From: Erysipelotrichaceae bacterium
GTDB taxonomy: Bacteria; Bacillota_I; Bacilli_A; Erysipelotrichales; Erysipelotrichaceae
DNA length: 64,000 nucleotides
Assembly: GCA_017539025.1 (NCBI GenBank)
Contig: JAFYHT010000007.1
Location: forward strand, 31,950-95,949
Direction of reading: 5' to 3'
Part shown: in pieces, positions 1 through 64,000 of the stretch
Layout: each line of letters begins with the position of its first letter
How positions within the stretch are numbered: position 1 is the first letter of the stretch
The notes under the pieces: model-generated
Told to the model about the DNA's origin: nothing
Databases searched by the model: none
Seen by the model: only the letters and a program-made list of their open reading frames with translations
Translations under genes and position numbers: made by a program

Positions 1-1167
1 AACACCATAGAAATAGATGTTATCCTGGCCAATGAACTGGAATACTTCCGCTTCCTTGTCACACCAGTACTTCTTCCATTCATCATCACTCTTGCCGATC
101 CTCTTGAAATAAGCCTTAGTGAAAGAGATCGGTGCCCAAAGGCTTTCCGGCCATACCCAGACTGTGAGATCTTCCTCATCTTCCAGTTTCGGTGCCTTGA
201 CGCCCCACTCGATATTGCCTGTGAGTCTTAACGGAACCAGAGTCTTTCCGGTACGATAATGGATGCCGGCCTTCGTCAGGATCGGACATGCTTTTTCTCT
301 TAATTCAAGCTTGTCAAAAGTGACGGTAAAACTGCCCTTAATGTTTTCCAGATCGGAATTGACGTGTTCCGGCAGATCCTTTTCGATCGCCAGATACTGA
401 TCAAGGAACTTGCCCTGGATATAGATGATCGGTGCACCAAGAGATTCTTCCATCGTCTCGGAAACGATCCTTCTGACATTTGGTTTCTTCTTGATGTCAT
501 CGACATATTCTTTCAATAAGCCATTAAATTCCGTCAGTTTGAAATACCAGTTGGTGACATCTCTCATCTCCGGAGTCTCACCGGAAAGTGTAGATTTCGG
601 ATCGATGAGTTCTTCCGGCATATACTGATGGCCGAGATCACACTCATCCGCATAACCCTTTTCCGACTGACAGTTTTCGATCGGGCACTTGCCTACGACC
701 TGTCTGCCGTTGAGGAAACAGTGATATTTGGGATCATAGAACTGTTTGGTGACCATCTTTTCCAGCCAGCCGTTTTCATAGAGCTTCCTGATGAATTCAT
801 TGGTCTCTTCCTGATGGACTTCCTTAGTATCGCCAAGACCGGAAGCACCGAAAAGATTCAGAGAGATCTTATAATCACGCAATGTCTTTTCTTGCGTATC
901 ATGATTCTCCTGTACGTAATCTTCGATCGTGCCCTTATAGCCTTCCGCATCAACCTTCTTACGATAGCCCTCAGCGATCGGTGAACCATAGCAGTCGGTT
1001 CCGGATACGAATACGACGTTGTCCTTGCCGATACGATCTCTCATAAACCTTGCGAAAACATCCGCATGGACAAACATGCCTCCGACATGACCGAAGTGTA
1101 ATGATTTATTGCCATAAGGCATACCACCTGTGATCACGGCTCTTTTTGGAAACTCAGGACGTCCCAT
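1..1167 (-). CDS. Methionyl-tRNA synthetase-like class I aminoacyl-tRNA ligase (5' part, runs off the left edge)
   Basis: The first 389 codons are inside the window and the frame is open to base 1. The start is the ATG at 1167, preceded by an AAGGGGGA ribosome binding site. The class I signature is HFGH at residues 24-27, followed by a GTDCYGSP segment like the GTDEHG of MetRS. Further on comes a Cys-containing insertion leading into an ELIDPKSTLSGETPEMRD-type stretch that matches the MetRS zinc/connective region. The usual MetRS segment around FDAPIGY is replaced by VWPESLWAP. The KMSKS loop and anticodon domain lie outside the window. The fold and MetRS subfamily are clear; whether this charges tRNA-Met or is a divergent second copy cannot be decided here. 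Confidence 0.8.
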   Translation of the reverse strand, partial: MGRPEFPKRAVITGGMPYGNKSLHFGHVGGMFVHADVFARFMRDRIGKDNVVFVSGTDCYGSPIAEGYRKKVDAEGYKGTIEDYVQENHDTQEKTLRDYKISLNLFGASGLGDTKEVHQEETNEFIRKLYENGWLEKMVTKQFYDPKYHCFLNGRQVVGKCPIENCQSEKGYADECDLGHQYMPEELIDPKSTLSGETPEMRDVTNWYFKLTEFNGLLKEYVDDIKKKPNVRRIVSETMEESLGAPIIYIQGKFLDQYLAIEKDLPEHVNSDLENIKGSFTVTFDKLELREKACPILTKAGIHYRTGKTLVPLRLTGNIEWGVKAPKLEDEEDLTVWVWPESLWAPISFTKAYFKRIGKSDDEWKKYWCDKEAEVFQFIGQDNIYFYGV

Positions 1168-1197
1168 CTTCTATTCCCCCTTATCAAATACCCATAT

Positions 1198-1203
1198 ATT
1201 ATA
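1198..1203 (-). promoter_or_regulatory. Extended -10 box of the MetRS-like gene
   Basis: On the minus strand the sequence reads TGTTATAAT, a TGnTATAAT extended -10 box, about 30 bases upstream of the ATG at 1167 and just after the glnA stop. No good -35 is visible. It suggests that the synthetase gene has its own promoter besides any readthrough from glnA. Confidence 0.5.
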
Positions 1204-1216
1204 ACAAATTAACTTT

Positions 1217-2644
1217 TTACAGATCGTAATAGTTCCTGAACTCTGCAGGATGAGGATACTTCTGTACTTCTCTTTCCTCTTTGGCGATCAGCTTCAACCA
1301 GTTATTGATCAGCTCCTCACTGAAGACTCCGCCTTGTAAGAGATAGTCATGGTCCTGTTTTAAGGCATCCAGAGCCTCAGGCAGACTGGTCGGAAGGTGT
1401 TCCAGCTTTGCCTTTTCTTCATCACTCAAATCATAGAGATTGAAATCAAACGGACCCCAGTTGTGATCCTTCGGATCGATCCTGTTTCTGATGCCATCGA
1501 TCCCAGCCATCAGGATCGCTGCGAAAGCGTAATATGGATTACAAGTCGCATCACCTGAACGCAGCTCGAATCTGACCGCATCCTCACTCTTGACATAACC
1601 CGGGATCCTGATCACGGCACTGCGATTACTGGAAGCATAACCGATCGTGACCGGAGCCTCAAAACCCGGAACCAGACGGCGGTAGGAATTCGTCGTCGGG
1701 TCAAGCAACGCACTTAAAGAACGAACATGTTTCAGTAAACCGCCGATGAAATACATCGCCGTATCAGACAGATTGGCATAAGCACCCTTCTTATAGAAAA
1801 GATTCTTCCCTTCTTTCCTTAGCTGCATGTGTACATGCATGCCATTGCCTGCTTCATCGCCGATCGGTTTAGGCATAAAGGTCGCAGTCATGCCTTCTCT
1901 GGCAGCCGCATTCCTGATGAGATACTTTGTCATCATCGTGTCATCTGCCAGCTTGCGAAGATCACCGAGTTCCACCTCGATCTCCATCTGACCGCTTCCG
2001 CCGACTTCATGGTGGTGATACTTCACTTCGATACCGCATTCCTTCATCAGTTCACAGATCTCGTTCCTCAGATCGAAACAGAGATCCATCGGCTGATCGA
2101 TGTGGTATCCGCCCTTTTTCAATGTGTGATATCCGCTTGAATTCTCCATTTCGGAAGACCATTCCGATTCGATCGAATGAAGTCTCGATGAAACTTCACT
2201 TCCCGATACCTTGTAGCTCATCGAGTCAAACAGTGAGAACTCATATTCCGGAGCGATGACAAATTCATCTGCGATATTACATTTCTTCATGTAATCCATC
2301 GCAGCTTTCACAACATTCCTCGGATACTGTTCAAACGGAACGTTTTCTTTCTTTTCAATGACATAGACATTCGCCATCATCGATAAAGTCGGCGTTGCCG
2401 CAAACGGTTCCTCATAGGCACTGGAAAGATCCGGATAGAATACCATATCTGATTTTTCAACTCTGGCATAGCCATAATTGGAGGCATCAAAACCGATGCC
2501 CTCTTTCATCATCTTCTCATTCAGTCTTTCTGATGGAATAGAAAGATGTCTGAATCTTCCCCGCAGATCGACAAGTTTGAGATCGATGATCTTTATATTG
2601 TTCTCTTTGATATAAGCTTTTGCTTCCTTGATATTTTTGAACAT
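1217..2644 (-). CDS. glnA: Glutamine synthetase, type I (GSI-beta-like)
   Basis: ATP-dependent synthesis of glutamine from glutamate and ammonia in the cytoplasm. The 475-residue product has the GSI beta-grasp domain, then the catalytic barrel with GNGMHVHM, the NSYRRLVPGFEAP ATP-binding stretch and the ELRSGDATCNPY segment. The C-terminal part contains NLYDLS, where the tyrosine aligns with the adenylylation site of GSI-beta enzymes, and it ends HPAEFRNYYDL as in that subgroup rather than like the Bacillus GSI-alpha enzyme. No adenylyltransferase gene is in the window. I chose the ATG at 2644 because GAGGAG lies just before it; an upstream in-frame ATG at 2686 would add 14 residues but has no such site. 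It is divergent from the PfkB gene. Confidence 0.95.
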   Translation of the reverse strand: MFKNIKEAKAYIKENNIKIIDLKLVDLRGRFRHLSIPSERLNEKMMKEGIGFDASNYGYARVEKSDMVFYPDLSSAYEEPFAATPTLSMMANVYVIEKKENVPFEQYPRNVVKAAMDYMKKCNIADEFVIAPEYEFSLFDSMSYKVSGSEVSSRLHSIESEWSSEMENSSGYHTLKKGGYHIDQPMDLCFDLRNEICELMKECGIEVKYHHHEVGGSGQMEIEVELGDLRKLADDTMMTKYLIRNAAAREGMTATFMPKPIGDEAGNGMHVHMQLRKEGKNLFYKKGAYANLSDTAMYFIGGLLKHVRSLSALLDPTTNSYRRLVPGFEAPVTIGYASSNRSAVIRIPGYVKSEDAVRFELRSGDATCNPYYAFAAILMAGIDGIRNRIDPKDHNWGPFDFNLYDLSDEEKAKLEHLPTSLPEALDALKQDHDYLLQGGVFSEELINNWLKLIAKEEREVQKYPHPAEFRNYYDL

Positions 2645-2662
2645 AATGAACTCCTCATCCCT

Positions 2663-2672
2663 ATTATATAAT
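2663..2672. promoter_or_regulatory. Palindromic -10 element shared by glnA and the PfkB gene
   Basis: ATTATATAAT reads TATAAT on both strands between two divergent starts only 34 bases apart. On the plus strand only six bases separate TATAAT from the ATG at 2679. On the minus strand the glnA SD follows within about a dozen bases. No convincing -35 is visible on either side. Confidence 0.5.
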
Positions 2673-2678
2673 GGAACT

Positions 2679-3605
2679 ATGGACAAGTACTTACTGACAA
2701 TATTAGGCAGCAGTGTCGACTATTTCTATGAATCCGACACTTATCCAATCGTGGGAGACTTTTCTCATGCCCGCTATATCACCTCTTCTGCCGGTGGTTG
2801 TCCGCTCAATGTCGGAGCCATCTGTGCAGCAAAAGGAATGAACGTATCAGCTCTGGATATGCTAGGAAAGAAGGATGATACAACTCCTTTCCTGCTAAGT
2901 GAACTCAAGCGTCTTCATTTCAATACCGATCATGTTGAAATCAGGGAAAATGTATCCAATGGCAAAGTCATCATCATCCTGACCGGTGATCAGAGAACGA
3001 TGTTTGTCGTCGATCCGATCAGACCGCCTTATGAGATGAACGATCAGATACAGGACCTCTTAAATGGATCGACCTATATCTATTCTCTGATGCATATGAT
3101 CAATCGTTCCTTCACAAGTCTGGATCCCCTGTTACAAGCCAAAGAAAACGGCGCAAAGATCATTCTGGATGGTTCTTCAAAATACGATGACCCTTCAAGA
3201 GTCAAGATCCTATATGACTTATGCGATGGTCTCTTCATCAATGAAACAGACTATGCCAGACTCAAAGAAAACTCGCCATCAGAACCGAAAGATATCATCT
3301 TAGACAACGGCGGAGAATTCGTCATCATTACGAAGGGATCCAAAGGATCCACTCTCTATCTGAAAGACAAAGAGATCTATAAGCCATCTCTTTCCAATCT
3401 GAAAGTACTGGATTCCACCGGTGCAGGAGATGCCTTTGCGGGATGCTTTATCGCTTGTCTGCTGAATGATATGCCATATGAAAAAGCTCTGGCCTATGCA
3501 ACTGTCAACGGTGCCTATGCATGCACGGTATTCGGCGGACTGGGTGGAGTGGCCTCGTTTGAACAACTGGAAGAATTTGCCAAGGAGCATGATTATGAAC
3601 TATGA
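2679..3605 (+). CDS. PfkB/ribokinase-family sugar kinase
   Basis: ATP-dependent phosphorylation of a sugar or sugar derivative; the substrate is not evident. The 308-residue product has the N-terminal GGCPLNVGA signature and the C-terminal DSTGAGDAFAGCF motif carrying the anion hole and catalytic aspartate. I chose the ATG at 2679, where the conserved MDKYLLTILGSS start begins; ATGs at 2628 and 2646 would put glnA promoter sequence into the protein. No SD precedes it and TATAAT ends six bases before the ATG, so the transcript may be leaderless. Its 3' end overlaps the downstream SIS gene by 11 bases, so the two are probably coupled in one sugar pathway. Confidence 0.85.
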   Translation: MDKYLLTILGSSVDYFYESDTYPIVGDFSHARYITSSAGGCPLNVGAICAAKGMNVSALDMLGKKDDTTPFLLSELKRLHFNTDHVEIRENVSNGKVIIILTGDQRTMFVVDPIRPPYEMNDQIQDLLNGSTYIYSLMHMINRSFTSLDPLLQAKENGAKIILDGSSKYDDPSRVKILYDLCDGLFINETDYARLKENSPSEPKDIILDNGGEFVIITKGSKGSTLYLKDKEIYKPSLSNLKVLDSTGAGDAFAGCFIACLLNDMPYEKALAYATVNGAYACTVFGGLGGVASFEQLEEFAKEHDYEL

Positions 3606-4503
3606 CAAGATGATGGATTGCTTTGCGACACTCAATGAAAAAGTCGAATATGCGATAGTTAATACCGATCTGAAAGCTTTCTTTGAAAAACTTGACGAGA
3701 TCAAAGGACCGACTCTGGTCTGCGGTGTCGGTGGATCCAGTGTTGTCGCCTCTTTTCTGGCAAAGGTATTGAGAGAAAAGAAACATGAGATCGCCACTTT
3801 CACCTTTCCAAGAGATCTCAAGCATATGGATCTCAGCGGCTATGAAAACATCATTTCCGTATCCTATTCCGGAAGCAACATCGGCGCAAAAGTGATGTTT
3901 GATACCGATCTGAAGAAATATCTTCTGACAGGAAATCCACAGGAAGACTGTGAAAACATCGTATATACGATGAAAAAGGAGCTCTCTTATGTCTCGATCT
4001 CCGCAACCATCGTACCTTTGACGCTCTTATTGCTGTATTATCAAAACGATATTGGTATTGTTCGGGAAATACTTGAGGAAGAGATCCACACGGATTCCGA
4101 TAATTCGTTCTATGAAGTCATGTCCGGGTATGAAACATCTACAGCCGGAATCATGCTGGAATCATCGATCACAGAATCAGGAATGGCAGCCTGCGTCGTC
4201 CATGACAAATACAACTATTGCCACGGAAGGATCAATCTCAGCCGACATTCTAATGCCGATCTGATCTTCCTTCGCACAGGAAATGAGCTGGATGATCTTC
4301 TGATCGATCATCTTCCATCTCACTTCAAAAAGATCATCACCATTCCTCGAAAATACGAAGATGATGTGATCAATGATTACTATATGACACTGATGTCATT
4401 AAAACTGATTAGAGACATCGCACTAAATAAAGGAAAAGACATCTCCGATATGAACGAACTCGGTGATAACGATGTCTTCTATCTCTTCAACGGAGAAATG
4501 TAA
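3595..4503 (+). CDS. SIS-domain sugar isomerase-like protein
   Basis: The 302-residue protein has an N-terminal Rossmann-like SIS fold: the glycine-rich GVGGSSVVASF near residue 45 and ISVSYSGSNIGA near residue 85 are the usual phosphosugar-binding segments. SIS proteins isomerise or deaminate phosphosugars, or bind them for regulation; I cannot name the substrate. The start is the ATG at 3595, with AAGGAG seven bases upstream inside the end of the PfkB gene. The pair is closed by a hairpin terminator. A kinase and a SIS protein together suggest a small phosphosugar pathway. Confidence 0.75.
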   Translation: MNYDKMMDCFATLNEKVEYAIVNTDLKAFFEKLDEIKGPTLVCGVGGSSVVASFLAKVLREKKHEIATFTFPRDLKHMDLSGYENIISVSYSGSNIGAKVMFDTDLKKYLLTGNPQEDCENIVYTMKKELSYVSISATIVPLTLLLLYYQNDIGIVREILEEEIHTDSDNSFYEVMSGYETSTAGIMLESSITESGMAACVVHDKYNYCHGRINLSRHSNADLIFLRTGNELDDLLIDHLPSHFKKIITIPRKYEDDVINDYYMTLMSLKLIRDIALNKGKDISDMNELGDNDVFYLFNGEM

Positions 4504-4530
4504 AACAGAGAGTTGCCTCTCTGTTTTTTA
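4502..4530. terminator. Bidirectional terminator between the SIS and GH42 genes
   Basis: AACAGAGAG, loop TTGC, CTCTCTGTT, followed by a T-run on the plus strand and, read in reverse, by an A/T-rich tail. It sits between two convergent stop codons, touches both, and can serve both transcripts. Confidence 0.85.
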
Positions 4531-6300
4531 ATCATTCAGTATTTTTTCAAACAGCCTGTTCAGAGTATCTTCATCAAAGGAAGCACCCATGTAGTAACAC
4601 TTTCCTTTGCCATACTCATTTTCGACAGCTGCGGCATATTCTCCAAACGGATTGTTTTTCCAGGAAAGGATCTGCTTTCCTTCTTTTACTTTCAACAGTT
4701 CCTCAAAAACATAGCCTTTTCCTTCAACACCTTCGTATTCGCAAAGGCTGTACTGATCATCGAGAAGTGATTCATGTTCCTCGATCACACAGCCCGTCAG
4801 ATCACTGAGATCCACCGGTATGCGCTTGCCGAATACCAGATTGTTATCGGTATCTTTCCAGGCGGTCCTTGGCGTCAGTAAGACTTTGCCGCCATCAGAG
4901 ACATAATCTTTTAATCTCTTCTTGAATTCATCCGACATGACGATCATGTAAGGAAGGATCACCAGTCTGTATTTCGAGAAATCAACGGAAGAATCGATGA
5001 TATCGCAGTTCATATTTCTCAGATACATCTGACGATACAGTTTCATGCATTCTCCTTCATAAGAGAAGACATCAGACTGCCTCTGTATCTGCATGGAAGA
5101 CTTGGAATCATAGTCATAGATGATGCAGACATCGGACTTCGGATAAGTGACAGGCTTCTTCTTTGCTTCCTCAAAGAAAGCCTTTGTTTCGTAGTACTTC
5201 CTTCTCTTTTCATTATCCGCATCCAGGATACCGAAACAGAACTGTTCCGCACCCTTGATGAAACCTCTGTAACGGAAGAAGATCAGACTTTCCACACCGT
5301 GGTCCAGAGAATCCAGAGCCCACTTCTTTGCCTCATCCGGTTTTGGTGCATAGCCGATATCGTTATGACCCTGCTGGCCCATGATCGACTCTGTCACCCA
5401 GAAGTTCTTTCTCGAGAAACCTCTGGCAAAATCAACAGTGAATGACAGATCGCTGCCAGATAACGGAGCCTTCTGTCCACCCCATACCGGGTAGTTATTG
5501 TAGGAAACGAAATCCAGGTGTCTTGAGATCGCAAACGGATCGAATGCCTTGTTGATGATGCCGCCTTCAAAGTCGTGGCTGATCGGATGATTGTGATCAT
5601 GTTTCCTGACCGCATCCGCAAGATCGCCGATGTATTTTTCAGCCGAAAGGCTTCTGAAACGCATCCACTCCAGTCTCAAAGAAGGATTCTGTGCCGTAAA
5701 GGAAGCTTTCGGCAAAGGGATCTGATCGAAATCATTGTAAGTCTGCGTCCAGAAAGATGTACCCCATCTCTCATTGAGTTCATGGATATCCTGATATTTG
5801 TTTCTCAGGTATTCGATGAATTTCTTGTGGCAGCTGTCGCAATAGCACATATCAGAACCTTCATGTCCGATCTCATTATCGACCTGCCAGGCGACGATCG
5901 CTTCTTCATCCTTGTAGTGCTCTGCCATCTTTTCTGCCAATGCAAAAGCCTTTTCCAGATAAATGTCGCTGTTGTAGCAATAACCTCTTCTTGCCCCATA
6001 TGGCTGTCTGTATCCTTTGTCATCCACATTCATGATCTCAGGATGCTTCGTATACAGCCATGCCGGCATGGTAGCGGTCGGTACGCACATCATGATCTTC
6101 AAACCATGTGCCTTGGCTCTTTCAATGACATAGTCAAAGAAAGAGAAATCATATTTACCTTCTTCAGGTTCAAATCTGTCCCAGGCAAAATCAGCGATCC
6201 TGATCAGATTGGCACCCAGTTCAACGATGTTTTCCAGATCCTCTTCCAGAAGATCCAGACCCCATTGTTCAGGATAGTAATCGACACCTAAATATCTCAT
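4528..6300 (-). CDS. Beta-galactosidase, glycoside hydrolase family 42
   Basis: Hydrolyses terminal beta-galactosides, probably in the cytoplasm since no signal peptide is present. The 590-residue protein carries the GH42 TIM barrel: acid/base Glu143 in WQVDNEIG, nucleophile Glu304 in WVTESIMG, and the Cys108/152/154/157 cluster (CYCDSC) known as a zinc site in this family. A glutamine-amidotransferase-like trimerisation domain follows. It is some 60-90 residues shorter than typical GH42 enzymes, consistent with a reduced C-terminal beta domain. It starts in an ATGA overlap with the upstream hydrolase gene, so it is the last gene of that operon. The natural galactoside is not evident. Confidence 0.92.
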   Translation of the reverse strand: MRYLGVDYYPEQWGLDLLEEDLENIVELGANLIRIADFAWDRFEPEEGKYDFSFFDYVIERAKAHGLKIMMCVPTATMPAWLYTKHPEIMNVDDKGYRQPYGARRGYCYNSDIYLEKAFALAEKMAEHYKDEEAIVAWQVDNEIGHEGSDMCYCDSCHKKFIEYLRNKYQDIHELNERWGTSFWTQTYNDFDQIPLPKASFTAQNPSLRLEWMRFRSLSAEKYIGDLADAVRKHDHNHPISHDFEGGIINKAFDPFAISRHLDFVSYNNYPVWGGQKAPLSGSDLSFTVDFARGFSRKNFWVTESIMGQQGHNDIGYAPKPDEAKKWALDSLDHGVESLIFFRYRGFIKGAEQFCFGILDADNEKRRKYYETKAFFEEAKKKPVTYPKSDVCIIYDYDSKSSMQIQRQSDVFSYEGECMKLYRQMYLRNMNCDIIDSSVDFSKYRLVILPYMIVMSDEFKKRLKDYVSDGGKVLLTPRTAWKDTDNNLVFGKRIPVDLSDLTGCVIEEHESLLDDQYSLCEYEGVEGKGYVFEELLKVKEGKQILSWKNNPFGEYAAAVENEYGKGKCYYMGASFDEDTLNRLFEKILND

Positions 6301-7259
6301 TTGATCTCTCCATCAAGCAGTTTATTGACCAAAGCAGTATACTCTTTCGTTGCCATCATATAAGCAGCCGCATGGCCACATCCATCTACCAGTAACAGTT
6401 CTTTCGGTGATCTACATGCTTCATACATCTTTTCGCTCATGTAACAAGGGACAAAATGATCTTCCTTGCCATGGATGAATACGATCGGAACATTACTTTC
6501 CTCAACACATTTTTCACCCATTGATGTATTGAAACTGACACCGGTGATGATGACAGACCAGAACCACGCCAGATCACCAAACGGGAAGTAAGGCAGATGA
6601 TAGATATCCTTGATCAGATACTTGGAAATGTTGACGATCGAATCAAAACCGCAGTCATCGATGATGCCGCAGACATTCTCAAGATGTTCATTGGCACAAT
6701 GAATGACGGTAGCTCCACCCATGGAAACACCATGGAGATAGATCTTTGGATCATCATACATCTGATTGACCAGAGTCACCCATCTGGCAACATCACGCTT
6801 GTCATTCTCAGAGAAACCGAGATACTTGCCTTCCGACTTGCCATGAGCTCTGTCATTCAGCAGTAAGACAGTCGAACCCCTCTCCTGATAGATCCTGATC
6901 CTGTCCGCAAAATCCTCTTCCATGGAAGACTTGTAACCATGGACACAGATGACGACTTCTTTCGGATCACCCTCCAGAAGATAGCCATACAATGTGAGAT
7001 TATCAAAAGATTTGATCGTCAGTTCCTTCAGATCGAGTTCATTGAACGCATCGATATACGGAGCACGGAATGCATAATACCTTCCGGCAGTCGGACGCAT
7101 CAGGTCCGTTTCCGAATCGATCGAAGAAGGATCAAGGGCGCTGTCTTTGTCGCCCTTGTTCTGATCATTATAAAGAAATACCGAGTTAAAGATATAGTAT
7201 CCGGCTGCCAGTGAAGCAATCACAAGCAACAGGAATAACACGATCAGTATGATCTTCAT
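6297..7259 (-). CDS. Membrane-anchored alpha/beta hydrolase
   Basis: The first 25 residues form a single hydrophobic anchor (MKIILIVLFLLLVIAS), so the enzyme probably sits on the outer face of the membrane. The S33/BAAT-type hydrolase fold follows with oxyanion CVHGYKSS, nucleophile elbow GVSMGG, acid in HGKEDHFVP and catalytic histidine in GCGHAAAY. The substrate is unknown; esters or peptides are possible for this family. The gene starts one base after the MFS stop codon and overlaps the GH42 start by ATGA, which places it inside a co-transcribed set. Confidence 0.85.
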   Translation of the reverse strand: MKIILIVLFLLLVIASLAAGYYIFNSVFLYNDQNKGDKDSALDPSSIDSETDLMRPTAGRYYAFRAPYIDAFNELDLKELTIKSFDNLTLYGYLLEGDPKEVVICVHGYKSSMEEDFADRIRIYQERGSTVLLLNDRAHGKSEGKYLGFSENDKRDVARWVTLVNQMYDDPKIYLHGVSMGGATVIHCANEHLENVCGIIDDCGFDSIVNISKYLIKDIYHLPYFPFGDLAWFWSVIITGVSFNTSMGEKCVEESNVPIVFIHGKEDHFVPCYMSEKMYEACRSPKELLLVDGCGHAAAYMMATKEYTALVNKLLDGEIK

Positions 7260-7260
7260 C

Positions 7261-8667
7261 CTAGTCTACCTGAACATTCTCCAGATCGACACCCTTGGTC
7301 TCCCTGACCTTGAGCATCATGATGACAAGAGAGATCGCCATCAGAGGCAGATAAGCAATCGTCAATACGATCGGCAGGTTGGTAGAACCGGCAATCATCG
7401 TAACGACATTGTTATAGATCATATTGAAACCCATACCGAACATACCGATCAGCTGCATGGAACCGACAACGGAAGCACGCATTTCTGTCGGAGTAGATTC
7501 GGAAGTGATGACGAAGTAGATCATATCGGAGATCGACCATAAGCCGGCAATAGAGATACCGTAAGCCAGGCCGACGATATAAGGATTCAACGGTCTGATG
7601 CATCCATAGGCAAATACCGCCAAGCCCAATGCTGCCCATAAGCCAAGGATCAAAGCCGACTTCTTTCTGCCTAATGCATCGGTGATGAAACCGCCGATCA
7701 TCGTGAAGATACCGTTGATGACCGGATAGAACATCAGGATGATGTTGACTGCATCGGCAGACATGACACCGTTGTATTTTCCTGCTTCCAGCATCGGCTG
7801 ATATTTACCGGTATAGCCGGTTGAGAAAGCCATCAGTAACGCAACGATCGCGATCGCTCTGGTCTGTTTGTTTCCAAGGATAAATCTGAAAGCATCCCAT
7901 ACGGAAACGCTGTTCTTCTTTTCTTCTTCTTCGATCTGCTTTTCTGCAGCAGCTGCCGCAGCTCTTTCTTCTTCAGAAGCTCTCAGGTACTGTAATCTCT
8001 TCTGGGTAAAGACAGGAGTCTCTCTGACCAGATAGATCGCCACAATACCGATGACAAAAGCCAGGATGATCGGAATGATGAAGACGTTTCTCCATGTGGA
8101 AGGAACCGCATCATTGACAAAGAGCTTGACGAAGAGGCCCAGTAAAGAGACTGAGATCAGTGCCAGACCCTTGGTGATCGAACACAGCTTTGCGCGGTGC
8201 TCCTTCGGTGCACATTCCATGATGTAGATGACCTGCACATCATTTGGTGTAAAGAAAGTCATGATGACAGCACCGACGACATATAATGCGATACTCTTTG
8301 ATAAGATACAGATCAACATACCGACACCCATACCGATGGTATTGATGATCAGGAACAGTCTTCTGCCATACTTATCAGCCAATGATTTGTAGAATGGCGA
8401 GATCAGATAGGAAAGATAACCGGCCATCGTAACAAAACCCAGCGTAGCTGAAGCCTTGTCATAATCAGTGGACGGATAAATGACATTGAAAAGGTCTCTT
8501 ACCGTCTGAACTTCAACGATACCTCTGACACTTGAGGCAAGTTCATCGACGATGTAGACGATACTTAAAACGACGATCAGGATAGAGAAGTAGTGCTGAT
8601 GGCCATGAAAAGCCTCAGCCTTTTCGAGCTTCTCCAGCTCTCGTCTTTCTTTTTCGGATGTACTCAT
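7261..8667 (-). CDS. MFS transporter (12 transmembrane segments)
   Basis: Secondary carrier of the major facilitator superfamily. After a cytoplasmic N-terminus of about 25 residues with many Glu and Lys, two six-helix halves are visible, with motif A-like loops DKYGRRLF in the first half and DALGRKKS in the second, joined by an alanine/glutamate-rich central loop (EERAAAAAAEKQIEEEEKK). The reading frame runs up to 8736. I prefer the ATG at 8667, which follows GGGGGA, because the ATG at 8703 sits in a TATAATGG that looks like a -10 box. The substrate is unknown; the adjacent GH42 and hydrolase genes suggest a sugar or glycoside. Confidence 0.85.
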   Translation of the reverse strand: MSTSEKERRELEKLEKAEAFHGHQHYFSILIVVLSIVYIVDELASSVRGIVEVQTVRDLFNVIYPSTDYDKASATLGFVTMAGYLSYLISPFYKSLADKYGRRLFLIINTIGMGVGMLICILSKSIALYVVGAVIMTFFTPNDVQVIYIMECAPKEHRAKLCSITKGLALISVSLLGLFVKLFVNDAVPSTWRNVFIIPIILAFVIGIVAIYLVRETPVFTQKRLQYLRASEEERAAAAAAEKQIEEEEKKNSVSVWDAFRFILGNKQTRAIAIVALLMAFSTGYTGKYQPMLEAGKYNGVMSADAVNIILMFYPVINGIFTMIGGFITDALGRKKSALILGLWAALGLAVFAYGCIRPLNPYIVGLAYGISIAGLWSISDMIYFVITSESTPTEMRASVVGSMQLIGMFGMGFNMIYNNVVTMIAGSTNLPIVLTIAYLPLMAISLVIMMLKVRETKGVDLENVQVD

Positions 8668-8732
8668 ATGATTCTTGAATTCCCCCTGTAAAACTAATTC
8701 CATTATAAAAGAAAACTTCTCTTTCGAGAAGT

Positions 8733-9566
8733 TCATCTTGGTAGTTCTTCGGGAACCGGATCCTTGATCTTTTCCATCAGCATCTTTGGATTCTCCATGA
8801 TGTATTTCATCAGCTTCAGTGATTTCGCAAAATAGAAGCCGTCAGCGATCCTTTCATCCAGTGTGACAGTGATCTCAACCTTATCTCTGCCCTTTTCATC
8901 CTTGTAGATCGTACCGATCGTAGCCATCATCGAATTGGTACCGAAATTACTTAAGTGATGGTAGCAGGAATCCGCACCGATCGAACCCAGATTGGATAAA
9001 AGACAAGTCGTATAGTTTGGATCACCCTTTGCCAGATCCTCAGGATAAATGCCATGGTATTCCATCCTGCTTAATACCCAGAATAAGATCTCCAGTACGA
9101 AACGCGGAAGACTGCCGACGAATTGCATCGTCTTATCCAGTGAATTGCTTCCCTGGCTCCTTGCCTTCTTGACATCGCCGAGGATGATCTTGGAGATCAT
9201 ATCAAGGTCCATATCCTCTGTGACCTTGAGAGTCATCAGTGTTTCAACGGCTTCATCCTCAAATTTCTGCTTGGCAACGAAAGACAGAGTGATATCATTT
9301 CTTTGCCAGTACTTCCTGCCGGCAATGAAGATATTCAGCTTCGGACGGTGATAGATCGTCCTGGCGGCAGCTGTACAGATACAATGGAAAAGCTTATAAT
9401 TTGTCCCTTCTTCCTCGTTGTGCTTCTTGATGAATTTCAGGAGCTCTGTGACGTCGATCGTACAGGTCGTAGAGACTTCTGCCTCAGTCCTTTTCGGCAT
9501 CACATAAGGAACGATGGAATGAAACGGATCGGGATCATTTACGATTACAGCATCTCTTCTTTTCAT
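8733..9566 (-). CDS. Stand-alone E2/CAT-like acyltransferase domain protein
   Basis: The 277-residue product matches the catalytic domain of 2-oxoacid dehydrogenase E2 enzymes and chloramphenicol acetyltransferase, with no lipoyl or subunit-binding domain before it. The usual catalytic DHRxxDG motif near the C-terminus reads DERIADG, so the general-base histidine is replaced by glutamate. The SNLGSIGADSCYHHL stretch resembles the E2 core. Either it acts by another mechanism or it is a non-catalytic acyl-CoA-binding homologue. It overlaps the flavodoxin gene upstream by ATGA. The family call is good; the function is open. Confidence 0.75.
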   Translation of the reverse strand: MKRRDAVIVNDPDPFHSIVPYVMPKRTEAEVSTTCTIDVTELLKFIKKHNEEEGTNYKLFHCICTAAARTIYHRPKLNIFIAGRKYWQRNDITLSFVAKQKFEDEAVETLMTLKVTEDMDLDMISKIILGDVKKARSQGSNSLDKTMQFVGSLPRFVLEILFWVLSRMEYHGIYPEDLAKGDPNYTTCLLSNLGSIGADSCYHHLSNFGTNSMMATIGTIYKDEKGRDKVEITVTLDERIADGFYFAKSLKLMKYIMENPKMLMEKIKDPVPEELPR

Positions 9567-10069
9567 CCGACGTACGCCTTGATCCTTTCATCTGATTCAT
9601 ATACCTTGACACCTCTGATCGCCAGACCATCGGTGATATTGGCACCCTTCAAAGCACCCTGCATCTCTAACAGCGAAATGCCAAAAGTACCTTCATCATT
9701 GGTACAGAACGGTCTGATCGTCTTTCCACTGAAATCATAAGCATCTAAAAATGAAGCGATCGCTCTTGGGTAAGTGCGATACCAGATCGGGAAACCGATA
9801 TAGATCGTATCATATTCATCCATATTCAGACGGACACCGCCCTTTAAAGCCGGATGTTCGTTGTTTTCATCTTCTCTTCTTGACCTTCTCAGACAGTCAT
9901 CATATTTGAACGGATAAGGTTCTTCCTCTTCGATCTTGTAGAGATCACCCGAAGTCAATTCTGCGATCTTTTCCGCAACGACCTCAGTATTTCCTTTCTC
10001 CAGAACGACGATCTCGTTGTCCTGCAGGTTTTCACCGATATGTGAAAAATAAGCTACAAGTGTTTTCAT
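9563..10069 (-). CDS. Flavodoxin-like protein
   Basis: A 168-residue single-domain flavodoxin: residues 1-15 (MKTLVAYFSHIGENL) are the strand and phosphate loop for FMN, and YIGFPIWYRTYPRAI in the middle is the typical isoalloxazine-side loop of long-chain flavodoxins of the NAD(P)H oxidoreductase type. It probably acts as a soluble electron carrier or small FMN reductase. The ATG at 10069 follows GAGGGAG at suitable spacing; a TTG six codons upstream is less likely. It overlaps the E2-like gene by ATGA. Confidence 0.85.
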   Translation of the reverse strand: MKTLVAYFSHIGENLQDNEIVVLEKGNTEVVAEKIAELTSGDLYKIEEEEPYPFKYDDCLRRSRREDENNEHPALKGGVRLNMDEYDTIYIGFPIWYRTYPRAIASFLDAYDFSGKTIRPFCTNDEGTFGISLLEMQGALKGANITDGLAIRGVKVYESDERIKAYVG

Positions 10070-10103
10070 ACAATCATTCTCCCTCAATATTAATAATTAT
10101 ACA

Positions 10104-10874
10104 TCAGTTCGTATCATGAGCTATGTTGTTCATCCTGACTTCCAGGTACACTTTTTCCATGCATACATCGAAAGGATCTTCGTTGTGTTCTGTCGTCGCA
10201 AGATAATCCTTCATCGCAGCACCGAAATCATATTCCGCATGGATATTGTCATTTCCATAAGACAGCTCGGTAATGAACTGCGGACGATAATCCGGCATGC
10301 GGTAATACTTGACCAGGACAGGGAATTCATGGGTATACATCAGTGTGCCCTTTTCCATCTGCACATATTCTCTGGCCTTTTCCGTCACATAGTCATTGAT
10401 CAGGAAATAATCATCATAACGAAGTTCCACTCTGCTCATATCTTCCGACAAAGAAAGATCCGTAATGATTTTCAGACAGGTGTTTACCAGTTCCTTGTAT
10501 TTTATGGAAAGATAGATATTGACCTTGTCATGTTCAAAATCAGGCTCGATCCCGATATCATCGATCACAAAATCCTCAGGCAAAGAAAGAAAATCCCTCA
10601 TTGAATCGATCGTGATCACTTTATACAGATAATAAGCCGGAACATCATACTTGTAGATGTAATTCACCTTGTCATAGAAGATGTGATCCTCGAATTTATC
10701 ATTCGGGTTTGCATCCATCTGCGCCTGATAGTCATACGCAAACTTATCAGAGTATTCATCCATATTGTTGACAGTCTTATAGGCATAAAATGCAAGACCT
10801 CCTGCCGCCAGCAATATCACCAGCAACAGTATCAAAAGGAATTTTCCGAAACTGAATCTTTTTTTCTTTTCCAT
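10104..10874 (-). CDS. Membrane-anchored protein of unknown function
   Basis: I do not recognise this 256-residue protein. A lysine-rich start (MEKKKRF) is followed by one hydrophobic helix at about residues 10-31, then an acidic, tyrosine-rich domain without cysteines in obvious motifs. The topology suggests a single-pass protein with its bulk outside the cell. AGAAGG upstream supports the ATG at 10874. It is the first gene of the run leading to flavodoxin, E2-like protein, MFS, hydrolase and GH42; the gap to flavodoxin is 34 bases. Confidence 0.7.
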   Translation of the reverse strand: MEKKKRFSFGKFLLILLLVILLAAGGLAFYAYKTVNNMDEYSDKFAYDYQAQMDANPNDKFEDHIFYDKVNYIYKYDVPAYYLYKVITIDSMRDFLSLPEDFVIDDIGIEPDFEHDKVNIYLSIKYKELVNTCLKIITDLSLSEDMSRVELRYDDYFLINDYVTEKAREYVQMEKGTLMYTHEFPVLVKYYRMPDYRPQFITELSYGNDNIHAEYDFGAAMKDYLATTEHNEDPFDVCMEKVYLEVRMNNIAHDTN

Positions 10875-10917
10875 TGTCTTAACCTTCTTATCAAAATCAT
10901 ATCACAATCCGACAAGA

Positions 10918-10942
10918 GAAAAATCAGGCATAAAGCCTGACC
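10918..10942 (-). terminator. Terminator of the nucleoside transport operon
   Basis: Minus strand: TCAGGC, loop TTTAT, GCCTGA, then TTTTTC, about 45 bases after the stop of the last permease gene. Confidence 0.85.
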
Positions 10943-10986
10943 CTTCCCATGAAAGAATAACAACCACGGATCCAACAATCCAATGA

Positions 10987-11943
10987 TTAGCGCATTGATT
11001 TATCGTACGGCTGACCGGAAGCCTTCGGCGCATGGTCATGTTTTGACGTGACAGCCAGAGCGACCAGCGTGATGATGAATGGAAGGCTCTTATAGAAAGC
11101 CGCAGGAAGACCTAAGTTGTTCAGGAAAGGAATTCCTGAATAAGCATTGGCGATCGTCTTGCAGAAAGCGAAGAACGCCGCTGCACCAAGCAAAGGCAGA
11201 GAACGCCACTGACCGAAGATCAGGACTGACATCGCCAGATAACCGTAACCACCGACAGTTTGCGAATAGTGAGTCGCAACCGGAATGATGTACATCAGAC
11301 CGCCCATACCGCCGATGAAACCGGCAATGATCAAAGCAGCATATCTGTATCTCTGAACATTGACACCGAGTGATTCGGCAGCCTGAGGATTCTCACCACA
11401 GGCACACATTCTTAAACCGAATCTGGTCTTGCTGAGAACGATCGCGGAAATGATGAAGATCGCGATACCGATATAGTTGGTGATATAAGTCCTTGTGAAG
11501 AACATATCGCCGATGACAGGGATGTCGCCCAGTACCGGAACTTTCTCGATCAGGAAATCATTCCTGATGGAAAGGTGCTCGGAACCATCCTGAAGGACTC
11601 TGGCAAAGAAGACACAGAATGCCGGAGCGAATGTGTTCATTGCCATACCGACGATCGTCTGGTCGGCATTCAGATTGATCGATGCCACTGCAAGCAAGAG
11701 CGTCAGCAATACACCCATGACACCCGCAAACAGCAAGGAGATGATCAGTCTCATCTGACCGGCAACAACGCCATCCAGCCATTGCAGACAAAGCACACCC
11801 CACATACAGGACCACACCATGACGGAGTCAAGACCCATGTGGATGACACCGCTTCTCTCAGAGAACATACCGGAGATCGATACTACCAGTAATGGAGTGA
11901 AGAAATACATGAAATATCTTGCGATGAAATATAACATTTCCAT
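10987..11943 (-). CDS. Nucleoside ABC importer permease (second permease, NupQ-type)
   Basis: A 318-residue polytopic permease of the branched-chain amino acid/ribose/nucleoside ABC class, with about eight to nine hydrophobic helices. GLDSVMVWSC near the N-terminus and the SKTRFGLRMCACGENPQAAESLG loop correspond to the segments that contact the ATPase in NupQ/YufQ-like proteins. It follows the first permease by one base and is the last gene before the terminator. Order BMP protein, ATPase, permease, permease equals that of Bacillus nupNOPQ. Confidence 0.88.
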   Translation of the reverse strand: MEMLYFIARYFMYFFTPLLVVSISGMFSERSGVIHMGLDSVMVWSCMWGVLCLQWLDGVVAGQMRLIISLLFAGVMGVLLTLLLAVASINLNADQTIVGMAMNTFAPAFCVFFARVLQDGSEHLSIRNDFLIEKVPVLGDIPVIGDMFFTRTYITNYIGIAIFIISAIVLSKTRFGLRMCACGENPQAAESLGVNVQRYRYAALIIAGFIGGMGGLMYIIPVATHYSQTVGGYGYLAMSVLIFGQWRSLPLLGAAAFFAFCKTIANAYSGIPFLNNLGLPAAFYKSLPFIITLVALAVTSKHDHAPKASGQPYDKSMR

Positions 11944-11944
11944 A

Positions 11945-13069
11945 CTATTTAAGCTCCTCTCCGGTCACCTTATTGATTTCTTTGGTCTGTTTGATCAGTG
12001 CTTTTTCAATCATCTGTTTCAGGAACAGTGAGAACGCAGCGAAATAAATGATAACGGAAGTAATAACGGAAACGATCTCTCTCTGGAAACCGAAGATCTG
12101 CATGTAGTTGCCGCCGACTGTCAAAAACGCAAGGAACAGTGCACCAAAGATCGCACCGATCGGTGAGTTGTTCGCAAGACAGCAGACAGCGATACCATTG
12201 AAACCTTCAGCTGCCAGTCCTTCCTTCATTGTGATATAAGTACCGGAAACAGACAGGTGTGTCAAACCACCTCCCAGTCCGCACAAAGCACCGGAAAGTA
12301 AGATCGAAGTCATGATATTCTGTTTTGACTTGATACCGGCATATTTGGAAGCATCCGCATTCTTACCGCAGGCTTTCAATTCGTAACCCAATAACGTCTT
12401 TTCCATCAATACCCAGCACAGGATCGCAACGATTATGGCGATGATGATACCGATATCAGCCGTTCTGTTCTGTGTCAGAGCCGGCATGAATCCCTGTGGC
12501 AGTTTGCATGGTGCAGGAACTGCTCTGGTCTGACCTTTCAGAGGGTCGTAGCAGTATTCAGAGATCCAGTGCATGATGTAGTACATTTCAATGTAGTTGA
12601 ACATGATCGTACCGATGACGACGTTGACATTGAAATATGCCTTCAGGATGCCCGGGATCAATGCCCAGGCAGCACCGGCGATCGTTGCGGCGATCAATGG
12701 AACGATCCAGGACAATGGAGTCGGCAGATCCTTGGCATAATATAATGCCGTCAGGATGGCAGCCAATGCTCCGACAGAATACTGTCCGGGACCGCCGATA
12801 TTGAAGATACCTGCCTGGAACGCAACACACATCGCAACACCGGTACAAAGGATCGGCGTAGCGAAATAGAACAGAGTTCCCAGATTCTTCATTCCTCCCA
12901 TCTGGAAACCGCCGGTCACAAGCGTTGTGAATGCGGCGAGACCCTTGGATGGGTTGGTAAGCATCAGAACGATAAAGGCAATGATCAAGCCACCGACGAT
13001 AGCGATCAGGGAAGACAGAAGACCTGTATAATCAGAAATGTTGAATTTCTTCTTTGCTTTTACACTCAT
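11945..13069 (-). CDS. Nucleoside ABC importer permease (first permease, NupP-type)
   Basis: A 374-residue integral membrane subunit with a basic N-terminus (MSVKAKKKFN) and about nine to ten hydrophobic segments. The central KTLLGYELKACGKNADASKYAG loop is the coupling loop typical of this permease class; the paralogous loop in the neighbouring permease reads similarly. The start overlaps the ATPase stop by ATGA. It would form a heterodimeric channel with the downstream permease for nucleoside import. Confidence 0.88.
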   Translation of the reverse strand: MSVKAKKKFNISDYTGLLSSLIAIVGGLIIAFIVLMLTNPSKGLAAFTTLVTGGFQMGGMKNLGTLFYFATPILCTGVAMCVAFQAGIFNIGGPGQYSVGALAAILTALYYAKDLPTPLSWIVPLIAATIAGAAWALIPGILKAYFNVNVVIGTIMFNYIEMYYIMHWISEYCYDPLKGQTRAVPAPCKLPQGFMPALTQNRTADIGIIIAIIVAILCWVLMEKTLLGYELKACGKNADASKYAGIKSKQNIMTSILLSGALCGLGGGLTHLSVSGTYITMKEGLAAEGFNGIAVCCLANNSPIGAIFGALFLAFLTVGGNYMQIFGFQREIVSVITSVIIYFAAFSLFLKQMIEKALIKQTKEINKVTGEELK

Positions 13070-14604
13070 GATTCTCTCCCCTCTCTCTTGACACCTGCCA
13101 TGTACAGACCGACCTCTTCGACTGTCACGTTCTTCGGATCGAGGTTACCCATGATCTCTCCTTCAAACATGACAAGGATCCTGTCGGCCACATCCATGAC
13201 TTCATCAAGTTCAAATGACATCAGAAGGACTGCCTTGTCTTCATCACGCTGCTCAACGAGCTGTTTGTGAATGAACTCGATCGCACCGACATCCAGACCT
13301 CTGGTCGGCTGTACAGCTACCAGAAGATCACAGCCCTGATCGATCTCTCTGGCAACGATCGCTTTCTGCTGGTTACCACCGGACATCGATCTTGCCATAG
13401 TGATCTTACCCTGACCGGAACGGATATCGAATTTGTCGATCAGTTCATCGGCATACGTATCAAATTTACCGAATTTCAAGAAACCGCCTTTGGAAACGAA
13501 ATCCGGCTTAAAATAGTTCTTCAAAGCGAGATTGTAAGACAGAGGATAATCCAGGATCAGACCGTATTTATGTCTGTCTTCCGGAATATGAGACATGATC
13601 AGATTTCTTTCTCTGATCGATTTCTTCGTATAATCGACACCATTGATCGTAACAGTTCCTTCGTTGATCGGCATGATACCGGTCAGACCGTAGATCAGTT
13701 CGCTCTGGCCATTTCCATCAATACCTGCGATCGCAACGATCTCGCCTCTTCTGACAGAGAAAGAAACGTCATTGACGACCTTCTTTTTGGTCTCGTCATT
13801 GATCATCGTCAGGTGGTCAACCTTCAGTACTTCTTCCTTTGGCTCAGCCGGTTTCTTTTCAACATGGAAGTTGACCTCTCTGCCAACCATGAGTTCGCCC
13901 ATCTGGGTCGTCGTCGTTTCAGCTGCATTCAAAGTCTGGATCAGCTTTCCACGACGCAAGATCGTAACTCTGTCTGAAACTCTCTTTATTTCCTCGAGCT
14001 TATGAGAGATGAACAGGATGGTGTGGCCTTCTTTTGCCAGACCCTTCATGATCTCCATCAGCTCGTCGATTTCCTGCGGAGTTAAAACAGCAGTCGGTTC
14101 ATCAAAGATCAGGATCTCAGCTTCTCTGTAAAGCATCTTCAGGATCTCACAGCGCTGCTGCTGACCGACCGTGATGTTTTCGATCAAAGCATCCGGATCG
14201 ACAGCCAGACCATACTTCTGTGACAATGCGACTACTTTCTTACGGCAGCTGTCCATATCCAGGAATGCACCCTTTACAGTCTCACTGCCCAAAATGATAT
14301 TCTGCAATACTGTATAATTCTGTACCAGTTTAAAGTGCTGGTGCACCATACCGATACCAAGCTCGGTCGCAACACGCGGGTTGGTGATCTTTACTTCTTT
14401 TCCCCTTATTGAGATTGTACCTTCTTCAGGTGTATACATACCGAAAAGAACACTCATCAGTGTGGACTTACCCGCGCCGTTTTCTCCAAGCAAGGCATGG
14501 ATCTCTCCTTTGCGGATATCCAGGCTGATATCGTTACAGGCGATAATGCCCGGGAACTTTTTGGTGATGTGACGGAACTCAATAATGTTTTCCGTATTTT
14601 CCAT
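13066..14604 (-). CDS. Nucleoside ABC importer ATP-binding protein (two ABC domains)
   Basis: A 512-residue tandem ATPase. The first domain has a full Walker A (GENGAGKST), signature VGQQQR and Walker B ILIFDEPTAVL. The second has the degenerate Walker A GIDGNGQSE but a good MSGGNQQK signature and an LLVAVQPTRGLD Walker B, as usual in the sugar/nucleoside importer ATPases. GAAAGGAAAAGAGT before the ATG gives the ribosome binding site. A strong hairpin separates it from the substrate-binding protein gene upstream. Confidence 0.92.
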   Translation of the reverse strand: MENTENIIEFRHITKKFPGIIACNDISLDIRKGEIHALLGENGAGKSTLMSVLFGMYTPEEGTISIRGKEVKITNPRVATELGIGMVHQHFKLVQNYTVLQNIILGSETVKGAFLDMDSCRKKVVALSQKYGLAVDPDALIENITVGQQQRCEILKMLYREAEILIFDEPTAVLTPQEIDELMEIMKGLAKEGHTILFISHKLEEIKRVSDRVTILRRGKLIQTLNAAETTTTQMGELMVGREVNFHVEKKPAEPKEEVLKVDHLTMINDETKKKVVNDVSFSVRRGEIVAIAGIDGNGQSELIYGLTGIMPINEGTVTINGVDYTKKSIRERNLIMSHIPEDRHKYGLILDYPLSYNLALKNYFKPDFVSKGGFLKFGKFDTYADELIDKFDIRSGQGKITMARSMSGGNQQKAIVAREIDQGCDLLVAVQPTRGLDVGAIEFIHKQLVEQRDEDKAVLLMSFELDEVMDVADRILVMFEGEIMGNLDPKNVTVEEVGLYMAGVKREGRES

Positions 14605-14632
14605 ACTCTTTTCCTTTCGCTAAATAAAGGCA

Positions 14633-14659
14633 AGGAGGTGCACAAAACGCACACCTCCT
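14633..14659 (-). promoter_or_regulatory. Intercistronic hairpin between binding-protein and ATPase genes
   Basis: Minus strand: AGGAGGTGTGC, loop GTTTT, GTGCACCTCCT, eleven pairs with two wobble pairs. It is followed by TGCCTTTATTT rather than a clean T-run, so it is more likely an mRNA 3'-end protecting stem or partial terminator. That would keep the binding protein more abundant than the membrane subunits. Confidence 0.65.
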
Positions 14660-14683
14660 GTAAAAAGTTTTAAATTTTAGATA

Positions 14684-15856
14684 TTACTGCTCGTAGTAAG
14701 TAACGTTGACGTACTTGTACTCGATCGGAGCAACAGACGGAGAAGTTGTTGCTTCTGTCGGAAGAGTGTTGTGAACAGCGATAACCTGCTGCTTGACAGC
14801 ATTGTATTCTTCCTCAGTGAAGACATTCCAGTTCTCAGCTCTGTATGGGGCAAGGATTGAAGCATCTTCAGCAGCACCCATTCTGATCAGACCTGCATCT
14901 GTGTAAGCAGCCCAGTCAGCACCACCTGCATAAGCAGCCTTAACAGCTCTGTAAATAGTGATCTCGAGTTCCTTCATAGCAGAAGTGATGAAGATCGGCT
15001 CATTTTCAGCGCCATCAGCAGCTCTGGTGAAGTATTCATCAGTATCAACACCGACGATCTTTCTGCCTTCGCCATCTTTCGCAGCCTGCAGAACTGAGTA
15101 AACGATGGAACCACCACAAGAGAAGATAACTTCTGTGCCATTGGTGTACCATTCAGAAGCACGAGTAACGATATCAGGTGTCTGATCGAATGTGCCTGTG
15201 TAGAAGTACTTCATATCGATTGCCTTTTCAGCAAGACCGAGTTCTTCAGCAGCATCGTTCGCACCAGCTACGAAACCGTAACCGAATCTGACAACTGCCG
15301 GAACAGCCATACCACCCATAAAGGCGAGGTTTCTGTAACCGTCTTTGACAACAGCGTAACCAGCCATGTAACCACAATCCTGTTCAGCGAATGTGATCAT
15401 AGCCAGGTTGTCCTGATGATCTAATGAATCATCTACACCGTCGTAGTCATAGTCGATGTTGTAAAGGTCATCAGCATCAACGAAGATAACCTTGACATTC
15501 GGATAGTTAGGAATTTCCTGGCACAGTGCAGCATCCCAAAGGAAGCCAACCGCAACCAGTACATCAGCAGTCATCTGATTGACAGCCTGTTCGAAAATAG
15601 CAGTTCTGGAAGCATCATCTGAGCCTGCAGGCTGTAAGTAAGTGTACTTTAAGCCATTCTCTTCACAGTAATCTCTGATACCGTAGAATGAGTGCTCGTT
15701 GAAGCCGCCATCATAGATAGAACCTAAGTCAGCCAGGAATACGACATCGAAATGTTCGCCTGTAGCTGCTGGCTCGCCGCCTTCTTCCTTCTTAGCACAG
15801 CCGAATAAGCTGCAAGCGAGAAGAACAGCGAGAACTAACGTAAGAAATTTCTTCAT
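14684..15856 (-). CDS. BMP-family nucleoside-binding lipoprotein
   Basis: Substrate-binding component of the ABC importer. The N-terminus is a lipoprotein signal: MKKF, a hydrophobic core, then SLFGC with the lipidated Cys20, followed by a charged Ala/Glu/Gly linker. The PnrA/Bmp periplasmic-binding fold begins at HFDVVFLADLGSIYDGGFNEHSFYG. The 390-residue length is normal. Members of this family bind purine nucleosides, or sometimes riboflavin or autoinducer. The phosphorylase and deaminase genes upstream favour nucleosides. It has its own probable promoter and an SD (GAAGGAG). Confidence 0.92.
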   Translation of the reverse strand: MKKFLTLVLAVLLACSLFGCAKKEEGGEPAATGEHFDVVFLADLGSIYDGGFNEHSFYGIRDYCEENGLKYTYLQPAGSDDASRTAIFEQAVNQMTADVLVAVGFLWDAALCQEIPNYPNVKVIFVDADDLYNIDYDYDGVDDSLDHQDNLAMITFAEQDCGYMAGYAVVKDGYRNLAFMGGMAVPAVVRFGYGFVAGANDAAEELGLAEKAIDMKYFYTGTFDQTPDIVTRASEWYTNGTEVIFSCGGSIVYSVLQAAKDGEGRKIVGVDTDEYFTRAADGAENEPIFITSAMKELEITIYRAVKAAYAGGADWAAYTDAGLIRMGAAEDASILAPYRAENWNVFTEEEYNAVKQQVIAVHNTLPTEATTSPSVAPIEYKYVNVTYYEQ

Positions 15857-15964
15857 TTTTTTCTCCTTCTTTCTTAGAAATATTCAGAAATGCATACACT
15901 CAAAAAATCTTTCTATGATTGATACATCAATTCTGATCAGTTCAATGCGTGCATATCTAAAACA

Positions 15965-15994
15965 ATTTTATCATCCTTTCAAAAGCCTATACAA
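15965..15994 (-). promoter_or_regulatory. Promoter upstream of the binding-protein gene
   Basis: Minus strand -35 TTGTAT, 18-base spacer, -10 TAAAAT, about 110 bases before the lipoprotein ATG. It would let the importer genes be transcribed separately from the salvage genes upstream. Confidence 0.5.
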
Positions 15995-16004
15995 GGGGCA
16001 TTCA

Positions 16005-16661
16005 TCATTTTGCTGTGAAGAGCTCACCCTGTCTGTCGACATATTCTAATGTCTTATCCAGGACATAGCCAAGGATGTATCCCGTACACAAAACGTCGAC
16101 GATCGTACCGATCCCGATCACTCCCTTCATCGCCCATCCGATCAGGAAAAACGCGGCATCGGAGATCATCTGTGTATACTTGATATCCAGTTTGATCAGA
16201 TCCGTTAAGAAGATCGGAACGAACTGGAAACAGCCGATCCCCATCTTGCATCCGATACTTAAAGCATAACCGATCGAAGTCGTGATCAGACCTGCCAAAA
16301 GGATCAGAAGTTTTGTCAAAAGCGAGATCGAAGTAAGCGGGAAATTGCTTCGCAACATTCCCTCAAACAGGTCGATCAGAGGCCCTCCCAGAAACATACC
16401 GATGATCGTACCGATACCCAGATGCTTTCTTTCAAATAAGAAGATCAGTATCGTCAGTATGACATTGCATATGGTCGAAATCTGTCCATAAGACAATCCG
16501 CACGCATTATGTAAGCCGTCGACGAATACGCTGATCGGATCGGTACCCAGTCCACAGGCATAGTAGCAGCCTACGCCGAAAGAAGACAATACAGTACCGA
16601 CAATACTGATCGCGATCCTGATAAATAAAGCTCTGTAATTGAGATCCTTCAGTTTATCCAT
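16005..16661 (-). CDS. YczE/YyaS/YitT-type membrane protein
   Basis: A 218-residue protein with five or six hydrophobic helices and the family pattern GLGTDPISVFVDGLH near residue 40, with a second copy-like GCKMGIGCFQFVP later. The biochemical role of this family is not established; transport of a small solute is possible. Its start overlaps the end of the phosphorylase gene: I chose the ATG at 16661, with a GTG at 16667 as an alternative; neither has a strong SD, so translation is probably coupled. Position in the salvage operon suggests a nucleobase- or nucleoside-related role, which is inference. Confidence 0.75.
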   Translation of the reverse strand: MDKLKDLNYRALFIRIAISIVGTVLSSFGVGCYYACGLGTDPISVFVDGLHNACGLSYGQISTICNVILTILIFLFERKHLGIGTIIGMFLGGPLIDLFEGMLRSNFPLTSISLLTKLLILLAGLITTSIGYALSIGCKMGIGCFQFVPIFLTDLIKLDIKYTQMISDAAFFLIGWAMKGVIGIGTIVDVLCTGYILGYVLDKTLEYVDRQGELFTAK

Positions 16662-17475
16662 TTTCACGAATATCTTCTAAATCAGGAAGCTTATCGATGA
16701 TCTCGATCGCCCTCAAAGTGATCTTGGTCATCAGCTCCACTCTTTTGGCATAATCGGACTGATTGCTGGTAGACATCGAGCCATAGGTCTTGCCCAGATA
16801 GTCTCCGCACATCAGTATCGTACCGGTACGGATACCGCCTAAAAGCGATCCCACCGTAAACAAAGCAGAAGATTCATTCTCGACCGCCAGTACTCCGGCA
16901 TCTTCCCAGACCTTGATCCTTTCAAGTGTTCCCTCTTGCCCGCCATGGGCACCCGGAGATTCAAGATAGAAAGAATCATGAGAACGGATGATGCCGAGAT
17001 ATGGCTTGACACCGTATTCGATACAAGCCTGCCTCAAAGCACAGACGACATCCACATCGGCAACAGCCGGATATTCCAAAGGGATATATTCCTTGGAAGC
17101 ACCCTCTCCTCTGACTGCTGCAGTCGCAATGACGAACGCATCTGATGGAAGATTTGGCTGCCAGGATCCGGAAGTCCCCATACGGATCATCGTCTTGACA
17201 CCGAGATGATTGAGTTCTTCCACTGCTACCGATACTGCCATGGCACCCATTCCGGTACACATGACCGATACCGGTACATCGTGATAGGTTCCGGTATATG
17301 TCGGATTGCCTCTGGAAACAGCTGCCAGCCTTGACTCATCAAAATACTTTGCGACCATCTCGCATCTTGCGGGATCAGCAGGCAGGATGAAATGCTTTCC
17401 GCAGTCATTCTCATCCAGACCGATATGCCACATCTTGCCGTTATTGTTGGTCAGCTTGACGGACTTATATTTCAT
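16654..17475 (-). CDS. Nucleoside phosphorylase paralogue 1 (uridine phosphorylase/PNP superfamily)
   Basis: Member of the NP-I family that splits nucleosides with phosphate into base and (deoxy)ribose 1-phosphate. In 273 residues the phosphate loop reads LPADPAR (usual MPGDPxR), the central strand CTGMGAMAVSVAVEEL and RMGTSGSW are canonical, and the substrate loop reads VENESSAL where uridine phosphorylase and PNP have EME. It overlaps the upstream paralogue by 11 bases. About 20 residues longer than E. coli PNP. The substrate (purine, pyrimidine or deoxyadenosine-type nucleoside) cannot be told. Confidence 0.87.
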   Translation of the reverse strand: MKYKSVKLTNNNGKMWHIGLDENDCGKHFILPADPARCEMVAKYFDESRLAAVSRGNPTYTGTYHDVPVSVMCTGMGAMAVSVAVEELNHLGVKTMIRMGTSGSWQPNLPSDAFVIATAAVRGEGASKEYIPLEYPAVADVDVVCALRQACIEYGVKPYLGIIRSHDSFYLESPGAHGGQEGTLERIKVWEDAGVLAVENESSALFTVGSLLGGIRTGTILMCGDYLGKTYGSMSTSNQSDYAKRVELMTKITLRAIEIIDKLPDLEDIRENG

Positions 17476-18268
17476 ACTCTTCTCCCTTGATCAGCTTGGA
17501 CATTGCCAGTGTCGCGATATGGATGGTATCCATGATCTTATTCTGATAATCCTTTTCATAATCCATCGCCTCACCTGTTGCCAGGTTGTCAGTTACGACA
17601 TAGATGCATCCTGCCTGTAACTGCAGTATTGAAGCAACCGTATACAATGTCGCACATTCGTTGTCAACGCAGGCAACACCGACTTTCTGCCACGGAGCGA
17701 TCCTTTCTTCCACACCGTCATGCGCAAAAGGAGATTCCAGGAATAAACCATCATGCGTCCTTGTGATACCTGTTTCCACTTCGATGCCAAGTTCCTTGGC
17801 ACTCTGCAACAGCGCAAAGAAAGCATCCAGATCGCAAACTGCCGGATACTGGATATTGACATATTCCAATGTCGCACCCTCACATCTGCAGGCACCGATC
17901 GGAACAAAGATCGTACCCGGTTTGATATTCGGATCGATGGCGTAGCAGGAACCGACCTTGATCATCTTCCTGCAATCGATGTGTCTTAACTCTTCCACAG
18001 CGATCTCAGTCGGCATACAGCCGTTGCCGATCGACATGCATGACATACGTACGCCATGGCACATACCGGTATAGCTGATATATTCTCTGTGGAAAGCCTG
18101 TCTTTCAGCGCTGTCGAATGTATCCTTGATCAGTTCCACTCTTTCGAGATTACTTGTGAGGATGCAACCCTCACCGATCTGAGTTTTATCGATACCCAGA
18201 TGATGGACCTTGTTTCCTTTTTCCAGCTGAGGAACGGAGTCAAAACCATTTTTCACCATGTCTGCCAT
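17465..18268 (-). CDS. Nucleoside phosphorylase paralogue 2 with an altered phosphate loop
   Basis: The middle of three tandem NP-I paralogues, 267 residues. The phosphate loop GDPxR is replaced by SNLER, keeping only the arginine; the SIGNGCMPTEIAVEEL strand differs from the usual GMGxPS; and the substrate loop reads VDNECATL. The KVGSCYAIDP turn is still recognisable. It may be a hydrolase (no phosphate needed), a structural subunit, or an enzyme for an unusual nucleoside. Its start shares a TAATG with the stop of paralogue 3. Confidence 0.82.
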   Translation of the reverse strand: MADMVKNGFDSVPQLEKGNKVHHLGIDKTQIGEGCILTSNLERVELIKDTFDSAERQAFHREYISYTGMCHGVRMSCMSIGNGCMPTEIAVEELRHIDCRKMIKVGSCYAIDPNIKPGTIFVPIGACRCEGATLEYVNIQYPAVCDLDAFFALLQSAKELGIEVETGITRTHDGLFLESPFAHDGVEERIAPWQKVGVACVDNECATLYTVASILQLQAGCIYVVTDNLATGEAMDYEKDYQNKIMDTIHIATLAMSKLIKGEEYEI

Positions 18269-19101
18269 TATCTGATCACTCCTTTCTTCTCCATTTCATC
18301 AAGGATCTCTGTTGCCCTGACAGCGATCTTTGAACATACCAGGATCCTCTTGTCCATGAAGTCATCCTCAAATGCCTCCGGATAAGCTTCTTCGGATTTC
18401 GGACCGGTATAGTAGATCGTATCCTCGACCATTGAAGTATGAGAAACACAGATGGAACCGCATCTCAAACCAAGCTGCGGACCGACAGTGAATAAAGTGG
18501 CTGACTCATTCTCGACCATCTTGACACCGGCATCGACCCAAGGTTTCATCCTCTCATAGGTATCGATCATCGCCGTTGAAGTCTCACGGTAATATGAATC
18601 ATGGGCGCGGTACAAGCCAACGATCGGGTCTTCACCGAATTCCTTGCAAGCCATGATCAGAGCCTTTGTGACATAAGGATCGGCAATCGCCGGATACTCC
18701 GGTGGGACATACTCGTAGGAGTTGCCGTCCCCTCTGACACAGCCTGTCGCAATGATGATCCTGCCAGGCTGATAGTCTGTCAGCAAAGCTGCACCGGTAC
18801 CGACTCTGATCAGATTCTTCATACCGATCTGGCAACACTCTTCCGCAACCGTAGATACTGCTAAAGGACCCATACCGGAAGATACGACAGAGATCGGCAC
18901 ATCGTTTGGTGTTACACCGCTGTAGGTATAATAGGTTCTCTGACCATTGACGAAATGTGCTTCCTTGAAACAGCCGGCAATGACCTTTGATCTTGCCAGA
19001 TCACCCGGCATCAAAACGGTCGGCGCGATATCACCTTCTTTGAGACCTGTAAAATAAAGCCTTCCCTTCGAATCAAGATATTTCTTTTCCCTGACTCTCA
19101 T
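18268..19101 (-). CDS. Nucleoside phosphorylase paralogue 3
   Basis: First of the three tandem NP-I genes, 277 residues. It keeps the phosphate loop (MPGDLAR), the SSGMGPLAVSTVAEE strand and RVGTGAAL, and has VENESATL in the ribose/phosphate loop, again Asn for the Met of EME. The ATG directly follows the amidohydrolase stop (TAA then ATG), and GGAGG lies inside the end of that gene. Of the three it looks the most likely to be catalytically ordinary. Confidence 0.87.
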   Translation of the reverse strand: MRVREKKYLDSKGRLYFTGLKEGDIAPTVLMPGDLARSKVIAGCFKEAHFVNGQRTYYTYSGVTPNDVPISVVSSGMGPLAVSTVAEECCQIGMKNLIRVGTGAALLTDYQPGRIIIATGCVRGDGNSYEYVPPEYPAIADPYVTKALIMACKEFGEDPIVGLYRAHDSYYRETSTAMIDTYERMKPWVDAGVKMVENESATLFTVGPQLGLRCGSICVSHTSMVEDTIYYTGPKSEEAYPEAFEDDFMDKRILVCSKIAVRATEILDEMEKKGVIR

Positions 19102-20439
19102 TTAAACCTCCTTCACATAACCTGTTCTGACATTGAGTTTATGGATCAGTTCATTACATTTGTTCAGAATGAACTGTTCATCGAAATTCTGTATCCTCTT
19201 GTTTCTGACCTTCAAAGCACCCGCAACGAATACCGTATCCACCGCATGACCGGTACCGGCATACAAGAGATTGCCGATCCTGTGATCTCTGTCAGTCAAA
19301 GACAGGTCGTCTTCCATATTGACTAAAACAAGATCCGCCAGATTTCCTTCCTTGATCTCACCAAGGTCATCATAGCCAAGAGCTTTTGCGCCATTGACTG
19401 TCATCATCTTGAATGTCGTACCTGCATCCATGACTGTCGGATCAAGAGTGATAGCCTTTTGCAGATAAGAACCAGCCTTGCCTTCTCTGACCATATCCTT
19501 GGTACCGCTTGATGCCTCTCCGTCGCAACCCATCGCAACCGGAATGCCTCTTTGTAACATCTGAGCGATCTTAGGGATTCCATCCGAGATCTTCATATTG
19601 GTATTCGGACAATGTACCGGGATCGCACCGGTCTTTGCGATGATATCCAGTTCGTGATCGCTTAACCAGATGGAGTGTGCCAACAAGGTCTTATTGTCTA
19701 AAACACCGAGGTATTCAAGTGCCTCAGCTTCGCCACCCAGACCATATTCTTTCGCAACTCTTTCCGTCTCCATCTTTCCCTCACCCAGGTGAGTATGGAA
19801 GACAAGACCCTTGTCGTTTGCCCAGGCTTTCAAGGTCTTTGCCATGTTTGCAGAAACCGCAGGAAGACCAGCCGGTGCAGCAGAAGCTCTCATCAGTCCA
19901 TGGTTCCTGCCATGACACTTGGCATAGACTTCTTCACATCTTCTGACCGCCTCATCCACCGATATGATCGGCGTTACTTCATTCTCCGGAACATCGGTCG
20001 TCGAAATGCCAAACGTTACTCTTACACCGGCATCTTCAAACGCCTGCAATGTCGCATCCAGGTGTTCATAACCGCCCATCTCATTGATGGTCGTCGTACC
20101 AAACCTCATCGCCGAAAGACATGACAACAATGTCGCATAGTAGTAATCCTCATCTGTCATGTAGTCCTCAAAAGTAAACAGCCTCACCAGCCATTCTGTG
20201 ATCACCAGGTCATCCAGCGGACCCTTGATAAAAGTCTGGTAGACATGAGAATGACAATCCGTAAATCCCGGCAGCGCCAACATGTTGTGGGCATCGATGA
20301 TCGTCGCCTCTGGGCACTCTTTCGGATCGATGTGATCAGCGATCTTTTTGAACCTGTCCCCTTCAATAAGAATGTCCTTTGTTGCAGTCGACAGATCATC
20401 TAGATTGCCGACATCCGCATTTCTGATCAGAAAACTCAT
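19102..20439 (-). CDS. Amidohydrolase/deaminase (MTA/SAH/adenosine deaminase-like TRZ/ATZ family)
   Basis: Metal-dependent hydrolase, 445 residues. Visible metal and catalytic segments are HSH in TDCHSHVYQ, FHTHLGE, LAHSIWL, and MGCDGEASSGTKD with the late aspartate; the beta-sandwich half is completed by GNLADLVLVNM near the C-terminus. This subgroup deaminates adenosine-type compounds (5'-methylthioadenosine, S-adenosylhomocysteine, 5'-deoxyadenosine) or guanine-like bases. The ATG at 20439 follows AAGGAG and overlaps the nitrilase stop by ATGA; an ATG seven codons upstream is less well placed. Deamination just before phosphorolysis fits the operon. Confidence 0.85.
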   Translation of the reverse strand: MSFLIRNADVGNLDDLSTATKDILIEGDRFKKIADHIDPKECPEATIIDAHNMLALPGFTDCHSHVYQTFIKGPLDDLVITEWLVRLFTFEDYMTDEDYYYATLLSCLSAMRFGTTTINEMGGYEHLDATLQAFEDAGVRVTFGISTTDVPENEVTPIISVDEAVRRCEEVYAKCHGRNHGLMRASAAPAGLPAVSANMAKTLKAWANDKGLVFHTHLGEGKMETERVAKEYGLGGEAEALEYLGVLDNKTLLAHSIWLSDHELDIIAKTGAIPVHCPNTNMKISDGIPKIAQMLQRGIPVAMGCDGEASSGTKDMVREGKAGSYLQKAITLDPTVMDAGTTFKMMTVNGAKALGYDDLGEIKEGNLADLVLVNMEDDLSLTDRDHRIGNLLYAGTGHAVDTVFVAGALKVRNKRIQNFDEQFILNKCNELIHKLNVRTGYVKEV

Positions 20440-21191
20440 AATTGATCTTCTCCTTTGCATATATCCTTATAAGCAGCGGGATTCCTGTCCCGCATATAGT
20501 CTCTTTCATCGATCAGATCCATATCGATATCCACTTCACCGATCCCCTCTTCGTTCCTCTTCATCAGAAGCGATCTTCCGTGAGGATCATAGGCATAGAT
20601 CATCGGGATCGGGTCACAGTAATGGGTACATCCTACGACGAAACATCTGTTTTCGATCGCTCTTGCCTTGGCGATCGTCGTCCACTCATCAAACTGCTGT
20701 TCATGCCACATCCCGGTGCCTACCGTATTGAACAGGATCCTGGCACCCTTGATCGCCTCTATCCTTGCCACTTCAGGGAAATGAATCTCGTAACATAAGA
20801 CGATCCCCATCTTTCCAAACGGCGAATCAAACGGTTCGATCTCCATCCCCAACTTTGCGTGATTGTTTTTATCACCAAGCGTTAATGCAGTCTTGCAATG
20901 AGAATGGATGACGCCTCTTTCAGGATCGATGGCGTGGGTGTAGAGACTCTTTTCTTCTCCCTGGTCCTCGCTTCCGACAATGATCCACTTATCGTATTTC
21001 TTTGCCAGAGCAGAGGCTTCCTCAAGCCTTTGAGAAGGCAGATATCCTTCCGGAAAAACGACGATCTCGCCGTGAGATTGTTTCAGATACTCTTCCATCT
21101 GGACTATCTCATCAGCACATCGCTTTTCGCTTTTTCCGAAACCGACTCTGGGCAAAGGACAGACAAGGCTTACTTTAAAACGATCTTTCAT
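20436..21191 (-). CDS. Carbon-nitrogen hydrolase (nitrilase superfamily)
   Basis: A 251-residue nitrilase-fold amidase with the complete catalytic triad Glu48 (FPEG), Lys100 (HCKTAL) and Cys133 (LCYEIHFPE). Members cut linear amides, N-carbamoyl groups or omega-amides. In a nucleoside operon an N-carbamoyl-beta-alanine- or similar amidase of base catabolism is conceivable, but the sequence does not settle it. It is the promoter-proximal gene, with AAGGAG before the ATG at 21191. Confidence 0.85.
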   Translation of the reverse strand: MKDRFKVSLVCPLPRVGFGKSEKRCADEIVQMEEYLKQSHGEIVVFPEGYLPSQRLEEASALAKKYDKWIIVGSEDQGEEKSLYTHAIDPERGVIHSHCKTALTLGDKNNHAKLGMEIEPFDSPFGKMGIVLCYEIHFPEVARIEAIKGARILFNTVGTGMWHEQQFDEWTTIAKARAIENRCFVVGCTHYCDPIPMIYAYDPHGRSLLMKRNEEGIGEVDIDMDLIDERDYMRDRNPAAYKDICKGEDQL

Positions 21192-21301
21192 ACAGCTCCT
21201 TGAAACAAAATAAGCCGACTCTTGTGAAAGCCGGCCAACTAACTTCGTTGATATGGATTAGATCCACTCTTGTACTTCTACAGAAGCAACTTTACAATTT
21301 C
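21192..21301 (-). promoter_or_regulatory. Structured leader of the nucleoside salvage operon (possible riboswitch or attenuator)
   Basis: About 100 bases lie between the promoter and the nitrilase start. Minus-strand elements in order: GTTG; a CTTC-TGTA-GAAG hairpin; a TGGAT-CTA-ATCCA hairpin; CAAC closing a possible three-way junction with the first GTTG; then GAAGTTAGTTGG, whose GTTG could pair with the same CAAC instead; then a terminator-like hairpin GCCGGCT/AGTCGGC (21214-21235) followed by TTATTTTG; then the SD. Two mutually exclusive pairings before a terminator stem are typical of an attenuator. It does not match a riboswitch consensus I know. Confidence 0.45.
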
Positions 21302-21329
21302 ATTCTATCACGATTCAAAGCCCCGTCAA
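21302..21329 (-). promoter_or_regulatory. Promoter of the nucleoside salvage operon
   Basis: Minus strand -35 TTGACG (21324-21329), 16-base spacer, -10 TAGAAT (21302-21307). It lies back to back with the promoter of the plus-strand nucleoside hydrolase. Confidence 0.65.
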
Positions 21330-21363
21330 TAAAATCTGCTATACTGAATTTGAGGAAAAAACG

Positions 21364-22353
21364 ATGAAAAAGAATAAAGTGATATTTGACTGTGATGTCG
21401 GCTGCGACGATGCCGTTGCGCTGATCTCCCTTTTACTGTCGGATAATGTCGAAGTGATCGCGATCACCTGTGTCAGAGGCAATATCCCTGTCGAAAACGT
21501 CGTCAATAACGCATTGAAAATCAGTGCCCTTTGCCATAAGGATGTCCCGGTATATAAAGGTTGTAGCGAGCCGATGGTCAGGAATCTGATCAAAGGAAGA
21601 GACTACAACACACTGATGGAACGCATCCACATGGAGATCGACGGCAAGGAGATCCTGATCCACGAAAAAGACTTCGATCTGCCTCTTGGGGAAAGGAAAG
21701 CGGAAGAGAAACATGCCTGCACCTATCTGATCGAAACCCTGATGAAAGCTGAAGAAAAAATCGACATCTGTGCAGTGGGACCACTGACCAATCTGGGTAT
21801 GGCGTTAAGACTGGAACCGAAGATCGTTAATCATATCGGCACGATCTACATCATGGGCGGCGGCCTCTATATCGGCAACCGTACTCCGCTTGCTGAAGCA
21901 AACTTCTACGATGATCCGGAAGCCGCCGAGATCGTACTGACGTCCGGCACCAAATGCCTGATCTGTCCGATCGAACCATGTGAAGAAGGTGCTACCTATA
22001 CAAAAGAAGATCTCGCTGATATCAAAGGATGCAATAATCAGATATCCGACTTCCTGGTCAAAGAACTGCAAGGTTACATCGATCGATGCAACATCCTGTT
22101 CAATACAGACATCGATTCCTGCTGCGTCTACGACTATGCGGCAGTCGCACCGCTGATCGATGAATCCGTCATCACAGAAAAAAGAAAAGATATCGTCAGA
22201 GTCGATATCTCAGGCGGTATGGCAGACGGCCAGATGGTCGTCGACAGAAGAGGAATGTTCAACAACGACAGCAAAACAGAAGTCATCTATCACATGGATG
22301 CAAAGAAGCTGCATGAGATCCTGCTTCAAGAATTATCACAGTTCAGAGCCTGA
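21364..22353 (+). CDS. Inosine-uridine-preferring nucleoside hydrolase family protein
   Basis: Hydrolyses nucleosides to base and free ribose. The 329-residue protein starts with the calcium-binding signature D-x-D-x-G-x-D-D (Asp9, Asp11, Asp15, Asp16 in FDCDVGCDDA); AVGPLTNLGMAL and IYIMGGGLY are the other family blocks. GAGGA precedes the ATG and TATACT (21340-21345) is a likely -10. Divergence from the salvage operon at a shared intergenic region suggests joint regulation. Its stop codon lies within the loop of its own terminator. Confidence 0.93.
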   Translation: MKKNKVIFDCDVGCDDAVALISLLLSDNVEVIAITCVRGNIPVENVVNNALKISALCHKDVPVYKGCSEPMVRNLIKGRDYNTLMERIHMEIDGKEILIHEKDFDLPLGERKAEEKHACTYLIETLMKAEEKIDICAVGPLTNLGMALRLEPKIVNHIGTIYIMGGGLYIGNRTPLAEANFYDDPEAAEIVLTSGTKCLICPIEPCEEGATYTKEDLADIKGCNNQISDFLVKELQGYIDRCNILFNTDIDSCCVYDYAAVAPLIDESVITEKRKDIVRVDISGGMADGQMVVDRRGMFNNDSKTEVIYHMDAKKLHEILLQELSQFRA

Positions 22354-22370
22354 AAACGGCTCTTTTTTTA
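22345..22370 (+). terminator. Terminator of the nucleoside hydrolase gene
   Basis: AGAGCC, loop containing the TGA stop codon, GGCTCT, then a run of seven T. Confidence 0.85.
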
Positions 22371-22373
22371 TTC

Positions 22374-22406
22374 GAAAAAAATGCTTATATCTCCCAGATA
22401 TAAGCA
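22374..22406 (-). terminator. Terminator of the Rpn-family gene
   Basis: Minus strand: TGCTTATATCT, loop GGG, AGATATAAGCA, then a T-run, directly after the stop at 22415. Confidence 0.85.
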
Positions 22407-22414
22407 CTCATTCC

Positions 22415-23371
22415 TTAACTGATTTTACATTGTTGTTTCGATAGCTGATACTCTTTGAAATCATAACCGAAGAAATCACAGGCTTCTTTTTCGGAAGAAA
22501 ACAGACCCTTCGTCACAGTCTGAGTGACTGTATGAAAAATGCCGGAAAGTCTCTCTTCTTTTCTGCCCTGAATAACACCTTCTTTCATGCCTTTCTCATG
22601 ACCTTCCTGCATGCCTCTTTCAAGGCCTTCCCGCAAGCCTCTTTCAAGGCCTTTTAATCTGGCTTTTTCCTCGATCTCTTCAAACGTCATTCTCGCCCTG
22701 ATCTCCTTTGGATCTTTCATGATCTCTTTAACCTTATTTTCCAGTTCGCTGGTGAAATTGTCAACCGGATCGCCTGAGATAAGATATCTGATCAGATTGG
22801 CGACATTAGGAGAAATCTGATCAAGGACTTTGCTGGTCGTGTTGACCACGATACATCTCGCACCATCATCATAATCAGGTGCTCCATCATCGTCTTCTCT
22901 CATGCGGAAACGATAGATCGGTCTGCCCAATTTAAATGGGTCGTAAGTACAGATCATGATGACATAACAGTTTTTCAATCTGCCGTACAGTTTTCCTTTG
23001 CTCATATCTTCGATGCTCATCATGGCGATATAGTATCGGATCCTGTGTTCCAGATCCTTATCTACATACGTCTGCATCTCAACACCATAAAGTTCCTTGT
23101 TGTTTTTTGCCATGACGTCAAATCTGACGGAACGGATATCTTTGGAAATATCTATGCCGTTTTCTCCTTGGATCAGAGTCAGCTTGTCGATCTGAAAACC
23201 GAGGATCATCTCGATCAGCTTTTTTGCGAGTTTTGGATTTTTCTGTAATACTCTGCAGAAGACAAAATTATCCGTAAACCAGCAGAACTTTTCCTGTTCA
23301 TCTGAGCTCTGCTTTCGATCAGATACAGAGACATCTGTAATGACAACATCGATCATATTTTCGTGATTCAA
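22415..23371 (-). CDS. Rpn/PD-(D/E)XK nuclease family protein (transposase-like YhgA/Rpn)
   Basis: The 318-residue product has the N-terminal Rpn/PDDEXK_2 domain: DNFVFCRVLQKNPKLAKKLI, then the nuclease core with Asp in RFDVMAKN and the E-x-Q pair in GVEMQTY. A C-terminal charged helix contains a Glu-Gly/Arg-Gly repeat (LERG, LREG, LERG, MQEG, MKEG). Rpn proteins are DNA endonucleases that promote recombination or act in defence. I chose the TTG at 23371 because a perfect AAGGAGG lies eight bases upstream; the ATG at 23407 has no SD and the ATG at 23356 lacks spacing. Confidence 0.85.
   Translation of the reverse strand: MNHENMIDVVITDVSVSDRKQSSDEQEKFCWFTDNFVFCRVLQKNPKLAKKLIEMILGFQIDKLTLIQGENGIDISKDIRSVRFDVMAKNNKELYGVEMQTYVDKDLEHRIRYYIAMMSIEDMSKGKLYGRLKNCYVIMICTYDPFKLGRPIYRFRMREDDDGAPDYDDGARCIVVNTTSKVLDQISPNVANLIRYLISGDPVDNFTSELENKVKEIMKDPKEIRARMTFEEIEEKARLKGLERGLREGLERGMQEGHEKGMKEGVIQGRKEERLSGIFHTVTQTVTKGLFSSEKEACDFFGYDFKEYQLSKQQCKIS
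22613..22653 (-). repeat. 24-base tandem repeat inside the Rpn-family gene
   Basis: A 17-base exact unit, GCCTCTTTCAAGGCCTT on the plus strand, occurs at 22613 and again at 22637, with weaker copies to the left. It encodes the GLERGxxE repeats of the C-terminal helix and could expand or contract in steps of eight codons. Confidence 0.7.
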
Positions 23372-23467
23372 ATGTATTACCTCCTTGAAGGATAGAAAAG
23401 CCTTCATACATTATTCGCCGAAAATACATCGAATACCTAAATCTTTTTTCAGAAATTGATATTTTTC

Positions 23468-23504
23468 AAAAAAAAAAAAACGGTCATATCATATGATATG
23501 ACCG
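23468..23504 (-). terminator. Terminator of the uridine phosphorylase operon
   Basis: A perfect 24-base palindrome at 23481-23504 (arms CGGTCATATCAT and ATGATATGACCG) followed on the minus strand by 13 T. One of the strongest terminators in the window. Confidence 0.9.
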
Positions 23505-23526
23505 CATTGACGATCTGATATTGATC

Positions 23527-24273
23527 CTATTGTTTCATTTTGTCTTCTTCGATCAGAGTCCTGATCGCTTCACAAGCAACTTCAACCGACTTTTCCATTT
23601 CAGTGAAAGCCATGATCGCACCTGCTCTGCACTTCCTGATCGATGAGATGACGAATAAGGCAGCACATTCCATTTCCGAAGAAACGACATGCCCTCTTCT
23701 CCAGGCTTCCCAGCGTTCTCTGAGTCTTGCCTCAGCAGGCATGGTCTCCGGAGAATGCTGGCCATAGAAAGAATCCTTGGATTGCGTGATGCCTTCCAAG
23801 AAATTGTAACCCAGCTTTTCTGCCGCATCAGCCAGAGCCGCTGTGACATGTCTGTCGGCTACTGCCGGATACTCGATCGGGATATAGTGGATCGTAGTGC
23901 CTTCATCTCTGACTGCCGCATTGTTGATGACGCCATCCAGAGACTCATCATATGATTCATCACAGACTCTACCGGCTGTTCCGACTCTGATGAAAGTATC
24001 CGCACCGCATTTGATCAGTTCTTCCAAAGCTATCGCTGTCGAAGGACAGCCCATACCGGTAGATGTGACAGAAACTTTTTCCCCATTCAGATAACCTGTC
24101 CAGGTCTTGTGTTCCCTGTTGTGGGCGATCAGCTTGGGATCATCAAAATAAGAAGCGATCAGATCTGTACGGAACGGATCACCGGGAAGAAGCACATATC
24201 TTCCGACATCTCCCGGTCTGATCTGTGTATGATATTGAAGCTCAGCTTCCTTATCGAATACATGTCTTGTCAT
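23527..24273 (-). CDS. udp: Uridine phosphorylase
   Basis: Phosphorolysis of uridine (and perhaps deoxyuridine) to uracil and ribose 1-phosphate. The 248-residue protein has the canonical NP-I motifs: LLPGDPFRTD, STGMGCPSTAIALEEL, RVGTAG and the SSEMECAALFVI loop with intact Glu-Met-Glu. That contrasts with the three upstream paralogues. It directly follows cytidine deaminase, giving cytidine to uridine to uracil in one operon. GAGGATAAAT before the ATG is the SD. Confidence 0.9.
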   Translation of the reverse strand: MTRHVFDKEAELQYHTQIRPGDVGRYVLLPGDPFRTDLIASYFDDPKLIAHNREHKTWTGYLNGEKVSVTSTGMGCPSTAIALEELIKCGADTFIRVGTAGRVCDESYDESLDGVINNAAVRDEGTTIHYIPIEYPAVADRHVTAALADAAEKLGYNFLEGITQSKDSFYGQHSPETMPAEARLRERWEAWRRGHVVSSEMECAALFVISSIRKCRAGAIMAFTEMEKSVEVACEAIRTLIEEDKMKQ

Positions 24274-24275
24274 AT

Positions 24276-24707
24276 TTATCCTCTGAATCCGTACCCGTCG
24301 TTTTCAACGACGTAGTTGCATTCCGGAAGCATTTCTCTGAGTTTGAATACCTTGTATTCCGTTTCGGATTTGCCGCAGATCACTTCAAAATCATCCGGTC
24401 TGCAGAATTCGGACATCACCTGTCTGCATACGCCACATGGTGTGCAATATCCCTGTGAGCCCTTCTGCGCATCACCGCCGACGATCGCGATCTTGTCAAA
24501 ATCATATTCACCTTCAGAAACTGCCTTGAAGAAAGCTGTCCTCTCCGCACAGACTGTGGCAGAGAAACCGCTGTTTTCAATGTTACAACCCAGATATACT
24601 TTTCCTTGTTTTGTCAGTAAGGCGGCACCGACCTTCCAGTTGGAATACGGTGCGTATGCCTTTTCTCTGGCCTCAAACGCCAGCTTTACCAGTTCCTCGT
24701 ATGTCAT
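24276..24707 (-). CDS. cdd: Cytidine deaminase
   Basis: Deaminates cytidine and deoxycytidine to the uridine forms. The 143-residue protein has the homotetrameric-type zinc site: Cys53-Ala-Glu55 (VCAERTA) with Glu55 as proton shuttle, and PCGVCRQ giving Cys91 and Cys94. YAPYSNWKVGAAL and GCNIENSGF are the substrate-binding blocks. It lies between the fucose-isomerase-like gene (3 bases) and uridine phosphorylase (2 bases). Confidence 0.95.
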   Translation of the reverse strand: MTYEELVKLAFEAREKAYAPYSNWKVGAALLTKQGKVYLGCNIENSGFSATVCAERTAFFKAVSEGEYDFDKIAIVGGDAQKGSQGYCTPCGVCRQVMSEFCRPDDFEVICGKSETEYKVFKLREMLPECNYVVENDGYGFRG

Positions 24708-24710
24708 GGC

Positions 24711-25904
24711 TTACAACCACCTGAAGAATTCTTCAACGATATGCGTATGATCGCCTTCAATGATCAGATGATGATTGCCGATCGATTCTCTTAAGAAGTA
24801 AGTGACCGGACGATCCATCTTCAGCTGAATCTGGGTACGGCAGAGATTGAATTCGCTTAAGTTCTTCAATAATTCTGCCTTGGAAAGGAAGTATTCATTC
24901 ATCAGACCATCACACTTGAAGACAGTGACAGGACCTTCCTTCAGTTTGCCTCTGAAAGCAACACCCAGCTGCGATTCAAAGTGAGTCATGATCTCAAAAC
25001 TCTGCGGCATATTGATCGGCAATGTGCAATGCGCAAAGACGATCTCGTTGTTGTCGGTATCGATACGGCTCGGATTTGCCATGAAGACAGGCTCACCTGT
25101 CAGTTCACCAAGGACCGCCATAGAGATCAGTGCCGGAACATCACCCTCGCAGGATGCATAGATCCCTTCCGCATTCAGAATAGCCAGAGCAGCACAGCCC
25201 GTAGAATGAACGGTGTCCAGCAGATCGAAACATCTGACTGTTACGCCATTGAGCTCATACTTATCGACGATCCTTCTCAATGCTCCATAGATGCATAATG
25301 CTTCATGGACTTCTTTTTCGTCATAGCCCTTGGATCTGATCAGCTCAGTATACTGATTCTCTTTGTATTCTTTCTTTGCGATCTCCTCAAAGAACTCTTC
25401 CATTGGCACATCGATGATCTCGATATTGTTGTATTCTTTTGATTCATCCGCATCGACATCGGAAGAGATCAGCCAATCGGAAGGCTTACCGACTCTGGCG
25501 ATCTTAAATCCATCAAGCCTCTTTTTTGTCTTGAAGACCTGAGCGAGATCCTTCAGTCTTTGGGCAACGAATTCATCGGAACCGTGGATGATCTCACCCG
25601 GGAGATCATTCTGTCTCAGATAAGAAAGGATCTCCATGGAAGCTGCCAGTGAATTGTTGGCACCGGTCGTCAGAAGGAAGTAAGGCTGAGGAAGCTTGTC
25701 CATATCCTTTAAGAAGATACCTTCCGTACCGCCGCCGCCGATGAATTCGACAGCCATGTCGTAGTCTTTGATATGATCGACATCTGTCACCTCAAAATCA
25801 AAACCCGTCAGTTCACTCAGCTTTTTCAGCCACGGAAAGTTTCCGTCATTGGCAATTGAAGCAGCTGCAGTCGCTGAAACAACATAATAAACACCTATTT
25901 TCAT
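24711..25904 (-). CDS. L-fucose/L-arabinose isomerase-like protein
   Basis: A 397-residue protein resembling the ketol isomerase family of fucose isomerase: the ASCEGDVPALISMAVLGELTG segment matches the metal-binding Glu/Asp region, and GNHHLIIEGDHTH near the C-terminus matches the conserved His segment. The N-terminal half (VEFIGGGGTEG, LLTTGANNSLAAS) is the substrate-side domain. It heads the operon with cytidine deaminase and uridine phosphorylase, so a pentose or pentose-phosphate substrate is tempting, but that is inference. CAGGAGAACGACAAT precedes the ATG. Confidence 0.7.
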   Translation of the reverse strand: MKIGVYYVVSATAAASIANDGNFPWLKKLSELTGFDFEVTDVDHIKDYDMAVEFIGGGGTEGIFLKDMDKLPQPYFLLTTGANNSLAASMEILSYLRQNDLPGEIIHGSDEFVAQRLKDLAQVFKTKKRLDGFKIARVGKPSDWLISSDVDADESKEYNNIEIIDVPMEEFFEEIAKKEYKENQYTELIRSKGYDEKEVHEALCIYGALRRIVDKYELNGVTVRCFDLLDTVHSTGCAALAILNAEGIYASCEGDVPALISMAVLGELTGEPVFMANPSRIDTDNNEIVFAHCTLPINMPQSFEIMTHFESQLGVAFRGKLKEGPVTVFKCDGLMNEYFLSKAELLKNLSEFNLCRTQIQLKMDRPVTYFLRESIGNHHLIIEGDHTHIVEEFFRWL

Positions 25905-25983
25905 ATTGTCGTTCTCCTGTTACCTTCATTTTATCATTTATTCAATTGACCGATATTATAGAATAATATCAGAGGGTATTCTT

Positions 25984-27318
25984 ATGAAATTCAATTACAA
26001 ACGCACACTGATCGTGGGACTTGCCTTTTTATCCATCTGTGCTTTCTGGCAGATGTATGACAACGTCATCCCGCTCATCTTGACAAACACGTTCCATCTC
26101 AACGAGACCTATTCCGGCGCCATCATGGCAGCTGATAATGTTCTGGCGCTGATCTTACTTCCTTTATTCGGATCACTGTCAGACAAGACCAATACCAAAA
26201 TAGGCAAACGTATGCCATTCATCCTCTTTGGTACAGGCATGGCCGTCATTTTGATGAACATCTTACCAATACTGGATAATTCCTACTACAAAAACGCAAG
26301 TTCCTTCAAGGTGATCTCCTTTGTCATCACATTGGGATTATTGCTGATCGCGATGGGAACCTATCGTTCACCGGCTGTTGCACTCATGCCGGATGTCACA
26401 CCGAAACCACTCAGATCAAAAGCCAACGCCATCATCAATCTGATGGGTGCAGTCGGCGGCATCATCTATCTGGGTGTTGCAGCACTTCTTTATCCAAATT
26501 CAAAGACCCATGGGGTCGAGCACGTCAACTATCAGATACTGTTCATCGTCGTATCAGCCATCATGTTTGTAGCGGTAGGACTGCTGTATCTGTTTGTCAA
26601 GGAACCGAAACTCGTCGCTGAAAACAAGAAACTGGAAGAAGCACATCCGGAATGGAATCTGGCTGAAGATGACGGATCGGGAAATGAAAAACTGCCACCG
26701 GAAGTCAAACGTTCACTTGGATTCCTATTAGCTTCTATTGCGTTATGGTTCATCGGCTACAATGCCGTCACGACCTGGTTTACAACTTATGTATCGGTTG
26801 TCATGGGACAGGGCTTAGGCGGCGCAAGTACATGTTTACTTGTCGCAACCGCAGGAGCCATCGTCTCCTATATCCCTATCGGCAATATCGCATCCAAGAT
26901 CGGCAGAAAGAAAACGATCATGGGCGGCATCATATTGTTGTCTTCAATGTTCTTGTGCGGATTCATCCTCACCAGCATCTTTGACAGGATCAATCCGATC
27001 ATGTTCGTATGCTTCGCACTGGTCGGACTTGCCTGGGCAGCGATCAACGTCAACTCTCTTCCGATGGTCGTCGAGATGTGTAAGGGCTCGGATATCGGAA
27101 AGTTCACCGGCTACTACTACACCGCATCCATGGCAGCCCAGATCGTTACACCGATCTTAGCCGGAACTTTGATGAGAGTGATCTCCTACAAGATATTATT
27201 CATCTATGCGGCATTCTTCGTTCTTTGTTCCTTTGTCACAATGACACAGGTCAGACACGGCGATCAGAAAGTGGAAGCCAAAAAAGGACTTGCAGCATAC
27301 GAAGATATGGATGACTGA
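25984..27318 (+). CDS. MFS transporter (GPH/SLC45-like)
   Basis: A 444-residue carrier with twelve hydrophobic helices. FGSLSDKTNTKIGKRMPFIL is the loop between helices 2 and 3 typical of the glycoside-pentoside-hexuronide/SLC45 group, and ASKIGRKKTIMGG is the matching loop in the second half. The real start is the ATG at 25984 with AGAGGG upstream; the frame is open back to 25906. It is divergent from the fucose-isomerase-like/cdd/udp operon, so a nucleoside or a pentose is a candidate substrate. Confidence 0.82.
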   Translation: MKFNYKRTLIVGLAFLSICAFWQMYDNVIPLILTNTFHLNETYSGAIMAADNVLALILLPLFGSLSDKTNTKIGKRMPFILFGTGMAVILMNILPILDNSYYKNASSFKVISFVITLGLLLIAMGTYRSPAVALMPDVTPKPLRSKANAIINLMGAVGGIIYLGVAALLYPNSKTHGVEHVNYQILFIVVSAIMFVAVGLLYLFVKEPKLVAENKKLEEAHPEWNLAEDDGSGNEKLPPEVKRSLGFLLASIALWFIGYNAVTTWFTTYVSVVMGQGLGGASTCLLVATAGAIVSYIPIGNIASKIGRKKTIMGGIILLSSMFLCGFILTSIFDRINPIMFVCFALVGLAWAAINVNSLPMVVEMCKGSDIGKFTGYYYTASMAAQIVTPILAGTLMRVISYKILFIYAAFFVLCSFVTMTQVRHGDQKVEAKKGLAAYEDMDD

Positions 27319-27349
27319 TATCAGAGAATCACAACAGGTCATCTAATAT

Positions 27350-27398
27350 AAGCAGGCTAAGGAAGCATTCTTTGTCGTCCTGTCAAGCCTGCTTTTTT
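27350..27398 (+). terminator. Terminator of the MFS gene
   Basis: AAGCAGGCT and AGCCTGCTT flank a loop of about 27 bases and are followed by TTTTC. The long loop is unusual but the stem is perfect. Confidence 0.7.
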
Positions 27399-27417
27399 CT
27401 GGCAAAACAGCAGATAA

Positions 27418-27445
27418 TTGACAGGTATTCGACAAATGTTATAAT
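27418..27445 (+). promoter_or_regulatory. Near-consensus promoter of the tetR operon
   Basis: -35 TTGACA, 16-base spacer, -10 TATAAT, both hexamers perfect. The predicted transcription start falls inside the tandem operator that follows. Confidence 0.85.
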
Positions 27446-27446
27446 T

Positions 27447-27488
27447 AAATCATAGGATTTAAATCACATGTTTTAAATCACATGATTC
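27447..27488 (+). promoter_or_regulatory. Triple 14-base operator upstream of tetR
   Basis: Three head-to-tail units: AAATCATAGGATTT, AAATCACATGTTTT, AAATCACATGATTC. Each is itself close to palindromic (AAATC...GATTT, AATCACATGATT). They begin two bases after the -10 box and end at the SD, so a bound regulator would block the strong promoter. Confidence 0.75.
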
Positions 27489-27500
27489 AAAGGAGTTCTC

Positions 27501-28109
27501 ATGCCGCCGAAACCAAAATTTACAAGAGAAGAAATCATCGATGCAGCATTCGAGATCGTCAGATCGAATGGAATGGAAGCTTTGACATCCCGTGTACTCG
27601 GAAAGAAAATGGGGAGTTCCGCCAGACCGATCTTTACGATTTTCAAAGACATGAACGAACTGAAAAATGAGGTCAGATCAAAAGCGGAAGATATGCTGAA
27701 CGAATATCTCAGCAGGGCCGAGAATTATGAACCCTTGTATAAACAGGCTGTGAAAGAAACGATACAGTTTGCTTCTGATGAACCGAATCTGTTTTATCTG
27801 ATTTTTATGACAGATAATGGTGAAGCGATCAATTTTGAATTTCTGAAAGATAAATTCAAAAACGAGATCGCACACTATCTTGATGTTATGAAAAAAAATT
27901 ACCAGTTGAGCGAAGAAGAATCAATGATCATCTTCAAGCACAGCAGTATATATATTTATGGAGTCGGAGCAATGTGCGCCTCCAGACTCTGCTATTTCAG
28001 TGATGAACAGCTCAATCAGCTGCTAGGTGAAGTATTTATGGCTATGCTGATGTACATCAGATCAGGCAAATATAAGGAAAAGACACCTATTCCAAAGGAG
28101 CTTGAATAG
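27501..28109 (+). CDS. TetR/AcrR-family transcriptional regulator
   Basis: A 202-residue repressor-type protein. The N-terminal helix-turn-helix is visible at TREEIIDAAFEIVRSNGMEALTSRVLGKKMGSS with the recognition helix around residues 40-46; the C-terminal two-thirds is the ligand and dimer domain. AAAGGAG precedes the ATG. It probably represses its own strong promoter through the tandem operator, and with it the Cys-rich mini-protein 18 bases downstream. The EIIC gene beyond the next terminator may also be affected. Confidence 0.88.
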   Translation: MPPKPKFTREEIIDAAFEIVRSNGMEALTSRVLGKKMGSSARPIFTIFKDMNELKNEVRSKAEDMLNEYLSRAENYEPLYKQAVKETIQFASDEPNLFYLIFMTDNGEAINFEFLKDKFKNEIAHYLDVMKKNYQLSEEESMIIFKHSSIYIYGVGAMCASRLCYFSDEQLNQLLGEVFMAMLMYIRSGKYKEKTPIPKELE

Positions 28110-28127
28110 AAAAAGGAGCTGAAGCAT

Positions 28128-28319
28128 ATGAAAGAAAACGATGTGCATGATGATCTTAAGTGGATATTATGTCCCAGATGTCACAACAAGACCAGGACAA
28201 AGATCAGAGATGACACCATCCTGGAGAATTTCCCTCTATACTGTCCGAAGTGCAAAGGAGAATTCCTTATCTCATTAAAAAACAACCGAATAATCTATTT
28301 GAATAAGCCAGACGATTAA
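28128..28319 (+). CDS. Cysteine-rich KTR domain mini-protein
   Basis: A 63-residue protein with two CxxC pairs (Cys15/18 in CPRCHNKTRTKI and Cys39/42 in CPKCKGEF), a zinc-ribbon-like layout matching the Cys-rich KTR family, which is often seen beside TetR genes and on mobile elements in Firmicutes. Molecular function is unknown; nucleic-acid binding is plausible for a zinc ribbon. AAAAAGGAG upstream supports the ATG. It follows tetR in one transcript and ends at a terminator. Confidence 0.85.
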   Translation: MKENDVHDDLKWILCPRCHNKTRTKIRDDTILENFPLYCPKCKGEFLISLKNNRIIYLNKPDD

Positions 28320-28363
28320 CGCAGAGCTAGAAAGATATTATTTAGCTGCTGCGTTTTTATTTT
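28318..28363 (+). terminator. Terminator of the tetR/KTR transcript
   Basis: AACGCAG-AGCTA pairs with TAGCT-G-CTGCGTT (one bulged G) around a 13-base loop, then TTTATTTTG. It begins at the KTR stop codon. Confidence 0.75.
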
Positions 28364-28444
28364 GAAGGAGGTGAAAACGGAAGAGAAAGAAAAGAATCTA
28401 TGAACAGATTTCAAATGAATGTTTTTTTAAGAAAGGGGATTTTT

Positions 28445-29743
28445 ATGAAAGAAGATAAGAAAAACAAATTCATGACTTACATGGAAGAAAAGTTTATTCC
28501 GTTTGCGGCAAAACTCGGAACACAGAGACATCTGCTGGCACTGCGTGACGGTGTCGTCATGATGATGCCGCTTCTGATCCTTGGTGCATTCTCCATGATC
28601 GTTGCCGAATTCCCGATTCAGGGATTCCTGGATTTCATGGCGAATACTTTCGGAGAAGACTGGAATGCCTTTGAAGGCGTCATTATGAATGCAACTTACG
28701 GTATCGCTGCTCTTGTTGCCTGCTATGGCGTTACCAGCTCGCTGGTAAAAAGCTACGGTATCGATGGAACACCGGCCGGTGTCATCGGCCTTTCAGCATT
28801 GATGACAGTTGTCGTTCCGTCTGTCTTAAGCAGTGGTGAAGAGACCGTTGAAGCATGGATCGCAGGCAGCCTTGATGCGACACTTCTGTTTACGGCATTA
28901 CTGGTTGCGCTGATCACAGGTGAGATCTACAGATTCTTTGTCCAGAAGAAAATCACGATCAAACTTCCTGATTCCGTACCTCAGGCGGTAGCGACTCAGT
29001 TCACAGCTCTGATCCCTGGTGTCGTGATCATTATCCTGTTCACGATCGTCAGACTCCTTTTTGCCAAGACGGTCTGGGGCGGTTTCCCTGAATTCATTTC
29101 CGATGTCATCTCAACACCACTCAGACATGCAGGCACTTCCTATTTCGGAACGCTGGTCGCCTGCCTGATGGAACATCTGCTTTGGTCTTTTGGTCTGCAC
29201 GGTTCTGCGATCGTCATCTTCCCGATCTTCGAACCACTGTGGCTCATCAACATGGCAGAAAACATCTCTTCCGGCGCAAGGAATATCGTTACATTCACGT
29301 TCTATGAGAACGGTGTATGGATCGGTGGTTCCGGTGCTACTCTGGCAGTCGTTATCTATATGTTGTTCTTTGCGAAATCAGAACTGTTAAAGGACGTCGG
29401 TAAGATCGGCATCGCTCCTGGTATTTTCAATATCAATGAACCGGTCACTTTCGGTCTTCCTATCGTTCTCAACCCGATCCTGATGATCCCTTATATCCTG
29501 GCTCCGATCGCCGCTATGACGGTTCAGTATCTGGGCACAGCTATCGGCTTGTTCCCATTATGCAATAACATGGTTCCATGGACCTGCCCGATCCTGATCT
29601 CCGGATTCTTAACGACCGGAAGTTTCATGGGCGTCATTGCTCAGCTGTGCGGTATCGCTGCTGCATTCCTGGTATGGCTGCCGTTCATCAAAGCCTATGA
29701 TGACAAGTGCTATGCCGAAGAAATAGAAGCTAAAGCAGAATAA
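28445..29743 (+). CDS. PTS EIIC component, lactose/cellobiose family, orphan
   Basis: A 432-residue membrane permease of the phosphotransferase system (CelB/LicC type): about ten hydrophobic helices, ALRDGVVMMMPLLILGAF near the N-terminus, and LLWSFGLHGS plus FNINEPVTFGLPIVLNP as the conserved sugar-site loops. No EIIA or EIIB gene is adjacent, so it must use subunits coded elsewhere. I chose the ATG at 28445 after AGAAAGGGG; an in-frame ATG at 28400 would add 15 residues. A clear terminator follows. Confidence 0.88.
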   Translation: MKEDKKNKFMTYMEEKFIPFAAKLGTQRHLLALRDGVVMMMPLLILGAFSMIVAEFPIQGFLDFMANTFGEDWNAFEGVIMNATYGIAALVACYGVTSSLVKSYGIDGTPAGVIGLSALMTVVVPSVLSSGEETVEAWIAGSLDATLLFTALLVALITGEIYRFFVQKKITIKLPDSVPQAVATQFTALIPGVVIIILFTIVRLLFAKTVWGGFPEFISDVISTPLRHAGTSYFGTLVACLMEHLLWSFGLHGSAIVIFPIFEPLWLINMAENISSGARNIVTFTFYENGVWIGGSGATLAVVIYMLFFAKSELLKDVGKIGIAPGIFNINEPVTFGLPIVLNPILMIPYILAPIAAMTVQYLGTAIGLFPLCNNMVPWTCPILISGFLTTGSFMGVIAQLCGIAAAFLVWLPFIKAYDDKCYAEEIEAKAE

Positions 29744-29765
29744 TAACAGAAATCATCATTTCGGA

Positions 29766-29790
29766 AGAAGCACAGTGTGCTTCTTTTTTC
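29766..29790 (+). terminator. Terminator of the EIIC gene
   Basis: AGAAGCAC, loop AGT, GTGCTTCT, then a T-run. Confidence 0.85.
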
Positions 29791-29806
29791 TATTCAGGCA
29801 TAATGA

Positions 29807-29841
29807 AAAGCCCTGTAACGCTTACGCTCATACAGGGCTTT
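29807..29841 (-). terminator. Terminator of pyk
   Basis: Minus strand: AAAGCCCTGTA, 13-base loop, TACAGGGCTTT, then TTC. It lies 30 bases after the pyk stop. Confidence 0.8.
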
Positions 29842-29870
29842 ATTTGTTTATATAAGTTGTTTCGATCTGC

Positions 29871-31289
29871 CTATTTGACTGTGATGATCTTCATGAAGTT
29901 GGCAGAACCCTCGCCTGTCGGATAACCGGCAGACAGGATGATCTGTGCACCCGGCTTGATACCATAGGATTTGACAACACTGGAAGCCAGTTCGTCGTCA
30001 TTGGTCATATTGTTCTGCACATATGAGAAGATCGGTTTGACACCCCAGTAAAGCTCAAGCTTGCCCTGAGTGGACTTCGTAAACGTGACCGCAAAGATAG
30101 GAACCGGCGGGCGATACTTGGAGATCCTTCTGGCAGTCGTACCACCCTGCGTGAAGACGACGATCGCGGCGATATCAAGCGTCAAAGTTGCATCAGAGAT
30201 CGCGATACCGATCGCATCCTGAATGGTCTTGTTGTTGGTCATCTTGGCATGTTCAAGATTCTCTCTGTAAGGAATGATCTTTTCACTTGCTTCGGCAATC
30301 TTTGCCATCGTTTCAACAGCCTCAACCGGATATTCACCGGCAGCCGTTTCTGCCGACAACATGACCGCATCGGAACCATCCAGTACCGCATTGGAAACAT
30401 CGGCTGCTTCCGCACGCGTACATCTTGGATTGCTTGTCATGGAATCCAACATATGAGTTGCCGTAATGACAGCCTTACCCTTCTGGTTGGCAAGTTCGAT
30501 GATCTTCTTCTGATAGATCGGAACGAAAGCTGTTTCTACTTCGACGCCCAGATCGCCTCTGGCAACCATGACGCCATCTGCCGCTTCTAAGATCTCATCG
30601 AGATTGTCGAAACCTTCCTGGTTTTCGATCTTCGCAATGATCTGGATCTTCGGCTTGCCCATCTCGGTGATGATCTTTCTGATCTTCATGACATCTTCCG
30701 CTCTTCTGACGAAAGAAGCTGCGATGAAATCGACATCGTTGTTGCAACCAAAACGGATATCCTCATCATCCTTCATGGAAACAAAAGGCATTGACAGTTT
30801 GACACCCGGAACGTTACATCCCTTCTTGGAAGCCAGCGGACCGTTGACCTCAACTCTGGCCTTCATCTCATTGCCGTCATTCTCTAAAATCGTCAGTCTC
30901 TGTTTTCCATCATTGACCAGGATAAAGTCATTTGGCTTGATGTCATCAAAAACTTCCTTGCACTGGATCGTAAAACGATCATGTGTTCCTTCGATGTCTT
31001 CTCTCTGTATGGTGACGATCTCACCCTTCTGATAATTCTCAACATCATTCGCAAAAGTTCCCAGTCTGATCTCAGGACCCTTGGTATCCATCATGATACC
31101 CAGATTGATCCCGTTCTCCTTTTCAACCTTTCTGACCGTGTTGATCCTGGCCAGGTGTTCCTCATGTGTTCCATGAGAAAAGTTCAGTCTTACGATATTC
31201 ATACCTGCATTGGCCATCTTCAGGATCGTATCATACGAATCCGAAGCCGGACCCAGTGTGCAGATGATCTTCGTCTGCTTACCAATCAT
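29871..31289 (-). CDS. pyk: Pyruvate kinase
   Basis: Last ATP-forming step of glycolysis, PEP to pyruvate. The 472-residue protein shows KIICTLGPAS at the start, the RLNFSHG and MMDTKGPEIR blocks, the catalytic lysine region IIAKIENQEG, the MVARGDLGVE loop and the allosteric C-domain with VFTQGGTTARRISKYRPPVPI. It lacks the extra C-terminal PEP-utiliser domain of Bacillus enzymes. AAAGGAG lies 11 bases before the ATG. Last gene after patatin and XpaC-like genes. Confidence 0.96.
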   Translation of the reverse strand: MIGKQTKIICTLGPASDSYDTILKMANAGMNIVRLNFSHGTHEEHLARINTVRKVEKENGINLGIMMDTKGPEIRLGTFANDVENYQKGEIVTIQREDIEGTHDRFTIQCKEVFDDIKPNDFILVNDGKQRLTILENDGNEMKARVEVNGPLASKKGCNVPGVKLSMPFVSMKDDEDIRFGCNNDVDFIAASFVRRAEDVMKIRKIITEMGKPKIQIIAKIENQEGFDNLDEILEAADGVMVARGDLGVEVETAFVPIYQKKIIELANQKGKAVITATHMLDSMTSNPRCTRAEAADVSNAVLDGSDAVMLSAETAAGEYPVEAVETMAKIAEASEKIIPYRENLEHAKMTNNKTIQDAIGIAISDATLTLDIAAIVVFTQGGTTARRISKYRPPVPIFAVTFTKSTQGKLELYWGVKPIFSYVQNNMTNDDELASSVVKSYGIKPGAQIILSAGYPTGEGSANFMKIITVK

Positions 31290-31305
31290 AATCTATATAA
31301 CTCCT

Positions 31306-32289
31306 TTATTTTGAACTTTCTTTACTGAGATATGCGTTCGCTGTCTGGACTGTCGCCTCAAGCTGCTCATACGTCTCTTCTTTTTTATCAAATGAATCAA
31401 AAGCCGCATTGATCAGATCGAATGTATCGATGAGCTGATTCTTGGCCTGTGAAATATTGACGATCTTCTTATCGTGGGATTCCAGAGTGATGAAATCGGA
31501 AACGATCCCGCTCAACATCGGCAGATAGTGATCATAAAGCCTTCTGAGTTTGTCGACATTGTCATCGATCTTGGATTCGCAATCTTTGATCTTATCCACT
31601 GTCACATCGATCTTTTCCTTGATCTGCTTATCGGAAACCTTTCTTCTCAAAGACTTCAAGGAAGTGATCGCTTCGTTGCCCTTGATCTTGAGATCTTCTT
31701 GCGCCGCATACGTCCTCATGCGGAAAGACAGATTGATGACGTCCTTATCCTTGATCTTATCCAAGAATGCACAGATCTGATTGTAGAGATCGGGATCGTC
31801 ACTGTTGAGCTTCTTCAAAGTCGTTTCACTTCCATCGGGAAGCGTTACGATCAGAGTCGCCGCATTGGACTTTCCTTTCTTGTCTTCCTTATGCATCCTG
31901 GTATCTTTCACCATATACAGCTCACTGTACTGGCTCAAGAAATCATCGATCTTGCGGATATCGATCTGTTTCTTTCTCTTTCTCCCTCTTTCATCCAGCA
32001 CTTCATATTTCAGCGTGTTGTCCTTGATCAGAGTGCTTCTGCCTGAAACGGTAGCATTCTTGCCCATCAGCAGCGCAGCTGTGATCAATCCCAGGACGAG
32101 AAGTCCCAGGATCACTAATGATATCACAAGGATCGTCGTAAGTATAGACATGATCTCCTTGTTGAACATACTGATGCCCGTTTTCATTGAAGTCAGCAGG
32201 CCAAGTATCAAAACCAGCGTCATCATAAAAAACGCTCCCTTGATGAAAACGGATAAACCGAACTGTTCCTGATTCTTGTCCTGATTCAT
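31306..32289 (-). CDS. XpaC-like membrane protein (5-bromo-4-chloroindolyl phosphate hydrolysis family)
   Basis: A 327-residue protein with two adjacent hydrophobic helices (about residues 13-35 and 45-75) and a long charged, helical C-terminal part. The stretch KLRRLYDHYLPMLSGIVSDF followed by a TFDLINAAFDSF segment resembles the C-terminal block of the XpaC/Halogen_Hydrol family. The biochemical role of that family is not well defined despite its name. It sits between the patatin gene (11 bases) and pyk (16 bases). Confidence 0.6.
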   Translation of the reverse strand: MNQDKNQEQFGLSVFIKGAFFMMTLVLILGLLTSMKTGISMFNKEIMSILTTILVISLVILGLLVLGLITAALLMGKNATVSGRSTLIKDNTLKYEVLDERGRKRKKQIDIRKIDDFLSQYSELYMVKDTRMHKEDKKGKSNAATLIVTLPDGSETTLKKLNSDDPDLYNQICAFLDKIKDKDVINLSFRMRTYAAQEDLKIKGNEAITSLKSLRRKVSDKQIKEKIDVTVDKIKDCESKIDDNVDKLRRLYDHYLPMLSGIVSDFITLESHDKKIVNISQAKNQLIDTFDLINAAFDSFDKKEETYEQLEATVQTANAYLSKESSK

Positions 32290-32300
32290 ATTGTTCCCCT

Positions 32301-33146
32301 TTATTCAGACAGATATGTCCTGATCTGTTCAATAAACTCTTTTGCCTTGGTGTAGCCGTGATAGTAAGACATCAGCAGTTCTTCCTCATCGGACTCCAGT
32401 CTGCTTACCTCTTGTAAAGTCGGACGGATGATGATAGCCTTGCCTTCAGCCTCCAGCTGTTCAGCCAGTTCGACCTGATCGCGATACAGTTTCGTCCTGT
32501 TTTCCAAAGCCTTCACAAAGAGCGGATAATCACTGTAGATCCTTCTGAAGATCGCCATAGCCGCATCATTGATCTTCGAGAAGTTTCCCTTCTTCCTGGT
32601 CAATACGACCACCAGCTTGTCGCAACCCTGATCCAGAGCCCTTTGTACGGGAATAGAATCACAGATCCCGCCATCCAGATAGAGCTGTCCGTCGATCTCT
32701 ACCGGTGAAGTAAAGCCCGGCATCGAACAGGAAGCCTTACCGATCAGTCTTGAGCGTTCGATATCATCGGTATGCAAATACTCTGGTAAACCGGTCTGTA
32801 TGTTGGAAACGACCATCTCCCACTCCATCGGATTGGCAATGAAGTCGTTGTAATCAAAGCCATACTGCTCTGTATACTCATAGAAGATCTTGTCCAGATC
32901 GACAAACTTGTGTGATTCCACCATCTGCGGAACACCCCAGAATGCGTTGAACGGATCCTTCTGTATCATGCAGGAACGGATATATCCTCTCTGTTTTCCG
33001 ACATAAGAAAAAGTGTTGCATGATCCGGCAGAAACACCGATCGCATAATCAAATTCAATATTCTTGTCCAGGAAGCAGTCGATCACACCGGCAGTAAATA
33101 CGCCGCGCAATCCTCCTCCTTCCAGCACTAATCCTGTTTTGTTCAT
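32301..33146 (-). CDS. Patatin-like phospholipase
   Basis: A 281-residue lipid acyl hydrolase with the patatin Ser-Asp dyad: GGGLRGVF oxyanion loop near residue 10, GVSAGS nucleophile elbow, and DGGICDSIPV carrying the catalytic aspartate. It resembles the RssA/YlbK-type bacterial patatins and probably acts on membrane phospholipids in the cytoplasm. The ATG at 33146 follows GGGAG; the GTG five codons upstream is less likely. First gene of the patatin/XpaC-like/pyk run. Confidence 0.88.
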   Translation of the reverse strand: MNKTGLVLEGGGLRGVFTAGVIDCFLDKNIEFDYAIGVSAGSCNTFSYVGKQRGYIRSCMIQKDPFNAFWGVPQMVESHKFVDLDKIFYEYTEQYGFDYNDFIANPMEWEMVVSNIQTGLPEYLHTDDIERSRLIGKASCSMPGFTSPVEIDGQLYLDGGICDSIPVQRALDQGCDKLVVVLTRKKGNFSKINDAAMAIFRRIYSDYPLFVKALENRTKLYRDQVELAEQLEAEGKAIIIRPTLQEVSRLESDEEELLMSYYHGYTKAKEFIEQIRTYLSE

Positions 33147-33194
33147 GTTTTTTTCTCCCACACAGTATTATAGAACAAAAACAAAAAAAGGATA

Positions 33195-33271
33195 TGGTCA
33201 GGATGAAGGGATTCGAACCCTTGGCCTCTTATACCCGAAACAAGCGCTCTACCAAGCTGAGCTACATCCTG
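33195..33271 (-). tRNA. tRNA-Pro (CGG)
   Basis: A complete cloverleaf: acceptor CAGGATG/CATCCTG, D stem GCTC/GAGC, anticodon stem CTTGT/ATAAG with loop TTCGGGT (anticodon CGG), five-base variable region, T stem AAGGG/CCCTT with loop TTCGAAT, discriminator A and an encoded CCA end. Confidence 0.93.
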
Positions 33272-33297
33272 AAGTATACCCTTTTTAGTGCTATTTT

Positions 33298-33326
33298 ATT
33301 CTACAGCATTTTTATGGAAAGTTAAA
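33298..33326 (-). promoter_or_regulatory. Promoter of tRNA-Pro
   Basis: Minus strand -35 TTTAAC, 17-base spacer, -10 TAGAAT, about 27 bases before the tRNA 5' end. Confidence 0.5.
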
Positions 33327-33333
33327 CAGTTTT

Positions 33334-35223
33334 TTAATCCAGTTCAGCCTTACCTGTATAAAGCTGATAATAACGGCCTTTCTGTGCGATCAGATCATCA
33401 TGATTTCCTCTTTCGATGATCTGTCCGTGTTCAAGAACGATGATCGCATTCGCATTCCTGACAGTAGACAATCTGTGGGCAATGACGAAAGTCGTACGAC
33501 CTCTCATCAGTTCATCCATACCCTTTTCGATCATCTTCTCGGTATGCGTATCGATCGAAGAAGTTGCCTCATCCAGTACCATGACCGGAGGATCGGAAAC
33601 CGCACATCTTGCGATATTCAAAAGCTGTCTTTGACCCTGAGAGAGATTGGAACCGTTGGAAGTCAACATCGTCTGATAACCCTGCGGCAGTCTGTCAATG
33701 AAAGAATCCGCATTGGCGATCTTAGCTGCTGCGATACATTCTTCATCCGTCGCATCCAGTCTTCCGTAACGGATATTATCCATGATCGTACCGGAGAAGA
33801 GGTTGGTATCCTGCAATACGACACCGACAGATCTTCTCAGATCGTCTTTCCTGATCTCCTTGATCGGAATGCCGTCGAACGTGATCATGCCTTCCTGATC
33901 TTCCACATCATAGAAACGGTTGATCAGATTGGTGATCGTCGTCTTACCGGCACCGGTCGAACCGACGAAAGCGATCTTCTGACCAGGTTTTGCATACAGT
34001 GAGATATTCTTTAAGATATCCTTGCCCTCCGTATAACGGAATGTGACATTGTCCAGACGGATATCTCCCTTGAGTTCCACATAGTGAGGCGGATCAACAG
34101 GGACCTTCCATGCCCAGCGTTCCGTCTTCTTATCGGTCTCGATCAGTTCTTCCACATCATCTCTGACATTGACTAACTCGATGATACCGTAGTCCAGTTC
34201 GCTCTCCTTGTCCATCAGATCGAATACTCTTTCCGCACCGGCCAATGACATCATGATGCCATTGAACTGCTGGGAGAGATTGGAGATCGGACCCGCAAAC
34301 TGTCTGACGAACAATAAGAAGGATGCCAGATCGCCGATCCTCATGGAACCATCAATGCACATCTTGGAACCAAGTACCGCAACGATCGCATAAGCGATAT
34401 AAGACAGGTTGGCGTTGACCGGCATCAGGATCGATGCATAGATGTTGGTCCTTAAGGAATAGTTATAAAGCAATGTGTTGTAGTTTACGAAACCATCCAG
34501 AGTTTCCTTTTCATGATTGAAGACCTTGATGACCTTCTGCCCTGAGAACATTTCCTGGGTATAGCCGTTGATATTGGAAACCTGCTTCTGCAGACCCGAG
34601 AACGTCTTTCTTGAACCCTTTGCCAGGAAATACGTGACAAAGAACATCACGATCAGGAAGACCACCATGACCAGGGAAAGCCTGAAATTCAAGGCAAACA
34701 TGAAAGCGAAACATCCGACGATCGTGATCGTTGTTGTGATCATCGTCGGGAAGGCGTCGGCGATCATCGGTCTGATCGTATCGATGTCATTGGTGTAGTA
34801 GTTCATGACCTCGCCATGCGTCCTGGAATCAAAGAATCTGACAGGAAGTCTCTCCATGACTCTGAAGAGATCCTGACGCATGTCATTCAACATTCCCGTA
34901 GAAACGATGGACATCAGTCTCGAGAATGCGTAGGAAGAGAACAAACCTCCCGCATAGACAGCAATCATCAGATACAACATCCTCACGAAACCGCTGAGAT
35001 CCGGATTCTCCTGTCCGATATAAGGAACGATATAGTCGTTGATGATCGGTGTGAACAGATAAGAAGAAATAACACCGGTCAAAGACGAAAGGATGGTAAA
35101 GATGATAGCCGCCACAAAGCGGAAACGATAACGTTTGGAGATGTAAGCGAACGTCTTTGAGATCGTTCCGAATACATCATTGGCTCTCGATGTACGGAGC
35201 TGTCTGTAACCTGTTTCTGCCAT
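33334..35223 (-). CDS. ABC exporter half, canonical ATP site (pair A, second gene)
   Basis: A 629-residue fused membrane/ATPase subunit: six helices in the N-terminal half, then an ABC domain with Walker A GSTGAGKTT, the LSQGQRQ signature and Walker B MVLDEATSSID with the catalytic glutamate. A roughly 40-residue acidic linker (VRDDVEELIETDKKTERW) precedes the ABC domain. It overlaps the upstream gene by TAATG, and the two together form a heterodimeric exporter of the TM287/288 or LmrCD type. Substrate, possibly drugs or lipids, is not evident. Confidence 0.9.
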   Translation of the reverse strand: MAETGYRQLRTSRANDVFGTISKTFAYISKRYRFRFVAAIIFTILSSLTGVISSYLFTPIINDYIVPYIGQENPDLSGFVRMLYLMIAVYAGGLFSSYAFSRLMSIVSTGMLNDMRQDLFRVMERLPVRFFDSRTHGEVMNYYTNDIDTIRPMIADAFPTMITTTITIVGCFAFMFALNFRLSLVMVVFLIVMFFVTYFLAKGSRKTFSGLQKQVSNINGYTQEMFSGQKVIKVFNHEKETLDGFVNYNTLLYNYSLRTNIYASILMPVNANLSYIAYAIVAVLGSKMCIDGSMRIGDLASFLLFVRQFAGPISNLSQQFNGIMMSLAGAERVFDLMDKESELDYGIIELVNVRDDVEELIETDKKTERWAWKVPVDPPHYVELKGDIRLDNVTFRYTEGKDILKNISLYAKPGQKIAFVGSTGAGKTTITNLINRFYDVEDQEGMITFDGIPIKEIRKDDLRRSVGVVLQDTNLFSGTIMDNIRYGRLDATDEECIAAAKIANADSFIDRLPQGYQTMLTSNGSNLSQGQRQLLNIARCAVSDPPVMVLDEATSSIDTHTEKMIEKGMDELMRGRTTFVIAHRLSTVRNANAIIVLEHGQIIERGNHDDLIAQKGRYYQLYTGKAELD

Positions 35224-36959
35224 TATTCCAGTGCTCCTTCCATCTGTGTATTGTAAAGATCGCGATATACTTCGTTTTTCTTCATCAGTTCATCATGCGT
35301 ACCGATATCTTGTATCGTACCCTCATTCATCATCAGGATGTGATCTGCCTCTTTGACGGAAGCGACACGCTGAGCAATGATGATCGTCGTCATACCGCCG
35401 AGCTTTTCCTTTAAAGCCAGCTGAATCCTGTGGTCGGTATCGGTATCGACGGCACTTGTTGAGTCATCCAGGATGATGATCTTAGGATGTTTCAATAAAG
35501 CCCTGGCAATACAAAGCCTCTGCTTCTGACCGCCGGAAACATTGACACCGCCCTGACCTAAATCAGTATCATACTTCTTCGGCATATTCTGAATGAAGTC
35601 ATCTGCCTGTGCATACTTGCAGGCTTCAACGACCTGTTCATGAGTTGCGTTTGGATCGCCCCACTTCAGGTTCTCTTCGATCGTACCTGAGAACAAGGTA
35701 TTCTTCTGAAGCACCATTGCGACTGCATCACGCAGATTCTTCAGTTTATATTCTTTGACATTGTGACCGCCGACGATCACTTCACCCTGTCTGACATCAT
35801 AAAGACGCGGGATGAGCTGTACCAGCGTGGTCTTTGACGAACCGGTCGGGCCCAAGATTCCTATGACCTCTCCCGATCTGATCTTGAGATCGATATTGCT
35901 CAGAACGTCCTTCTTGGCATCATCGGAATATTTGAAAGAAACATTTCTGAATTCGATCGAACCATCTTCCACCATCAGATCCGGATCCGCATCATGATCG
36001 GTGACCTTCGGCTCTTCATCCAGGATCTCATTGGCACGATCAACAGAAGCCTGCGCCATGACGATCTGCAGATAGACATTGGAGATCATCAATAATGAGA
36101 ACAGGATCAGTCTGATATAGGAAAGATACGCCATGAAATTACCGGTCGTCATCTTTCCGGCGATGACATCCTTGCCGCCGAACCAGGCGATGGCGATCAT
36201 GCAGGAATACATGACCATCTCAAAGAATGGCCTGTTCATGATGACGATCTTTTCCGCAAAACGCTGGGCATCCATAACGGCATTCGATGACTCATCGAAT
36301 TTCTTGTTTTCATAGTCTTCCCTGACAAACGTCTTGACGACTCTGATCCCATCGATGTTTTCTTCCAGATCGGAATCCAGAGCATCGAACTTGTGCATCA
36401 TCTGACGGAAACGCGGATGTGCCTTGGAATGAATGTAGATCAGACCGACACCCAATATCGGCAACGCGATCGCAAAGATCATCGCCAGCGAGCTGTTCAA
36501 AGTAAATACGAAATAAGCCGACATGAGAAGATTGAATGGCGCTCTGATCAGCATCCTGACGATGGAGACATAAGCCATCCTGAGCATTCTCATGTCCGTC
36601 GTCATACGCATGACGACTGTTGGTACAGGGAACTTCTCGATATTCTCAAAGCTGTACTCCTGGATCTTGGAGAACATCGCATAACGGATATTCCTGATGA
36701 AGCCCGTCGAAGCGATCGATGAGAATAATCCGGAACAGGCTCCGAAGAACGCTCCAAGTAATGCCAGCATCACCATCAGAACGCCCTGTTTCCAGATGTA
36801 GTTCATATCACCGCCCATTTCATAGATGCCTTTATCGATGATACGAGACATGGTAAGGGGAATACGGGCATCAACGAATACTTCCATAACCGTAAAGATC
36901 GGTCCCAGAAGTGCTGCCCACCATCCGTCTTTTGTATATTTTTTTAATAGTCTGAACAT
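35223..36959 (-). CDS. ABC exporter half, degenerate ATP site (pair A, first gene)
   Basis: A 578-residue fused subunit: six helices, then an ABC domain with Walker A GPTGSSKTT, VSGGQKQR signature and Walker B IIILDDSTSAVD, in which the catalytic glutamate is aspartate. That is the expected asymmetric partner of the downstream half. The frame is open to 37049, but homology begins at MFRLLKKYTK, the ATG at 36959. This ATG has no SD; TGGTAAAAT, an extended -10, ends seven bases before it, so the message may be leaderless. Confidence 0.88.
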   Translation of the reverse strand: MFRLLKKYTKDGWWAALLGPIFTVMEVFVDARIPLTMSRIIDKGIYEMGGDMNYIWKQGVLMVMLALLGAFFGACSGLFSSIASTGFIRNIRYAMFSKIQEYSFENIEKFPVPTVVMRMTTDMRMLRMAYVSIVRMLIRAPFNLLMSAYFVFTLNSSLAMIFAIALPILGVGLIYIHSKAHPRFRQMMHKFDALDSDLEENIDGIRVVKTFVREDYENKKFDESSNAVMDAQRFAEKIVIMNRPFFEMVMYSCMIAIAWFGGKDVIAGKMTTGNFMAYLSYIRLILFSLLMISNVYLQIVMAQASVDRANEILDEEPKVTDHDADPDLMVEDGSIEFRNVSFKYSDDAKKDVLSNIDLKIRSGEVIGILGPTGSSKTTLVQLIPRLYDVRQGEVIVGGHNVKEYKLKNLRDAVAMVLQKNTLFSGTIEENLKWGDPNATHEQVVEACKYAQADDFIQNMPKKYDTDLGQGGVNVSGGQKQRLCIARALLKHPKIIILDDSTSAVDTDTDHRIQLALKEKLGGMTTIIIAQRVASVKEADHILMMNEGTIQDIGTHDELMKKNEVYRDLYNTQMEGALE

Positions 36960-37107
36960 ACTACATATTTTACCACTATTTGCCCTGACATTCGGTAAGG
37001 ATTGAAAACGGAGGGCTGTTTTTGATACACATAAAGAAAAAATGCGCAAAGCATAAAAAAACGGGGTAAAATATAATTAACAACAACAAAGATAAGGAGA
37101 ATAATGA

Positions 37108-37806
37108 ATGAATTTATTACAGTTATTGTTAGGCTCATTGACCACCAATGATTCTGTCTCATCTGTTTCCAAGAAAACAGGTGTTAATTCCAATTCAGTA
37201 TCAAAATTACTGATGATGGCTGTACCTCTACTGATCACTTATCTGACGAAGAACGCATCCAAGAAAGACGGCGCTACTTCCCTGCTTTCTGCACTGTCAC
37301 AGCACACAAGCACTCAGACAGTTTCTCAGCAGATCAACAACGGCGACTCAACTGACGGCGCTAAGATCATCGGCCATATCCTCGGTCAGGATCAGAAATC
37401 CGTTATCAGCAGCCTGGCGAAAGAAACAGGTCTGTCATCAAAAGAAGTCAACGCTGTCCTCAACGCAATTGCACCGGCTCTGCTCAACAGCTTAAGCACA
37501 GCTACTACTGCAACTGCTCAGAAACCAAAGAAACCGGCTCAGTCTCAGTCTCCGAAAGTTGACCTCTCTGACGGTATCGACCTTTCTGACATCGCCGGCT
37601 TATTAGGCGGTGCAAGTGTTACCAACACCAACAACAACCCGGCTGCAGGCTTACTGGGATCCCTCTTGACAGGTGGTACTTCTCAGCAGCAGTCCAGCAA
37701 TACCGGTCTTGAACTGCTTGGCACATTACTCGGCGGAAACAAGCCGACTGCTACTCAGTCAAACGGTACTGAACTGTTGAGCTTACTGACAGCTCTGATG
37801 AAATAA
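37108..37806 (+). CDS. DUF937 domain protein
   Basis: A 232-residue protein. Residues 1-130 form the DUF937/YidB-like helical domain (leucine-rich start, VSKKTGVNSNSVSKLL and LAKETGLSSKEVNAVL repeats). The rest is a low-complexity Ala/Gln/Asn/Thr-rich tail with three short LLG-x-LL repeats. Function is unknown. AAGGAG eight bases before the ATG fixes the start. Transcribed alone, ending at a terminator shared with the convergent lipid kinase gene. Confidence 0.8.
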   Translation: MNLLQLLLGSLTTNDSVSSVSKKTGVNSNSVSKLLMMAVPLLITYLTKNASKKDGATSLLSALSQHTSTQTVSQQINNGDSTDGAKIIGHILGQDQKSVISSLAKETGLSSKEVNAVLNAIAPALLNSLSTATTATAQKPKKPAQSQSPKVDLSDGIDLSDIAGLLGGASVTNTNNNPAAGLLGSLLTGGTSQQQSSNTGLELLGTLLGGNKPTATQSNGTELLSLLTALMK

Positions 37807-37821
37807 TCAGAAAAGATCATC

Positions 37822-37865
37822 AAAAAAAGAAGAAGCACTCAGGCCAATAACCTGAGTGCTTTATT
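37822..37865. terminator. Bidirectional terminator overlapping the lipid kinase stop
   Basis: AAGCACTCAGG, loop CCAATAA, CCTGAGTGCTT, flanked by an A-run on the left and TTATTTG on the right. For the minus-strand gene the right arm and loop encode its last residues and the left arm holds its stop codon. Confidence 0.85.
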
Positions 37866-38711
37866 TGTGATCGTGATCTCTGCTTTATTGTTTTTGACCT
37901 TTGCCTCTTCTCCATCCAGAGTCCAGACGATATCATCCTCAAACTCCAGAGTGATGTGATCGGTATGATAGCGGTGAATGAATTTCTTCTGCTGCAGGAT
38001 CGTAGAAAGCAGATCCGGAACATCGAAGAATGACGGCACATAATCGATGATCAGTACATTGAATAATCCGTCATCGATATGTGACTTCTTCTTGTCCTCC
38101 AGCTCCATTCCCGCAACTCTGTTTCCGGAATAGATCAGTCCGAACAGAACATTCTTCCTGTATTCTTTTCCATTGATCGAATATTTTACTTTATGTTGTC
38201 TGATCTCAGGCAATTTGGAAATGCCTTCCAGGATATAGGCGATATTGCCCAATGTCTCCTTGGCATCCCTGTTTGTCGTAAACGGCACATCGCACATCGC
38301 ACCAAAGGCAGCCACATAATTGAAATACCTGTCATTGAACTTACCGACATCGAATTCCCGGATATTGCCTTCACAGATCCTCTCGGCGATCGCCTTGAAA
38401 TCACTGCCCAGTTCGAAATTGGAACCGAAATCATTCATCGTACCGCTTGGGAAATAACCCAGTAAAGGCTTATGTTCCTTCTTCATCAGGGCATTTGAGA
38501 CTTCATTCATCGTACCATCTCCGCCAAAGACACAGATGACATCATATTTTACTCTGTTTTTCATCAGATACTCATAGGCATCATTCGGCTTTTGTGTGAC
38601 GTAGACGCTCAAGTCGTAACCGTTGCGGCAAAAAATATCCATCACGCTTAAAAGATTGGATTTGGAATTCTTCAGACCGCTTTTCGCGTTGATCAACATC
38701 AGTAATTTCAT
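37839..38711 (-). CDS. Diacylglycerol kinase-family lipid kinase (DagK/YegS-like)
   Basis: A 290-residue kinase with the catalytic GGDGTMNEV motif near residue 65 and the PSGTMNDFG loop; the C-terminal beta-sandwich ends with FEDDIVWTLDGEEA. Members phosphorylate diacylglycerol or similar lipids with ATP, recycling DAG from teichoic acid synthesis. No SD precedes the ATG at 38711; TAAAAT lies nine bases upstream. It is divergent from the Nudix-GtrA gene. Confidence 0.88.
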   Translation of the reverse strand: MKLLMLINAKSGLKNSKSNLLSVMDIFCRNGYDLSVYVTQKPNDAYEYLMKNRVKYDVICVFGGDGTMNEVSNALMKKEHKPLLGYFPSGTMNDFGSNFELGSDFKAIAERICEGNIREFDVGKFNDRYFNYVAAFGAMCDVPFTTNRDAKETLGNIAYILEGISKLPEIRQHKVKYSINGKEYRKNVLFGLIYSGNRVAGMELEDKKKSHIDDGLFNVLIIDYVPSFFDVPDLLSTILQQKKFIHRYHTDHITLEFEDDIVWTLDGEEAKVKNNKAEITITNKALRLLA

Positions 38712-38720
38712 ATACTAATC

Positions 38721-38748
38721 ATTTTATACAATCTGAAAGATAAAACAA
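38721..38748 (-). promoter_or_regulatory. Promoter of the lipid kinase gene
   Basis: Minus strand -35 TTGTTT, 16-base spacer, -10 TAAAAT, only nine bases before the ATG, leaving almost no 5' leader. Confidence 0.55.
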
Positions 38749-38758
38749 AGTTTTCTTC

Positions 38759-38787
38759 TTCACTTATTCCGAAAATCACAATATAAT
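38759..38787 (+). promoter_or_regulatory. Promoter of the Nudix-GtrA gene
   Basis: -35 TTCACT, 17-base spacer, -10 TATAAT, then CAAAAT and the ATG. The six-base distance predicts a transcript starting at or next to the start codon. Confidence 0.6.
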
Positions 38788-38793
38788 CAAAAT

Positions 38794-39609
38794 ATGTCAG
38801 AAATCAGCGCAGGCGCAATCGTCTATACAAAAGAAAACGATCAGATCAGATATCTGATCATCAAAGACTTCCACTCAAACTATGGCTTCCCGAAAGGGCA
38901 TCTGGAAAAAGGTGAAACCCTTGAAGAAGCTGCCATCAGAGAGATCAAGGAAGAAACAGGGATCGATATCACACTAGATACCTCTTTCAAAGAAGAGCTG
39001 AACTATGTCATGCCCAACGGTATCGACAAGACATCGGTATATTTCCTGGGATCCTATGAGAAACAAATTTCAAAGAAACAGGAAGAAGAAGTCGATGAGA
39101 TCCTTTTACTCCCATATGATGAAGCACTTGAGATCATCACCTTCGACAATATGAAAGAAGCTCTGATCAAAGCTCATACATACCTGAACCACAAGAAAGA
39201 TAACAACAATGATCTGATCCAGACGATCAAGTTCACGCTGTTCTCGATCTCGGCAGGCATCATTCAGATCACTTCCTTTGCCTTGTTCAATGAGGTATTG
39301 AAACTCGGCTGGTGGCCAAGCTATCTGATCTCACTGATCTTATCGGTATTGTGGAACTTCACATTGAACAGGAATTTCACATTCAAGTCCGCATCCAATG
39401 TCCCGATCGCAATGCTGAAAGTATTTGCCTACTATTGTGTCTTTACACCACTTAGCACATACCTGGGCAACTATCTGACTTCAGGATTAGGCTGGAATGA
39501 TTATCTGGTCACCGGATTGAACATGTTGATCAACCTGGTAACGGAATTCCTGTATCAGAAATACTACGTATTCAAAGATTCATTAGAAAAACAAGGTACT
39601 CATCACTGA
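38794..39609 (+). CDS. Nudix hydrolase fused to a GtrA-like membrane domain
   Basis: A 271-residue two-domain protein. Residues 1-135 are a Nudix hydrolase with a perfect Nudix box (GHLEKGETLEEAA...REIKEETGI, pattern GX5EX7REUXEEXGU). Residues about 140-265 are a four-helix GtrA-like domain, with SLILSVLWNFTLNRNFTFKS and a second EFLYQKYYVFKD end block typical of GtrA. Nudix enzymes cleave nucleoside or sugar diphosphates; GtrA proteins act on polyprenyl-linked sugars at the membrane. The fusion suggests hydrolysis of a diphosphate at the membrane. No SD is present. Convergent with, and overlapping by seven bases, the C_GCAxxG gene. Confidence 0.85.
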   Translation: MSEISAGAIVYTKENDQIRYLIIKDFHSNYGFPKGHLEKGETLEEAAIREIKEETGIDITLDTSFKEELNYVMPNGIDKTSVYFLGSYEKQISKKQEEEVDEILLLPYDEALEIITFDNMKEALIKAHTYLNHKKDNNNDLIQTIKFTLFSISAGIIQITSFALFNEVLKLGWWPSYLISLILSVLWNFTLNRNFTFKSASNVPIAMLKVFAYYCVFTPLSTYLGNYLTSGLGWNDYLVTGLNMLINLVTEFLYQKYYVFKDSLEKQGTHH

Positions 39610-39618
39610 GTACCTTTC
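39586..39618. terminator. Terminator inside two convergent gene ends
   Basis: AAGGTACTC, loop ATCACT, GAGTACCTT, spanning both stop codons. Read on the minus strand it is followed by GTTTTTC; on the plus strand by TTCATTTG. Confidence 0.75.
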
Positions 39619-40019
39619 ATTTGATTTACTGTCATCTCTAACGCCTCACCCGCCAGTAAGACGGTCTTGAGACAGGATTCTTCCTTTGTATAATACTTCG
39701 GTCTTAATTCCCTGCAGGACATTCCGCCGAGATGTTCATCAAAAGTCTTCACCATAGAGTTCATCACAGGTCTGACTGTATTGACCTCTTCTCTGGCACA
39801 TTTCTCAATGATCATCTTGGACAACGCTGCAACTGAGCCGACCAAGCCGCCGCAGACGATCCCGGCATACATCCCGCTGCCAAATCCTCCCATCATCTTC
39901 ATATCATCTTCCTTGATACCAAGACCATAGTAGGCATTTGCCGCATGGATCAATGCTTCCGAACAGTTGTAGTTTCCGATCGTGTAATAATAACGGATGT
40001 ATTCTTCCAAAGTATTCAT
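39603..40019 (-). CDS. C_GCAxxG_C_C family redox-type protein
   Basis: A 138-residue protein with the spacing of the C_GCAxxG_C_C family: NCSEAL near residue 19, GGFGSGMYAGIVCGGLVGS in the middle, and later CREL and SCLKT cysteines. The central GCA is replaced by GSGMYAG, so one family cysteine is absent. These proteins often sit near oxidoreductases, and the function is not established. Its start shares TGATG with the glutamate dehydrogenase stop, so the two are co-translated. Confidence 0.75.
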   Translation of the reverse strand: MNTLEEYIRYYYTIGNYNCSEALIHAANAYYGLGIKEDDMKMMGGFGSGMYAGIVCGGLVGSVAALSKMIIEKCAREEVNTVRPVMNSMVKTFDEHLGGMSCRELRPKYYTKEESCLKTVLLAGEALEMTVNQMKGTQ

Positions 40020-41368
40020 CAGAATACGCCCTGTTCCATCATTGCCTGAGCGACCTTTTCAAAACCGGCGATATTCGCTCCGGAAACAAGATCATAGCCT
40101 AAGCCATATCTATCTGCCGCATCAACGGATTTCTCATAGATCTCTTTCATCATCCTCTTGAGCAGATCATCAACCTCTTGAGCTGTCCAGACCATCATCT
40201 CCGCATTCTGTGACATTTCCAGTGCTGAAACACCGACACCGCCGGCATTGACTGCCTTGGATGGTGCTACGATGACACCATGTTCCTTGAGATAAGCCAT
40301 TGCCTCATTGGAAGTCGGCATATTGGAAACTTCCAGATAATATTTTACACCGGAAGCGACGATCTTCTTTGCGTCCTCCAGATCCACTTCGTTTTGCGTT
40401 GCAGCCGGCATATAGATGTCGACATCATCGACACCCCAGAACTTCTGTTTCGGATAGAATTCGCAACCAAACTTATCCGCATATGACTTCAGATCCTTGG
40501 AGTTCTTCTCACGCAGATCAAGGATGAACTGTAACTTTTCTTCCGTTCCGATCCCATCCGGATCATGGATATATCCGGCAGAACCCGACATATAGGTGAC
40601 CTTGGCACCAAGCTGTGCAGCCTTCTTCATGATGCCCCAGGAAACATTTCCATATCCCGATACGGCGATCTTTTTGCCTACGATATTATCGCCCTCGTGT
40701 TTCAGTACTTCCTGCAGATAGTAGACAGCACCATAACCGGTCGCTTCCGGACGGATCAGAGAACCGCCATAAGAAAGTCCCTTACCGGTCAGAACGCCGT
40801 TTTCAAAAACACCCTTGAGTCTTCGATACTGACCATAGAGGAAACCGATCTCTCTGGAACCGACACCGATATCTCCTGCCGGAACATCCGTATCCGGACC
40901 GATATATCTGTATAAAGCTGTCATGAAACTCTGACAGAAACGCATGATCTCAAGATCAGATTTACCTGCAGGATCGAAATCACTTCCACCCTTGGCTCCG
41001 CCGATCGGCTGTCCGGTCAGAGCGTTCTTGAAAGTCTGTTCAAAACCTAAGAATTTGATGACACTTTCATTGACATTGTTTCTGAAGCGAAGTCCGCCCT
41101 TATAAGGACCGATCGCACCATTGAACTGACATCTGTATCCGACGTTGGTCTGAGTCTTTCCTTCATCATCTGTCCAAACGACTCGAAAACGGAACATCCT
41201 CTCCGGTTCGACCATCCTCTTGAGCAGATCCGCTCTTTCAAATTCGGGATGGGCGTCTATGACCGGCGCGATAGAAGTATAGACTTCTTCTACTGTCTGA
41301 ACGAATTCTGGCTGATCTTTATACTTGTCCTTTACATAAGCGATCACGTCTTCTACATATCTGTTCAT
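40019..41368 (-). CDS. gdhA: Glutamate dehydrogenase (NADP-type)
   Basis: Reversible reductive amination of 2-oxoglutarate. The 449-residue protein has GPYKGGLRF with the substrate lysine, GGAKGGSDFDP with the catalytic aspartate, and the Rossmann segment VSGYGNVSWG. The length and C-terminal MMKEIYEKSVDAA are those of the hexameric 450-residue NADP-GDH. GGAGGTG precedes the ATG. With glutamine synthetase at the other end of the window it covers ammonia assimilation. Confidence 0.95.
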   Translation of the reverse strand: MNRYVEDVIAYVKDKYKDQPEFVQTVEEVYTSIAPVIDAHPEFERADLLKRMVEPERMFRFRVVWTDDEGKTQTNVGYRCQFNGAIGPYKGGLRFRNNVNESVIKFLGFEQTFKNALTGQPIGGAKGGSDFDPAGKSDLEIMRFCQSFMTALYRYIGPDTDVPAGDIGVGSREIGFLYGQYRRLKGVFENGVLTGKGLSYGGSLIRPEATGYGAVYYLQEVLKHEGDNIVGKKIAVSGYGNVSWGIMKKAAQLGAKVTYMSGSAGYIHDPDGIGTEEKLQFILDLREKNSKDLKSYADKFGCEFYPKQKFWGVDDVDIYMPAATQNEVDLEDAKKIVASGVKYYLEVSNMPTSNEAMAYLKEHGVIVAPSKAVNAGGVGVSALEMSQNAEMMVWTAQEVDDLLKRMMKEIYEKSVDAADRYGLGYDLVSGANIAGFEKVAQAMMEQGVF

Positions 41369-41440
41369 AGGGACACCTCCGTTTTTTTTATGAAAACATT
41401 ATATATCAAAATGATAGAATGATGATGCGAGGATTAAAAA

Positions 41441-41923
41441 ATGGAAAAAATCAGAATCAGAATCATCATGGAAAACGGCAAGGAAATGACAGCGGAACTC
41501 TATCCGGATGTCGCTCCGATCACCGTAGAAAACTTTGTCTCCCTGATCAAAGAAAAGTTCTTTGACGGCATCATCTTCCACAGAGTCATCAAAGGCTTCA
41601 TGATCCAAGGCGGAGATCCGTCAGGCACAGGCATGGGCGGTTCTAAGAAGACGATCAAAGGCGAATTCCTGTCAAACGGCTTCGTCAATGAGCTCAAGCA
41701 CACCAGAGGTGTCCTGTCCATGGCAAGGACCATGGATCCAAATTCCGCCTCATCACAGTTCTTCATCATGCATCAGGATGCGCCGCATCTCGATGGCCAG
41801 TATGCAGCCTTCGGCAAGGTCATCGAAGGCATCGAAGTTGTCGATGAGATCGCCTCAGTCAGGACCGATTACAGAGACAAGCCACTGCAGGAACAGAAGA
41901 TCAAAACGATCGAACTCATCTAA
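41441..41923 (+). CDS. Cyclophilin-type peptidyl-prolyl isomerase
   Basis: A 160-residue cytoplasmic PPIase without signal peptide: FHRVIKGFMIQGGDPSGTG carries the active-site arginine, followed by SMART-type MARTMDPNSASSQFFI and the LDGQYAAFGKV block. Catalyses proline cis-trans isomerisation in protein folding. GAGGA precedes the ATG. Monocistronic, ending at a terminator shared with the convergent exporter genes. Confidence 0.94.
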   Translation: MEKIRIRIIMENGKEMTAELYPDVAPITVENFVSLIKEKFFDGIIFHRVIKGFMIQGGDPSGTGMGGSKKTIKGEFLSNGFVNELKHTRGVLSMARTMDPNSASSQFFIMHQDAPHLDGQYAAFGKVIEGIEVVDEIASVRTDYRDKPLQEQKIKTIELI

Positions 41924-41947
41924 AAACGCTTCTCACGAAGCGTTTTC
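41922..41947. terminator. Bidirectional terminator between cyclophilin and exporter genes
   Basis: AAAACGCTT, loop CTCACG, AAGCGTTTT, with T-rich and A-rich flanks on the two sides and touching both stop codons. Confidence 0.8.
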
Positions 41948-43707
41948 TAATTCTCAAACTGCAGCTGATACAGCTTGTAGTAGTATCCCCTGTTTTTCAG
42001 CAGCTGCTGATGATTGCCTCTTTCAACGATCTCGCCATTCTGCAAGACGATGATCTGATCGGCATGTTGGATGGTGGAGAGACGATGCGCTACGACCAGC
42101 ATCGTACCGATACTCTTCATCTTCTCCAGAGACTTCTGGATCAGCACTTCCGTCTCGGTATCGATATTTGCGGTTGCCTCATCCAATATCAGGATCTGTG
42201 GCTTATGGATGACCGTACGGGCAAATGACAGTAACTGTCTTTGGCCCTGAGAGAGGTTTTCGCCCTTCTCGATGATCTCTTCTTCCACACCCTTAGGAAG
42301 TCGGTCGATGAAGGAATCCGCATTGACATAGCGGCAAGCCTCTTGAATCTCATCCATCGTGAACGAATCGTCATGAAGAGTGATATTGTCTTTGATCGTA
42401 CCGGAGAAAAGGAATACATCCTGCAACATCTGACCGATCGCTCTTCTGAGTGATGAGATCTTGATGTCGTTGATATTGATGCCGTCGATCAATATCTCAC
42501 CCTTCTGTACTTCGTAGTTTCTTACGATGAGTGAAAGGATCGTCGTCTTTCCGGCACCTGTTGCACCGACAAAGGCACAGGTCTGCTTCGGCTCGATCAC
42601 AAAGGAGACATCCTTCAATATCCAGTTTTCATCCTTGTAGGCAAACCAGACATTCTTGAATTCGATCTTTCCTTCAAAGTGATCGATCTCCAAGGCGTCT
42701 TCCTTATCCAGTACATCCGGCTTGACATCCAGAAGATTGAAGATCCTCTCGGAAGCCGTCAAGGCCTTTTGCAAGGCATTGAGCTGATCTGCCAGATTCT
42801 GTATCGGATGGAAGAACTTGGAAAGATACATGTAGAAGGCAACGATCTCACCGGCTGACAATCCCAGTCTGATGCCCTGAGCAAAGCACAGAGCGATCGC
42901 ACAGTTATAGATGAACGAGATCAAAGGACGATAGACACCAAATGCCTTGATGACATTGAAACGCTCTTTTCTCAGATTCTCATTCTTCTCAATGAACTGT
43001 TCATCCTTGGTCTCTTCCTGATTGAAGACCTGCGTCAGCTTCATGCCGGCAAGGTTTTCCGAAAGGAAGGTATTGATATCAGAGATACACGCTCTTTCTT
43101 TTCTGAAGATCTCTCTGACCTTTTTGGAGAAGACATAGGAGATCGCAAAGACTGTCGCCACGATGCCTAACATCGAAACAGACAGCGATGGCGAAATAAA
43201 GAACATGATCACATAGACGCCGACCAGAGTCATCAGGTCTCTCAAGATCCTGACCAAGACTCCGGTAAACAGATCGGACATCGATCTGGTATAGGATGTG
43301 ACTCTTGTCACCAGAGAACCGACAGGCATCTCATTGAACTGATTGAGCGACATGTTTTCGATGTGCTCGAAGATCTCATTCCTCAGTCTGTAGATGATCC
43401 TTTGACCGCAGTTCTGCAAGATGACAGACTCCGCATAAAGGAATAACTGATTGGTACACATGATGATGAACGACAGCAAGACCAGCTGCAATATGAAAGA
43501 GATATTGATATCGGCCTTGACCAGTTCATCGGTGATCCTTGAAGTAAACAAAGGAGAGATCGAATCCAGTACGACATTCAGTATGAGCAATACCAAAGAC
43601 AGGATGAAACCACCCATCTCTGAGCTGACATACTTAAGTGTCCTTGAGATAATGACACCTAAGGGCAACTTGACGTCGCCTTTTAGCTTTTCCAGTTCGT
43701 CATTCAT
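41947..43707 (-). CDS. ABC exporter half, canonical ATP site (pair B, second gene)
   Basis: A 586-residue fused subunit: six helices, then Walker A GATGAGKTT, signature NLSQGQRQ and Walker B ILILDEATANID with catalytic glutamate. The frame is open to a GTG at 43719 but the ATG at 43707 (MNDELEKLKG) is the better start, with GGAGAG upstream. One base separates it from the partner gene. Together with that gene it forms a second heterodimeric exporter, probably for drugs or another amphipathic compound. Confidence 0.9.
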   Translation of the reverse strand: MNDELEKLKGDVKLPLGVIISRTLKYVSSEMGGFILSLVLLILNVVLDSISPLFTSRITDELVKADINISFILQLVLLSFIIMCTNQLFLYAESVILQNCGQRIIYRLRNEIFEHIENMSLNQFNEMPVGSLVTRVTSYTRSMSDLFTGVLVRILRDLMTLVGVYVIMFFISPSLSVSMLGIVATVFAISYVFSKKVREIFRKERACISDINTFLSENLAGMKLTQVFNQEETKDEQFIEKNENLRKERFNVIKAFGVYRPLISFIYNCAIALCFAQGIRLGLSAGEIVAFYMYLSKFFHPIQNLADQLNALQKALTASERIFNLLDVKPDVLDKEDALEIDHFEGKIEFKNVWFAYKDENWILKDVSFVIEPKQTCAFVGATGAGKTTILSLIVRNYEVQKGEILIDGININDIKISSLRRAIGQMLQDVFLFSGTIKDNITLHDDSFTMDEIQEACRYVNADSFIDRLPKGVEEEIIEKGENLSQGQRQLLSFARTVIHKPQILILDEATANIDTETEVLIQKSLEKMKSIGTMLVVAHRLSTIQHADQIIVLQNGEIVERGNHQQLLKNRGYYYKLYQLQFEN

Positions 43708-43708
43708 C

Positions 43709-45484
43709 TTAGAGTTCACTCTCCAGTTTCTGCAGATAGACCATCTTCTGATAGGTCTTTGAAGTTTCCATCAGTCTTTCCGGTGTATCAAAAGCCTCGA
43801 CTTCGCCGTCTTTGAGTACCAGGATCTTATCCATGTGCGCAACAGTCGAAACACGGGAAGCGATGATGATCGTCGTCTTTCCCTTCCTCTTTTCATTGAT
43901 GTTGTTCAAGATCGTCTCTTCTGTCTTCATATCGACAGCTGAAACCGCATCATCCATGATCATGATCGGGGAATTCTTCATATAGGCACGGGCGATCGAA
44001 ATACGCTGCTTCTGACCGCCTGATAAAGTCACTCCTCTTTCTCCTGTCACAGTATCGTAGCCTTCAGCGAAAGCAGTGATATTGTCATCGACATCCGCAA
44101 ACACTGCCGCATCCTTGATCTCAGCAAGATCAGCCTTGTTGTTGGAGAAAGAGATATTGTTTCTGATATTGTCAGAGAAAAGGAAATTGTCCTGCGGGAC
44201 ATATGCGATCGCATCCCGCAGACTCTTGATATTGATATCCATCAGATCAACATCATCGATGAAGATCTTTCCCTTTTCAATGTTGTAAAGTCTCAGTAAG
44301 GAATTGACCAGAGTTGTCTTGCCGGAGCCGATCTTACCGACAACACCGACCATTTCACCCGGCTGTATTTCAAAAGAAACATGTTTCAGAGAATCACGGT
44401 CACCATCGGGATAGGCAAAAGAGAAATCCCTGAAAGTGATCTTTCCCTTGCAGTCACTTAAAACGACCGCATTATCTGCGTCATGGATCTCTTCTTCCTG
44501 ATCCAGGAAAGAATAGATTCGATCAGCCGAAGTCTTGAAACGGGAGTGCATCTGCAGGATCTGACCCATGGCGATCATCGGCCAGATGAGGGTATCGACA
44601 TAACCGACGAAAGTCGTCAGCTTGCCGGCAGATAAAGTTACCGTATGACCTAAAAGGATGATCGGATTGCCCGTTGTATAACAATAGACAAAGTAAGAAC
44701 CGACACCCATCAGCAATGTCATCGTGATGCCGATGATCATCTCGATATAGACATCGAAACGGATCGACATCTTTACGAAATCCAGATTCTTCTGTCTGTT
44801 TTCCTCAGCTACCTTGCTGAAAGCCTTCAGTTCCTGTGCCTCCTTGACAAACGCCTTGATGACACGGATACCGGTAAAGGTCTCCTGCGTGAAATCATAG
44901 AGCTTGTCAAACATCTTCTGGCGGTCTTCCCACTTTTCGGACATGATCTTCTCGACCTTGTTGCCCCAGATGACCAGTGCCAGCATCGGAATGATCGCGA
45001 TCAGTGAAAGGATCGGATCAAGCCGTAACATCTTATAAAGGGAAACGATCGATAAGAACAGCGCGTCGACTGCCATGATCGTGCCCCAGCCGACGAATTC
45101 CTCGACTGCTTCCACATCGGAAGAGAACCACGACATGATCGTACCGATCTTGTTTTCGTGATAGTAGCGCTGAGACAGTCTTTCCGCCTTCAAAAACATC
45201 TCATGACGGATATTGGCCTCGATCAGGCCGGAAGCCCTCATGATCGTAAAACGAAGGATCGCTCTGCCAACCATCAGGATGAAAGCGATCAGGATGATAT
45301 TCCTGATGATATCGGAAATATCCGCTAATGTGACATTGGCATTTGAAGAAACGACCTCAACGATCTCACCTAAAAACTCAGGCACATAGGTCTGAGCAAC
45401 GTCTACCATGATATCGGCAAGTATTCCAAACAGGAAGAGCCAGATATATTTTAAGTAATAATCTCTTACGGTTTTCTTCTTCAT
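43709..45484 (-). CDS. ABC exporter half, degenerate ATP site (pair B, first gene)
   Basis: A 591-residue fused subunit with six helices, Walker A GKIGSGKTT, signature LSGGQKQR and Walker B IMIMDDAVSAVD, the catalytic glutamate being aspartate. Pairs with the downstream canonical half. No SD is seen before the ATG at 45484. Upstream lies a perfect inverted repeat with a TATAAT in it, and before that the MarR gene, the layout of a MarR-controlled multidrug exporter. Confidence 0.9.
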   Translation of the reverse strand: MKKKTVRDYYLKYIWLFLFGILADIMVDVAQTYVPEFLGEIVEVVSSNANVTLADISDIIRNIILIAFILMVGRAILRFTIMRASGLIEANIRHEMFLKAERLSQRYYHENKIGTIMSWFSSDVEAVEEFVGWGTIMAVDALFLSIVSLYKMLRLDPILSLIAIIPMLALVIWGNKVEKIMSEKWEDRQKMFDKLYDFTQETFTGIRVIKAFVKEAQELKAFSKVAEENRQKNLDFVKMSIRFDVYIEMIIGITMTLLMGVGSYFVYCYTTGNPIILLGHTVTLSAGKLTTFVGYVDTLIWPMIAMGQILQMHSRFKTSADRIYSFLDQEEEIHDADNAVVLSDCKGKITFRDFSFAYPDGDRDSLKHVSFEIQPGEMVGVVGKIGSGKTTLVNSLLRLYNIEKGKIFIDDVDLMDINIKSLRDAIAYVPQDNFLFSDNIRNNISFSNNKADLAEIKDAAVFADVDDNITAFAEGYDTVTGERGVTLSGGQKQRISIARAYMKNSPIMIMDDAVSAVDMKTEETILNNINEKRKGKTTIIIASRVSTVAHMDKILVLKDGEVEAFDTPERLMETSKTYQKMVYLQKLESEL

Positions 45485-45490
45485 GCTTAC

Positions 45491-45515
45491 AAAGAATGAT
45501 TATACATCATTCTTT
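45491..45515 (-). promoter_or_regulatory. Perfect inverted repeat over the exporter -10 box
   Basis: AAAGAATGAT, five-base centre, ATCATTCTTT. The minus-strand TATAAT lies at its centre, 14 bases before the ATG. It could be a repressor operator or an mRNA hairpin at the 5' end; there is no T-run, so it is not a usual terminator for marR. Confidence 0.55.
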
Positions 45516-45548
45516 ACTCTTTTTAGTCCTCAAAGAAAATAAAAAGCT

Positions 45549-46001
45549 TTATATCTCAGAAATGTTTTCTTTTTCTACTTTATCAACGTTCTCTACGATC
45601 TTTTCAGCAACTCTGAAAAAGGCGTCGAGATCCTCATTGCAGATATTCATGGTGATCAGTTCATCCAGTTTCTTCCCTCTGGCTTCGATCTCCGCTCCTT
45701 CTTCCTTGATCATATCCGTCAGACGGATATAGTTCCTTCTCTTGTCATCTTCTGCCGTTTCACGGACGATCAGTCCCTTTTCTTCCAGCACGTTCAGACA
45801 ACCGGTCATGGAAGCCTTCTTCAGACCGGTCACGATCTCCAGATCTTTCTGACAGACATTTTCATCCGGATGAGAGAATAAATAGCGGAGAACCTCTATC
45901 TGCGTATAGCTGTATATTTTCATCGGATTCTTGCCCTGAGACAAGTTTTTTCTGACAGCCATTTCCATATGTCTGATCTCTTTGATGATACTTCTTTCCA
46001 T
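45549..46001 (-). CDS. MarR-family transcriptional regulator
   Basis: A 150-residue winged-helix repressor: EVLRYLFSHPDENVCQKDLEIVTGLKKASMTGCLNVLEEKGLI is the helix-turn-helix, and the wing follows with DDKRRNYIRLTD. The C-terminal acidic helix serves dimerisation. AGGAGG lies right before the ATG. The gene precedes the exporter pair on the same strand, and an operator-like palindrome covers its promoter, so self-repression relieved by a ligand is likely. Confidence 0.92.
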   Translation of the reverse strand: MERSIIKEIRHMEMAVRKNLSQGKNPMKIYSYTQIEVLRYLFSHPDENVCQKDLEIVTGLKKASMTGCLNVLEEKGLIVRETAEDDKRRNYIRLTDMIKEEGAEIEARGKKLDELITMNICNEDLDAFFRVAEKIVENVDKVEKENISEI

Positions 46002-46017
46002 ATTCCTCCTGAGATTG

Positions 46018-46035
46018 GTTAGTTTTCAAACTAAC
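46018..46035 (-). promoter_or_regulatory. MarR-type operator upstream of the MarR gene
   Basis: GTTAGTTTTCAAACTAAC, an inverted repeat with eight-base arms, between the -10 box and the SD. The TTAGTTT...AAACTAA form is common for MarR operators. Confidence 0.75.
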
Positions 46036-46038
46036 TTC

Positions 46039-46067
46039 ATTATAATGAATATATATATTCAGTACAA
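46039..46067 (-). promoter_or_regulatory. Promoter of the MarR gene
   Basis: Minus strand -35 TTGTAC, 17-base spacer, -10 TATAAT, directly upstream of the operator. Confidence 0.75.
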
Positions 46068-46075
46068 AAGAAATG

Positions 46076-46106
46076 CCCAAAGAAAAAGGAATGAAACTCA
46101 TTCCTT
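46076..46106 (-). terminator. Terminator of the PckA/sodium-pump operon
   Basis: Minus strand: AAGGAATGA, loop GTT, TCATTCCTT, then TTTCTTT. The stop codon of the 44-residue ORF is in the left arm. Confidence 0.85.
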
Positions 46107-46232
46107 ATCTGTAAATACCTTGTTCAATACGATCGTCGACAAAGCGATGATACCCAGGGCAAAGAATAATCCAAGTTCACCCTTTAAGATATAGATCATA
46201 TTGGCGAAAAAATTCATTGGTGTAAAACTCAT
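46098..46232 (-). CDS. 44-residue membrane protein, possible extra subunit of the sodium pump
   Basis: A short ORF nine bases after the oadB stop. GGAGGGCAAT precedes its ATG, and its stop lies in the operon terminator, so it fits the operon exactly. The product begins MSFTPMNFFANMIYILKGE and continues with a hydrophobic helix (LGLFFALGIIALSTIVLNKV) and a short charged end, TDKE. Small extra subunits are known in related decarboxylases (the epsilon subunit of methylmalonyl-CoA decarboxylase), but I see no sequence match that proves this. Expression is well supported by position and SD; the role is inference. Confidence 0.75.
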   Translation of the reverse strand: MSFTPMNFFANMIYILKGELGLFFALGIIALSTIVLNKVFTDKE

Positions 46233-46241
46233 ATTGCCCTC

Positions 46242-47360
46242 CTACATGAAGAAACTCATGATCAGACCACCGGCAATGACCGAAGCGATCTGTCCGGAAA
46301 CGTTGACGCCCATTGAATGCATCAGCAGGAAGTTCTGATTGTCTTCCTCCAGACCCATCTTATGGATGATCCTGCCCGACATCGGGAAAGCCGAAATACC
46401 GGCAGCGCCGATCATCGGATTGACCTTCTTCTTAAGGAAGAGGTTCAGCAGTTTTGCAAACAGGACACCGCCTGCCGTATCAAATACGAACGCAAACAAG
46501 CCCATGCCTAAGATCATCAGTGTATCGACCTGCAGGAAGTTTTCTGCCTGCATCTGTGATGCGACTGTGATACCCAAGAGTAAGGTGATCATGTTTGCCA
46601 TAGCACCCTGAGCCGTATCGGATAAGCCATTGAGGACTCCGCATTCTTTCAAGAGGTTGCCAAACATCAGGAAACCGACAAGTGATACGGAAGCCGGAGA
46701 GATCAGACCTGCGATCACAGTGATGATGATCGGGAAGAGGATCCTGGTCGTCCTTGAAACATCCTTTGGTTCATAGTCCATGCGGATCATCCTCTCCTTT
46801 TTCGACGTCAGCAGTCTGATGACAGGAGGCTGGATGATCGGAACCAGTGCCATATAGGAATAGGCAGCTACCATGATCGGACCCAGATATGTGGAATGAA
46901 GCTTTTGTGCTACGACGATGGCTGTCGGACCATCCGCTGCACCGATCGTAGCGATCGAAGCTGCATCATTGACCGGGAAAAACATCGAAGCCAGGCAGAA
47001 GGTAAAGAAGATACCAAACTGAGCGGCTGCACCAAACATCATCAGTGCCGGATTCGTCAATAACGGGCCAAAGTCACACATCGCACCGATACCGATAAAC
47101 AGCAGTAACGGGAACAGCTCGTTGGCAATACCCGCATCATATAAAGAAGACAGCGGACCTTCCTGGAAGATGCCGTTGATATACTGATTGACTGCCCCAG
47201 ATAACGGCAGATTGACCAGAATTGCACCAAAACCGATCGGAAGCAATAAAGACGGTTCCATTTCCTTGGCGATCGCCAGATAGATCAGGATCCCTCCTAT
47301 CACCCACATCGTAACCTGCTGCCAGGTCAGGGCAAACAGATTCTCATACAGAAAACTCAT
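46242..47360 (-). CDS. oadB: Sodium-pumping decarboxylase beta subunit
   Basis: The membrane subunit that decarboxylates carboxybiotin and moves sodium out of the cell. The 372-residue protein has about nine to ten helices, the TIGAADGPTAIVV segment with the sodium-site aspartate and the GISAFPMSGRI segment matching the second sodium-site serine region of OadB. AAGGGGGA precedes the ATG. Oxaloacetate is the most likely substrate given pckA and OadA in the operon, though beta subunits of the methylmalonyl- and glutaconyl-CoA enzymes look alike. Confidence 0.92.
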   Translation of the reverse strand: MSFLYENLFALTWQQVTMWVIGGILIYLAIAKEMEPSLLLPIGFGAILVNLPLSGAVNQYINGIFQEGPLSSLYDAGIANELFPLLLFIGIGAMCDFGPLLTNPALMMFGAAAQFGIFFTFCLASMFFPVNDAASIATIGAADGPTAIVVAQKLHSTYLGPIMVAAYSYMALVPIIQPPVIRLLTSKKERMIRMDYEPKDVSRTTRILFPIIITVIAGLISPASVSLVGFLMFGNLLKECGVLNGLSDTAQGAMANMITLLLGITVASQMQAENFLQVDTLMILGMGLFAFVFDTAGGVLFAKLLNLFLKKKVNPMIGAAGISAFPMSGRIIHKMGLEEDNQNFLLMHSMGVNVSGQIASVIAGGLIMSFFM

Positions 47361-47372
47361 AGATATTCCCCC

Positions 47373-48086
47373 TTAAATATGGAATGTGACCTCTGAAGAA
47401 TTCAGATTCACGATCCTTCCCTGATCATTGACTCTCAGAGAATAATCGTGATCGATCCCCATTACTTTGACCTGTTTCCTTTCTCCTGAGATCAAGGCAT
47501 ATACATCCTTTCCCTTGAGATAGTCATAACAACAGATCTCATCGCAGAAATCATATCCGCATTTCAGTTTTTCAATATTCTCGCTTAATACCTGATAGAC
47601 TCTTTTTCTTAATGAAACGATATCGATATCTTCATTCAGCACTCTCTTCATCGAAACAGGCTCATGGATCATATCTTTATCAAAATCTGTCTGATTGACA
47701 TTGAGACCGATCCCGCAGATCACAGCTTCCAGTCTTTCATGTGAGATCCCTTCCAAGAGGATCCCGCAGATCTTTCCGTCTCTTACAAAGACATCATTTG
47801 GCCACTTGATCATCACATCATCGACCCCATACTCTTCCAATACTTTGATAATGGAATATGCACACAGGATCGAAAGACAGGAATACTGATCCAGCACTTT
47901 CTCATCTTTTATCAGAAGAGAAAACATCAGATTCAATCCCTTGCTTGAAGACCAGTTTCTCTGATTCCTTCCTCTGCCCACACTCTGATAGTCGCTGCTT
48001 AGAAAGGTCATATCTTCCAGTTCATCAACATGTTTCTTCAGATACGTGTTGGTCGAATCGATCGTTTCAAAGAAAAGTTCTTTCAT
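47373..48086 (-). CDS. birA: Biotin-protein ligase (no DNA-binding domain)
   Basis: Attaches biotin to the carrier lysine via biotinyl-AMP. The 237-residue protein holds only the catalytic and C-terminal domains: SVGRGRNQRNW is the biotinyl-AMP loop (usual GRGRRGR), KWPNDV is the catalytic lysine segment, and GIGLNVNQ follows. There is no N-terminal helix-turn-helix, so it should not be a repressor. Its start shares TAATG with the stop of the carrier gene, which ties ligase to its target. Confidence 0.92.
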   Translation of the reverse strand: MKELFFETIDSTNTYLKKHVDELEDMTFLSSDYQSVGRGRNQRNWSSSKGLNLMFSLLIKDEKVLDQYSCLSILCAYSIIKVLEEYGVDDVMIKWPNDVFVRDGKICGILLEGISHERLEAVICGIGLNVNQTDFDKDMIHEPVSMKRVLNEDIDIVSLRKRVYQVLSENIEKLKCGYDFCDEICCYDYLKGKDVYALISGERKQVKVMGIDHDYSLRVNDQGRIVNLNSSEVTFHI

Positions 48087-48430
48087 TATTCCAGAACGAT
48101 CAGGACATCCTTGTTGCGGACGTCATCGCCCTTCTTGACAAGGATCTGTTTGACCTTGCCGTCAAATGCTGACTGGATCTCGTTTTCCAGCTTCATTGCC
48201 TCGATCAGAGCGACAGTCTGGCCTTTTGTGACCATCTCACCGACATTGACCTTGATACCGAGGATCTTGCCTGCGATCGGAGCCAGGATCTGATTGGTCC
48301 CTTCGCTGACAACAGCTTTCTTTTCTTCTTTCTTTACGACAGGAGCCTCAACATTGCCCTGTACTTCATCAACAGCCTCTACTTCAACTTCATAGACCTT
48401 GCCGTTGACCTTGACCTTATATACTTTCAT
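48086..48430 (-). CDS. Biotin carboxyl carrier subunit of the decarboxylase
   Basis: A 114-residue carrier. The biotinyl domain occupies the C-terminal 70 residues, with the target lysine in IEAMKLENE. A valine/glutamate/lysine-rich linker precedes it. It swings carboxybiotin between OadA and OadB. Two adjacent ATGs are possible (48433 and 48430); GGGAGG is better spaced for the second. In this operon the carrier is separate from OadA, whereas in many enzymes it is the OadA C-terminus. Confidence 0.9.
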   Translation of the reverse strand: MKVYKVKVNGKVYEVEVEAVDEVQGNVEAPVVKKEEKKAVVSEGTNQILAPIAGKILGIKVNVGEMVTKGQTVALIEAMKLENEIQSAFDGKVKQILVKKGDDVRNKDVLIVLE

Positions 48431-48432
48431 CA

Positions 48433-48690
48433 TCAGACCTCCCTTACACTTACGATCCTCACATTTTTATGAGATTCATTGCGACATTCGATCGCCGCTA
48501 TAAGACATGCGACAGTCGCATCTTCATCATCGAGATCCAAAGGCATGACAGTGCTTTGCGTCTCTTCTTCTTGAATTTCTGTTTCTGTTTCTTTTTCAAC
48601 CTTTTTCTTGGAAGACTTCAGGATGAATGCCAGGATGATCGAATAGACGATGATGGCACAGATCCCTGAATAATTACTTAACAGTTCCAT
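48433..48690 (-). CDS. Sodium-pumping decarboxylase gamma-type subunit
   Basis: An 85-residue protein with one N-terminal helix (residues about 8-24, SGICAIIVYSIILAFIL), a lysine/glutamate-rich linker and a short C-terminal domain (MPLDLDDEDATVACLIAAIE). This is the layout of OadG/MmdD, which anchors and organises the complex. The ATG at 48690 is 11 bases after the oadA stop. Confidence 0.82.
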   Translation of the reverse strand: MELLSNYSGICAIIVYSIILAFILKSSKKKVEKETETEIQEEETQSTVMPLDLDDEDATVACLIAAIECRNESHKNVRIVSVREV

Positions 48691-48701
48691 GTTTCATCCT
48701 C

Positions 48702-50078
48702 CTATACAAACATCTCGAATTCATCGATCTCTTTTGTCCCGTTCAAGCCGTATTTCTTTGTCAGGAAATTGACTGCGACATTCTCAAACAGAGCCAGAGA
48801 CAGTACATCTTCATCACATCTGGCGATATCACTGTACTTCTTCTTGAGATTCTCAAATTCCGGCTTGAGCAGATCTGCCGGACGGCAGGTGATGGTCTCA
48901 TCATCACCGATGATCTTCTTCCTGACATCCTGATCGACCTCAGCAGGAGCTCTTCCGTACTTACCGTGCAGATAATCTCTGACTTCCTTGATCGTGATCT
49001 TGTATCTCTCGCCCATCAGCACATTCATGACGGCTTGCGTACCGACCATCTGCGACATCGGTGTAACAAGCGGAGGATAACCGAGGTCTCTTCTGACCTT
49101 CGGGATCTCCAGCATGACTTCGTCATATCTGTCCATCGCATCCTGATCACGAAGCTGTTTGATCATGTTTGAAAGCATGCCGCCTGGAACCTGATAGAAG
49201 AGGATCTTCGGGTTTACCTGCATGGACTTCCAGCTCATCAGACCGTTATTGACATACTTGTCGATGATCTTGGACATCATCGGCTCTGCACGCTGTACGA
49301 CGTGAAGATCCATGTGCGGATCATATTTCGTACCTGCGAGCGAATTGATCAGAGCCTGTGTCGAAGGCTGTGCCGTTCCATCTGAACAAGGCGAAAGAGA
49401 TGTATCGATGATATCGACACCTGCCTCGATCGCCGCCAGATAAGTCATCGTAGCCACGCCGGCTGTTGAATGAGAATGCAGCTCGATTGGGATATGGACC
49501 TGTTTCTTCAAAGCTGTGACCAGTTTTCTCGCATCCTCCGGAAGCAAGACACCGGCCATGTCCTTGATACACAATGAATCACAACCCAACTGTTCGATCT
49601 GTTTTCCCAGATCGACGAAATAGTCAATCGTATGGACCGGTGATGTCGTATAGCATAAAGCGATCTGACATTCACCGCCGTATTTCTTTGTTGACTCTAC
49701 AGCCTGTTTCAGATTCCTGAGATCATTTAAGGCATCGAATATCCTGATGATATCGATACCGTTTTCGATCGACTTCTTGCAGAACATATCTACGACATCA
49801 TCGGAATAATGACGGTAGCCTAAGATGTTCTGTCCTCGAAACAGCATCTGCAGCTTGGTCTTCTTGCAGACCTTCCTTACCTCTCTGAGTCTCTCCCAAG
49901 GATCCTCATCGAGGAAACGCATGGCGGCATCAAACGTCGCACCGCCCCACATTTCGATCGCGTGAAAACCAGCCTGATCATAAAGTCTGCACAGATCAAC
50001 GACTTCCTGCGTCGTCATTCTGGTCGCAAACAAAGACTGCTGACCATCACGTACCGATGTTTCAACGATCCTAACCAT
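48702..50078 (-). CDS. oadA: Oxaloacetate decarboxylase alpha subunit (carboxyltransferase)
   Basis: Transfers the carboxyl group from oxaloacetate to carrier biotin. The 458-residue TIM-barrel protein has SVRDGQQS at the start, IKDMAG with the carbamylated lysine, and HSHSTAG with metal-binding histidines. The conserved helical domain follows, but there is no C-terminal biotinyl domain; that function is coded two genes downstream. GGGGAG precedes the ATG. Sequence is closest to OadA-type carboxyltransferases; pyruvate carboxylase is excluded by the missing biotin carboxylase domain. Confidence 0.93.
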   Translation of the reverse strand: MVRIVETSVRDGQQSLFATRMTTQEVVDLCRLYDQAGFHAIEMWGGATFDAAMRFLDEDPWERLREVRKVCKKTKLQMLFRGQNILGYRHYSDDVVDMFCKKSIENGIDIIRIFDALNDLRNLKQAVESTKKYGGECQIALCYTTSPVHTIDYFVDLGKQIEQLGCDSLCIKDMAGVLLPEDARKLVTALKKQVHIPIELHSHSTAGVATMTYLAAIEAGVDIIDTSLSPCSDGTAQPSTQALINSLAGTKYDPHMDLHVVQRAEPMMSKIIDKYVNNGLMSWKSMQVNPKILFYQVPGGMLSNMIKQLRDQDAMDRYDEVMLEIPKVRRDLGYPPLVTPMSQMVGTQAVMNVLMGERYKITIKEVRDYLHGKYGRAPAEVDQDVRKKIIGDDETITCRPADLLKPEFENLKKKYSDIARCDEDVLSLALFENVAVNFLTKKYGLNGTKEIDEFEMFV

Positions 50079-50091
50079 ATACTCCCCTTAT

Positions 50092-51696
50092 TTAAAGTCT
50101 GGGACCTGCTTCTACGAGCTTCTTCCCGGCTTCGTTATTTTCATATTTCTTGAAATTCTTGATGAATCTTGACGCAAGATCCTTTGCCTTTTCTTCCCAG
50201 ACGCTCTTGTCTTCATATGTATCGCGCGGATCCAGGATACCTGTATCGACACCTTCCAGCTCCAGAGGAACTTCCAGATTGAAGTAAGGGATCTTCTTGG
50301 TCTCAGCCTTATTGATGGCGCCATTCAAGATCGCATCGATGATACCTCTGGTATCTTTGATCGAAATACGCTTGCCGGAACCATTCCAACCGGTATTGAC
50401 CAGATAAGCCTTGGCACCGCTCATTTCCATCTTCTTGACCAGTTCTTCACCATACTTGGTCGGATGTAACTCCAGAAACGCCTGACCGAAACAAGCCGAG
50501 AAAGTCGGAGTCGGTTCAGTGATCCCTCTTTCCGTACCTGCCAGCTTGGCTGTAAAACCGGAAAGGAAATAATACTTCGTCTGTTCCGGATCCAGGATAG
50601 ATACCGGTGGAAGTACACCAAATGCATCTGCAGAAAGGAAAATGACATTCTCTGCAGCCGGTGCACTTGATACAGGCTTTACGATCTTTTCGATGTGATC
50701 GATCGGATAGGAAACTCTCGTATTTTCCGTCACACTCTTGTCGTGGAAATCGATCTTTCCGTTTTCATCGACAGTGACGTTTTCCAGTAACGCATCTCTT
50801 CTGATCGCCGCATAGATATCCGGCTCACTCTCTTTATCCAGATCGATGACCTTGGCATAGCAGCCACCTTCCAGATTGAAGACACCGTTGTCATCCCAGC
50901 CGTGCTCATCATCACCGACCAGTAATCTCTTCGGGTCAGCGGATAATGTGGTCTTGCCTGTACCGGAAAGACCAAAGAAGATGGCAGTATTCTTTCCATT
51001 CATATCGGTATTTGCCGAACAGTGCATCGAAGCGATGCCTCTTAACGGCAGATAGTAATTCATCATTGAGAACATGCCCTTCTTCATCTCACCGCCATAC
51101 CAGGTATTGATGATGACCTGTTCCTTGGAAGTGATATTGAAAGCGACACAAGTCTCAGAATTCAGACCGAGTTCCTCATAATTTTCAACCTTTGCCTTGG
51201 AAGCACAATAGACGACGAATTCAGGTTCAAAGTTCTCCAGTTCCTCATCACTTGGTTTGATGAACATGTTTCTGACAAAATGTGCCTGCCATGCGACTTC
51301 CATGATGAACCTGACAGCCATCCTGGTATCCTTGTTGGCGCCGCAGAACGCATCTACGACAAATAATCTCTTATCGCTCAGCTGTCTCTTAGCCAGATCC
51401 AGCATCTGTTTCCAGACATCTTCAGACATCGGGTGATTGTCATTTGGATAATCCTTTGAAGTCCACCAGATGGTGTCCTTTGAATTCTCATCCATGACGA
51501 TGTATTTATCCTTCGGCGAACGTCCGGTATAGATACCGGTCATGACATTTACCGCATCAAGCTCAGTCAGCTGGCCCTTTTCATAGCCCTCCAGTTCAGG
51601 CTTCATCTCCTCTTCAAAAAGAGTTTCGTAGGAAGGATTGTATACGACTTCCTGCGGGTTTGTGATCCCATATTTTTCCAGATCGATCTTCTTCAT
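50092..51696 (-). CDS. pckA: Phosphoenolpyruvate carboxykinase (ATP)
   Basis: Interconverts oxaloacetate + ATP and PEP + CO2 + ADP. The 534-residue protein carries the P-loop [32 protein letters not shown] and [13 protein letters not shown] chose the ATG at 51696 after AAAGGGGA; the frame is open to 51732. It heads the operon with the sodium-pump decarboxylase, 13 bases before oadA, which favours the direction PEP to oxaloacetate with ATP gain in a fermenting cell (inference). Confidence 0.95.
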
Positions 51697-51740
51697 TGCG
51701 ATCCCCTTTCTTTCTGTTACAAAAAACAGCATTCCGTTAC

Positions 51741-51746
51741 ATTATA
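51741..51746 (-). promoter_or_regulatory. Extended -10 of the pckA operon
   Basis: Minus strand TGTTATAAT (extended TGn -10), about 45 bases before the pckA ATG. No good -35. A GCCTT-TT-AAGGC inverted repeat lies just upstream at 51770-51781. Confidence 0.55.
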
Positions 51747-51817
51747 ACACTCTTTAAGGGCTGATTTTTGCCTTTTAAGGCTCTTTTTCAAGAAATTACG
51801 AACATATTTTCTGATTA

Positions 51818-51833
51818 CTGAAAACATTTTCAG
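51818..51833. promoter_or_regulatory. cre-like palindrome upstream of pckA
   Basis: CTGAAAACATTTTCAG contains TGAAAACATTTTCA, one base off the CcpA-binding consensus TGWAANCGNTNWCA. It lies about 75 bases upstream of the pckA -10 box and downstream of the PTS gene terminator as read on the chromosome. Confidence 0.5.
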
Positions 51834-51851
51834 ATAAGCCCTGTTTTCACA

Positions 51852-51879
51852 TAAAAAGCCGCCCGTTTCCAGGCGGCTT
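51852..51879 (-). terminator. Terminator of the sucrose-type operon
   Basis: Minus strand: AAGCCGCC, eight-base loop, GGCGGCTT, then TTTAT, right after the PTS gene. Confidence 0.88.
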
Positions 51880-51900
51880 GATCAGCTATTGATATGAGTA

Positions 51901-53742
51901 CTATACAGACTTCTTGACTTCGCTGTAATCAGCAGCATTGGTCAGAGCGACGATGACTGTATCAGGATGGCCTGCATCCTTGATCGTATCCCTGTTGAAG
52001 CTCATGAGCTTATCGCCCTTCTTGAACTTCGCACCGGAATCAACGAATGTTTCGAAACCTTCACCATTCATCGTGACAGTATCAACACCGACGTGGATCA
52101 GCAATTCCATACCACCCTCATCAGCCTTGAGACCCATCGCATGCTTGGTCGGGAAGACCATGACGACTTCGCCATCGAATGGTGCATATACGATACCGTC
52201 ATCCGGTTCGATACCGACAGACGGACCCATCATTTCACCGGCAAATGCGGCATCAGGGATCTCACTTGCGGAAATGACCTTACCGCTTACAGGAGAAAGG
52301 ATCTCACCCTTTTCAGTTGTAATGACGACTTCTTCCGGAGCCTTCTTCTCTACGACGGGTTCAACCTTCTTTTCTTCTTCATGCCAGAACAGGAATGTCA
52401 GAACGAATGCGACACCACCTGAGATCGCCAGCAGGATCGTGTATGGAAGAGCCTTGTTGATGATCAGATAACCAGGAAGACCTGTGACACCGTAAGATGT
52501 TGCACCCAAGCCCATCCATGAACCGAACATCGCGCCAATCGCGCCACCGGCCATACCGAAGAGGAATGGTTTCATGTAACGGAAGTTGACACCGAAGATC
52601 GCCGGCTCTGTGATACCTAAAGCAGCAGACAGAGAAGACGGGATGGCAACAGCCTTTGTCTTTGGATTCTTTGTCTTGAGACCGACAGCCAAGCAGGCAC
52701 CGAACTGTGCGAAGTTCGCAGCAGAAGCGATCGGCATCCAGATGTTCAGATTGCCGAATTCCTTGGATGACAGCAGACCTGCTTCGATCGCGTTGTACAT
52801 GTGGTGCAGGCCCATGACGACAGTCCAAGGATAGACAGCACCCATAGCCAGTGAACCGATACCGAAGCCGACTGTGATCAGCCATGAAGCAAATCTTAAG
52901 ACATAAGATTCAGCAGTCGAGAAGATCGGACCGATGATCGTGAAAGTCAGGAATGAAGTAACAAATACCGTTACCAACGGAGTGACGAACAAGTCGATCA
53001 TCTCCGGAACATGCTTGTGCAGCCACTTTTCGATCGTGGACATGACCCATACGGCAATGATGACCGGGATGACATGTCCCTGATAACCTGTCTGCGGAAC
53101 GTTGAAGAACAGTAATTTCCAGCTAGGAAGTACTTCGTAGTTACCGACAGTCCAGGCATTGATCAGATTCGGGTGGATCATCAGCAGACCGATGACAGCG
53201 CCCAGATATACGTTGCCGCCGAAGACTCTGGCAGCAGACATTGCGATGATACCAGGCAAGAATACGAATGCCGCATTGGCGATCATATCCAGGTAAGAGA
53301 ACCAGTCAGAAGCACCAAAGCTCGGGATTGCCTTTGCCAATGACTCGACGATACCCATCATCAGACCGGAAGCAACGATTGCCGGCAGGATCGGAACGAA
53401 GACATCGCCCAATGCCTTGACCAGACGTTTTGGAAGCGGCTGTTTTGCGGCAGCAGCTGCCTTGACTTCTTCCTTGGTCGCAGCCGTTACACCGCTGACT
53501 GCGATGAACTCGTCATAGACCTTGTTGACAGTACCGGTTCCGATGATCAGCTGCAGCTGACCGTTGGAATCGAATAGACCCTGAACACCCTCAACATCTT
53601 CCAGTTTCTTGGTGTCCAGCTTGCTGTTGTCGGCGATTACAAGACGTAAACGCGTCGCACAGTGAGCAGCGCTGATGATGTTGTCCTTGCCGCCTAAGCA
53701 CGCAAAGATCTCTTCAGCACATTTACGATAATCAAGTGCCAT
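51901..53742 (-). CDS. PTS EIIBCA, sucrose/beta-glucoside type
   Basis: Imports and phosphorylates a sugar. The 613-residue fusion has EIIB (residues 1-90, phospho-Cys28 in AAHCATRLR), EIIC (about 105-450, with PAIVASGLMMG and GITEPAIFGVNFRYM), and EIIA (last 140 residues, SPVSGKVI and LLIHVGVDTV with the phospho-histidine). AAGGGGGA precedes the ATG. The fructokinase and amylosucrase-like genes upstream point to sucrose; a beta-glucoside is the alternative. Confidence 0.92.
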   Translation of the reverse strand: MALDYRKCAEEIFACLGGKDNIISAAHCATRLRLVIADNSKLDTKKLEDVEGVQGLFDSNGQLQLIIGTGTVNKVYDEFIAVSGVTAATKEEVKAAAAAKQPLPKRLVKALGDVFVPILPAIVASGLMMGIVESLAKAIPSFGASDWFSYLDMIANAAFVFLPGIIAMSAARVFGGNVYLGAVIGLLMIHPNLINAWTVGNYEVLPSWKLLFFNVPQTGYQGHVIPVIIAVWVMSTIEKWLHKHVPEMIDLFVTPLVTVFVTSFLTFTIIGPIFSTAESYVLRFASWLITVGFGIGSLAMGAVYPWTVVMGLHHMYNAIEAGLLSSKEFGNLNIWMPIASAANFAQFGACLAVGLKTKNPKTKAVAIPSSLSAALGITEPAIFGVNFRYMKPFLFGMAGGAIGAMFGSWMGLGATSYGVTGLPGYLIINKALPYTILLAISGGVAFVLTFLFWHEEEKKVEPVVEKKAPEEVVITTEKGEILSPVSGKVISASEIPDAAFAGEMMGPSVGIEPDDGIVYAPFDGEVVMVFPTKHAMGLKADEGGMELLIHVGVDTVTMNGEGFETFVDSGAKFKKGDKLMSFNRDTIKDAGHPDTVIVALTNAADYSEVKKSV

Positions 53743-53766
53743 TTTGTTCCCCCTTTAGTGATTGCA

Positions 53767-54588
53767 CTATATCAGTTCCAGCAACTCAAAGCCCTTAGCC
53801 AATCCATCTTCCTTGACGGAAGGCAGGACGATGTCGCTGATTTCCATTAAAGCCTTCGCACCGTTTCCCATGCAAAGAGAAGTACCGACGGTCTGCGTCA
53901 TCGTGAGATCGTTCATCGAATCACCAAAGCCTATCGTATCTTTGATACCGACACCATAGTGCTCAGCGACCAGTCTGATTGCCTTGCCCTTGTCGAATGA
54001 TCGATGGATCAGTTCGCCATTGAGACAGTTGCCGTGTTCCTTGACCTCCTGAATGACGAAGTCATATTCTTCTTCATACAGTTCACGAGCTCTTTCCAGC
54101 TGTGCAGGACGATTACACATGATGACGATCTTGTAGACAGGATCGCCGTCATATTCCTTCATCGGACGGATGCCCAATTCTCCCTGCAGAGCCTTCCTCC
54201 ATCTTTCGATCTCCGAGTTATCGCCATCAGCTGTGCTCAGGAAATCAGAAAGATTCTCATCGCCATAGGTCTTGTCTTTGGTCTCGATCGTACAGAAGAC
54301 ACCGTCTTCATGTAAGATCTCCAGCAGATCATCGAAATCATGCTGGTCCATCGGTTTATCATAGATCACCTCATCATCGACTAAGACATAAGCTCCTGCC
54401 AATGCGATGATCCCATCAAAACCGTAATCGAATACCGGCTTTGCCATACCGATATTCCTGCCCGAACAAAGGAAGACCTTGTTTCCCTTCTTACGGGCCT
54501 TTTCGATCGCTTCCAGCGCTGAGTCAGGCGGAGTATTCAGACCTGCCTCAACAAGCGTACCGTCAATATCCAGAAAAATGAGTTTCAT
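53767..54588 (-). CDS. Cof-type HAD phosphatase
   Basis: A 273-residue HAD hydrolase with the nucleophile motif FLDIDGTLV, the SGR motif (LCSGRNIGMA), the cap domain of the Cof/C2B type, the distant lysine (FDKGKAI) and GFGDSMNDLTM. Such enzymes dephosphorylate sugar phosphates; plant and cyanobacterial sucrose-6-phosphate phosphatase belongs to the same wider group. It lies three bases after the amylosucrase-like gene and 24 before the PTS gene, so a phosphosugar of that pathway is a reasonable substrate, unproven. Confidence 0.9.
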   Translation of the reverse strand: MKLIFLDIDGTLVEAGLNTPPDSALEAIEKARKKGNKVFLCSGRNIGMAKPVFDYGFDGIIALAGAYVLVDDEVIYDKPMDQHDFDDLLEILHEDGVFCTIETKDKTYGDENLSDFLSTADGDNSEIERWRKALQGELGIRPMKEYDGDPVYKIVIMCNRPAQLERARELYEEEYDFVIQEVKEHGNCLNGELIHRSFDKGKAIRLVAEHYGVGIKDTIGFGDSMNDLTMTQTVGTSLCMGNGAKALMEISDIVLPSVKEDGLAKGFELLELI

Positions 54589-54591
54589 AGT

Positions 54592-56445
54592 TCATTCCTC
54601 TTCAAATTTGTGATAAAGCCACAGATAGTCGTGACCATCGATCTTGACATCGTGGGCATCGACCTTCCGATTGGAACGAAGATCGATATATTCTTCCTCT
54701 TCGCTGATATAAGCGATCTGTTCATGTTCAGAGAAGTTGAACAATGCCAGCAGCTTTTCACCCTGATAGTATCTTCCGATACCCAGGATGTGATCGTTGT
54801 AAGTCTCGATGATCCAGGTATCAGCCATACCATCGAAGACCGGATAGCGTTCCCTGATCTTCTTTAATCTTGTAATACCGGTGAAGAGCTTGCCTTCCGG
54901 CATCATCAGGTCATTCCTTCTGGCGACCTTCTTCCAGTCCAGTTTGCCTCTGTGCAGATATCTGGAATCGGCAGCCTTGTGCGGATCCTTGTGATAAGAG
55001 TAGTCATTTAACTGACCGATCTCATCACCGGAATAAAGCACAGGGATACCGCTTTGCGTATACAGGAAGGCATGAAGCATCAGATCCAGCTTGATCGCAT
55101 GGTCGATCTTCCAGTCATTCATTTCATGGATCGCAGCTTCCAGACCGCAAAGTGAAGCTGTCGTACCGCAAAGTCTTGCATCACCAAGTCTTGGATCATC
55201 ATTGTATAATTCACCTCTTGAATCAGAACCCCATTCGTGTCCTCTCAAGAAAGAATTGAGATATTTCTTATGTGCTACTTCTTCAATACCGAACTGCCTC
55301 AGGAAATTGTAATCCAGACCCCAGCCGATATCATCGTGACAACGCAGATAATTCAGGAATGTATATTCCTTCGGTAAAGCGAACACCGTAGCCAGCTGCT
55401 GCTTCAGCAGTCTGACATCTCTTGTCGCGACTGTGTGCCATGTGGAAGCCATCGTCGTAACGTTGTACAACATATGGCACTCCGGCCTGTCGACGGAACC
55501 GAAATAAGGGACGACCTTGGAAGGTTCCATGACGACCTCTCCAAGCAGCAGCACGCTTGGACAGACGATCTCACCGGCAATACGCATCATCCTTACCAGC
55601 ATGTGAACTTCAGGAAGGTTGCGGCAATTGGTGCCCAATGTCTTCCAGATATACGGAACGGCATCCAGACGGATGATATCCACACCCTGGTTGCACAGGA
55701 ACAACATGTTTTCCGTCATGTCATTGAAGACAGTCGGATTGCGGTAATTGAGGTCCCACTGATATGGATAGAACGTGGTCATGACGACCTTGTTTACTGC
55801 CTCACACCAGCTGAAGTTACCCGGAGCAGTCGTCGGGAAGACCTCAGGAACACTCTTTTCATATTCGTTCGGGATCTGCCATGAATCAAAGAAGAAGTAA
55901 CGGTCCTGATATTCCTTTTCGCCGTTTCTCGCTCTTTTTGCCCATTCATGATCCTCAGAAGTGTGGTTCATGACGAAATCCAGACATAAGGACATATCCT
56001 TGTCATGACACTTCTGTGCCAGCTTGGCCAGATCCTCCATCGTACCCAGCTTCTCATCGACCTTACGGAAATCAGCGACTGCATAACCGCCGTCAGATCT
56101 TCCTTCCGGTGAAGAAAGCAAAGGCATAAGATGCAAGTAATTGATCCCGCATTCTTTCAGATAATTCAGATGTTTTCCGATACCGTTGATGTTTTCGGCG
56201 AAACAGTCGACATACATCAGAGTACCCAGGATGTCGTTGTGTTTGAACCAGCTCTTGTCTTCACAACGCTTTTCATCCCATTTCTTGAGCTTTGCGGAAC
56301 GCTCTGTATACATCCTTTTCAACATCGAAAGGAAGTATTCATAGGCATTCTCATCGTGATAAAGCTCATTGAACAGATAATGTAATTCTTCCTGCCTTTC
56401 ACTCAAGCGCAGGTCGAATTCACTGTAGTCTATTGCTTTTGCCAT
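54592..56445 (-). CDS. Amylosucrase-like GH13 enzyme
   Basis: A 617-residue alpha-amylase-family protein with the extended N-terminal helical domain of amylosucrase. Active site: DFVMNH (156-161), nucleophile Asp261 in IIRLDAVPYIWK, acid/base Glu303 in LLGEVV, and RCHDDIGWG with the third acid. The stretches DLNYRNP and WHTVATRDVRLL are also as in amylosucrase. Amylosucrases split sucrose and transfer glucose; sucrose phosphorylase or hydrolase activity is possible in this subfamily. No signal peptide. Start shares TGATG with the fructokinase stop. Confidence 0.85.
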   Translation of the reverse strand: MAKAIDYSEFDLRLSERQEELHYLFNELYHDENAYEYFLSMLKRMYTERSAKLKKWDEKRCEDKSWFKHNDILGTLMYVDCFAENINGIGKHLNYLKECGINYLHLMPLLSSPEGRSDGGYAVADFRKVDEKLGTMEDLAKLAQKCHDKDMSLCLDFVMNHTSEDHEWAKRARNGEKEYQDRYFFFDSWQIPNEYEKSVPEVFPTTAPGNFSWCEAVNKVVMTTFYPYQWDLNYRNPTVFNDMTENMLFLCNQGVDIIRLDAVPYIWKTLGTNCRNLPEVHMLVRMMRIAGEIVCPSVLLLGEVVMEPSKVVPYFGSVDRPECHMLYNVTTMASTWHTVATRDVRLLKQQLATVFALPKEYTFLNYLRCHDDIGWGLDYNFLRQFGIEEVAHKKYLNSFLRGHEWGSDSRGELYNDDPRLGDARLCGTTASLCGLEAAIHEMNDWKIDHAIKLDLMLHAFLYTQSGIPVLYSGDEIGQLNDYSYHKDPHKAADSRYLHRGKLDWKKVARRNDLMMPEGKLFTGITRLKKIRERYPVFDGMADTWIIETYNDHILGIGRYYQGEKLLALFNFSEHEQIAYISEEEEYIDLRSNRKVDAHDVKIDGHDYLWLYHKFEEE

Positions 56446-57413
56446 CAGTTCTCCTTGAGGAAGTCATCGACTTCTTCTTTGTTAGGCATGACTCTTAAAG
56501 CACCCTTTCTCCTTGTGATCAAAGAAGCAGCTGCATTGCCATATCTGAGCATGCCCCTAAGCTGTTCTTCACTCAGATCCTCAAGACCGTTTTCCAGAAC
56601 GAAGTTGAGCAGGCAGGCACAGAAAGTATCTCCCGCACCGGTCGTTTCAACCGTCTTGTCGGAAATGAAAGCCGGAACTTCGACCCTCAGATCTTTGTAG
56701 TAGGCTCTTGAACCGTCCTTGCCCATGGAAAGTGTGATCAGTTTGATGTTCGGATACATCTTCCTGATCTCCGCAATGCCTTCATCATAGTCTTCCTTGC
56801 CGGTAAACCATTCCACCTCATTATCCGAGATCTTCATGACATGGCAATGTCCCATCATAAAGGCGATCTCTTCCTTGGCATGATCCAAAGAATCCCACAA
56901 AGGTTCTCTGAGGTTTGGATCGAAGGTGATCAGACAGCCATTGTTTTCTGCCAGAGATAAAGCCTTCAAAGTCGCATCCTTGACCGGCTGATCGGTCAGA
57001 GACAGAGAACCGAGATGGAAAATGGAAGTATCGAGGAATCCCTCTTCCACTTCTTCCGCCTTCAGCATCATGTCTGCACCAGGCTTGCGATAGAAAGAAA
57101 AGTCTCTGTCGCCGTTTTCCAGCTTGTGAACCAGGGCAAGAGTGGTATGGACCTCATCGTCTTTTCTTAAACCATCGGTGCCAATACCTACTTCATTTAA
57201 TGCAGCCTCCAGCTGATGCCCGAAACCGTCATTGCCGACCTTGCCGATGAACATCGTCTTCTTTCCCAGCTTGCACAACATGGAAAGCACATTTGCCGGA
57301 GCTCCGCCCGGGTTTGCCTCAAAAACAAGGTTCCCCTGATCAGAAACTCCGTATTGGGTGAAATCGATCAGCAATTCACCAAGCGCAACAACATCAAATC
57401 TGTGATTATTCAT
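56445..57413 (-). CDS. Fructokinase-like PfkB kinase
   Basis: A 322-residue PfkB-family kinase with NPGGAPANVLSMLCKLG near residue 30 and TTGAGDTFCACLLNF with the catalytic aspartate. The N-terminal VVALGELLIDFT is typical of fructokinases. It would phosphorylate the fructose released by the next enzyme. First gene of the operon, with AGAGG before the ATG and a TATAAT (57435-57440, minus strand) just upstream. Confidence 0.88.
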   Translation of the reverse strand: MNNHRFDVVALGELLIDFTQYGVSDQGNLVFEANPGGAPANVLSMLCKLGKKTMFIGKVGNDGFGHQLEAALNEVGIGTDGLRKDDEVHTTLALVHKLENGDRDFSFYRKPGADMMLKAEEVEEGFLDTSIFHLGSLSLTDQPVKDATLKALSLAENNGCLITFDPNLREPLWDSLDHAKEEIAFMMGHCHVMKISDNEVEWFTGKEDYDEGIAEIRKMYPNIKLITLSMGKDGSRAYYKDLRVEVPAFISDKTVETTGAGDTFCACLLNFVLENGLEDLSEEQLRGMLRYGNAAASLITRRKGALRVMPNKEEVDDFLKEN

Positions 57414-57434
57414 AGTTGACCTCTTTATGTATTC

Positions 57435-57440
57435 ATTATA
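57435..57440 (-). promoter_or_regulatory. -10 box of the fructokinase/amylosucrase/PTS operon
   Basis: Minus strand TATAAT in GGGTATAATG, about 22 bases before the ATG. No clear -35 or operator seen. Confidence 0.5.
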
Positions 57441-57496
57441 CCCAATGAAACTTATCTTCTCTACACACTAAATGAAATTGTACCTTTTCACATAAT

Positions 57497-57520
57497 TGAA
57501 AAAGAACTCTTTCGAGTCCT
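57497..57520 (-). terminator. Terminator of the mgtE-feoB unit
   Basis: Minus strand: AGGACTC, loop GAAA, GAGTTCT, then TTTTC, directly at the feoB stop. Confidence 0.85.
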
Positions 57521-59871
57521 TATAAACCGATCGAAATACAGATCAGTCTGGTGATAAACGCTACGATCCAGGCAACGAAACATTGCCACAGCACGATTCC
57601 AATCGCCCAGCCGCTTCCCAGTTCTCTCTTCATTGCTGCAATCGCCGCTACACAAGGCGTGTACAGCAAAGAGAAAACCAATATCGTCGCAGCTGAAACA
57701 GCATTGAACGTCTCATAGATCCTGCTTCCAAAGGATACTTCCAGTGTCGCAACAACGCTTTCCTTAGCCATAAAACCGGAAACAAGAGAAGTAACGATAC
57801 GCCAGTCTCCCATTCCAAGAGGCTTAAAGATCGGCACGAGAAGTCCTGCCAGCATCGCCATGATCGAATCGGAAGGCTCATCGACCGGATTGAGAAGGAT
57901 ATCAAAACGCTGCAAGAACCACACAGCCAGTGTTGCTACAAGAATGACTGAGAAGGCTCTGGTGATGAAATCCTTGGACTTTTCCCATAACAATCTGATG
58001 ACATTCTTCGCTGAAGGCATCCTGTAGTTTGGAAGTTCCATCACGAATGGAACGGCTCTTCCCGCAAAGATCGAATTCTTCATCAGGATCGCCATCAAAA
58101 CAGCCATCACAATTCCCAATACATAAAGTCCGGTCATGATCAGACCCCCCTTACCCGGGAAGAAAGCATTGACGAAGAAACCATAGATCGGCAGCTTCGC
58201 CGAACAGCTCATAAACGGCGTCAGAAGGATCGTCATATAACGGTCTCTCTTACTCGGAAGCGTCCTTGTCGCCATGACAGCCGGCACCGTACAACCAAAT
58301 CCGATCAGCATCGGCACGATACTTCTGCCTGATAAGCCGATCTTTCTTAAGAGCTTGTCCATGAAGAACGCCACTCTGGCGATATAACCACTGTCTTCCA
58401 TCAGAGACAGGAAGAAGAACAATGTGACGACGATCGGGAAGAAAGACAAGACACTTCCCACACCCTGGAACAGACCATCCAGGATCAGTGAACGGATCGT
58501 ATCATTGACATTGAGTGCTTCCAAAGCTATCTCAACATTGCCTGCCAGACCATCGATCAGATTCTCTAAAACACCCTGGAAGAATGCACCGATCACATTG
58601 AATGTCAACACAAATACCAGACCCATGATGGCGATGAAACAAGGGATGGCCGTCCATTTGCCGGTCAGGATCTGATCGATCTTTTCCGAACGCACACGCT
58701 CCTTGCTTTCTTTCGGCTTGATAACGGTCTGTTCACAGACTCTTTCAATGAAGTCGAAACGCATATCAGCGATCGCTGCAGAACGATCCATTCCGCTTTC
58801 TTTTTCCATCTGGAAGATCACATGCTCGAGTGTTTCCACTTCATTCTTATCGAGTTTGAGCTGTTCCAGGATCAGCGAATCATTCTCAATGACCTTGGTC
58901 GCCGCAAAACGCAAAGGAAGCTTCGCTCTTTGCGCATGATCCTCGATCAGAGATTCCACCGTATGGATGGCTCTGTGGACAGCACCATCGTGATCCTCAG
59001 GAGAACAGAGATCCTGTTTCTTCGGCCTTTCCTGATACTTTGCGATATGCACAGCATGTGAAACGAGTTCATCGACACCCTCGTTCTTTGCTGCCGAGAT
59101 CGGAATGACCGGAACTCCCAAGAGTTCCTCCATTCCATTGATATCAACAGAACCGTTGTTTCCCGACAATTCATCCATCATATTTAGAGCGATGACCATC
59201 GGCGTATTCATCTCCAATAGCTGCATGCTTAAATACAGATTTCTTTCGATATTGGTCGCATCGACGATATTGATGATCGCCTTTGGCTTTTCATCGATGA
59301 CGAAATTTCTTGAAACGATCTCCTCACTGGTATAAGGAGACATTGAATAGATTCCCGGAAGATCGGTGATCGAAGTCTTCGGATAGCCTCTGATCGCGCC
59401 ATCCTTGCGGTCTACCGTCACACCCGGGAAATTACCGACGTGCTGATTGGCACCGGTCAGCTGATTGAACAGAGTCGTCTTGCCGGAATTCTGATTGCCG
59501 ACAAGCGCAAAAGTCAGGATCGTATCATCATCCAGAGGATCCTCGCTCTTCTTGTCGTGATATTTACCCTCTTCACCTAAGCCCGGATGTTCACTCTTTC
59601 TGAACGACTCGACTCTGCTGTGCGGGTTCTTCCTGCTTTCGATCCTTTCGACTGTGATCTTTTCCATATCTTCAAGACGTAGCGTCAGCTCATAGCCGTG
59701 GATCTGCATCTCTACCGGGTCACCCAAAGGAGCGAACTTGACGATCGTCACTTCCGCACCGGGAATGACACCCATATCAAGAAAGTGCTGACGAAGAGCA
59801 CCTTCGCCGCCGACTTTCAATATCCTTCCGTTTTCATTGATCTTGAGATCTTTTAATGTCAGTTCTTTCAT
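57520..59871 (-). CDS. feoB: FeoA-FeoB fusion, ferrous iron transporter
   Basis: A 783-residue GTP-gated Fe2+ uptake protein. Residues 1-75 are a FeoA SH3-like domain (HFLDMGVIPGAEVTIV), joined by a charged linker to the FeoB G domain (about 118-270; G1 GNQNSGKTT, G3 DLPGIYSMSP, G4 NMMD) and the helical regulatory region. The membrane domain has two Gate motifs; SGRSIVPMLIGFGCTVPAVMATRTL is the first. The ATG at 59871 lies two bases after the mgtE stop and has no SD, so translation is probably coupled to mgtE. A GTG at 59877 is an alternative. Confidence 0.93.
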   Translation of the reverse strand: MKELTLKDLKINENGRILKVGGEGALRQHFLDMGVIPGAEVTIVKFAPLGDPVEMQIHGYELTLRLEDMEKITVERIESRKNPHSRVESFRKSEHPGLGEEGKYHDKKSEDPLDDDTILTFALVGNQNSGKTTLFNQLTGANQHVGNFPGVTVDRKDGAIRGYPKTSITDLPGIYSMSPYTSEEIVSRNFVIDEKPKAIINIVDATNIERNLYLSMQLLEMNTPMVIALNMMDELSGNNGSVDINGMEELLGVPVIPISAAKNEGVDELVSHAVHIAKYQERPKKQDLCSPEDHDGAVHRAIHTVESLIEDHAQRAKLPLRFAATKVIENDSLILEQLKLDKNEVETLEHVIFQMEKESGMDRSAAIADMRFDFIERVCEQTVIKPKESKERVRSEKIDQILTGKWTAIPCFIAIMGLVFVLTFNVIGAFFQGVLENLIDGLAGNVEIALEALNVNDTIRSLILDGLFQGVGSVLSFFPIVVTLFFFLSLMEDSGYIARVAFFMDKLLRKIGLSGRSIVPMLIGFGCTVPAVMATRTLPSKRDRYMTILLTPFMSCSAKLPIYGFFVNAFFPGKGGLIMTGLYVLGIVMAVLMAILMKNSIFAGRAVPFVMELPNYRMPSAKNVIRLLWEKSKDFITRAFSVILVATLAVWFLQRFDILLNPVDEPSDSIMAMLAGLLVPIFKPLGMGDWRIVTSLVSGFMAKESVVATLEVSFGSRIYETFNAVSAATILVFSLLYTPCVAAIAAMKRELGSGWAIGIVLWQCFVAWIVAFITRLICISIGL

Positions 59872-59873
59872 AA

Positions 59874-61265
59874 TCACATATGTAATACATTCAATAAGAG
59901 TATCCAGGAAAGTCCATAGTAGGAAATGACTGCAATCAGGTCGTTGATCGTCGTGATGAACGGACCGGAAGCGACAGCCGGATCCACATGGATCTTGTCA
60001 AAGATGATAGGAACGGTCGTACCGACCAGAGAAGAAACGATCATTGCCGTAAGCAAGGCGACACCGACGCAAGCCGATACCGCAAACGCAAACTTTGCCG
60101 GATACCCCTTCAATAAAAGGATATAGAGGCCGATGAACAGGAATGAAGCCACGCCTAACAGTAAACCGTTGGAGAAACCTACCTTGACTTCCTTTAAGAT
60201 CAGCTGCAGCTTGTCCTTGGCAGAAACCTCTTCATCCATCAGAACACGGATCGTAACTGCCAGAGATTGTGTACCGACATTACCGGCCATATCCAAAACG
60301 AGTGATTGGAAACAGACGATGATGGCGATCTCTTTTACGACATTTTCAAAGATGCCGACGACCGCTGAAACCCCGATCCCCAGTACCAGCAAAGCTGCCA
60401 GCCAAGGAAGTCTTTTCTTCATAGACTGGAATAACGGCTCATGGAGATCTTCTTCCGAAGACAGACCACCCAGTTTAGCGTAGTCATCGGAGATCTCTTC
60501 ATCGACAGTTTCGATGATGTCCGTTGAAGTGATGACACCTAATAAATGCTGCTTCTCGTCCAAGACCGGCAGAGAGTTTTCGGAATAGTCCTTGATCTTC
60601 TCCAGAGACTCGGAGATCTTTTCATGATCATAAAGGACCGGATAGGAAGTGATGACCAGCTCAACGAACTTGTCTGAGTCTCTGGCCTTGATCAGATCTC
60701 TGAGATCCACGACACCGCAATAGAGATCATTGCTGTCAACCACATACAACATATCGATGTTGTCGTTGTCTTCAGACTGCTTCACAAGCTCTCTCATCGC
60801 CTGTTTGATCGTGTAACAGATGTTCAGCTTGATGTAGTTGGTCGTCATCAGAGAACCCAGTTCATCCTCGTCATAAGACTGGATGAGACGGATCTCTTCC
60901 TCAAACTCATCATTCATCTTAGCCAGCAGTTTCTCTTCCACGCTGTCATCGATCTGTTCCAGAAGGTCGACCGCATCATCGGAGTCCATCTCTTCAACGA
61001 TCCTGGCGGCCTCGCTGATACTGATCTCAGCGATATATGTATCGATATCGTATTTCACATAAGAAAAGACTTCACCTGTCCATTCCGGACCGATGATCTG
61101 ATAAAGTCTCTTTCGCTCGTCAGCAGTCAGTTCATCCAATGCATCGGCAATATCACGGTCGTGATAGTCATGCAGAGAATCTCTCAACGCTTCTTCTGAA
61201 TCGCTGTTCCTGATCAGATCGACGATCTCTTGTACATTGTTGTCTTGATTCACATCCATAATCAT
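59874..61265 (-). CDS. mgtE: Magnesium transporter MgtE
   Basis: A 463-residue Mg2+ channel: N-terminal helical domain (about 1-130) with acidic residues, two CBS domains (about 140-265), a plug helix and five C-terminal helices with DMAGNVGTQSLAVTIR, the pore signature, and DPAVASGPFITTINDLI at the end. Magnesium bound between the N and CBS domains closes the pore in known members. Start at ATG 61265 after GGGAG; an ATG two codons later also fits. Transcribed with feoB. Confidence 0.93.
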   Translation of the reverse strand: MIMDVNQDNNVQEIVDLIRNSDSEEALRDSLHDYHDRDIADALDELTADERKRLYQIIGPEWTGEVFSYVKYDIDTYIAEISISEAARIVEEMDSDDAVDLLEQIDDSVEEKLLAKMNDEFEEEIRLIQSYDEDELGSLMTTNYIKLNICYTIKQAMRELVKQSEDNDNIDMLYVVDSNDLYCGVVDLRDLIKARDSDKFVELVITSYPVLYDHEKISESLEKIKDYSENSLPVLDEKQHLLGVITSTDIIETVDEEISDDYAKLGGLSSEEDLHEPLFQSMKKRLPWLAALLVLGIGVSAVVGIFENVVKEIAIIVCFQSLVLDMAGNVGTQSLAVTIRVLMDEEVSAKDKLQLILKEVKVGFSNGLLLGVASFLFIGLYILLLKGYPAKFAFAVSACVGVALLTAMIVSSLVGTTVPIIFDKIHVDPAVASGPFITTINDLIAVISYYGLSWILLLNVLHM

Positions 61266-61293
61266 TCCGCTCCCTTGCAGATAATACAGCTAG

Positions 61294-61299
61294 ATTATA
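61294..61299 (-). promoter_or_regulatory. Extended -10 of mgtE-feoB
   Basis: Minus strand TGGTATAAT about 30 bases before the mgtE ATG, just after the terminator of the upstream gene. Confidence 0.55.
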
Positions 61300-61303
61300 C
61301 CAA

Positions 61304-61327
61304 AGAAAAAGATGTCTTTCGACACCT
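61304..61327 (-). terminator. Terminator of the 219-residue unknown gene
   Basis: Minus strand: AGGTGTC, loop GAAA, GACATCT, then TTTTC. It overlaps the stop codon. Confidence 0.8.
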
Positions 61328-61986
61328 CATATCACATCAGGAAAGCCCATAACGACTTCTTTCATGAAGTCGATCGCACCCTGTTTCTTCAACAACATCT
61401 CCAGCGTTCTGGAAGAAGGATTTCCCTCATTGATCATCCTGTCACGGAAATCCATCAGTTTCCGTTTGTAATCCTCATCATATGATCCATCCTTTATGGA
61501 ATCAAGATATGCCTTCAATGAGTCCTTCGTCATCTCGATGAGCTGCTTTTCATCACCCTTCTTGATTAGAGAATAGTCTCTTCTTTCTCTGATATACCAG
61601 TTTTCCTTTTCTTCGTAATCCTCCAGATCCTTGTATTTTTCATATACATCCCGAAGCTTATCTTCACTCAACCCTTCATATCCGCATCCGTAGTATTCAA
61701 TGAAAACACATCTCTTTTTCTTCATCTCCATCGCATCGATCAGAAGATAAGGTAAGGTAAGACCATTGGGCATGAATGACATCGTCAGTAATTCCATCCC
61801 CATCTTGCTTTTGGTATGCATGGACATCACAAGTCCGAAACCTTCGATCTCATAACGGTCCACATAGAAATCCATCATTGAAAGAAGCTTCGGATACTTC
61901 ATGTGCGCATATCTGATATCATCGATCTTTCTTGCGCCGCAACATCGCAAAGACGATCGGCATTCCTCCTTGAGCTCATTGATCAT
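61327..61986 (-). CDS. Soluble protein of unknown function
   Basis: I do not recognise this 219-residue protein. It has no signal peptide or membrane helix. The N-terminal half is mixed, with cysteines at CRSSLRCCGARK; the central part (LVMSMHTKSKMGMELLTMSF, then CVFIEYYGCGYEGL) looks like a compact alpha/beta domain; the C-terminal 90 residues are highly charged helix. AAGGATGG upstream supports the ATG at 61986. It is framed by terminators on both sides, so it is transcribed alone. Confidence 0.7.
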   Translation of the reverse strand: MINELKEECRSSLRCCGARKIDDIRYAHMKYPKLLSMMDFYVDRYEIEGFGLVMSMHTKSKMGMELLTMSFMPNGLTLPYLLIDAMEMKKKRCVFIEYYGCGYEGLSEDKLRDVYEKYKDLEDYEEKENWYIRERRDYSLIKKGDEKQLIEMTKDSLKAYLDSIKDGSYDEDYKRKLMDFRDRMINEGNPSSRTLEMLLKKQGAIDFMKEVVMGFPDVI

Positions 61987-62016
61987 ATTAATAAACCATC
62001 CTTAATTTCATTATAA

Positions 62017-62042
62017 GAAAAAATCTCCGCATCAGCAGAGAT
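62017..62042 (-). terminator. Terminator of the RpiR gene
   Basis: Minus strand: ATCTCTGC, loop TGAT, GCGGAGAT, then TTTTTTC. Confidence 0.85.
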
Positions 62043-62056
62043 CTTTGAGATATATG

Positions 62057-62875
62057 TCAATTCTTTTCGGAATTATTGATTTCACTGTGATATTTCAGCA
62101 GACAAGCCTGAATGATATTCATTCCAAGAAGCAGAGACATCTGAGAAATATAGATGTTGTTTCTTATGAAATCATTTCCATTTGGATACGTATAGAATGC
62201 GTAATCCGGCTCAAACCTCTTATTGGGATCCTCTTGTGTCGTGATCAGGATCTTCAAAGCACTCGTTTCATAGATGAATTCGATCATCTTATCATAATCG
62301 CTGTTATCCGCAAGAGAAGAAACAACGACGACCACATCATTTTCCCCGATCGAAGAGATCATCTTCTGAGGATCCTTCGCATCGTTGATCATGATCGGCT
62401 CACGATCCATCATACTCATACGGTTGCTGAAAGACTTTACTTCCATCTTGATATCGCCATCGGCATAGACATAGATCTTTTTGGCATCAAACAGTGCATG
62501 AACGATATCATCAAGTTCATCATTGTCGATCGCCATCATACAGTTGTCAATGATCTGTTTGGACAGCTGACCGATCATTTCGGCAAACTCTCTGAGCGGC
62601 ATGGAAGGCAAGAAAACTTCTTCATTATCAAGCTCTGCACTCACTTCATCCTTGATCCTTTCCAGCTGCAAAGCGATCGAAAAATCACGATAGCTCTTGC
62701 AACCGATCTTGCGATACAGACGAATGACGCTTGGCTTGGAAACATAGGAAGCCTTTGCGAGATCCTGCAGAGACATTCGATAAACTTCATTGACGTTTTC
62801 GACAACATAATCAGCCAGAGATGACTCAGCTGATGTGAAGCCTTCTTTATTCTTCAGTTTTTCTATTATGTTCAT
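62057..62875 (-). CDS. MurR/RpiR-family transcriptional regulator
   Basis: A 272-residue regulator: N-terminal RpiR helix-turn-helix (LADYVVENVNEVYRMSLQDLAKASYVSKPSVIRLYRKIGCKSYRDF) and a C-terminal SIS domain that binds a phosphosugar (KKIYVYADGDIKMEVKSFSNRM, then VVVVVSSLADNSDYDKMI). The frame is open to 63028, but homology begins at the ATG at 62875. An inverted repeat over its -10 box suggests self-regulation. Confidence 0.88.
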   Translation of the reverse strand: MNIIEKLKNKEGFTSAESSLADYVVENVNEVYRMSLQDLAKASYVSKPSVIRLYRKIGCKSYRDFSIALQLERIKDEVSAELDNEEVFLPSMPLREFAEMIGQLSKQIIDNCMMAIDNDELDDIVHALFDAKKIYVYADGDIKMEVKSFSNRMSMMDREPIMINDAKDPQKMISSIGENDVVVVVSSLADNSDYDKMIEFIYETSALKILITTQEDPNKRFEPDYAFYTYPNGNDFIRNNIYISQMSLLLGMNIIQACLLKYHSEINNSEKN

Positions 62876-63208
62876 GCCCAACCCTGCTTTCAGCCCCTTA
62901 GAAATACTATATCTAAAAACAGATATATGGGATGAATTGTCAGCCATTTTTGTACCGAAAGTAAAGCAAAACAGACAGAATATCAGAAACTGTATTTTTA
63001 TTCTGCAAAAGTGCTCATAGAATGACACATAAACGACTCATTCTTATCGACAGAAAAAACACATTTTCACGAGCTGTAACCCATCCTGTACTCATGCATC
63101 AGAAAACAAGAGGTCTCAAACGATGAAAGATACCATCCTTCCGCTTACTCTTTATCAGAGAAAAAACAGATATAATGAGTATAGAAAAACAAAAAAACAG
63201 AGGTGAAT
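62876..63208. other. Divergent intergenic region between rpiR-type and esterase genes
   Basis: The 333 bases without a gene hold the RpiR-gene promoter with an inverted repeat on the left and a TATAAT (63171-63176) for the esterase gene on the right. The element AAAACAGATATA occurs in both places. The middle part (about 62935-63150) is A/T-rich and I see no further structure or ORF worth calling there. Confidence 0.6.
62908..62927. promoter_or_regulatory. Inverted repeat over the RpiR-gene -10 box
   Basis: TATATCT, six-base centre AAAAAC, AGATATA. On the minus strand the left arm overlaps TATAGT, a likely -10, about 30 bases before the ATG. A good candidate for the RpiR operator. Confidence 0.6.
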
Positions 63209-63943
63209 ATGAAAGAATTCTATATCAACAGTGACGGTATCAGACTGCACGCCAAACTTGAGATCCCGGAAGGAAAAAAGAAGTATCCGCTGATGATCGT
63301 CGTTCACGGTCTGACAGGACACATGGAAGAAGAACACATCAGACTTGCCGCAAAAGCAGCTCTTGATGAAGGTTATGCGGCCTTAAGAGTCGAAATGTAC
63401 GGCCACGGCCAGAGTGAAGGCGAATTCAAAGACCACACTCTGTTCAAGTGGATCAACAACATGCTGGACGTATATAAATATGTCAGAAACATGGAAGATG
63501 TCACCGATATATCGATGTGTGGACATTCTCAGGGCGGACTTCTGACGATACTGATGGGCGGACTTCTGGGAGATCATCTGAAACAGATCATCCCGATGTC
63601 ACCGGCAGTCATGATCCCGGAAGATGCGAGAAAAGGAATGATCCTAGGAATGAAATTTGATCCTGACAATGTTCCCGATCTGATGGAATTCTATGATCGA
63701 CAACTCGGCGGCGATTACCTCAGAACAGTTCAGATGATCTATGTCGAAGAAGCGATCAGAAAGTATCACAACAGGGTACTGATCATCCACGGCACAAAGG
63801 ATGAAGCGGTACCGTTCAGCTATTCACTGTCAACGGTCAATGCTTATCAGGATGGAAGGCTCGTTGCGATCGAAGATGTCGACCACGGCTATACCGGCAA
63901 AGTCGATGAGATGTATCAGGCAATCAGAGACTTCCTGAAATAA
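63209..63943 (+). CDS. Alpha/beta hydrolase, cinnamoyl/feruloyl esterase-like
   Basis: A 244-residue serine hydrolase: oxyanion segment VVHGLTGH, nucleophile Ser in CGHSQGG, acid in HGTKDEAVPF and histidine in DVDHGYTG. The VEMYGHGQSEGEF block, the MSPAVMIPEDA lid start and the GGDYLRTVQMI region follow the Lactobacillus cinnamoyl esterase/Est1E pattern. No signal peptide. It would release hydroxycinnamic or short acyl esters inside the cell. AGAGGTG lies before the ATG at 63209. Confidence 0.85.
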   Translation: MKEFYINSDGIRLHAKLEIPEGKKKYPLMIVVHGLTGHMEEEHIRLAAKAALDEGYAALRVEMYGHGQSEGEFKDHTLFKWINNMLDVYKYVRNMEDVTDISMCGHSQGGLLTILMGGLLGDHLKQIIPMSPAVMIPEDARKGMILGMKFDPDNVPDLMEFYDRQLGGDYLRTVQMIYVEEAIRKYHNRVLIIHGTKDEAVPFSYSLSTVNAYQDGRLVAIEDVDHGYTGKVDEMYQAIRDFLK

Positions 63944-63950
63944 GACAATC

Positions 63951-63972
63951 AAAAAAGCCGAGTCATCGGCTT
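63951..63972 (-). terminator. Terminator downstream of the edge tRNA
   Basis: Minus strand: AAGCCGA, loop TGAC, TCGGCTT, then TTTTTG. It follows the tRNA 3' end by 11 bases; on the plus strand it may also slow transcription from the esterase gene. Confidence 0.75.
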
Positions 63973-63983
63973 CATTGAAACAA

Positions 63984-64000
63984 TGGTGGAGCTTACGGGA
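63984..64000 (-). tRNA. 3' end of a tRNA gene (cut by the right edge)
   Basis: Minus strand, reading towards lower coordinates: the CCCGT half of a T stem, acceptor strand AAGCTCC, discriminator A and encoded CCA, followed by a terminator. The acceptor predicts a 5' end GGAGCTT beyond the window. Only 17 bases are inside, so the amino acid cannot be given. Confidence 0.75.

Follow-up and report, generated by a model that had tools for sequence, protein, structure and literature searches.

A pckA–oxaloacetate decarboxylase gene run in an Erysipelotrichaceae bacterium as a candidate sodium-exporting route from PEP to pyruvate, with a gamma subunit that is most likely split

Introduction

Why does a PEP carboxykinase gene head a run of genes for what looks like a sodium-pumping oxaloacetate decarboxylase (OAD)? 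The question is raised by a 64,000-nucleotide stretch (the window) of an Erysipelotrichaceae genome, G000, in which a sequence-only reading had seen an energy-conserving PEP-to-pyruvate operon. As reactions, PEPCK followed by OAD is not a new idea, having been proposed for clostridia in 2012 as a bypass of pyruvate kinase/PPDK (PMC3561251). The available part of that paper gives the same two PEP-to-pyruvate reactions, with ATP or GTP at the PEPCK step, but it mentions neither an operon nor a coupling of the decarboxylase to sodium, whereas here the genes form one run together with birA and a pump subunit gene. We found no description of such an operon as a sodium-coupled step in the open-licence literature.

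Results

The run lies on the minus strand in the order pckA, oadA, an oadG-like gene, a biotin carrier gene, birA, oadB and a small ORF, sORF44. The gaps are 13 nt between pckA and oadA, 11 nt between oadA and oadG, 12 nt between birA and oadB and 9 nt between oadB and sORF44, and the oadG-carrier and carrier-birA pairs overlap by 1 nt. The first six genes had been read as consecutive on one strand in this order, and the gene assignments and junctions (-1 to 13 nt) bear this out. The small ORF (46232-46098) fell within the interval of that reading and was not named in it; we add it as the seventh gene. Judging from the junctions, the seven would form one transcript.

A terminator-like hairpin (51856..51879, minus strand; 10 pairs, 7 of them G-C, and a T tail) separates pckA from the upstream neighbour of the run, a sugar PTS gene, and another (46086..46106, minus strand; 9 pairs, T tail) is placed at the end of sORF44, where the run stops. 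One more minus-strand hairpin-like site is found within oadA (49420-49402). Such sites occur at chance level, since the scan of 45400-52100 on both strands gave 5 of them against 4.8 in shuffled sequences. By eye, an extended -10 promoter-like element, TGTTATAAT (TG-T-TATAAT), can be read 5′ of pckA (51741..51749, minus strand), and the automatic promoter scan came out below chance (7 against 11.5 expected). We took 51696 as the start of pckA, as in the sequence-only reading, because the by-eye -10 element would put the start of the transcript at about the ATG of the longer ORF (51732).

PckA (534 aa; 50092..51696, minus strand) is an ATP-type PEP carboxykinase, with a full-length match to TIGR00224 (813 bits, cut-off 590), a PF01293 score of 674 bits and the P-loop GLSGTGKTT. 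Its closest solved relative, over nearly the whole length, is 1ytm (903 bits), which we take to be the enzyme of the succinate producer Anaerobiospirillum. This match is a hint that PckA may belong to the PEP-carboxylating type of succinate producers.

OadA (458 aa; 48702..50078, minus strand) is the carboxyltransferase (alpha) subunit, without a biotin domain. It exceeds the cut-offs of PF00682 and PF02436, as a carboxyltransferase of the pyruvate/oxaloacetate type, and stays under the equivalog cut-offs of NF008985 (OAD alpha; 698 against 718) and TIGR01108 (640 against 757), the latter shortfall probably reflecting the coding of the biotin domain by a gene of its own. The best solved relative is 5ks8, 'pyruvate carboxylase subunit beta' (479 bits), followed by 2nx9, 'oxaloacetate decarboxylase 2, subunit alpha' (459 bits). 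The biotin carrier protein (115 aa; 48086..48433, minus strand; PF00364, 61 bits) has the biotin-accepting lysine in its EAMKLEN site, and BirA (237 aa; 47373..48086, minus strand) is a biotin protein ligase (TIGR00121, 137 bits, cut-off 83). OadB (372 aa; 46242..47360, minus strand), the membrane carboxybiotin decarboxylase and Na+ pump subunit, scores 499 bits with PF03977 and 419 bits with TIGR01109 (cut-off 191), and its sole solved relative is the OAD beta chain of 6iva/6iww (326 bits). According to the available text on the Salmonella enzyme, Na+ is bound in StOAD beta by D203, S382 and N412 (PMC7274780); D143, S323 and N353 of OadB align with them, so that the known Na+ residues are common to both. 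These subunits are homologues of those of the Na+-pumping OAD, with oxaloacetate as the predicted substrate and predicted Na+ transport. In the Salmonella and other enterobacterial enzymes, as far as that text goes, the biotin domain is part of alpha and gamma is a single polypeptide; here alpha is split, and gamma most likely is too.

The probable split of gamma deserves closer attention. The OadG-like protein (85 aa; 48433..48690, minus strand) has a short predicted membrane anchor (hydropathy peak 2.09 from residue 9) followed by a C-terminal gamma tail. It gave no match in Pfam and NCBIfam scans, but aligns at model positions 32-113 (E 1.9e-12) with a profile built on seven intact OadG proteins from related loci. 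The product of sORF44 (46098..46232, minus strand) is a 44-aa predicted membrane peptide (hydropathy peak 2.09) with 30 homologues of 41-47 aa (70-95% identity), none of which contains a Pfam domain; its pN/pS against five relatives is 0.13-0.50. One relative, from a citrate locus, matches positions 2-34 of OAD_gamma (PF04277) below the cut-off (E 0.0042), and the window's own peptide gives no match to this family. The peptide follows OadB in 16 of the 16 members of the clade to which the window's OadB belongs and in 0 of the 53 others. In the Salmonella beta-gamma structure, gamma residues 2-43 are the portion visible with beta, and the C-terminal tail is reported to interact with alpha (PMC7274780). 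By this comparison, sORF44 is most likely the split-off, OadB-binding membrane-anchor helix of gamma, and the OadA-binding tail is most likely the 85-aa OadG-like protein. No description of a split gamma was found in the open-licence literature, and the peptide may be an OAD subunit absent from the descriptions of the enzyme that we found.

The citrate OAD of Enterococcus faecalis (oadHDB-citCDEFX-oadA; PMC3198936, PMC6193673) is split as well, into OadA, the biotin carrier OadD and OadB in the available text, and its OadH has been proposed as the functional equivalent of OadG (PMC6193673). The same portion of text gives four subunits and no 44-aa peptide. Two loci with a layout like that of E. 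faecalis (L082 and L163) contain an ORF of 44-46 aa between oadB and citC, and the peptide could explain how the carboxyltransferase is retained at the membrane in pumps with a soluble OadH-like tail. The E. faecalis OAD is described as fed by citrate lyase, for which the genus of the window gave no match.

Where would the oxaloacetate come from? In profile searches of 21 genomes of the genus, citrate lyase alpha (PF04223) and PEP carboxylase were each found in 0/21; these absences are uncertain, as the draft of G000 has a completeness of 94.5% and a contamination of 5.8%, and several of the other genomes fall short of that completeness, the lowest at 57%. Biotin carboxylase (PF02785) was detected in one of the 21, class I fumarase/tartrate dehydratase (PF05681) in three and an Ldh_1 malate/lactate dehydrogenase in one, and none of these in the draft G000. 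Two other roles for the complex were considered and set aside: a two-subunit pyruvate carboxylase, whose biotin carboxylase partner was not found in the draft, and an OAD of citrate or tartrate fermentation, for which neither PF04223 in the genus nor PF05681 in G000 was found. PEP is favoured as the source by the lack of matches in the draft to citrate lyase, to either of the two carboxylases and to class I fumarase/tartrate dehydratase.

Malate is another candidate. A contig of G000 (C50) codes for an Ldh_2-family dehydrogenase (PF02615, 398 bits) 2 nt before a malic enzyme (PF00390/PF03949). The top solved match of the Ldh_2 protein is 3i0p, named malate dehydrogenase, and its top NCBIfam match is a sulfolactate dehydrogenase, below the cut-off; indeed, neither protein reaches any NCBIfam cut-off. 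The dehydrogenase is likely of the malate type. With this pair, oxaloacetate could be supplied from malate, or be diverted from the pump into a malate shunt.

A sodium gradient could be used by the ATP synthase. The Na+ ring motif of F. nucleatum comprises Glu32, Glu65-Ser66 and Tyr70 (PMC3692424). When aligned to 3zk1, the c subunit coded in the genome has Glu, Glu-Thr and Tyr at these places, and Cys in place of Thr67. Its four top solved matches are 4bem (twice), 3zk1 and 1yce, the last titled sodium-specific and the other two presumably Na+ rings by their source organism. By motif, it is thus a c subunit of the two-carboxylate Na+ type.

The sequence-only reading had also asked whether the linkage recurs in the order. 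In a survey of 196 genomes of the order, with PckA counted at 133 bits or more and linkage defined as within 12 kb on one contig, OadB was found in 48, PckA in 65 and both in 30. The two are adjacent in 20 of these 30, against 0.33 expected by random placing, on the same strand in every case (20/20), with pckA first in 12 and oad first in 8; linked genomes of one genus are non-independent in these counts. They are apart in the other 10, several of them near contig ends, and in 5 of the 9 cases of a phylum sample. Among 80 PckA loci sampled separately, oad genes lie within the flanks covered for 11, in three arrangements, including records of Pseudoflavonifractor and Mogibacterium (named as Clostridia), and none were found within the flanks covered for the other 69. 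On the OadB tree (69 rows), the PckA-linked state requires at least 9 changes. Three loci of the window's genus (L094, L095 and L159) have the same operon with an OadB only 47-49% identical to the window's, PckA being 84-85% and OadA 73-74% identical; by these identities, the pump subunit differs while the pairing persists. The linkage exceeds chance and recurs in scattered lineages in both gene orders, and this recurrence in re-arranged order suggests selection for the pairing as such. Citrate lyase genes are in the flank of two of the 30 PckA-linked rows (L091, L144) and three of the 10 PEPCK-like-linked rows (L082, L083, L163). In these loci it is more likely that both PckA/PEPCK-like enzyme and OAD consume oxaloacetate, PckA working towards PEP.

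Discussion

In the reading that we favour, PckA would carboxylate PEP to oxaloacetate with formation of one ATP, and OAD would decarboxylate oxaloacetate to pyruvate with export of Na+. The CO2 taken up in the first step would be given back in the second, and we propose that high CO2 therefore favours this route over pyruvate kinase. The gain would be up to two Na+ per PEP, which for a c ring of 11 subunits is equivalent to no more than about half an ATP. Published energies are -27.7 kJ/mol for pyruvate kinase, -6.8 for PEPCK towards PEP (+6.8 towards oxaloacetate) and -34.4 for OAD (PMC8100219); the detour thus totals the same as pyruvate kinase, with the drop placed in the pumping step.

We give a probability of about 0.5 to the seven-gene run serving as one PEP-oxaloacetate-pyruvate route with sodium export, in which the direction of PckA towards oxaloacetate is what we infer. 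The energy-conserving operon of the sequence-only reading stands as far as the gene run, the recurrent linkage, the Na+ residues of OadB, the Na+-type c subunit, the searches without citrate lyase, PEP carboxylase or biotin carboxylase match and the balanced energies go; the flux direction on which it depends is predicted, and the Ldh_2-malic enzyme pair and the citrate lyase loci weigh against it. The fuller picture is tentative: a sugar fermenter would end glycolysis through a CO2-recycling PckA and a Na+-pumping OAD, with one ATP and up to two Na+ per PEP, using biotin for the pump and for no carboxylase, in a pairing assembled several times and with a 44-residue split-off gamma anchor as a new fifth subunit. 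If the flux is as proposed, glycolysis in these cells would draw from PEP an energy gain beyond substrate-level ATP, with CO2 as a recycled cofactor. A pckA-oad run recurrent in several lineages, and here without a citrate lyase match, offers a directly testable case.

The alternative that survives best, possible though on the whole unlikely, is an oxaloacetate drain, in which malate (through the Ldh_2-type enzyme) or aspartate gives oxaloacetate, OAD turns it into pyruvate while pumping sodium, and PckA works in the direction of PEP to support sugar synthesis, which is also its likely role in the related citrate loci. The Ldh_2 dehydrogenase and malic enzyme fit this scheme, as do the citrate lyase genes beside PckA/PEPCK-like and OAD genes in 5 of 40 linked rows. 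A similar cluster in Sulfurospirillum multivorans (SMUL_0789-0791), with PEPCK beside OadB-like and pyruvate carboxylase/OadA-like genes, is placed by its authors, in the available part of their paper, in a gluconeogenic context (PMC6242987); the window's genome differs in giving no biotin carboxylase match. However, citrate lyase alpha was missing from all 21 genus genomes searched, the flanking ORFs scanned include no organic-acid carrier, the upstream gene is a sugar PTS gene, and malic enzyme was not found in 9 of the 21; one of these nine, G136 (87% complete), has linked pckA-oad.

PckA might also serve mainly anaplerosis, supplying oxaloacetate for aspartate-family building blocks while OAD does no more than vent the surplus and aid sodium export. 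We consider this improbable: neither PEP carboxylase nor biotin carboxylase, nor any other carboxylase, was found in the genome, which fits such a role, but a shared gene run would tie the drain to the supply, and the re-arranged recurrence suggests selection on the pair. A pump working in reverse, where the sodium gradient drives pyruvate to oxaloacetate and PckA makes PEP for gluconeogenesis without pyruvate carboxylase, seems very improbable. A conventional pyruvate carboxylase does seem unavailable, no biotin carboxylase having been found, but the decarboxylation releases about 34 kJ/mol, a review terms it irreversible (PMC8100219), and a large sodium gradient would be required to reverse it. 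That PckA and OAD are close without metabolic reason is scarcely credible given their adjacency, common strand and two orders and the loci in records named as Clostridia, even with 10 of 30 genomes keeping them apart.

Coming back to the PEP-to-pyruvate route that we favour, a close functional relative is the malate shunt of Clostridium thermocellum (PMC8100219), where PEPCK also works towards oxaloacetate in glycolysis and whose dehydrogenase and malic enzyme have a likely counterpart in the Ldh_2-malic enzyme pair of the window's genome. What the shunt saves is reducing power (NADH to NADPH); with OAD, energy would instead be stored as a sodium gradient. C. thermocellum is without pyruvate kinase; in the window, the pyruvate kinase gene seen in the sequence-only reading is indeed present as an alternative PEP-to-pyruvate step (pyk, 29871..31289, minus strand; PF00224, 418 bits; PF02887, 94 bits), and its presence was counted against the PckA-OAD route.

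The pckA-oad gene run

Read along the minus strand from 51696 to 46098, pckA is followed by oadA, an oadG-like gene (85 aa, 48690-48433), a biotin carrier gene, birA, oadB and a 44-aa ORF predicted to encode a membrane peptide (sORF44, 46232-46098). PckA, OadA, the carrier, BirA and OadB each have clear family matches, which together with the gene order bear out the genes, order and strand named in the sequence-only reading. The pyruvate kinase (PK) gene that it had also noted in the window lies at 29871-31289. The successive junctions from pckA to the 44-aa ORF measure 13, 11, -1, -1, 12 and 9 nt, from which a single transcript spanning all seven genes is inferred. Between pckA and the sugar PTS gene upstream of it stands a T-tailed hairpin, another hairpin comes after the 44-aa ORF, and an extended -10 element, read by eye, lies ahead of pckA; a promoter scan gave a count below chance.

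A CcpA-like palindrome upstream of pckA (TGAAAATGTTTTCA, 51832-51819) was rejected as a cre site, because the pattern occurs at chance frequency: allowing one mismatch, there are 6 occurrences on both strands of the window versus 5.2 expected, a count equalled or exceeded in 42 of 100 shuffles. The upstream 260 nt of four related loci (L002, L003, L160 and L161) and the 153 nt of L006 contain no match closer than two mismatches. Downstream of the operon, after a 96-nt gap, a MarR-type regulator gene (45549-46001) lies on the same strand.

The window's draft genome (2.35 Mb, 71 contigs) is 94.5% complete and 5.8% contaminated. The nearest relatives of its PckA and OadB belong to metagenome-assembled genomes from the gut of goats and cattle that carry the label Erysipelotrichaceae (L002, L003, L006).

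Linkage of pckA and oad genes across genomes

A search for the same gene order in other genomes of the order had been proposed with the sequence-only reading, and the pairing indeed recurs. Among 196 genomes of the order, evenly drawn from a larger group, OadB was found in 48, PckA in 65 and both in 30. The two genes are adjacent (within 12 kb on one contig) in 20 of these 30, where random placing expects 0.33; all 20 pairs are on the same strand, with pckA first in 12 and the oad genes first in 8. In several of the 10 non-adjacent genomes, one of the two genes lies close to the end of a contig. In a phylum sample of 392 genomes, nine carry both genes and four have them adjacent, three of these four being from the window's family. 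OadB entries had to exceed the family cut-off, which left out genome G013 from the order and G013 and G360 from the phylum. PckA was called at 133 bits or more, and its diverged PEPCK-like relatives at 50-100 bits in the order and 39-100 bits in the phylum; weaker PF01293 matches and the 122-bit and 56-bit fragments of a broken gene in G061 were not counted alone. Fisher co-occurrence tests for PckA and OadB ignore relatedness, and were set aside as evidence.

Among the best 80 PckA loci of a genome collection, whose flanks end at contig ends, oad genes lie nearby in at least 11 (L002, L003, L006, L022, L027, L037, L045, L058, L061, L063 and L074, with only a fragment in L045 and L058), and the available flank of the other 69 holds none. 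Three arrangements occur in the 11: pckA upstream of the oad genes, the oad genes upstream of pckA, and divergent. L061 is a Pseudoflavonifractor record. In a tree built from 69 OadB proteins the PckA-linked state needs at least nine changes, gains or losses. This tree was quick and has several long branches, and was used for the change count and the starred groups only; OadB matches below 200 bits or ORFs below 300 aa were left out, hence the absence of L045 and L058. The script assigned 29 PckA-linked rows, and L152, with a PckA fragment at its contig end, was added by hand to make 30.

In the Mogibacterium locus L063 (9860-14477), one run holds pckA, an acyl-CoA carboxyltransferase-like ORF (by eye), OadG, carrier, OadB and OadA, as if two carboxyl donors fed one pump. 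Another Erysipelotrichaceae record carries PF01326, the N-terminal domain of pyruvate phosphate dikinase (PPDK), a few genes past the pckA-oad run (L027:16257-17597). BioY biotin importer genes (PF02632) adjoin pckA in two operons (L094:9050-9568; L125:5763-6377, there between birA and pckA), and biotin supply thus travels with the pump.

PEPCK-like genes and exchange of oadB

PEPCK-like genes (L082:1754-3310; L084:4594-6228; L085:6776-8407; L132:8780-10468; L136:4871-6550) form a deeply diverged family. Three members are 21-24% identical to the window's PckA, and PF01293 scores of 40-85 bits fall far below the NCBIfam cut-offs, with the P-loop and several conserved columns kept. They adjoin oad genes in 7/7 order genomes and 7/9 phylum genomes with both, two genomes being common to both sets, and in L132 and L136 the PEPCK-like gene occupies the exact pckA slot of the operon.

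The oadB gene has been swapped, in either direction, within an otherwise conserved run, and the pairing of pckA with the pump was kept. Three loci of the window's genus (L094, L095, L159) have the same operon, with PckA 84-85% and OadA 73-74% identical to those of the window, but OadB only 47-49% identical. On the tree the OadB of these loci groups with that of L027 and of the PEPCK-like operons L132-L134, whereas the window, its close kin and two loci of sister genera (L092 and L093) fall in a far clade of 16 rows (support 100), whose other members are three citrate loci, the PEPCK-like locus L084, L126 and L137.

Predicted sodium coupling, energetics and direction of flux

The window's OadB has D143, S323 and N353 at the positions of Asp203, Ser382 and Asn412 in Salmonella OadB, which are implicated in sodium binding (PMC7274780, excerpt). 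It also keeps Tyr, Asn and Gly at 229, 373 and 377. The ATP synthase c subunit of the same genome (L115:1480-1710) carries the two-carboxylate Na+ motif: compared with the Na+ ring of Fusobacterium nucleatum, it has Glu at Glu32, Glu-Thr at Glu65-Ser66 and Tyr at Tyr70, and Cys replaces Thr67. Among solved structures it best matches the Na+ rings 4bem (two chains), 3zk1 and 1yce. Direct use of the sodium gradient for ATP is thus predicted from sequence.

On the route considered here, PckA would carboxylate PEP to oxaloacetate, which the oxaloacetate decarboxylase (OAD) pump would convert to pyruvate while exporting Na+. The review PMC8100219 gives -27.7 kJ/mol for PK, -6.8 for PEPCK (oxaloacetate to PEP) and -34.4 for OAD, with an error of 6.2 on the last two; the path through oxaloacetate then sums to +6.8 - 34.4 = -27.6 kJ/mol on these values, the same total as PK. 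The energy drop would be concentrated in the pumping step. OAD is reported to pump up to 2 Na+ (PMC8473912, excerpt), and a Na+ ring of 11 subunits is described (PMC3692424, 2013, excerpt). Passing through such a ring, 2 Na+ would yield no more than roughly 0.55 ATP. The rumen is high in CO2, and this would favour the first, PEP-carboxylating, step.

The sequence-only reading took the run for an energy-conserving way from PEP to pyruvate. The gene run, its recurrent linkage and the Na+ residues speak for it, but the PckA-OAD pairing alone gives no direction of flux, and the rival explanations taken together account for roughly half the weight. Against this route, citrate lyase genes stand beside 2/30 PckA-linked and 3/10 PEPCK-like-linked rows, and in such loci PckA is more likely to run towards PEP; PMC6242987, too, places the S. 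multivorans cluster in a gluconeogenic context. A bypass of PK and PPDK by PEPCK plus oxaloacetate decarboxylase is already in print (PMC3561251); it uses the same pair, but the part available describes no sodium coupling, which is proposed for the window's route. In the portions available of the openly licensed literature, we found neither a pckA-oad operon described as a sodium-conserving glycolytic step nor a split OAD gamma, which is weak as evidence of absence. Further related papers, likewise available in part, are PMC4478896, PMC3608648, PMC6193673 and PMC10798043.

Other sources of oxaloacetate were sought in the window's genome and 20 others of its genus (completeness 57-99%). Neither citrate lyase alpha nor PEP carboxylase was found in any of the 21. 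Biotin carboxylase, Ldh_1-type malate or lactate dehydrogenase and class I fumarase/tartrate dehydratase were not found in the window's genome, and occur in 1/21, 1/21 and 3/21 genomes, respectively. If biotin carboxylase is truly absent, the window's genome would have no biotin-type pyruvate or acetyl-CoA carboxylase, so that the operon's carrier and BirA would serve the pump alone. The 20 of 21 genomes without a biotin carboxylase match may lack the usual acetyl-CoA carboxylase, in which case fatty acids would be imported or made otherwise.

Malic enzyme is present in 12/21 genomes, the window's included, where an Ldh_2-family dehydrogenase gene lies 2 nt before it (L164:2452-4745, contig 50). 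With a dehydrogenase of this other family present, the absence of Ldh_1_C is not taken to mean that malate dehydrogenase is missing. The dehydrogenase (PF02615) has as best solved match 3i0p, named malate dehydrogenase, and as best NCBIfam match, below cut-off, sulfolactate dehydrogenase. With PckA, this pair could act as a malate shunt of the C. thermocellum kind, here beside the sodium route; it could also supply oxaloacetate from malate. Some malic-enzyme-family proteins have soluble oxaloacetate decarboxylase activity (PMC8100219, excerpt).

A putative split gamma subunit

sORF44 is likely a new small subunit. It has 30 homologues of 41-47 aa at 70-95% identity, none with a Pfam domain, and is under constraint, with pN/pS of 0.13, 0.29, 0.23, 0.50 and 0.25 against five relatives. 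Similar ORFs of 44-46 aa follow oadB in L082, L083, L084 and L163. An earlier, loose filter flagged chance ORFs (L027, L061, L087, L155), and a profile built from seven same-clade peptides was used instead: it detects the peptide after 16/16 OadB of the window's clade and 0/53 others. Of the 16 positives, 8 are circular and 8 are not; the circular ones are the seven that built the profile and L161, whose peptide and OadB are identical to those of L002, probably the same record.

Homology to gamma is suggested by this co-occurrence, by the place after oadB, by alignment to the citrate-locus peptides (27-32% identity for the nearer two, 23% for the third), and by one relative's peptide, which matches the first half of OAD_gamma below cut-off (PF04277 positions 2-34 of 76, E 0.0042). 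Pfam gives no match for the peptide of the window itself, and a profile of sORF44-type peptides found none among solved chains. The segment of gamma visible on beta in the Salmonella structure comprises residues 2-43, and gamma's C-terminal tail reportedly interacts with alpha (PMC7274780, excerpt). On these grounds we read the window's gamma as putatively split, with sORF44 supplying the anchor and the 85-aa protein the tail, the two presumably sitting in one complex. In L082 and L163, the two loci examined, the tail of gamma is encoded on its own as a 101-103-aa protein without a strong membrane helix, with hydropathy peaks of 0.89 and 1.48 versus 2.09 in the window's two small proteins.
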